IMG/VR virus record: IMGVR_UViG_3300035070_000246 | Coordinates: 1 to 22,931 of that record | Source: a virus | Direction: 5' to 3' (one strand) | DNA: 22,931 nucleotides | Shown: one piece after another, positions 1 to 22,931 of the stretch | How positions within the stretch are numbered: the stretch's first letter is position 1 | Layout: each line of letters starts with the position of its first letter | Notes under the pieces: generated by a model | The model's input: only the letters and a program-made list of their open reading frames with translations | What the model was told of the DNA's origin: nothing | The model's database searches: none | Translations under genes and position numbers: made by a program

Positions 1-576
1 ACCAGATACTATATTATTATTAGTAGTACCACCAAGCGTAATACTTGGGCCATCCGTCTGGATAAAGAGAGTGCCTGCACCTGTATCTCGAATATAGCTT
101 TGATTACTGACATGGAAGATTTCCAAATCAGTGTCAGGTAGTGAATTACCAAAACCGAAACCAAGGGTAACACCGTCGGCAACTTTTAGTAGGTTCTCAC
201 TTTGGTCAAATCGTATAGTTTTTGATACGTCAGTACCTGATAGAGTAAAGTCCCCGTCCATCGTTCCGCCAGACAGAGACAGTTTTTCAGTGTCAAGTTC
301 TGCAATGGCAGCCTGTACATTTGTAGCGGCAATGCCTCCAGTAGCATCAAAGGTTACAGCCGTTGCTCCGCCAGCAATAGAAACTTTCTCAGAGTCAAGT
401 TCTGCAAGAGCAGTCTGTACATTAGTAGCAGCAATGCCTCCTGCAGGAGTAAAAGTTACACCTGTCGCAGTGGTAGAGGCAGCAGCAGAAAGGGTATCAC
501 CTACGAGGGTGATAGGAGTTTCTGTAATACTTACCCCATTAACAACTTCTGTAATTTCTAAAGTAATCTTTGACAT
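1..576 (-). CDS. Tail fibre-like protein, N-terminal part (runs off the left edge)
   Basis: This reading frame is open from an ATG at 576 to base 1, giving 192 residues without a stop, so the C-terminal part is missing. Residues 39-66 and 73-100 are a tandem repeat containing GGIAATNVQ followed by AELDxEK, a unit common in phage tail fibre and appendage proteins. It is followed by an LSGGTMDGDF-type segment and a Gly/Ser/Thr-rich beta region that includes SYIRDTGAGTLFIQ, also typical of fibre shafts. The start overlaps the stop of the upstream gene as TAATG and is preceded by a strong AGGAGGT site nine bases away. It is the last visible gene of a small unit that appears to begin at the promoter at 932-960. 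The likely role is a receptor-binding or side fibre, or its shaft. The family call is good, but the exact position in the virion is inferred. Confidence 0.85.
   Translation of the reverse strand, partial: MSKITLEITEVVNGVSITETPITLVGDTLSAAASTTATGVTFTPAGGIAATNVQTALAELDSEKVSIAGGATAVTFDATGGIAATNVQAAIAELDTEKLSLSGGTMDGDFTLSGTDVSKTIRFDQSENLLKVADGVTLGFGFGNSLPDTDLEIFHVSNQSYIRDTGAGTLFIQTDGPSITLGGTTNNNIVSG
277..462 (-). repeat. Tandem repeat in fibre gene (two units, 102-base period)
   Basis: Two copies of about 84 bases (379-462 and 277-360) encode residues 39-66 and 73-100 of the fibre protein. They share GGIAATNVQ and AELD-EK, and the bases are also recognisably alike. The period of 34 residues suggests a repeated fold unit of a fibre shaft that could gain or lose copies by recombination. 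Confidence 0.8.
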
Positions 577-911
577 TAACGAGTGACCTCCTGCGTAACA
601 GTAACAGTACCTTCGAGAAGGCGAGTTACGATACCTGAATCTACAAGTTCCAAGTCATAATAATACCGCCCTGCTGCAATTGCAGAGGTCTCAGTATTTG
701 ATAACTTAGCTGTGATTTTTCCTGTAACACTGCCATCTTCTACGAGGCAAGTGAAAGTTTCCGTAAGTGTGGAAGAGTCTTTAGTCGGTCTAAGTTGCGC
801 TCGCGCAGTATCACCGGAAAGACTCTTAGCTGTTCCTGACTCCTTTACGATGAATTCCAGGGCAAAGTCGGTCCCTTGGTCGATGATTAGGTTATAGCGT
901 GCTGCGCTCAT
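576..911 (-). CDS. Small structural-like protein, 111 residues, probable beta-sandwich
   Basis: No catalytic motif is visible. The protein begins SAARYNLIIDQG and has alternating beta-rich segments with a C-terminal motif like GRYYYDLELVDSG followed by RLLEGTVTV. This pattern is seen in small beta-sandwich proteins near tail fibre genes in many phages, for example those resembling the N-terminal domain of baseplate/receptor-binding upper proteins. The ATG at 911 has an excellent GGAGG site, and a consensus promoter lies only about 20 bases upstream, so this is the first gene of its transcript and has a very short leader. It ends in a TAATG overlap with the fibre gene, so the two are probably translated together. 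A role as fibre adaptor or fibre-attachment protein is inferred from context; a decoration protein is an alternative. Confidence 0.8.
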   Translation of the reverse strand: MSAARYNLIIDQGTDFALEFIVKESGTAKSLSGDTARAQLRPTKDSSTLTETFTCLVEDGSVTGKITAKLSNTETSAIAAGRYYYDLELVDSGIVTRLLEGTVTVTQEVTR

Positions 912-931
912 ATGATTTCCTCCATTACAGA

Positions 932-960
932 ATTATAACTAAGTTGACATTCTATGTCAA
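932..960 (-). promoter_or_regulatory. Consensus sigma70 promoter P3 with palindromic -35 region
   Basis: The minus strand has TTGACA (955-960), a 17-base spacer and TATAAT (932-937), a perfect match to the sigma70 consensus. It drives the 111-residue gene and the fibre gene. A perfect 7+7 inverted repeat with a three-base centre (TTGACAT-AGA-ATGTCAA, 944-960) covers the -35 box, which could be a repressor operator. The predicted start site lies roughly 14 bases before the start codon. Confidence 0.88.
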
Positions 961-978
961 GTTTTATTTTTTAGGTGG

Positions 979-1003
979 TATGGTTAGAGCGGGTCTAACC
1001 ATA
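979..1003. repeat. Perfect 10-bp inverted repeat at the end of the 66-residue gene
   Basis: TATGGTTAGA and TCTAACCATA flank a five-base loop. The stem contains the stop codon of the 66-residue gene. There is no U-tract after it in either direction (the minus strand continues with an A-rich run), so it is not a standard intrinsic terminator. It may be a 3'-end hairpin that protects mRNA, or an operator. Confidence 0.7.
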
Positions 1004-1184
1004 AGTATTGTACATTTACACCCTCGTGTTCGTATGCTAGAAAAAAGTAAAGTATGTCATCTTGTGTCGCTTTACTTTGTTGAAGCGCCAGAATAGCAGT
1101 ATCAGCCGCAGGTTGTCCTCCGACTGATACTGTTGAATGAATTGTGTCTACACCTTCTGATGTTGTATATCCTATTTTTATCAT
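984..1184 (-). CDS. Hypothetical protein of 66 residues, coupled to the J-like gene
   Basis: I do not recognise a family. The protein has no signal peptide or membrane segment. It is acidic in the middle, has one aromatic-rich stretch (ILYFFLAYEHEG) and ends in YLWLDPL. Its ATG overlaps the J stop codon as TAATG, and a GGAG site lies about 11 bases upstream, so expression probably depends on ribosomes finishing J. That coupling and the conserved operon position argue that it is a real gene. It is followed by a perfect hairpin and then the promoter of the next unit, making it the last gene of the long tail transcript. A small tail-tip accessory or assembly factor is possible, but no function can be assigned. 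Confidence 0.7.
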   Translation of the reverse strand: MIKIGYTTSEGVDTIHSTVSVGGQPAADTAILALQQSKATQDDILYFFLAYEHEGVNVQYLWLDPL

Positions 1185-4100
1185 TATACTGTATGCTCCA
1201 ATTTGAATGCCCCTGTTGGGAATGTTACGTTTAAATTAGTCGGTAGTACTTTTCTATTTCTGACTCGAAGCCTAAACTCCGTTGCAGTTGATGTCTTTGG
1301 GAGCGAGGCAGATAGATAAGTCTTATCATAGAAAGTTTCATTGTTTGGTAACGCAATAACACTATGTCTATCAGTAGCGTCATCAAAACCTGATTGAATT
1401 TGAACAAATCCGCTGGCCGAAGTAAAGTTTTCTGCACTGTAATGAACCGTGTCTCCCGAGTCAAAACTAAGACTTGCATCTAGGTACTCGATATATGTTC
1501 TATTGTTTGGGGCATCATAATATACTCCAATTACATCACCTTGTCCACTACTTCCATCAGCTGCCGCGCTAACACTGCCCGCAGAGCCAAACTCTTTTAG
1601 CTTGTTTCCTGAGATATAGACAGTTTCTGCAGAGAGACCTGCTGATACTGCATCTGCAGCTGCTGTTCCCAGGTTAGTGGCTGCGGTACCTTTTGCTTTC
1701 ATTTCCAAGTGTATAGAATACTCTGTGCTTTGAGTACTTCCTGTGCCATTAAACGCTTTTGTAGATAAAGTTCCACTAACTTTAACAGCCTTCGCCACGC
1801 CTTCCGGTGCAGGAATGCTAAACTCTTGAATAGTGGAATAAGTACCGAGTGTAGAAGCAAGCGTGTGATCTCCTGTCTGAACAGCTCTAAACTGTGTAGA
1901 ATATTCTTCGTTAAAATCACCTGACAGCTTATCTACAGTAAGAGAGCCTGCTGTCAACTCACCTGCGAAAGTACCTGTAGCACCTGTAATACTACCGGAG
2001 AAAGTACCAGACGTAGCAGTTAGGTTACCCGCCATATCTACTCGGAAAGGCGCACTTGCGAAAGTAGTATTACCAAGAGACAGCCCGTCTGAAGTAACTT
2101 TTAAAACGCTGCCATTTTCTCCTCCTAACTGAATAGGCATATCAGAAGTTCCAGCCACTGTAGACCCAGGGAGCCTGTAGAGATTACGCATTTGTGCATT
2201 TGAAATTGGATCATCAAAAAACTTAATCTCAGTAAACTGACCTACAAATTTATTTTGTGTCTGCGGTGATGCCTCTGTATTTACACCAAAAACAATAGGA
2301 CGAGCATTATCTGTAAGGGGCGTATACCCTGTTTTATTAAATATCTCTTCACCGTCTAAGAAGAACTTGAAATTAGTTCCATCATATACAATACCTGCAT
2401 GGTGCCATTGATTTAACGTTATTGCATTAGTCTTAACTACTGCTGCTCCAGTACCTGTAGCTTGGAGCTTCAGATCTTGAACACCATCAGCTGCTTCGTT
2501 CTGGCCCATGTACATAGCCCAATGGTTGTTATTATCTCGAGTAAGTAGTCTAGCATTACCACTGCCGCTACTAGAAGTGGACTTAAACCAATAACTAGCA
2601 GAGAAGCCTCCGGACTCAAGTGCATCAGCTTGTGAGTCTGACAAAAGTAACATGCCATCATCGTTTACAAGGCTGTTACCAGCAGGAGATTGTGTAGAAA
2701 CAGTAGGAGCTGTTCCAATGGCTTCTCCGTGCACTGCTGCAACAGTTTCTGTTATATAATCACCATTAACACTATTAGAGGGCCAGTAGTATGCTAAGGT
2801 ACTGTCGTCTGACTCTACTAGTGTGGGGGTTGCTGTAGCTAGCGAGGTGTAGGCATTAAATATAAAAGAAGATCCTGTCTTATAGATACTACCAACAACA
2901 ACATCATTTATAAAATCCACGTCAAGATTACTGGCCCTAATATGGGAGGAACTTACTGTATAGTTACCATCTTTATTTAGGTATAAAGTTGTATTGTCCC
3001 TAATATGAGTAATTCTTCCTAGTACCGTAGGGCTGTCTCCTGTGCCCGCAGCTAGAATATCACCTATCTTGAATTCTGTAGTAAAAGCGGTTCCGCTGCC
3101 TTTTATCAGGTTGCTATTTGCGGCTTTCGATATACTACCAGTTTTCTGGGCACTAAATCTGTTTGTTGCATTGCCGGTCCCGGCATCATACCAATAGTCT
3201 TCTCCATAAGCTTCGCGATGAAGCTTAACAAGCTTAACCTTATCAGTAGCATCACTATAGTCTAACATAATATAGAACAGATCAGACTCAAAGATGTTAC
3301 TAGTGCTAGGAGTGTACGAGATGGCTGGCATATCCGAACAGTCCTGTGACCAAGCAGTAGCAGTAGTAGAAGTATTCTCTTGCAGTCTTCCGTTGCCGTC
3401 CGACTTGACTTTATAGCTGCTTTTTTCAAATTGAAAAAGACCTGCCTCGTCTGTAAACATACTAGTGTCTGAGGTACCTCCAGTGGCCATGCCTAAAGCA
3501 ACTCTTTTTACGTTTTGCCCGTAGACATCTTCAAACTCGGCCACTGTTTGCTTGACCCTGGATTTGCTTCCTATCACACTTACAGCTTTTACCCCAAAAG
3601 TGTAAAAACCGTTTTCAATCCCCTCAAACTTATAATACGTATCTGTTTTAGGTACTAAGATAGGGGATTCGATTTCTTCAATATTGTGAGTTATTTCATA
3701 TTCCTCTAAATGTTCGTATGTAGTAAGGGCTCCTCCCTCTAGCGCGCTCTGGTCAATATTAGATTCTTCAATATCAGAAAGAGTTCCCTGACTTGCCGGG
3801 GCTTCCCACTCAAGTATAAACTCATTTCCGCTTATGGAAGGGTTTGGAAGTTCTGTAACAGTTACGCTCTGAACTGTAGGAACAGTATCTGTAGGCAAAA
3901 GTCTTGGAGCAATAGTGTCCTCCACATAAGTAGTGAAAACACCCTCAATAGCAGAGAACTTTTCATCATAGTGTCGAACTCCTATTAGCCCATAGCTTGA
4001 ATCGTCCTCTTCCACTATAGATAGGATTTTATAAGGCAGCGCTGCAGCATCGGTAACCGCACCACTATTGGCGGTTTCTTTTAGTACCCATATATGAGAC

Positions 4101-7100
4101 TTGCTAGGTAGACTAGAGAAAGCGGTACCTACAGAAAGCTGTGATATATCAGTACCTGCACTGGTCGATACAGTTCTTGTCTCTACTCGATGATTCTCTG
4201 AAAAATCAAGAAGCAGGGCATCTGTCGAACTAGCTGCAGCTTTTGCGTTTGTGGAGAAAGCTTTTGTGCTTATATCCTGCAAAGTATAAGTACCATCACC
4301 ATTACTATCAATAAACGCCTGCGGGATTAAATCACCGCGCACATAGTTCACTGAGTCAATAGTTGCGGAGTCTTGGGCCAATGTTGCAGCTTCGTCGATA
4401 AACATTACACTAAGATCGTAGCTGGAGGTAGCTAATAGTGCTACGGGCGAATCGAGAGGTATAGTAGTCTTAGAAAGAGGCACAATCTGGTTAGTATAAA
4501 CACGTAAGGCAGATATAATACTGCCCGACCATGCAGTAAGTGCATAGCTCCCTGCACTAGCGCTTTGACCGATACCCCAACCACCAAGATTACTACCCGA
4601 CCAAGTGCTTCCTTGCATGGCTGAGCCGTCTGTTGTAACTAGATCAAAATAGTTCTTGCCGTCAATCCACAATCTTGCTTGTCCTGCAGCAGGTTGCATC
4701 TCCCACGCTACAGTATGGGCGCGACCATCAAACTCAGGAATTTGGCTAACAGGTATTTCTCCGAGTACACAGGCAGTACTGGTTTCGGTAGCTGTTCCGT
4801 TGCCTGCGCGGAATACAAAATTATCTACCCCTCCGATATCTCTAATACCTACGTACATCCCTGTTCCGGTGCCTCCATATTCCATTAGACATTGGTCCTC
4901 AGAGAAGGTAGTAGGTAAGATAACTTCTCCTGCCATTACAACATTCTGTGCGCGGTGTGCATTAGTAAAACCGCTAGCACTAGTAGCGATACCTCCTGCG
5001 GCATAACTAGCTGAAACAGACAAACCCGCTTCTAAGTTGCCTGAAATCCTACCTCCGTGTCTAAATCCGGATTTATCTGCGTCCTGTACGTTCACAATAT
5101 CACCAGGCTTTAGGAAGGAGCCGTTTAATCCTGTAGCAAATTTAACAATCTCTGTTTGGTTTGCAGCAGTCCAGAGTTTCCATCTACCGTAGCGAAGAGC
5201 TTGTCCAAAGCTGGTACACCCAAACGCCACTGCGTCTTGGCTAATAATTTTTCCAGTTTCTAAAATATTATCTCTATCCTCTATAAGCAGAGGCTCTGGC
5301 TTGTAGTTAATATCTGGGTTGTTCCATGTCACTACTACTTGGTTAACGCGTGTTTTACCACCTGTACCTTCGTACTCAAAAGTCCCATCAATAACATTAG
5401 CTTTAGAGAAGTTATATATTGGGCCGGAGGGCGCATCTTGTACAGCAGTAACTTGTCCGTCAATAAAGTATAATATAGATCTAAAAGTAGATAGCATATC
5501 TTTTAATATTTTAAAAGAATCTGTTTTCTTAGTCAGAAAGATGTTGCTAGTAAATCTAGGCTCTTTTGTATCGTTGCCGGAACCGTCATCTACGAGTTCG
5601 TCACAGTATCGTGCTATTTTATACAGTTGATATATGTCAATATCGGAAGAAGAGAGGAAGTCTCCTAGTCCATATCTATTGTTTACCATAATATCAAAAA
5701 AGATCCAGGCAGGGTTATTTGTATACACTAAAGTATCTCTGAAACTACCGTCCCAATCTTGGTAAGTGCTCTGCACCACGCCATTGCTATCTCTATTATA
5801 AGTAGCGTGTCCCGTAAGGCTCTCTTCTCTTGTTACATAATTTGAAGGCACTCTTACCATCAGGCCTTGCAGATGGTAAGATCGCTTTGGTGTACTATTA
5901 AACTGCTTACTATTAAAACCAACTTTAGCCATTGCAGCATATGGGTGAGATAAGTTCTGCTTAAGTATTGCCACAGTTTGCGAAATAGACGTGCTAGATA
6001 TATTAGTCGTCTCTTCAATAACATCGCCCTTCCTATTTACAGCGTCTCCGTCGTGTGGAGTCTTCCTACTAATTACAAACTTAAAATCTGCGATAGGACC
6101 ATACCTTTCCATATCAACAGTTACTGCCCAAGATACTGAACTTTTGAACTGGCCACCATGCGTTAGGTTATCGTGTAGGACAAAAGCGGGAGAAAAGCTA
6201 CTAGATCCATCTTCCTGAAGGGCTAATGTTACCTTATACTGAGCAAGGTTCTCGCTTTCCTTGCCTTCATCATCTATCTTATAAAGCGCGGGATATTTAA
6301 AGAAAATCCTTACCTCACTAACGTTTCTGATTTGAGATGCAGTAAGGTTGAAACCCGTATCAGAAGAGCCTACTAGTGTTTTAGGAGCTTCTGAGCCTCC
6401 GAAGTCGTTGCTTTGCTCAATGCTACCGCCTGCACTCGGTACATTTGATACACCGACAGTACCAGGCCCTGCCTCCCCTGAGAAAGGGTGCTGTACTTCT
6501 CGGCCCGTTCTAAATTGTGTTTGAACACCGGGGTAATTATTCAAATAGTTATTTAGCTGTGTAATATTCCCATTGTAGAAGGTCCCTGAAAGGTTAAAAG
6601 AGTAGGGCGTCGCGCTACTCGTAGGGTTACCTGACCACGCATTTTTTAGAGTAAGCGTGTTACCGTCAATAGCTGTAATTTCTGCAATTTTATCTACAAA
6701 AAGTTTATAAGAGCCATTGCGTATAGTAAAACCGGAATTTCTGAGATTGGAGCCCGGCTGAAATAGACACTTATTTACAGAACCCGAACCAGAACTAGCC
6801 GTGTAACTCAGAAACCCAGCAATAGGCTCTCTACCTATATCATATAGAGAGTCGCTGTCTGGTATAATATGAGCCGGCACATACGTAGCTAAGTCGCTGC
6901 CTAAAGCAGACCTGTCGGACATCATAGCGGCTGTTAAGGAGTTCGCTCCGCCTACAACGGCAAGCTGTCTCATGCTTCGATCCCCTACTCTCGCTCTACC
7001 AGAGACCTCAGACCCGAGAACAGTAACCGCAATAGGACCTGTAAAGTTCTGCACGGTTAGCCATCTCTTAGCGGTTGTGGGTGTTATAGCATCGGCTTCA

Positions 7101-7384
7101 ATATCCTCCGCTATCTCACGAGTGAGACCCGCAGGAGCATTATTTATAGTAACTGAAGTAGATCCATTTGTTGTTGATACAGTCATAGTTCCGTCAATGG
7201 AATACAGCCCCGACTCTTCTGGAGGTACTGACATGGCATCATTAAGATAAACACCCGACTCAGCCCCTACCAGACCTCTAATAGGCCCTTCACAGATCAA
7301 ATCTGTTATAACTACACTCTGTTTTGAGAATGGCACTGCGTTAGTGGCTCCAGCTCCTCCTCCTCCTCCTCCTGCTCCGGGCAT
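1184..7384 (-). CDS. J-like tail tip / host-specificity protein with two LamG-type insertions
   Basis: This 2066-residue protein is the central tail fibre/tip protein corresponding to lambda gpJ, which is about 1130 residues, so this one is much larger. It has the Gly-rich N-terminus and SVVITDLICEGPIRGLV start typical of J. The J core includes NNPAWIFFDIMVNNRYGLG near 556-574, and LKPGDIVNVQD with GGRI near 758-780. A LamG/concanavalin-like domain (about 781-970) is inserted there, after which the J fold resumes with PLDSPVALL. Fibronectin type III-like sequence lies at about 1170-1285 and a small GSGTAFTTEFKIGD beta motif at about 1428-1442. A second LamG domain with NQWHHAGIVYDG and FFLDGE spans about 1525-1740. 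A Gly/Ser/Thr-rich shaft at 1770-1825 precedes a C-terminal beta domain that probably contacts the receptor. The ATG overlaps the I-like stop as TAATG, with GGGAG nine bases upstream. I infer a role in adsorption and opening of the tail tip. Confidence 0.96.
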   Translation of the reverse strand: MPGAGGGGGGAGATNAVPFSKQSVVITDLICEGPIRGLVGAESGVYLNDAMSVPPEESGLYSIDGTMTVSTTNGSTSVTINNAPAGLTREIAEDIEADAITPTTAKRWLTVQNFTGPIAVTVLGSEVSGRARVGDRSMRQLAVVGGANSLTAAMMSDRSALGSDLATYVPAHIIPDSDSLYDIGREPIAGFLSYTASSGSGSVNKCLFQPGSNLRNSGFTIRNGSYKLFVDKIAEITAIDGNTLTLKNAWSGNPTSSATPYSFNLSGTFYNGNITQLNNYLNNYPGVQTQFRTGREVQHPFSGEAGPGTVGVSNVPSAGGSIEQSNDFGGSEAPKTLVGSSDTGFNLTASQIRNVSEVRIFFKYPALYKIDDEGKESENLAQYKVTLALQEDGSSSFSPAFVLHDNLTHGGQFKSSVSWAVTVDMERYGPIADFKFVISRKTPHDGDAVNRKGDVIEETTNISSTSISQTVAILKQNLSHPYAAMAKVGFNSKQFNSTPKRSYHLQGLMVRVPSNYVTREESLTGHATYNRDSNGVVQSTYQDWDGSFRDTLVYTNNPAWIFFDIMVNNRYGLGDFLSSSDIDIYQLYKIARYCDELVDDGSGNDTKEPRFTSNIFLTKKTDSFKILKDMLSTFRSILYFIDGQVTAVQDAPSGPIYNFSKANVIDGTFEYEGTGGKTRVNQVVVTWNNPDINYKPEPLLIEDRDNILETGKIISQDAVAFGCTSFGQALRYGRWKLWTAANQTEIVKFATGLNGSFLKPGDIVNVQDADKSGFRHGGRISGNLEAGLSVSASYAAGGIATSASGFTNAHRAQNVVMAGEVILPTTFSEDQCLMEYGGTGTGMYVGIRDIGGVDNFVFRAGNGTATETSTACVLGEIPVSQIPEFDGRAHTVAWEMQPAAGQARLWIDGKNYFDLVTTDGSAMQGSTWSGSNLGGWGIGQSASAGSYALTAWSGSIISALRVYTNQIVPLSKTTIPLDSPVALLATSSYDLSVMFIDEAATLAQDSATIDSVNYVRGDLIPQAFIDSNGDGTYTLQDISTKAFSTNAKAAASSTDALLLDFSENHRVETRTVSTSAGTDISQLSVGTAFSSLPSKSHIWVLKETANSGAVTDAAALPYKILSIVEEDDSSYGLIGVRHYDEKFSAIEGVFTTYVEDTIAPRLLPTDTVPTVQSVTVTELPNPSISGNEFILEWEAPASQGTLSDIEESNIDQSALEGGALTTYEHLEEYEITHNIEEIESPILVPKTDTYYKFEGIENGFYTFGVKAVSVIGSKSRVKQTVAEFEDVYGQNVKRVALGMATGGTSDTSMFTDEAGLFQFEKSSYKVKSDGNGRLQENTSTTATAWSQDCSDMPAISYTPSTSNIFESDLFYIMLDYSDATDKVKLVKLHREAYGEDYWYDAGTGNATNRFSAQKTGSISKAANSNLIKGSGTAFTTEFKIGDILAAGTGDSPTVLGRITHIRDNTTLYLNKDGNYTVSSSHIRASNLDVDFINDVVVGSIYKTGSSFIFNAYTSLATATPTLVESDDSTLAYYWPSNSVNGDYITETVAAVHGEAIGTAPTVSTQSPAGNSLVNDDGMLLLSDSQADALESGGFSASYWFKSTSSSGSGNARLLTRDNNNHWAMYMGQNEAADGVQDLKLQATGTGAAVVKTNAITLNQWHHAGIVYDGTNFKFFLDGEEIFNKTGYTPLTDNARPIVFGVNTEASPQTQNKFVGQFTEIKFFDDPISNAQMRNLYRLPGSTVAGTSDMPIQLGGENGSVLKVTSDGLSLGNTTFASAPFRVDMAGNLTATSGTFSGSITGATGTFAGELTAGSLTVDKLSGDFNEEYSTQFRAVQTGDHTLASTLGTYSTIQEFSIPAPEGVAKAVKVSGTLSTKAFNGTGSTQSTEYSIHLEMKAKGTAATNLGTAAADAVSAGLSAETVYISGNKLKEFGSAGSVSAAADGSSGQGDVIGVYYDAPNNRTYIEYLDASLSFDSGDTVHYSAENFTSASGFVQIQSGFDDATDRHSVIALPNNETFYDKTYLSASLPKTSTATEFRLRVRNRKVLPTNLNVTFPTGAFKLEHTV
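2165..2812 (-). other. Second LamG-type domain of the J-like protein
   Basis: Residues about 1525-1740 contain WHHAGIVYDGTNFKFFLDGE, the classic core of LamG/concanavalin-A-like lectin domains, followed by a VFGVN strand and an FTEIKFFDDPIS-type closing strand. Such domains usually bind glycans or other surface ligands. The domain lies just before the Gly/Ser/Thr-rich shaft near the C-terminus, where receptor-contact domains would be expected. Confidence 0.85.
4475..5044 (-). other. LamG-like domain inserted within the J core
   Basis: Residues about 781-970 interrupt the usual J segment between the GGRI strand and the PLDSPV strand. The insert has LamG-like features: HTVAWEMQPAAGQARLWIDG, a jelly-roll-like strand pattern, and a closing ISALRVY strand. 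Because the J sequence continues on either side, it is best read as a domain insertion into a loop. The ligand is unknown. Confidence 0.7.
7356..7373. repeat. (CCT)6 microsatellite encoding the Gly run of the J-like protein
   Basis: Six CCT units on the plus strand (GGA-type on the sense strand) encode six glycines near residues 5-10 of the J-like protein. Slippage here would change length by whole codons. A Gly-rich N-terminus is usual for J. Confidence 0.8.
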
Positions 7385-8082
7385 TACGCGTACTCCCTAT
7401 ATTTTTCTGAATCTACTATATCTAGATTATTGTTTCTGTCAATTATTACGTTATTGTTCATAAATTCTCCTTGAGATAGATTGAAAGCTACCGGTCTGCC
7501 TGGCACCCTTAATTCTCCGTATAGTACGGGAATAGGGTCTCCCTCGACCACTAGCTGTTGAGTTCCTTGATATATATAATCGGTAATCTCTTCGTCTACA
7601 GCGGGGTCTGGTGCCAATACCTGCTGCATCCCCGCAGTAGCTAAACTAACGGCTAAGCCCATAGCCATTGTCTGCATACCTGAAAAGCTTGCTGACAAAC
7701 CTGCGGACCAGGCACTTGCTCCTGCTGCCGCCTCTCCTGCGGCAATTGCCGCGGATCCGGCTGTAACAATTACAAGATATGCTATAGCGATTGCCGCTAA
7801 GATTTTACCTACGCCGGTTTTTGAACCTGCGGGTATAGAAGTGATGGTGACATCTCCTTCTTGCAAAGGAACTAGCAAGCCTTCTTCAGACTCTACTGAT
7901 TTATCTGCCATATCTATTGTAAAGCCTACATTTTTATCTACGCAGTCTAATACGTACTTTTTAAACTCGGGCCTGTTTGCATTTATGCACTTTAATATGT
8001 CTTGATAAGAGTCTGCGTTTACATAAAACACTTCCCCAAACTTTTCTTTTAGCTCTCCGGCTAAAGTAACTTTACGACGCAT
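7384..8082 (-). CDS. I-like tail tip assembly protein
   Basis: This protein corresponds to lambda gpI, required for assembly of the tail tip. The N-terminal part (residues 1-85) is a small ubiquitin-like beta-grasp region beginning MRRKVTLAGELKEKFG and ending VTITSIPAGSKTG. It is followed by Ala/Gly-rich hydrophobic segments (about residues 90-150, IAIAYLVIVTAGSAAIAAG) and a C-terminal DPIPVLYGELRVPGRPVA motif that is also found in this family. I chose the ATG at 8082 rather than a TTG at 8097. The ATG gives the N-terminus expected for the family, follows a GGAG site nine bases upstream, and overlaps the K-like gene by 11 bases. The product is 232 residues. It overlaps J by TAATG, keeping the K-I-J order of lambda. 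A possible weak promoter lies within its 3' end, just before J. Confidence 0.93.
   Translation of the reverse strand: MRRKVTLAGELKEKFGEVFYVNADSYQDILKCINANRPEFKKYVLDCVDKNVGFTIDMADKSVESEEGLLVPLQEGDVTITSIPAGSKTGVGKILAAIAIAYLVIVTAGSAAIAAGEAAAGASAWSAGLSASFSGMQTMAMGLAVSLATAGMQQVLAPDPAVDEEITDYIYQGTQQLVVEGDPIPVLYGELRVPGRPVAFNLSQGEFMNNNVIIDRNNNLDIVDSEKYREYA
7415..7442 (-). promoter_or_regulatory. Possible internal promoter before the J-like gene
   Basis: TTGACA (7437-7442), a 16-base spacer and TATAGT (7415-7420) lie on the sense strand about 30-60 bases upstream of the J start, inside the end of the I-like gene. The boxes match well, but the region is coding and AT-rich, so chance is possible. Confidence 0.4.
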
Positions 8083-8770
8083 AACGATATACTCCAATTA
8101 TATGTTTTTTCCAGAAAGGGTAGATACTCTCTCTGCAAGATATTCTGTTTTGTGCATGATGATATAGTAAATCATCACCTAAATATATTCCACAATGATT
8201 ACCTAGTGTGGATCTGATTGCAAAAATAAGTAAGTCCCCTTTTTGCATATTACCTTCAACTTTCTTGAAACCCCAAGTACTAATATACTCTTCTGTGAAA
8301 TAGTCTATTCCTTTTTCCCACCAGTCGTCTTCAAATGGTATTCTTTTTGGTAAGTCAATCCCCTCGGCTTTATAGTAATCTATTCCTGCATCTAAACAGT
8401 CCGAGACTCCAAACTCATAATCTCTACCATACAAAGGCTTTGACAAGGTCTGGGGTTTTATTGTATTTAACTTCATGTCCGGATAACTGAAAATGTGATA
8501 AGGTATCTTCGTAGCATTGCAATAGTTTATATCCGAAATACTAGCCTCATTGCTGGCATCTGGGTGACTATGAACTACAGCTACAATATCGCAGCTTCTT
8601 GATATTTTTAAGTATTGCTGAGAGTCTATTATAAAGTCTTCCGTACCTGTTGCTACGTTATCGCAAGGAAACCATTTTAACTCACCCTTAGCTACTCCTA
8701 ATACTCCGCAACCTTCTTTAGGGTACCACTTTTCAAAATGGGCCTCTATCTCCTCTAAAAATTGTATCAT
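8072..8770 (-). CDS. K-like tail tip protein: JAMM/MPN peptidase plus NlpC/P60 domain
   Basis: This 232-residue protein has the two-domain layout of lambda gpK. The N-terminal JAMM/Mov34 metal-peptidase domain shows E19 in an EGCGVL context and the full H67-x-H69-x7-S77-x2-D80 zinc motif. The C-terminal NlpC/P60 domain shows the catalytic cysteine C125 in GVSDC, a histidine H192 in GNHCGIYLG, and H204/H205. NlpC/P60 enzymes cut peptidoglycan peptides, so it may help the tail cross the cell wall, and the JAMM part may process tail-tip proteins. A longer frame begins at a TTG at 8803, but the ATG at 8770 follows directly after the L stop (TAATATG) and is the better start. It overlaps the I-like gene by 11 bases. 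All catalytic residues of both domains appear present. Confidence 0.94.
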   Translation of the reverse strand: MIQFLEEIEAHFEKWYPKEGCGVLGVAKGELKWFPCDNVATGTEDFIIDSQQYLKISRSCDIVAVVHSHPDASNEASISDINYCNATKIPYHIFSYPDMKLNTIKPQTLSKPLYGRDYEFGVSDCLDAGIDYYKAEGIDLPKRIPFEDDWWEKGIDYFTEEYISTWGFKKVEGNMQKGDLLIFAIRSTLGNHCGIYLGDDLLYHHAQNRISCRESIYPFWKKHIIGVYRYAS

Positions 8771-8771
8771 A

Positions 8772-9974
8772 TTAGAATTTCTGAGTTCCTGGGAACCCTC
8801 CAAAAGGTAAAACGAAGTTTCTCTTCATAAAAGTAGGAGGATTATTATTTGTAAGAGAAGAAGTCGGTGTGAAACCAAATCTACATTGACAAGAATTAAG
8901 TGTCTTTCCGCATAAATCAATCCTAACCCAAAAAGTCTTGTTAGTAGGTAGAATGGTCCCTGCAACACTCGTAGAGGAGTTATGTCCTAGGTAGCATTCA
9001 TATATTGCATTGCTATGTATTACTAAGTCTCCTAAAGAGTAGTCCTTATCTGTAGCATCATGGTCTTCGTAAAGACGCACCTCTTTCCATAATTGCTTGT
9101 CGCTTGTAGTACTTGGCTCTTTAGGTGCGGTTGCAGTATGGGTTACCTGTACCTGCCAGTACTTGCCTCCATTAACTACATAGTGAGGAACATCAGAATT
9201 TACATTGGGCGTACCAATTTCAATGATACCTCGAAACCCGTAGCGCTGGCCTGCTGCCCAAGCAGGGGCGTTCGAAGACTGAATAGCCCACGACTTAGCA
9301 ACTAAAGGAACATCATTTACATCGAAAAAAGCTCGATGAGATGTAGTCGTTCCTGAGTTCAAGTTTAGGTCTACAATTACCTCACTGCCCGATCTAAAAG
9401 AGCAACCTCCTCTAAGGTCTTCTGCTCCTTGGTAGACCCATGAGCAGTATTTCCCTACAACTTCTCTTCTGGGAAGTGTTATGTTTTGTAAATCATAGGG
9501 CGCTGTTACTTCAAAGGTAACAGATGAAGCATTCTGACTCGCGATTCTATCAATAACATATTTGATTACGGAGAACTCAGTAGGTGCAGTTCCTGACGAA
9601 CCTGCAGCATACTCTCCATGTAGATGCTTCTGGAGGGTTCGACGTCTAACTAAAGTTCTACCCACTAGGTCATCGTTTTTGAAGTCTCCTGATATACCCG
9701 TAAATACGCTTACTATATTAGCAAGAGTAAAAGTAGGTCTATGAGATGCTCCATCTGATTGAAGCTCTAATCCCTCGATTAAAATAGGAAAGGCTGTGTA
9801 AGTTCTAAGCGTGTACGGAGCGTTGCTATCTCTAAACTGTACGGTAGTTAAGTCGGACTCAGTGCCTGAATGAAGGTATATTACTGTACCATTAGACAAA
9901 GTCAACTCAAATAGATTGACTAGTGCGGAACCCGGCTCCAGTTGTTGTAAATCTGTTGCAATTATATCACTCAT
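8772..9974 (-). CDS. L-like minor tail protein with inserted carbohydrate-binding-like repeats
   Basis: This corresponds to lambda gpL, a tail-tip protein that binds a 4Fe-4S cluster. The likely cluster ligands are C177 (KYCSW), C191 (GGCSF), C355 and C362 (CGKTLNSC). The last pair has the same seven-residue offset as in lambda gpL. At 400 residues it is far longer than lambda gpL (about 230). The extra length is an insertion of about 145 residues between C191 and C355. It contains two units that resemble type 5/12 carbohydrate-binding (chitin-binding type 3) modules: WAAGQ... to LWKEV (about 239-299) and YSLGDLVIHSNAIYECYLG to FWVRI (about 312-352). The ATG overlaps the stop of the M-like gene as ATGA. 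The assignment to gpL is firm; the sugar-binding role is inferred. Confidence 0.93.
   Translation of the reverse strand: MSDIIATDLQQLEPGSALVNLFELTLSNGTVIYLHSGTESDLTTVQFRDSNAPYTLRTYTAFPILIEGLELQSDGASHRPTFTLANIVSVFTGISGDFKNDDLVGRTLVRRRTLQKHLHGEYAAGSSGTAPTEFSVIKYVIDRIASQNASSVTFEVTAPYDLQNITLPRREVVGKYCSWVYQGAEDLRGGCSFRSGSEVIVDLNLNSGTTTSHRAFFDVNDVPLVAKSWAIQSSNAPAWAAGQRYGFRGIIEIGTPNVNSDVPHYVVNGGKYWQVQVTHTATAPKEPSTTSDKQLWKEVRLYEDHDATDKDYSLGDLVIHSNAIYECYLGHNSSTSVAGTILPTNKTFWVRIDLCGKTLNSCQCRFGFTPTSSLTNNNPPTFMKRNFVLPFGGFPGTQKF
8913..9350 (-). other. Insertion in the L-like gene with two CBM5/12-like units
   Basis: Residues about 209-354 lie between the second and third predicted iron-sulphur cysteines. 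Both units share the pattern of an early Tyr-x-x-Gly, a central aromatic pair (KYWQVQVTH and IYECYLGH), a proline and then Trp near the end (LWKEV and FWVRI), as in small chitin- or polysaccharide-binding modules. C327 within the insert is probably not a cluster ligand. Confidence 0.6.
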
Positions 9975-10351
9975 GGCTCATAAACTCTTCTTAGTTCTAC
10001 TGTTAATGTGTAAAAATCGTCGTAGGTGTACATAGTTGCATAAGTAGCGCAAACCACTTTCACATCTTTTTCACCTGTTCTAGTTGTATTGTTTGAGTCT
10101 GGTAAAGTCAGTGTAAAAGCTGAGGCACCCGCCATTGTATCCAAAAAGACAACTACATCGTCTACAAACTCTTTCGTTCTAGTATTGAAGCTTAGACTAT
10201 ACTTCTCTTCGATGGTATTTATACCATTTTTTGTTCTCTGCTCATATCCGTCCCCAAACTTTGCGCTAATAACTCTAGGGGTAGTGGCTCGTGTCAAAGA
10301 TTTATCAGGAGTAGCATAGCTAATGCCTGTATATATGAATCCCAATGCCAT
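9971..10351 (-). CDS. M-like minor tail protein
   Basis: This 126-residue protein matches the lambda gpM family, a component of the tail tip next to the distal tube. The diagnostic motif is ISAKFGDGYEQR near residues 28-39, followed by a compact beta-rich body with an FTLTLPDS strand and a VELRRV C-terminal strand. Its length is close to lambda gpM (about 109). It lies between the tape measure and the L-like gene, its place in lambda. The ATG overlaps the tape-measure stop as TAATG and is preceded by GGAG seven bases upstream. The stop overlaps the L start as ATGA. It probably forms the ring connecting the tail tube to the tip. Confidence 0.92.
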   Translation of the reverse strand: MALGFIYTGISYATPDKSLTRATTPRVISAKFGDGYEQRTKNGINTIEEKYSLSFNTRTKEFVDDVVVFLDTMAGASAFTLTLPDSNNTTRTGEKDVKVVCATYATMYTYDDFYTLTVELRRVYEP

Positions 10352-13300
10352 TATGCTGCTCCGTAGGGACTAAGTATCCCGCCTGATCGTTTCTGAGTAT
10401 GCAACTCTTTTTGAACCGCGGCAGCGACTGCGGCCCCCATTTTCTTCATATCCATACCTTGTCCGCCTTGTGTAGTCGCCTGTCCATCGCTTGCAACATT
10501 TACTGTAATATTGTTATTTGTGATAGCACCTGATCCTTTCATTTCGACAGGAATTGAGTTGCCATTCGGCAGAGGTACTACTGCTTCTGTTCCATGTAAT
10601 ACTGCAGGGTATCCCGAAGTGGAACCTCTTGCTACACCGCCGGCTGAGTAACCTTTAGGAGGCATGGCTATGCCTCCGTTTCTAAACCCTCTGCTGTTTC
10701 CCAGATGCCTTCCGCCCCCAAAGCTACTGCCACCTGTATATGCTCCAGCCTGACCTGCACCCCTGTGTCCGCCCGATGTAGTGACTGTAGTCCCACCACT
10801 AAATCCGCCTATCGCCATTTTGAGAAGTTTAACGACTATCAGCTCCGCAATTACTTGAGTCAACGCTTTCAAAATTCCTTGAGCCATGCTCGCAAAAGCC
10901 TGTTTTACCGTCATAGTACCGTCTATCAAACCAGCAAACGCAGTTGTCATATTAGACTCAACAGCACCGGCCAGAGTCTGTGTAATCTTGTGGCCGTCTG
11001 TTAGCGCAAGGTTGGCTCTTCTAACAAGGTCTTCTTGCAAAATTAGTTCACCATTTATCTTTTCCAGCTCTGCTAGCTGTGCTTGTGTAGGGTTTACTAC
11101 TGTTTGTAGCATATCCCTTTTTAATTCGGCCTGCTCACGCATCTGATTAAGTTTTAACTCAGCCTGTGCTACTTTATTTAGTTCTTCTCTACGCTTTTTA
11201 AGTCCAGGAAACTCTATATCAGGAGCATCTAAGGTTTGCGCTATATTTAACGTTTGAGCCTCTGAGGCGTGGCGTAGTTTTTGCTCATTTAACTCTCTAA
11301 TTAAAGCGATCTCAGCAGTTAGTCCTTTGATTCTCTTCTGTTGCGCCTCCGCCTCTACAGCATTTGCGGCTTGTATAGAATTCTCTAGCTCTAGCTGTGA
11401 GTTAAGCGTTTGCAAATACTTCTCTGCCTCTGTCTTTGGAAAGAGCTTGTCTCGCAAGGCTTGCCCTGTTCTAGCATTTTCGATACGAAGTTTGGTAACT
11501 TGAGCTATCTGCTTACCCAAGTTTTGATAGTTAAGTATTGCTGCTAATAAGGCGCCTTTTTCTAGCTTCCTGCCTGCTAGAGAGAAGGTAAGTACTCTAT
11601 GTAGTTCTTTACCTTGGGCACTGTTTTTTAGCTTAGCATCTGTTTCCATATCCAGAACCGCTAATACGTCTGTAAGTTGAGTTCTAAACTCTTTTGTTGA
11701 GGCGATCTGAGCCTCTAAGCTGTCTCGATACTGCTGAGACGCGGGTGTATCCATAGTATCTCTCAGCTCTCGGATCTGTGTCTGTAGCGCCTGCCTAGCA
11801 GAACGATTCTGTTTTCCTGTACCCAGAGCGTCTAGCTCAGTTTTTAGAAGCGCTAATTTATTCTTACTCCCAGTCGCAGCCGCATCCAGAAGTTTTAAGT
11901 CTGCTACTGCAGAAGCAGAAGAGTTAATCCCTTTGGTTAGCTTTTCAAGATCTGTGGCGCTATAGTTAGAGAAAGCTTTACCAATATTCATGATAACGGC
12001 TTCTGTGGCAGTGCCTTCCCTATTTATCTCTTTCTGTATAACTAAAAAGTGTTTTAGATCTGCGGACACTTCTTGCATCTTCTCCCCAAGGCGATCCGTC
12101 GCTTTAGTTACTTCCTCTGTAGCCTCTTTTTGGCCAAAAAGACCTTTTACAACCATAGCTATACTGGCGAGCATTCCAAACCACCCAATGGCACTAAATG
12201 CCACGCTCATGAATCTTGCTGCGCCAGCCCCAAAGGACGCGACTCTTGCCATACTTGATTTTGCAAAAAGCTCGAACTTTTTCAGTCCTAGCTTTTTTTG
12301 TTCTTGTGCGTTATTAAAGTCTGCAACCATGCGTTTATTAGCTACGGTATTTGCTCTCTGCATGTTAGCTAAATGCGTAAGGAAGTCTTTTAACTCTTTT
12401 CCACGCAAAAGCTTTTTCTTTGTCACTTCATCTCTCAGTACTTTTATCTGTCGATTGCTTAATTGCTTTCCTGCCTGCGCTTGAGCGAGGATAGATCGGG
12501 AGGCTCCTGGGGGCAGCCCTTTGAGTGCGCCTGCAACTCCTGCTTGTGCCGCTCTTGGGTCTACGTCTGGTTTGCGAGCGTTTAAGGCTTTTTGATAGTC
12601 TTCTGCGCGCTTAGTAGCAGACTTAAAACTTGCGTCAGCAGTTGTAGCTATAGCTGCTGTTGCAGCCGCAACATTTGCCAAGCCTGGGAGGACAGCTGTT
12701 AATACGGGCTTCATTAAAAGGCCAAAAGCTAAAAGAGCTAGTCTAGGTGTTTCAATTAAAAGATCCGCTAAAGGCCCTGCAGCTTTTTCTGCCAGCAGCT
12801 TTAACTTATTGGTAACATCATCGAAAGCTTTGCCTAGTTTTGCATATCTATTGCTACCTACGGAGGTTATATCCATTATTCTGCCGTACTTTTCTTCTGC
12901 TTGACGTAGAACCTCGTTAGTAACTGCCTGGGACTTCTCAAAAGTAGTTAAAGCTTTAACATCCTTGTTAATAGCAAGAGCGTAATTTTTACTTGCGGTT
13001 TCTAGACGGAGAATAATACCCAGTTCATCGAGCAGTTCTGGTTCTGCTTTTGTTACACCACGAACGAGTCGATTAAAGGAGTCAGTAACATCGCGACCAA
13101 GCATAGCACTCGCATCTTTTGCGGCCTTACCAAGACGAATAAGCTGATCAGGATCTAGTCCAGATGCAATACCTATAGCTGCTGCTTGAGAAGCCTCCTG
13201 AAAAGTTACCTGAGCGTCTGTTGCTGCAATAATATCACTTGTAAGACTCTTCATCGCAATACCAGTAGCCGAGGAATAAGCGACCTGGCCTTGCTGTAGG

Positions 13301-13596
13301 ATCTTGAGATCTCCTGCTCGCTTTAGAAAGTTATATGCTGCACTTATGGCAAAAAGAGATGCGGCTAAGGTTGCATAGGCGGCTACTAAACCTCCTGTGC
13401 CCTGCTGCATCTTAGAGAAGGCTTTCGTACTATTAGACGTGGCGTTTGCGACACCTTTGTGCTTTTTTGAGTACTTGTCGGAGCTATTAGCAGCTTGGTC
13501 TAAACCTTTAGCGGCATTTTTTGCGCCTAGGCCAACCTTCTTGGTTGTACCCTTGTCATCTACTTTTACGTCTATTTGAACTTTATTTTTCGACAT
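10351..13596 (-). CDS. Tape measure protein
   Basis: This 1081-residue protein sets tail length and is probably ejected with the DNA. It has the expected tape-measure layout: a basic polar N-terminus, long helical regions with heptad-like Ala/Leu/Glu/Lys stretches (for example 250-275 and 570-900), and several hydrophobic segments (about 68-92, 280-320, 464-488 and just before the C-terminal Gly-rich region). The last 150 residues or so are Gly-rich and contain GYSAGGVARG and LHGTEAVVPLPNG, a motif frequent at the C-terminus of phage tape measures. By the usual 0.15 nm per residue rule, a tail near 160 nm is expected (an estimate). It begins with a TAATG overlap with the G-T frame and has AAAGG just upstream, so its synthesis is tied to the frameshifted G-T product. 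Confidence 0.97.
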   Translation of the reverse strand: MSKNKVQIDVKVDDKGTTKKVGLGAKNAAKGLDQAANSSDKYSKKHKGVANATSNSTKAFSKMQQGTGGLVAAYATLAASLFAISAAYNFLKRAGDLKILQQGQVAYSSATGIAMKSLTSDIIAATDAQVTFQEASQAAAIGIASGLDPDQLIRLGKAAKDASAMLGRDVTDSFNRLVRGVTKAEPELLDELGIILRLETASKNYALAINKDVKALTTFEKSQAVTNEVLRQAEEKYGRIMDITSVGSNRYAKLGKAFDDVTNKLKLLAEKAAGPLADLLIETPRLALLAFGLLMKPVLTAVLPGLANVAAATAAIATTADASFKSATKRAEDYQKALNARKPDVDPRAAQAGVAGALKGLPPGASRSILAQAQAGKQLSNRQIKVLRDEVTKKKLLRGKELKDFLTHLANMQRANTVANKRMVADFNNAQEQKKLGLKKFELFAKSSMARVASFGAGAARFMSVAFSAIGWFGMLASIAMVVKGLFGQKEATEEVTKATDRLGEKMQEVSADLKHFLVIQKEINREGTATEAVIMNIGKAFSNYSATDLEKLTKGINSSASAVADLKLLDAAATGSKNKLALLKTELDALGTGKQNRSARQALQTQIRELRDTMDTPASQQYRDSLEAQIASTKEFRTQLTDVLAVLDMETDAKLKNSAQGKELHRVLTFSLAGRKLEKGALLAAILNYQNLGKQIAQVTKLRIENARTGQALRDKLFPKTEAEKYLQTLNSQLELENSIQAANAVEAEAQQKRIKGLTAEIALIRELNEQKLRHASEAQTLNIAQTLDAPDIEFPGLKKRREELNKVAQAELKLNQMREQAELKRDMLQTVVNPTQAQLAELEKINGELILQEDLVRRANLALTDGHKITQTLAGAVESNMTTAFAGLIDGTMTVKQAFASMAQGILKALTQVIAELIVVKLLKMAIGGFSGGTTVTTSGGHRGAGQAGAYTGGSSFGGGRHLGNSRGFRNGGIAMPPKGYSAGGVARGSTSGYPAVLHGTEAVVPLPNGNSIPVEMKGSGAITNNNITVNVASDGQATTQGGQGMDMKKMGAAVAAAVQKELHTQKRSGGILSPYGAA

Positions 13597-14431
13597 TAGC
13601 CTTTCACGTTATGGGTGAAATTTTTTCCACCGCCCGCAGAGCTCTTTCGTTCCTCTGCCTTTCGTTTTCTTTCTGACTCTTCTGCTCTAGTTTGTACTAT
13701 GAGTCCTTCGTACAATTTCAGTATATACATCATTGTGCGTGGCTCTTCAACTTCATACAAACTAAACAAGTATTCTATATTTCCCCACTGTTTCCCCAGG
13801 TAGCTACCAGACATGCCTTCCCATTTGTCTTCGAGTAGTCCAAATAGAAAAAATGCCACTTGGACCTCCACGGGAAAATCCGAGGGGTCGAGCGGCATCT
13901 TTTGGGGGTCGGGCTCTTGCCCTAATTCTTCGCAGATACGTAAATACTTATCTAAATCAAGTGACTTAGACTGCTTTACATATCTCTCAAGTAGGGCGTT
14001 TATCTCCCCTACTTGTTCCCAGTAAAATTTTCTAGATCGCCCACTGTCTCAGTAACCCAGCTATCAAAGTCGCTGGAGTTTCTCATCAAAAGTTCTGCGT
14101 TGTCGTGGGTGTATGCAAGTTCATCGTCTGGGTCAAGTTCCGAGATATCTACCAAAAGAAGCTCTTCTAGGTAACGATACTTTAGGCCTGTCCAGCCTTT
14201 AATGACTGCTTTACAGTATTCTAATAAAAACTTATCTTCGTCAAGAATTTCTTCAGGCTGACGAGTCTTTTTACTAAACTTAGTGCTAACACATTTCTTA
14301 CGAAGCTTTACTAACTCTTCTCTGCCCAAATAACATAGGCTTACTTCCATTCCTGTGTAACCGGGGAAGTCAACTGATACTGTCTTACTTGGTGTCATTA
14401 GAGTGGCTAATGAAATAGGGGTGTCGCTCAT
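13596..14431 (-). CDS. Tail assembly chaperone G-T fusion made by -1 ribosomal frameshift
   Basis: The minor product reads the G frame to codons 135-136 (AAT TTT), shifts back one base, and continues YWEQVGEINALLERY... through the 13596-14024 frame to a TAA at 13598-13596. This adds 142 residues to 136 and makes 278, very near lambda gpG-T. The downstream frame is open across 13899-14023 with no start codon, so an independent gene beginning at the ATG at 13898 is unlikely; that ATG also lacks a Shine-Dalgarno site. The T extension ends in a charged Arg/Glu/Lys region. In lambda, gpG coats the tape measure and the T part recruits tail tube subunits; the same role is inferred here. The shift signal is described separately. 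Confidence 0.9.
13988..14030 (-). promoter_or_regulatory. Programmed -1 frameshift signal: slippery heptamer and stem-loop
   Basis: The heptamer A AAT TTT (14030-14024), an X XXY YYZ site in the correct G frame, is followed by an eight-base spacer and a perfect 9-bp stem (CAAGTAGGG/CCCTACTTG, 14015-14007 and 13996-13988) with a 10-base loop. The G stop codon lies within the stem. Slippery site, spacing and structure all match known -1 frameshift elements. Confidence 0.92.
14009..14431 (-). CDS. Tail assembly chaperone, G-like (unshifted product)
   Basis: This 140-residue protein is the same length as lambda gpG and sits immediately upstream of the tape measure. It is acidic in its C-terminal half (for example DISELDPDDELAY), with an N-terminal ISLATLMTPSKTVSVDFPG segment like that of other phage tail chaperones. 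The slippery site is at codons 135-136, five codons before the TAG stop, so most ribosomes should terminate and make this form. The start is preceded by AAGGA six bases away. It is the first gene after promoter P2. The role is to bind the hydrophobic tape measure and keep it soluble while the tube assembles. The assignment rests on position, length and frameshift layout more than on strong sequence motifs. Confidence 0.92.
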   Translation of the reverse strand: MSDTPISLATLMTPSKTVSVDFPGYTGMEVSLCYLGREELVKLRKKCVSTKFSKKTRQPEEILDEDKFLLEYCKAVIKGWTGLKYRYLEELLLVDISELDPDDELAYTHDNAELLMRNSSDFDSWVTETVGDLENFTGNK

Positions 14432-14505
14432 GTTTTATCCTTTCTATATAAATTATGGTTAAAGAGCAGGAAAGTTATTTTCCGTGCTTCTATTTTGTAC
14501 TACAT

Positions 14506-14534
14506 AGTATAATGCAGTAGGACCTAAAAGTCAA
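14506..14534 (-). promoter_or_regulatory. Near-consensus sigma70 promoter P2
   Basis: TTGACT (14529-14534), a 17-base spacer and TATACT (14506-14511) lie just downstream of the tube-gene terminator and about 75 bases before the G-like start. Each box differs from consensus by one base. It would drive chaperones, tape measure and tip genes. The leader contains a small GGAAA/TTTCC inverted repeat at 14469-14483. Confidence 0.85.
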
Positions 14535-14556
14535 GAACTATTTTTTACAGGGGACG

Positions 14557-14582
14557 AAAAAAGGGACCGAAGTCCCTTTTTA
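14557..14582. terminator. Bidirectional intrinsic terminator after the major tail protein gene
   Basis: GGGAC and GTCCC form a stem closed by a CUUCGG-type tetraloop on the minus strand (14563-14576). It is flanked by A/T runs that extend the stem and provide a six-base U-tract (14562-14557) in the direction of transcription. The other strand also ends in a U-run. It separates the tube gene from promoter P2. Confidence 0.93.
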
Positions 14583-14600
14583 GCGAGTTACATTTTTATA

Positions 14601-15749
14601 TTAGACTGCTAGGCCCTTATAAACAATTGTAGCTTCATCTGCGTTATTGATAGTAGTAGGCAAAGCATGGAAGTTAACCTCTAATGAGATTACGTCTTCA
14701 ATACTATGCGTAGGTACTTCTAAATGACAGGTCGGTAAAGTTACTTTCATTGTAGGAGCAGAAGTACCGCCGATGTCAAACACTAGGTTGAAATCGTTAG
14801 TTACAATACCTGTAGACTCAATTAAGTCTTCAAACAAGTCTGCGCTTCCTGCTGAAGAATTGCTCAAGTAACAAGTAAAGCTTCCGCCAATATTACGTGT
14901 ACCAGTTACGTGACCAATCGGCTGATTGATTACACCCAGAGTTTCTGGGGTCAGGTAAGTAATGTTGTTCTCAAAATTCAAGCTTCCGCCTGTTAATGTA
15001 AGAGTGTACGAACCAACAATAGAGCCTTCTGCAGTATTTCCTGTAGTAGTCAAAGTAGTAAGACGGTTACGAATAAAGTTATTCGTAGCAGAGATACCTT
15101 CATTGATAGTCACAGTAGGGACATCAGTGGCGTTAATTTCTGTAATAAGAGATGCAAAGCCAGCCCAGTTAATAGTAGCAATACCATCAATATCAAAATC
15201 AATACCTGCACTATTTACTACGGAAGATGTTAGTTTGTAAGCCTGGTGAGTTGCGTCGGCGATAGTGCCACTACCCATTACAAAGTAAATATCATAGGTC
15301 TTTAAAGTTACTAAGTTTGAACCTTCGAAATCAATGGTACAAGTTGTGGTGGTGTTGGCAATATTATCAGACCAAACGGACTCGCCACCACCTGAAGAAG
15401 GGGTGAAACCTGCATTACCTACTAAACCGTTCCAAAGGGCTTCTTCGACTGCGTGCACGTGTGCGTCGGAACCAGTATCTTCCCAACCGCCTGTGGCTGC
15501 CGCAGTAGACGCAAAAGGACGTGCATATGTGCTGAAAGACCATTCTGCAGGTGCATAAGAGTCATTGAACATTTGACGAGCGCGTCGGCTAGTTGTACCA
15601 CCTGAAGTGGCCATTTCGTTTAGAGTAATTTCGGAAGCATTGGTAGCTTGAGAAAAAGAAAATCCGTCAAGAACCGGAATCTCCCATGTTGTAGTACCGT
15701 CTGATACCATTACTCTGGTGTTTCTGCTAAAAAATAAATTATCAGCCAT
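14601..15749 (-). CDS. Major tail (tube) protein
   Basis: This 382-residue protein has the signature of a siphovirus tube protein: an N-terminal FFSRNTRVMVSDG with WEIPVLDGFSFSQAT, then MATSGGTTSRRARQMFND and an APAEWSFSTYARP segment (roughly residues 45-80). The C-terminal half contains INQPIGHVTGTRNIGGSFTCYL and ends with a MKVTLPTCHLEVPTHSIEDVISLEVNFHAL-type segment that closes the tube fold. It is larger than the lambda tube protein gpV (246), perhaps because of an added outward-facing domain in the middle (about residues 115-245). A strong AGGAG site lies eight bases before the ATG. A UUCG-loop terminator follows directly, as expected for one of the most abundant transcripts. Its place between tail terminator and chaperones is the classical order. 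Confidence 0.95.
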   Translation of the reverse strand: MADNLFFSRNTRVMVSDGTTTWEIPVLDGFSFSQATNASEITLNEMATSGGTTSRRARQMFNDSYAPAEWSFSTYARPFASTAAATGGWEDTGSDAHVHAVEEALWNGLVGNAGFTPSSGGGESVWSDNIANTTTTCTIDFEGSNLVTLKTYDIYFVMGSGTIADATHQAYKLTSSVVNSAGIDFDIDGIATINWAGFASLITEINATDVPTVTINEGISATNNFIRNRLTTLTTTGNTAEGSIVGSYTLTLTGGSLNFENNITYLTPETLGVINQPIGHVTGTRNIGGSFTCYLSNSSAGSADLFEDLIESTGIVTNDFNLVFDIGGTSAPTMKVTLPTCHLEVPTHSIEDVISLEVNFHALPTTINNADEATIVYKGLAV

Positions 15750-15813
15750 GAGTTAATCTCCTGTATTATCTTGAAAAGGCTTGGGCGTGAGCTTTTGCTC
15801 GTGCCAGCATTTT

Positions 15814-16266
15814 CTAATATCGAACCTCTATCAGCATCTCCCCGACGCCTAAAGGTTCAAGTACACCTTCATCAGTATCTATACTGATTATAGTGATTTG
15901 TTGTGTAGACTGACTGTTACCTGTACGATCAGTATACGTTAATCGTGAATTTTCTTCTATTACGGTTTCTATATCTTCTAAGAGGCCGTCTAAGGCAGCT
16001 ACAGAGTCTTCATCATGTACATAACATCTAATAGTTATAGACATAAATCTATCTTTGTACCCAGCACCTTGATACGCTCTTGTTTCTGAGCCTGCGTTCA
16101 AATGTACTGCAGGAAACTCCTCTACTTCATCCCAAAACTTTAGTCTTGGAGACACATTATCGTTTAACTCGGTCAGGTACGCACCTCCTCCGTCAATCGA
16201 TTTTAGCTTTGCCACAAGAGCATTGATAATGCTCAGGCGTCTTGTGGTATAGTCTCTTTCTGCCAT
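15814..16266 (-). CDS. Tail terminator protein (U-like)
   Basis: This 150-residue protein fits the tail terminator family (lambda gpU, HK97 gp9/10-type), which caps the tube and joins it to the head. It shows the family layout of an N-terminal helix RLSIINALVAKLKSI, a FPAVHLNAGSE segment, a central strand MSITIRCYVHDED, a helix LLEDIETVIEEN and closing strands ending GEMLIEVRY. It starts in a TAATG overlap with the 453-residue gene, with AGGAG six bases upstream, and is followed by 64 non-coding bases before the tube gene. Position and fold pattern make the call good. Confidence 0.88.
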   Translation of the reverse strand: MAERDYTTRRLSIINALVAKLKSIDGGGAYLTELNDNVSPRLKFWDEVEEFPAVHLNAGSETRAYQGAGYKDRFMSITIRCYVHDEDSVAALDGLLEDIETVIEENSRLTYTDRTGNSQSTQQITIISIDTDEGVLEPLGVGEMLIEVRY

Positions 16267-17627
16267 TACACTCTCCTAGTGTAGAATCTACCGATCGCAA
16301 ACTCTGCTGCAATCTCTCTGATGGATTTATCAATGAGACTTCTTGGGTCTCTTTGACCGTTTGCCCAAGGTGGGGCACCTGCCCCGTCCTCGAACACCTG
16401 ATAAGGATCTCTCTGATAGGTATAACCTATACTTGGGAACCCTTTATTGGTTGCCATAATATCAGTTGCTCGTACACTCTCTGCAAAGCGCCCTGTTTGG
16501 TTTTGTAGGCTAGGGCTGTTCATATTCTTTCTTACAGTTTCGGGAAGCTCTTTGTTAATCGCTGCAAGTAAAGCTAGTGGTGCCCCCGCAACGCCTTTTT
16601 TAGCAGTAGTAGTTAAAGTTGTTTTATCACTATCTTTATACTGCTTTTTTGTTCCTTTCGGCTTCTTACTTTTAAGAGTTCCTTTACCTTTTGATCTTTT
16701 TACTTTTGTAGACTCTGTTCTGACTTTGGCCTTACGGCTTTTTCGTAAAGGACCAACAAAGTCTTCAATTATAATCTTTCTTCGCTTCTGTACAGATGAA
16801 TCCGAGCCTTCTATATAGGCCCATTCTTGACCAATTTGTTCGGCCGCTTTCTTTAGGGCTTTATTTAGCTCTAGTACCTCATTCTTTTCTTTAGAGGTAG
16901 AAGCTCGGTTAATTGCCTTACTCTCCATTTTTACACGAATAACGTCAAGAGGAGGGCCTTTATCATCTTTACCTATCTCGAAGGTTATTACTCCCGCAAG
17001 CTCGTCTATAACTTTGCTAGCTAGAGGGCTGAGGGTTTTGTTCCCATCGAACTTCCAGAGGGCTTGCTGTACTTTTGCTGCTCGTTGAAGAGAAACAGAG
17101 CTATCCTTTTCATGCCCTAAATCAAGAAAACCTTTTCTACTTGAGATTAGCTCTGCTCGACTCTCTTCTTTCCTACCACTGTTTAGCTCTCTTAGTTTTT
17201 TATTTAGAGCCTTAATTAGAGGTCTTTGTGCAACCTGTTTCATTCTTTTAAAAGTGTTAAACACGTTTGCACTTCTGCCGGGCTTTGCTGCTAGTACGAA
17301 CGTAAAGTTAAGGGAACCCCCTTGTAGCTCTGACGTTCTAGTCCATTTCTTGCCTGTTTTATCGAACTCTTTTGGGTGAAACTGCTTGTAAAGAGTTCTT
17401 ACCATTTTTCGCACTTCTTTGCGAACAATATCTCTAGTGCCCTGCGACAGTGTGCTTACACCCTCTCGGGCTTTCATTTCAGTCTCTACTTGTAAGATAA
17501 TGTCTTCGGCATCAAGTGTGAACTCGTGAATCTCATAGTTACTAATAAGTGTTCTGTATGCTTCTGAGCTTTTCTTAATGTCCTTCTCTATATCTTGTAA
17601 GACGCTTAGTAAGGATACTTTAGACAT
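16266..17627 (-). CDS. Large basic neck / tail-completion protein (453 residues)
   Basis: The C-terminal part (about 375-453) has NQTGRFAESVRATDI, QVFEDGAGAPPWANGQRDPRSLI and an IREIAAEF helix. It resembles HK97 gp10-like tail-completion or neck proteins, usually only 100-180 residues. The N-terminal 290 residues are helical and charged and are not recognised. Between residues about 295 and 332 there is a highly basic Lys/Arg stretch (KSRKAKVR, KVKRSKGKG, KSKKPKGTKK) that may touch DNA. It lies between the head-tail adaptor and the tail terminator, so a role at the head-tail junction is likely. No separate head-closure (stopper) gene is visible, so the extra N-terminal region might cover that job; this is speculation. 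It starts in a TAATG overlap with the adaptor and ends in another with the terminator gene. Confidence 0.75.
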   Translation of the reverse strand: MSKVSLLSVLQDIEKDIKKSSEAYRTLISNYEIHEFTLDAEDIILQVETEMKAREGVSTLSQGTRDIVRKEVRKMVRTLYKQFHPKEFDKTGKKWTRTSELQGGSLNFTFVLAAKPGRSANVFNTFKRMKQVAQRPLIKALNKKLRELNSGRKEESRAELISSRKGFLDLGHEKDSSVSLQRAAKVQQALWKFDGNKTLSPLASKVIDELAGVITFEIGKDDKGPPLDVIRVKMESKAINRASTSKEKNEVLELNKALKKAAEQIGQEWAYIEGSDSSVQKRRKIIIEDFVGPLRKSRKAKVRTESTKVKRSKGKGTLKSKKPKGTKKQYKDSDKTTLTTTAKKGVAGAPLALLAAINKELPETVRKNMNSPSLQNQTGRFAESVRATDIMATNKGFPSIGYTYQRDPYQVFEDGAGAPPWANGQRDPRSLIDKSIREIAAEFAIGRFYTRRV

Positions 17628-18214
17628 TAGAAGTTCTTATAAAGATCCAGTATACGTTTGATATGATCGGGGAAGCCTACATTGCCAGACTGCCCAGAAG
17701 TACCTTGGTTCTGGATGCTTGCGCCTGACAAAGTCTGACGCTGTTTATGTTCGTCTTTATGGTAGTACGAAATTAAGTCAATTACTGCTAACTTGAGGTC
17801 TGCTGGACAGGCTGAGTAGCCGCCTTTGTAAGTAACTTTAACAGCTCCTGGACCTTTTGCAAAGTTCTTGTATCCGTTCGATCCGTTACTGCGAAGAATC
17901 GAGTCAGTCTCAAAATCTACGTAGTAGTCTGAATCGTTTACAAGAGTAGCATAAGAAGATGAGATAGACTCTCTTTCTTCTACAGAAACTACGGAGTTAA
18001 GAGGTACCTCGTCTACAGAGACAGTATAGTTATCAAAATCTATATTGAAAGTCTCAGTTTTATTACTAGCAAAAAAGTCTACAAAAGTATTATTGCAGTA
18101 AGTTTTTACTAATTGACTCACGGAAGTGACTAATTCTTCAAGACGAACATCATCACCGAAACCAGTGATCTTTTTCGCTGTTTTGTAGTCGTCTAAAGTA
18201 ATTAAATTTGCCAT
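17627..18214 (-). CDS. Head-tail adaptor / connector protein (gp6-like)
   Basis: This 195-residue protein follows the capsid gene and resembles the HK97 gp6 / lambda-FII-position adaptor family that binds the portal ring. An N-terminal helical region (MANLITLDDYKTAKKITGF, then a helix with LEELVTSVSQLVKTYCN) is followed by strands such as FDNYTVSVDEVPLNSVVSVEE. The family-type closing segment is VKVTYKGGYSACPADLKLAVIDLISYY, a helix starting at the ...CPADLKLA motif. The C-terminus is a flexible Gln/Gly/Ser stretch and a short helix. The start has only a weak ribosome site, and a terminator hairpin lies just upstream after the capsid gene, so its level is expected to be far lower than the capsid. 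It is joined to the next gene by a TAATG overlap. Confidence 0.9.
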   Translation of the reverse strand: MANLITLDDYKTAKKITGFGDDVRLEELVTSVSQLVKTYCNNTFVDFFASNKTETFNIDFDNYTVSVDEVPLNSVVSVEERESISSSYATLVNDSDYYVDFETDSILRSNGSNGYKNFAKGPGAVKVTYKGGYSACPADLKLAVIDLISYYHKDEHKQRQTLSGASIQNQGTSGQSGNVGFPDHIKRILDLYKNF

Positions 18215-18230
18215 TTTCTATAAGTCCATT

Positions 18231-18271
18231 AGTAAAAACTTAGGGGAGCGAACTCCCCCTCGTTTTTTACT
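18231..18271. terminator. Bidirectional terminator-like hairpin after the capsid gene
   Basis: A GGGGAG/CTCCCC stem with a UUCG loop (18243-18258) is flanked by AGTAAAAA/TTTTTACT arms that can pair as an outer stem. Transcripts would end in a UUUUU tract on the minus strand (18238-18234), and a similar tract exists on the plus strand. No promoter is seen between it and the adaptor gene, so it probably acts as a partial terminator that lowers downstream expression. Confidence 0.85.
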
Positions 18272-18281
18272 CTTTATGCTA

Positions 18282-20192
18282 TTAAGCAGCTGGTCGAACC
18301 AATGAAGCACCAACACCAGAGATGATCTGGCTGAAGCCCATAGATTGGCTAGATACGATAGCTGTACGCTGGTTAGCAACTTCGTAGTCAGTCTCAACCT
18401 GCAAACCACCCAGACGTGGGATGATGAATGCGTCACGGTTAGCAACAACAGCGTCGCCGTCAACACCAAGCTGGTCACTTACTACAACTGGAGAGCCGTA
18501 GAAGTTAGCGATAGTACCAGTAATACGTGCAGCATTATCCATGCCTACCTGCTGGAACTCATCGAACTCGCCTTCTTGGAGCAGCTCGTTATAAGCACCA
18601 ACAGAAAGGATGTAAACCAGACGAGAAGGATCAACGCCAAGGTTGCCCAGAGCAGCACGACCTGCGATCAAGTCTTTACGACCCATAACAGCCTCAGCGC
18701 CTTCGTCAGTAGCAGAAGCATTGTCAAGAATATCTACGATAGTCTTTTCAACTTTCTTAGCCTGCGAGTGTGCAAGAGCGTTCATGATGATTGGCATTAC
18801 AGTAGCAACCATAACTTCATCAGTGTTGTTGTCGATAAACTGACCAGCGATCAAACGGTTAGTAGTCAGAGTAACATTACCCAGAGCGTACTCACCGTCA
18901 GTACCACCGCCATCAGCGATACGGTTACCATCAGTACCGATACCACCAGTGTTAGCAGCAGCCTGAGTTGGCTCCAAACCTACTGGGATAACAGTCTTCT
19001 GAGCAGTAACAGGCAGCTCTTCGAAGAAGTTAGCAGTACGGTAGTTCAAACGTACGTTCTCTTCGAACCGGTCGATAGCAGTTTGTTCAACAGCACCGGT
19101 GAAAGCAACGTTAGCCTTCTGGAGAGCAGCTTGACCAGTAGCAGTGTCTTCGAAAGACTTGCCTAGTACTTTAGCAACCATAGAAGCGTTCATAAACTCC
19201 TTACCGAAGCTAGACATATCGCCTGACTTCTGGCCACGGCCAGAGAAGTCGCGCTTGCTGTTACGCATAGCTTCCATCTCTGAAGCGTGCTCTTTAAGGG
19301 CAGACTCATACTTCTCTACTACTTCAGCCATGTTAGCATCTTTAGCAGTTAGTTCTTTTTGCATATCAGCTTCGAGAGCTTCAACGCCAGTTTTAACACC
19401 AGTTTCGATGCTTGATTTGATTGATTCAGCTTCAGCAGCTTTAGCAGCGTCTGCGTCTTGAGCGGCTTTTTCAGCTGCTTTTTGCTCGGCCTGCTTCATT
19501 GCGATTTTAGCAGCAGTTTCGTCTGCAACCTGCTTCGCAAAAGCTTCCAAGTCGATTTGATTCTTGTCCATTTTGATCTCCTGATCTGCGGAATTAAGTT
19601 CCGCGCTTTTCGGTGTGTGGTCACTAGCTATATTTGAAGAAGTATCTTCGTCCTTAGCCAGAGACTGACCGGCTAGATCTACACGATTAGTGAAAGTTTT
19701 TTTGAATTCGTCGTATTCCTCAGAGGAATCAAACGACTTCGCGAGCGAAAAAGTAGCTGCCTGATTGCAGGGTACCGATACAACCGATACTTCAAACAAC
19801 TCAGCGTCCTTAATCATTAGTCCGTCAGTTTCTTTTAGGTAGTCCGCGTCCTTGACTTTGAAACCGACGGAAAAGGCTCCAAGGACACCGTCTTTAACGA
19901 GTTCAGCGACATTGCCAGGGGCATTTTTGCTGATCTTACATTCGAGTTCTAAACCATTTGGTCCTGCTTTCATACCTGTGGCTCGACCAATTGGTCTGTC
20001 ATAGTCATGATTGAACAGAATAATTGGATTCTTCTCAAAGTTTTGTAATCCACCTTTAGTCCAAGCCTCAGCTGAGATTGTATCGCCTGCGCGATCAAAA
20101 TCTGCTGTACTAGCCATACCACGGATCATTACTGATCCATCGTCTGATTCTGCGGCTTTGAAAGTAGATGTTAGATTAAAAATCTTATTCAT
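18282..20192 (-). CDS. Prohead protease - scaffold (delta) - HK97-fold major capsid protein fusion
   Basis: This 636-residue ORF joins three parts. Residues 1-165 are the HK97 prohead protease (U35/S78 family): FNHDYDRPIG with likely catalytic H62, GAFSVGFK with S108, and ELFEVSVVSVP with E131/E134. A linker (165-207) leads to an acidic/Ala-rich coiled-coil scaffold or delta domain (about 208-312), then the HK97-fold capsid (about 325-636) with TAIDRFEENVRLNYRTANFFEELPV and the C-terminal GGLQVETDYEVANQRTA segment. Cleavage near the coiled-coil/capsid border is inferred. The first ATG has only a weak GAGA site, whereas the internal ATG at 19571 (residue 208) has AGGAG six bases upstream. Two products are therefore likely: a rare full-length form and an abundant scaffold-capsid form of 429 residues. 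Codon choice also becomes more like that of highly expressed genes in the capsid part. Confidence 0.96.
   Translation of the reverse strand: MNKIFNLTSTFKAAESDDGSVMIRGMASTADFDRAGDTISAEAWTKGGLQNFEKNPIILFNHDYDRPIGRATGMKAGPNGLELECKISKNAPGNVAELVKDGVLGAFSVGFKVKDADYLKETDGLMIKDAELFEVSVVSVPCNQAATFSLAKSFDSSEEYDEFKKTFTNRVDLAGQSLAKDEDTSSNIASDHTPKSAELNSADQEIKMDKNQIDLEAFAKQVADETAAKIAMKQAEQKAAEKAAQDADAAKAAEAESIKSSIETGVKTGVEALEADMQKELTAKDANMAEVVEKYESALKEHASEMEAMRNSKRDFSGRGQKSGDMSSFGKEFMNASMVAKVLGKSFEDTATGQAALQKANVAFTGAVEQTAIDRFEENVRLNYRTANFFEELPVTAQKTVIPVGLEPTQAAANTGGIGTDGNRIADGGGTDGEYALGNVTLTTNRLIAGQFIDNNTDEVMVATVMPIIMNALAHSQAKKVEKTIVDILDNASATDEGAEAVMGRKDLIAGRAALGNLGVDPSRLVYILSVGAYNELLQEGEFDEFQQVGMDNAARITGTIANFYGSPVVVSDQLGVDGDAVVANRDAFIIPRLGGLQVETDYEVANQRTAIVSSQSMGFSQIISGVGASLVRPAA
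19569..19582 (-). promoter_or_regulatory. Internal ribosome-binding site and start for scaffold-capsid
   Basis: AGGAG, then a six-base spacer and ATG (19571-19569) sit in frame inside the protease-capsid ORF, at codon 208, exactly where the coiled-coil scaffold begins (MDKNQIDLEAF). This would yield a 429-residue product ending at 18282. The outer start at 20192 has a much weaker site, so internal initiation should dominate. Confidence 0.85.
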
Positions 20193-20193
20193 A

Positions 20194-20484
20194 TTATTTC
20201 TCTACAGTACTTGCCCTGAGTGCTTCTAAAGGGTCTTTGCTTTCCTCTACAGGTTCATCCTGTGGAGGGTTTAGTGCTAATGCACAGAGTTCTTTTTCTG
20301 CGCTTTGTACTTTGGTTATGAAAGAACCCCAAGTATTAAAATACTTCTTCCAGGTTCTTCGTAAAACTGCGTCTGGCTTTCCACTTGGGTACTTATCCTG
20401 CACCCCTTTATAACTAGAAGGTATCTCACCTATCTCTGCAAACCATACTGCGGCCTTTCTTACTATTCTGTCTTTTGTGTTCAT
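20194..20484 (-). CDS. Hypothetical 96-residue protein between portal and capsid genes
   Basis: I do not recognise a family. The protein is helical and basic at the N-terminus (KDRIVRKAAVWFAEIGEIP), has several Trp/Tyr residues in the middle (RRTWKKYFNTWGSF) and an acidic C-terminal tail (EPVEESKDPLEALR). It has no signal or membrane segment. It begins in an ATGA overlap with the portal stop, and its stop lies one base before the capsid ORF start (TAATATG), so it is translationally linked to both. It is therefore probably made in head assembly and could be a small head or packaging accessory. The gene is real on context; the function is unknown. Confidence 0.75.
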   Translation of the reverse strand: MNTKDRIVRKAAVWFAEIGEIPSSYKGVQDKYPSGKPDAVLRRTWKKYFNTWGSFITKVQSAEKELCALALNPPQDEPVEESKDPLEALRASTVEK

Positions 20485-21668
20485 TCTTCCTCTTCTGGAG
20501 GCCTACCGCCTTCATCTGGGTTAGCTGCTGAACCTGCAATATTTGCAGGAACTCGTATATCGTTTGCATCATCTCTAGTATCGTACCCAAGAGCTTCGCG
20601 AGCTTCGTTCGGGCTAATGATACCGCCATTCACCAATGAGGTGTAGTAGGCTGATGCGTCACGTAACTCGGGCTGCAAAGCAGGCACTCCGGTTACGTCT
20701 TCTACAATCTCAAAACCAAAGTAGCGAGAGAGTGCTGAATTTAATTTGTTAATATTTGTCAGTATAGTCTCTAAGTAATACAGACGCATATTCGGGCGAA
20801 TATTTGCGTTATTTCCAGAGTCTAGTAGGATTGGTGGGACACCGATTGCTTTCAGAATAATCTTTTCGTTTTCTGCAATAGCTGCTTGAAAGTCTAACTC
20901 TTTAAAGTTTACATTTGAGATCTTATCAACCTCTAAGCCGCCATCAAGGATTAAAGGATTACGACCCCCGGCATCAGGGCGGTAGCGAGCTTGCCAAGAA
21001 GTCATCATACGCTCTTTGATTTTCTCTGAAAGAGTGTTTGGTGACTTTAGTACTAAACCAGGAACTGCTCCGTTCTCGAAAAACTTATCCTGAAACTTTC
21101 TCATACGAGTCATAAGCATCATAGTTCGAGTTGCAGGCTTCAGTCGAGATACACCACGGAATACATCGTGGAAAGAGTTTTCTTTAATGTGGATAACTTC
21201 TTGAGGAGAATAATCAATATCATTATAGCTATACTTTTCAATATAGGTCTTTGGATCTCCATGAATTACTACATCATCGGCTGGTAAGTGGTAAAGGTGC
21301 GCTCCATCAAAGTAGATAAAGATGTTGCCATCAAGAAGTAAGTCTGTGAAAAGATTACGTCTAAATGTGCTAATGTCTTGGAAAGGGTTGGGCTCTTTTG
21401 AAAGAAGTAGCTCAACTTTTGATCGCTTAACGCCTTTAACAACGCCAGGCATTGCAATAGGCTTAACAGTAGTGCGTATACCCGCAGAGTCATCAACTAC
21501 CATGTTTACGGCTCGGTTTACTACTTCGAGTTCTTCATAGTAAAACTCGTAACTGCCTGTATGCTCTCTAGAAGATTCAACATTATTACCCACCCACATC
21601 TGTATAGGATTGAGTTTTTCCTCAACCTCTACAGGAGCTTTCTTTTCAAAAGGATTATACCAGGCCAT
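20481..21668 (-). CDS. Portal protein, HK97 family
   Basis: This 395-residue protein forms the dodecameric ring at the DNA-entry vertex. It shows the HK97-type portal pattern: EVVNRAVNMVVDDSAGI in the N-terminal part, LFTDLLLDGNIFIYFDG (wing region), SPQEVIHIKENSF, a stem-helix region around KFQDKFFENGAVPGLVLKSPN, and the conserved FKELDFQAAIAENEKIILKAIGVPPILLD segment (about residues 250-290). The C-terminus has the typical VNGGIISPNEAREALGYD motif (about 350-365) and ends in an acidic Glu-rich tail. Its length is usual for the family. It overlaps the HNH gene by 14 bases, has an AAAGAG-type ribosome site, and its TGA overlaps the next ATG. Confidence 0.97.
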   Translation of the reverse strand: MAWYNPFEKKAPVEVEEKLNPIQMWVGNNVESSREHTGSYEFYYEELEVVNRAVNMVVDDSAGIRTTVKPIAMPGVVKGVKRSKVELLLSKEPNPFQDISTFRRNLFTDLLLDGNIFIYFDGAHLYHLPADDVVIHGDPKTYIEKYSYNDIDYSPQEVIHIKENSFHDVFRGVSRLKPATRTMMLMTRMRKFQDKFFENGAVPGLVLKSPNTLSEKIKERMMTSWQARYRPDAGGRNPLILDGGLEVDKISNVNFKELDFQAAIAENEKIILKAIGVPPILLDSGNNANIRPNMRLYYLETILTNINKLNSALSRYFGFEIVEDVTGVPALQPELRDASAYYTSLVNGGIISPNEAREALGYDTRDDANDIRVPANIAGSAANPDEGGRPPEEEE

Positions 21669-22020
21669 GTTTTTCTCTTTGAATCTCTACCCAGCGCATC
21701 TGCTTTTTTGCAGTTCCGAGAGCAGGATCTTTTCCGTAAATTTTATGTAGTGCTAAATGATGGTGATGACACAAAGTCACTGTATGGTCATATAGCTCGG
21801 CACTATGTTCTTCAATGAAGTCATCCCTGAGTGCTTGTATATAGTCAGGGTTCAGTTTGTTTTTTGTAAGCCACTGGTTTAGGAGCGGTGTCAAACTATA
21901 AAAATGGTGGAAATCAAGTTGCTCTGTCTCGCCACAAATACGACACTCTGTCCCTTTCTCGTACTTGGACTTTGCCTTGTCTCGTACATACTTTACTGCG
22001 TCACGTTTTAGTTTAGGCAT
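21655..22020 (-). CDS. HNH endonuclease
   Basis: This 121-residue protein has a compact HNH core: CRIC (C26, C29), FHH (H38/H39) after LDF, and TLCHHHHLALH (C84, H85-H88, H92) after a helical spacer. HNH proteins next to the large terminase are common in cos-type phages and are needed with terminase for cos cleavage (for example HK97 gp74), so a packaging role is the leading idea. The alternative is a free-standing homing endonuclease. The second metal pair is Cys/His rather than CxxC, as in some related families. It is the first gene after promoter P1, has a GGAAAG ribosome site, and overlaps the portal gene by 14 bases. No small terminase is in the window. Confidence 0.92.
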   Translation of the reverse strand: MPKLKRDAVKYVRDKAKSKYEKGTECRICGETEQLDFHHFYSLTPLLNQWLTKNKLNPDYIQALRDDFIEEHSAELYDHTVTLCHHHHLALHKIYGKDPALGTAKKQMRWVEIQREKHGLV

Positions 22021-22053
22021 TTTCTTTCCGGTTCTTCATTTTTCATTAGAAGA

Positions 22054-22082
22054 ATTATATCGAGTTTAAGGTAACTTGTCAA
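22054..22082 (-). promoter_or_regulatory. Consensus sigma70 promoter P1
   Basis: TTGACA (22077-22082), a 17-base spacer and TATAAT (22054-22059) are a perfect consensus match. It lies 25 bases after the terminase stop and drives HNH, portal, capsid and the genes beyond. The bases after the -10 box (TATAATTCT then TAATG) are also alike in P3. Confidence 0.9.
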
Positions 22083-22106
22083 TAACTATTTTTCCGTAGG
22101 TCATCG

Positions 22107-22931
22107 CTAGAAGGATACATTTGCAGTAACAAATGAGTATAGTGCGTAGCGAAGTGCGTCTGCCATGTGCGATGCCATGTTATGTTTCGGTTTTTCCTTT
22201 ATAAGATTCGGATTTGGATCCCACTGATACGCGTCTACACACGAGAGCGATTCCTTCGCAGCTTGATCAACAAAGAGGGAGTCGTTGTCGATAATGGCTG
22301 CAACATGGCCAATTCCATCGATGATAGATTTCTTCGCGTTAATAGTTGATATTCCATAGTTCTGCGCGAAATCGAACCTTGTTTGTTGAGCAGCTGAGTC
22401 AATATAAATATAATCAATATCCCAACGATCAATGAGTTTTTGGATCTGTTCTGCATGCTGGTCTGTGGTTCTCTCGTTATTAAAATACTCGTCTAGTAAA
22501 TAGAACTTCTCGGTGTCCCAATCATAAGCAAGTACACACATTGCCGTTGGGTCTCTAAAACCAACATCCAGGCCCGCAAATACGTCCATCTTGCTAGTAT
22601 CAAAGTTAGCTAGGTCTTGTACCTGAGTCTCAAAGTTAAAGTTCCAGATCTGACCTTCATAAGTATTAAAGTCGGCCTCGTACTCCTGCTTAAACTCTGC
22701 CTCTGACATAGACTTTCGTGCTTCTGAAATATCGCTCTCAGACATACGCGGATTATCTTTATAAGTTGCACGAATACTGCACCACTCTGGAAACTCATCT
22801 GAAAAGCCTCGCATGAAGAACTCAGAGAACCAGTTATTGCGTCCCCGTGGGGTAGAGATAAAAATTGCTTTTGAATTTGGTTTATCTAGGGTAGGTCGGA
22901 GTGCTACGTTGAAAGCGTCTCTGCCATCTGC
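22107..22931 (-). CDS. terL: Terminase large subunit, C-terminal part (5' end outside window)
   Basis: The frame is open to the right edge, giving 274 residues of the C-terminal half; the ATPase Walker motifs lie outside the window. The fragment keeps the ATPase coupling motif ISTPRGRNNW (fragment residues 25-34). It also holds the whole RNase H-like nuclease domain, with the expected acidic residues D122 (GLDVGFRDP), D178 (YIYIDSA) and D258 (HMADALRYALYSF). It cuts concatemeric DNA and powers packaging through the portal. An ATG at 22814 is internal and not the real start, because the frame continues upstream with the STPRG motif. It is followed by P1, so later genes can be transcribed independently. 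Confidence 0.97.
   Translation of the reverse strand, partial: ADGRDAFNVALRPTLDKPNSKAIFISTPRGRNNWFSEFFMRGFSDEFPEWCSIRATYKDNPRMSESDISEARKSMSEAEFKQEYEADFNTYEGQIWNFNFETQVQDLANFDTSKMDVFAGLDVGFRDPTAMCVLAYDWDTEKFYLLDEYFNNERTTDQHAEQIQKLIDRWDIDYIYIDSAAQQTRFDFAQNYGISTINAKKSIIDGIGHVAAIIDNDSLFVDQAAKESLSCVDAYQWDPNPNLIKEKPKHNMASHMADALRYALYSFVTANVSF

Follow-up and report, generated by a model that had tools for sequence, protein, structure and literature searches.

The chaperone genes and the end of G

The window, that is the whole stretch of 22,931 nucleotides of viral DNA analysed here, carries a tail module with the gene order major tail protein, G, T, tape measure. All coding at the chaperone locus lies on the minus strand and the RNA fold that we counted is that of the minus-strand transcript. 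The positions of the genes and of the signals between them are compiled in Table 1. G as well as T match tail assembly chaperone families of the PHROG collection, T with an E value of 1.1e-15. The stop codon of T and the start codon of the tape measure gene overlap as TAATG (13594-13598, minus strand); the translation of the tape measure protein may be coupled to the few ribosomes which finish T.

Table 1. Features of the G–T chaperone locus and its neighbouring tail genes
Feature	Position	Strand	Remarks and evidence
Tape measure protein, 1081 aa	10351..13596	-	phrog_3779, E 1.6e-39; expected client of G and G–T
T, -1-frame domain, 142 residues, C-terminal part of G–T	13596..14024	-	open frame; phrog_3914
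Putative stimulatory hairpin	13988..14015	-	fold, covariation, selection against synonymous shuffles
Stem 3' arm CCCTACTTG	13996-13988	-	pairs with 14015-14007
Hairpin loop GAGATAAACG	14006-13997	-	10 nt
Stem 5' arm CAAGTAGGG	14015-14007	-	9 bp, perfect pairing
G stop codon TAG	14009..14011	-	within stem 5' arm; sequence
Spacer ACTGGGAA	14023-14016	-	8 nt; sequence
Slippery heptamer A AAT TTT	14030-14024	-	in frame with G; sequence
G, tail assembly chaperone, zero-frame product, 140 aa	14009..14431	-	ORF; phrog_313, E 2.5e-11
Major tail protein	14601..15749	-	phrog_3575, E 9.1e-54; expected partner of the T domain

On the minus strand the site reads ...GAT CTA GA[A AAT TTT] ACT GGG AAC AAG TAG. 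A first-pass annotation had proposed a complete -1 frameshift cassette at this place, and its elements could all be recovered: the heptamer is in frame with G, its Phe codon precedes the G stop by five codons, and the eight-base spacer and the perfect 9-bp stem–loop enclosing this stop agree in every base. On its coding (minus) strand the window has a single AAATTTT. Folding of the RNA, which had been suggested as a check, returned the same structure, since the minimum-energy prediction for 64 nt of the minus strand is the 9-bp hairpin with -16.1 kcal/mol. Compared with dinucleotide shuffles of the window sequence the hairpin has a z of -2.07 and 6 of 200 shuffles folded equally well; taken by itself the window sequence therefore has an only moderately unusual hairpin and the case for it rests on the relatives described below. 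A search of the window against Rfam matched no family.

In the -1 frame 142 sense codons run from 14024 up to the stop codon at 13598-13596, as had been predicted together with the product lengths of 140 residues for G and 278 for the fusion. G–T consists of 136 + 142 = 278 aa with the junction ENF/YWEQ. A mechanical gene call for T starts at ATG 13898 and yields 100 aa, whereby the first 42 residues of T are lost. This truncation by standard gene calling had likewise been foreseen, although the stretch 13899-14023 that was called residues consists of bases.

Searches of Pfam gave no match for G and no meaningful match for T, and the PDB sequence search with a G profile returned one unrelated weak match and nothing else. 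The AlphaFold2 model of G has a pLDDT of 84 and in BFVD matches the predicted structures of T5-like tape measure chaperones. Among solved structures it matches weakly YqbN (3KLU, rank 1, Z 5.5) and the HK97 chaperone (2OB9, rank 2, Z 4.7, rmsd 9.0, 94 residues aligned); for the T model the structure comparison gave no usable match. As a helix ends G (120-138) and another opens T (2-18), the junction of G–T probably lies inside a helix, judging from separate models of G and T.

Conservation of heptamer, frame and hairpin

Two scans of IMG/VR yielded 116 distinct G–T regions, and in the counts given here these relatives are not statistically independent. Close relatives were found in a Porticoccaceae MAG and in another gammaproteobacterial MAG. 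T lies in the -1 frame in 116/116 relatives and the heptamer is AAATTTT in 115 of them; the remaining one, L057, has TTTTTTT around 3402-3408 in place of the slippery AAATTTT, which is another efficient heptamer class. The last codon of G lies four codons past the Phe codon in 113 relatives and seven in three. Elsewhere in the G genes of the relatives Asn is encoded by AAT 226 times and by AAC 176 times (AAT 56%), and Phe by TTT 466 times and by TTC 143 times (TTT 77%). Because these codons are mixed, the invariance of the heptamer is not a matter of codon bias. In 55 of the 116 relatives a stop codon closes the -1 frame directly before the heptamer, and T can therefore be entered only at the heptamer.

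These data bear on the possibility that T is a separate gene translated from the internal codon ATG 13898, with no frameshift and with an incidental heptamer. Such a start would agree with the 100-aa ORF of the mechanical call and with the annotators of T5-like phages, who list T as a gene of its own. In the relatives, however, conservation of the T frame sets in with the first T codon at the heptamer, which is 42 codons upstream of ATG 13898. The Met of this ATG sits in the conserved core motif DPxKMP and is not preceded by a Shine-Dalgarno-like sequence. An internal start would moreover leave the invariant heptamer and the covarying stem unexplained, and we regard it as very unlikely.

For the hairpin we folded the 51 nt after the heptamer in 82 relatives with a mutual identity below 92%, and used as controls sequences in which the T protein was kept and the synonymous codons were drawn at random. 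The natural sequences have a mean of -12.4 kcal/mol versus -5.7 kcal/mol in these T-frame synonymous shuffles. z is negative in 82/82 relatives with a mean of -2.7, and at other positions along the G and T genes it lies between +0.5 and -1.2. In an alignment of 76 sequences the columns of the window stem are paired in 86.7% of the cells; cells with changes on both sides number 70 compared to 26 in shuffles, and stems slid along this alignment perform far worse. Parsimony on a tree of 79 sequences counts 27 compensatory two-sided changes versus 1-7 in slid controls.

When the stem was allowed to start 0-14 nt after the heptamer, the best stem was found 8 nt past it in most relatives and elsewhere within the 14 nt in the rest. 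In a few relatives, L055, L078, and L150 among them, the stem is weak or displaced. L018, L020, L024, and L071 carry a longer alternative stem, CCCGAATAG...CTATTCGGG, approximately 15 nt past the heptamer and thus beyond the range of the 0-14 nt scan. L019 also retains AAATTTT with a different longer stem about 15 nt downstream. This distance of the alternative stem is farther than usual for a stimulator. The relatives thus form a natural set of frameshift signals with one fixed heptamer and dozens of stem variants, some of the stems being wholly different.

A G+C-rich hairpin holding the G stop codon could also be a transcription terminator, which uses such hairpins too, or regulate termination at that codon instead of stimulating frameshifting. 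Yet there is no U-run after the 3' arm, the distance between stem and heptamer is mostly kept, lineages with a different stem retain the same heptamer, and a terminator at this place would leave T and the tape measure gene untranscribed. We consider this function extremely improbable.

A probable ribosomal switch of the lambda type

The PHROG matches, the gene position, the conservation of the heptamer and the covarying hairpin all support the proposed -1 frameshift cassette in the tail chaperone gene. From the sequence and its comparison with the relatives we conclude that the locus almost certainly carries a -1 programmed ribosomal frameshift signal for making the tail assembly chaperones G and G–T. 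While the cassette, its conservation, the selected stem and the conserved T frame are observed directly, we infer the slippage itself, its frequency and the roles of the two products as follows. Most ribosomes would translate G and terminate at the TAG within the hairpin. A minority would pause at the hairpin with AAU in the P site and UUU in the A site, and a back-slip by one base onto AAA and UUU would bring them into the -1 frame, giving the G–T protein of 278 residues. The tape measure protein of lambda is coated by G and linked to the major tail protein by G–T, the rarer product (PMC5009743). By analogy, many G molecules would coat the tape measure protein of the window and few G–T molecules would recruit the major tail protein via the T domain.

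In Escherichia coli the most efficient heptamers include those of the type H_HH.U_UU.Y, and the usual start of a stimulator is 5-8 nt downstream (PMC4066793). This class includes A AAU UUU and U UUU UUU, and the window fits the class as well as the spacing of 5-8 nt; the efficiencies are those of E. coli and may not hold in the phage's own host. Slippage of the RNA polymerase on A/T runs is an extremely improbable source of the -1 product. Although AAAATTTT contains runs of four and L057 has TTTTTTT, a run of four is short for the polymerase to slip on, and a slipping polymerase would have no need of a codon-phased heptamer or of an RNA hairpin that starts 8 nt downstream.

Frameshift switches of the -1 type are well known for the chaperones of tailed phages and the ribosomal signal of the window is of this known kind. 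As in the lambda-type G/G–T arrangement, two overlapping ORFs are flanked by the genes for the major tail protein and the tape measure with the second ORF in the -1 frame, a conserved in-frame heptamer precedes the G stop, and the products match chaperone families; there is also a downstream structure, which many members have and not all need. Lambda shares with the window the order major tail protein, G, T, tape measure, a G of 140 aa, an X XXY YYZ heptamer in frame near the end of G, and T in the -1 frame. It differs in the heptamer, which is GGGAAAG in lambda and AAATTTT in the window, and in the family of G, phrog_42 in lambda versus phrog_313 in the window. The first-pass annotation had called the products near-identical to lambda. 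This holds for the protein lengths but not for the sequence of G, as BLASTP gave no alignment between the G proteins of the window and lambda at E <= 100. Membership in one sequence family with lambda G was therefore rejected, the G of the window belonging to phrog_313 together with that of T5. A heptamer with a hairpin a few nucleotides downstream as stimulator is also found in insertion sequences of the IS3 family, which differ in their genes and use other heptamers, mostly A_AA.A_AA.G/A (PMC4066793).

For a large and abundant group of marine phages the -1 signal means a correction of the annotation, as T is to be described as a fusion from the shift site and not as a truncated gene.

The opposite frame of T in T5-like phages

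A megablast search of the tail region against phage records gave no match; with tblastn, G and T were found in about 890-900 phage records. The tblastn matches are mainly T5-like phages (Demerecviridae) of Vibrio, Salmonella, Escherichia, and Klebsiella, and T5-like phages also have the nearest relatives of the window's terminase and capsid proteins. These phages have a homologous G (35-41% identity) that belongs to phrog_313, a homologous T (about 26-43%), the same Phe codon at the junction and a fusion of similar length, 263-288 aa. Unlike the window they have T in the +1 frame, and their G contains TTT-CG and no A AAT TTT. The opposite frame of T is the less expected part of our finding.

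We read 16 representatives from at least eight named genera, namely L258 (T5, 1116-1520), L161, L162, L164, L249-L252, L254-L257, L259, L260, L262, and L263. T is in the +1 frame in 16/16, and in all 16 the Phe codon of G that aligns with the slippery Phe codon of the window is TTT followed by CG. Upstream of this Phe codon the +1 frame has a stop codon at a distance of 2-9 codons in 14 of the 16 and of 37 codons in the other two. The first start codon of the +1 frame follows at least 24 codons downstream in most of them, within or past conserved sequence, the exceptions being five phages with GTG or TTG at codon 1, 7 or 8. Between Pantoea phage AAS21 and T5 the homology of T starts exactly at the junction Phe. 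Most substitutions between the junction and the annotated start of T are at third positions of the +1 frame, the close pair X1/PG07 with its three changes in all being the exception. A uniform downstream hairpin was sought in the T5-like group and none was seen.

At the UUU-C in the T5-like G the Phe tRNA could slip forward from UUU onto UUC. From the TTT-CG motif we infer that this shift would be +1 rather than -2, two steps which the frame alone cannot tell apart. T of the window and its close relatives is in the -1 frame and is thus without the +1 entry of the T5-like phages at TTT-CG. T5 and Sugarland are said to have no predicted frameshift signal (PMC6256483), and most annotations miss what is probably a +1 frameshift at UUU-C. 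The record of Salmonella phage Shivani contains a joined chaperone CDS of 832 nt over the same gene pair, the product length of 277 residues suggesting that it was entered as a -2 step. Because of this annotation the T5-like fusion is not wholly unknown, and only the conservation of TTT-CG at this site and its contrast to the -1 clade may be new.

One change of direction is enough for a tree calculated from 25 fusions, with a support of 100/99 for the separating branch; the tree is unrooted and some of the T5-like sequences form long branches. On such a tree either direction of the shift may be the ancestral one. Taken together, it is likely that opposite directions are used at one orthologous Phe codon, T5-like phages including T5 itself shifting +1 at UUU-C and the marine clade -1 at A AAU UUU with its hairpin, that a single switch separates them, and that the shift in the T5 group has been largely overlooked. 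The comparison suggests that selection preserves a minor G–T fusion and leaves the shift free to change its direction. The T5 case is directly testable in E. coli.

Two further T5-like loci have peculiarities. L253 (Aeromonas phage AhSzq-1) has internal stops in the G and T frames and no gene calls in this region, probably owing to sequence errors; TTTCG is present at the expected junction all the same. The other locus, also T5-like, is in L261 (PP355768, Klebsiella phage vB_Kpn_AM_K6, 261 kb, labelled Straboviridae), a record which may be a joined assembly of two phages.

The tail module of the window is mosaic, with a lambda-like tail tip against head, tail tube and chaperones that are nearest to T5. 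The genes of the tail tip (1184-10351, minus strand) match lambda-like families (phrog_14, 18, 30, 32, and 31), namely those of the minor tail protein, the tail assembly protein and the central tail fibre J. A 636-aa protein encoded at 18282-20192 on the minus strand matches with its N-terminal half the head maturation protease family phrog_80, and it also matches the major head protein family phrog_617. It resembles a fusion of protease and capsid protein, which are encoded by two genes in T5-like phages.
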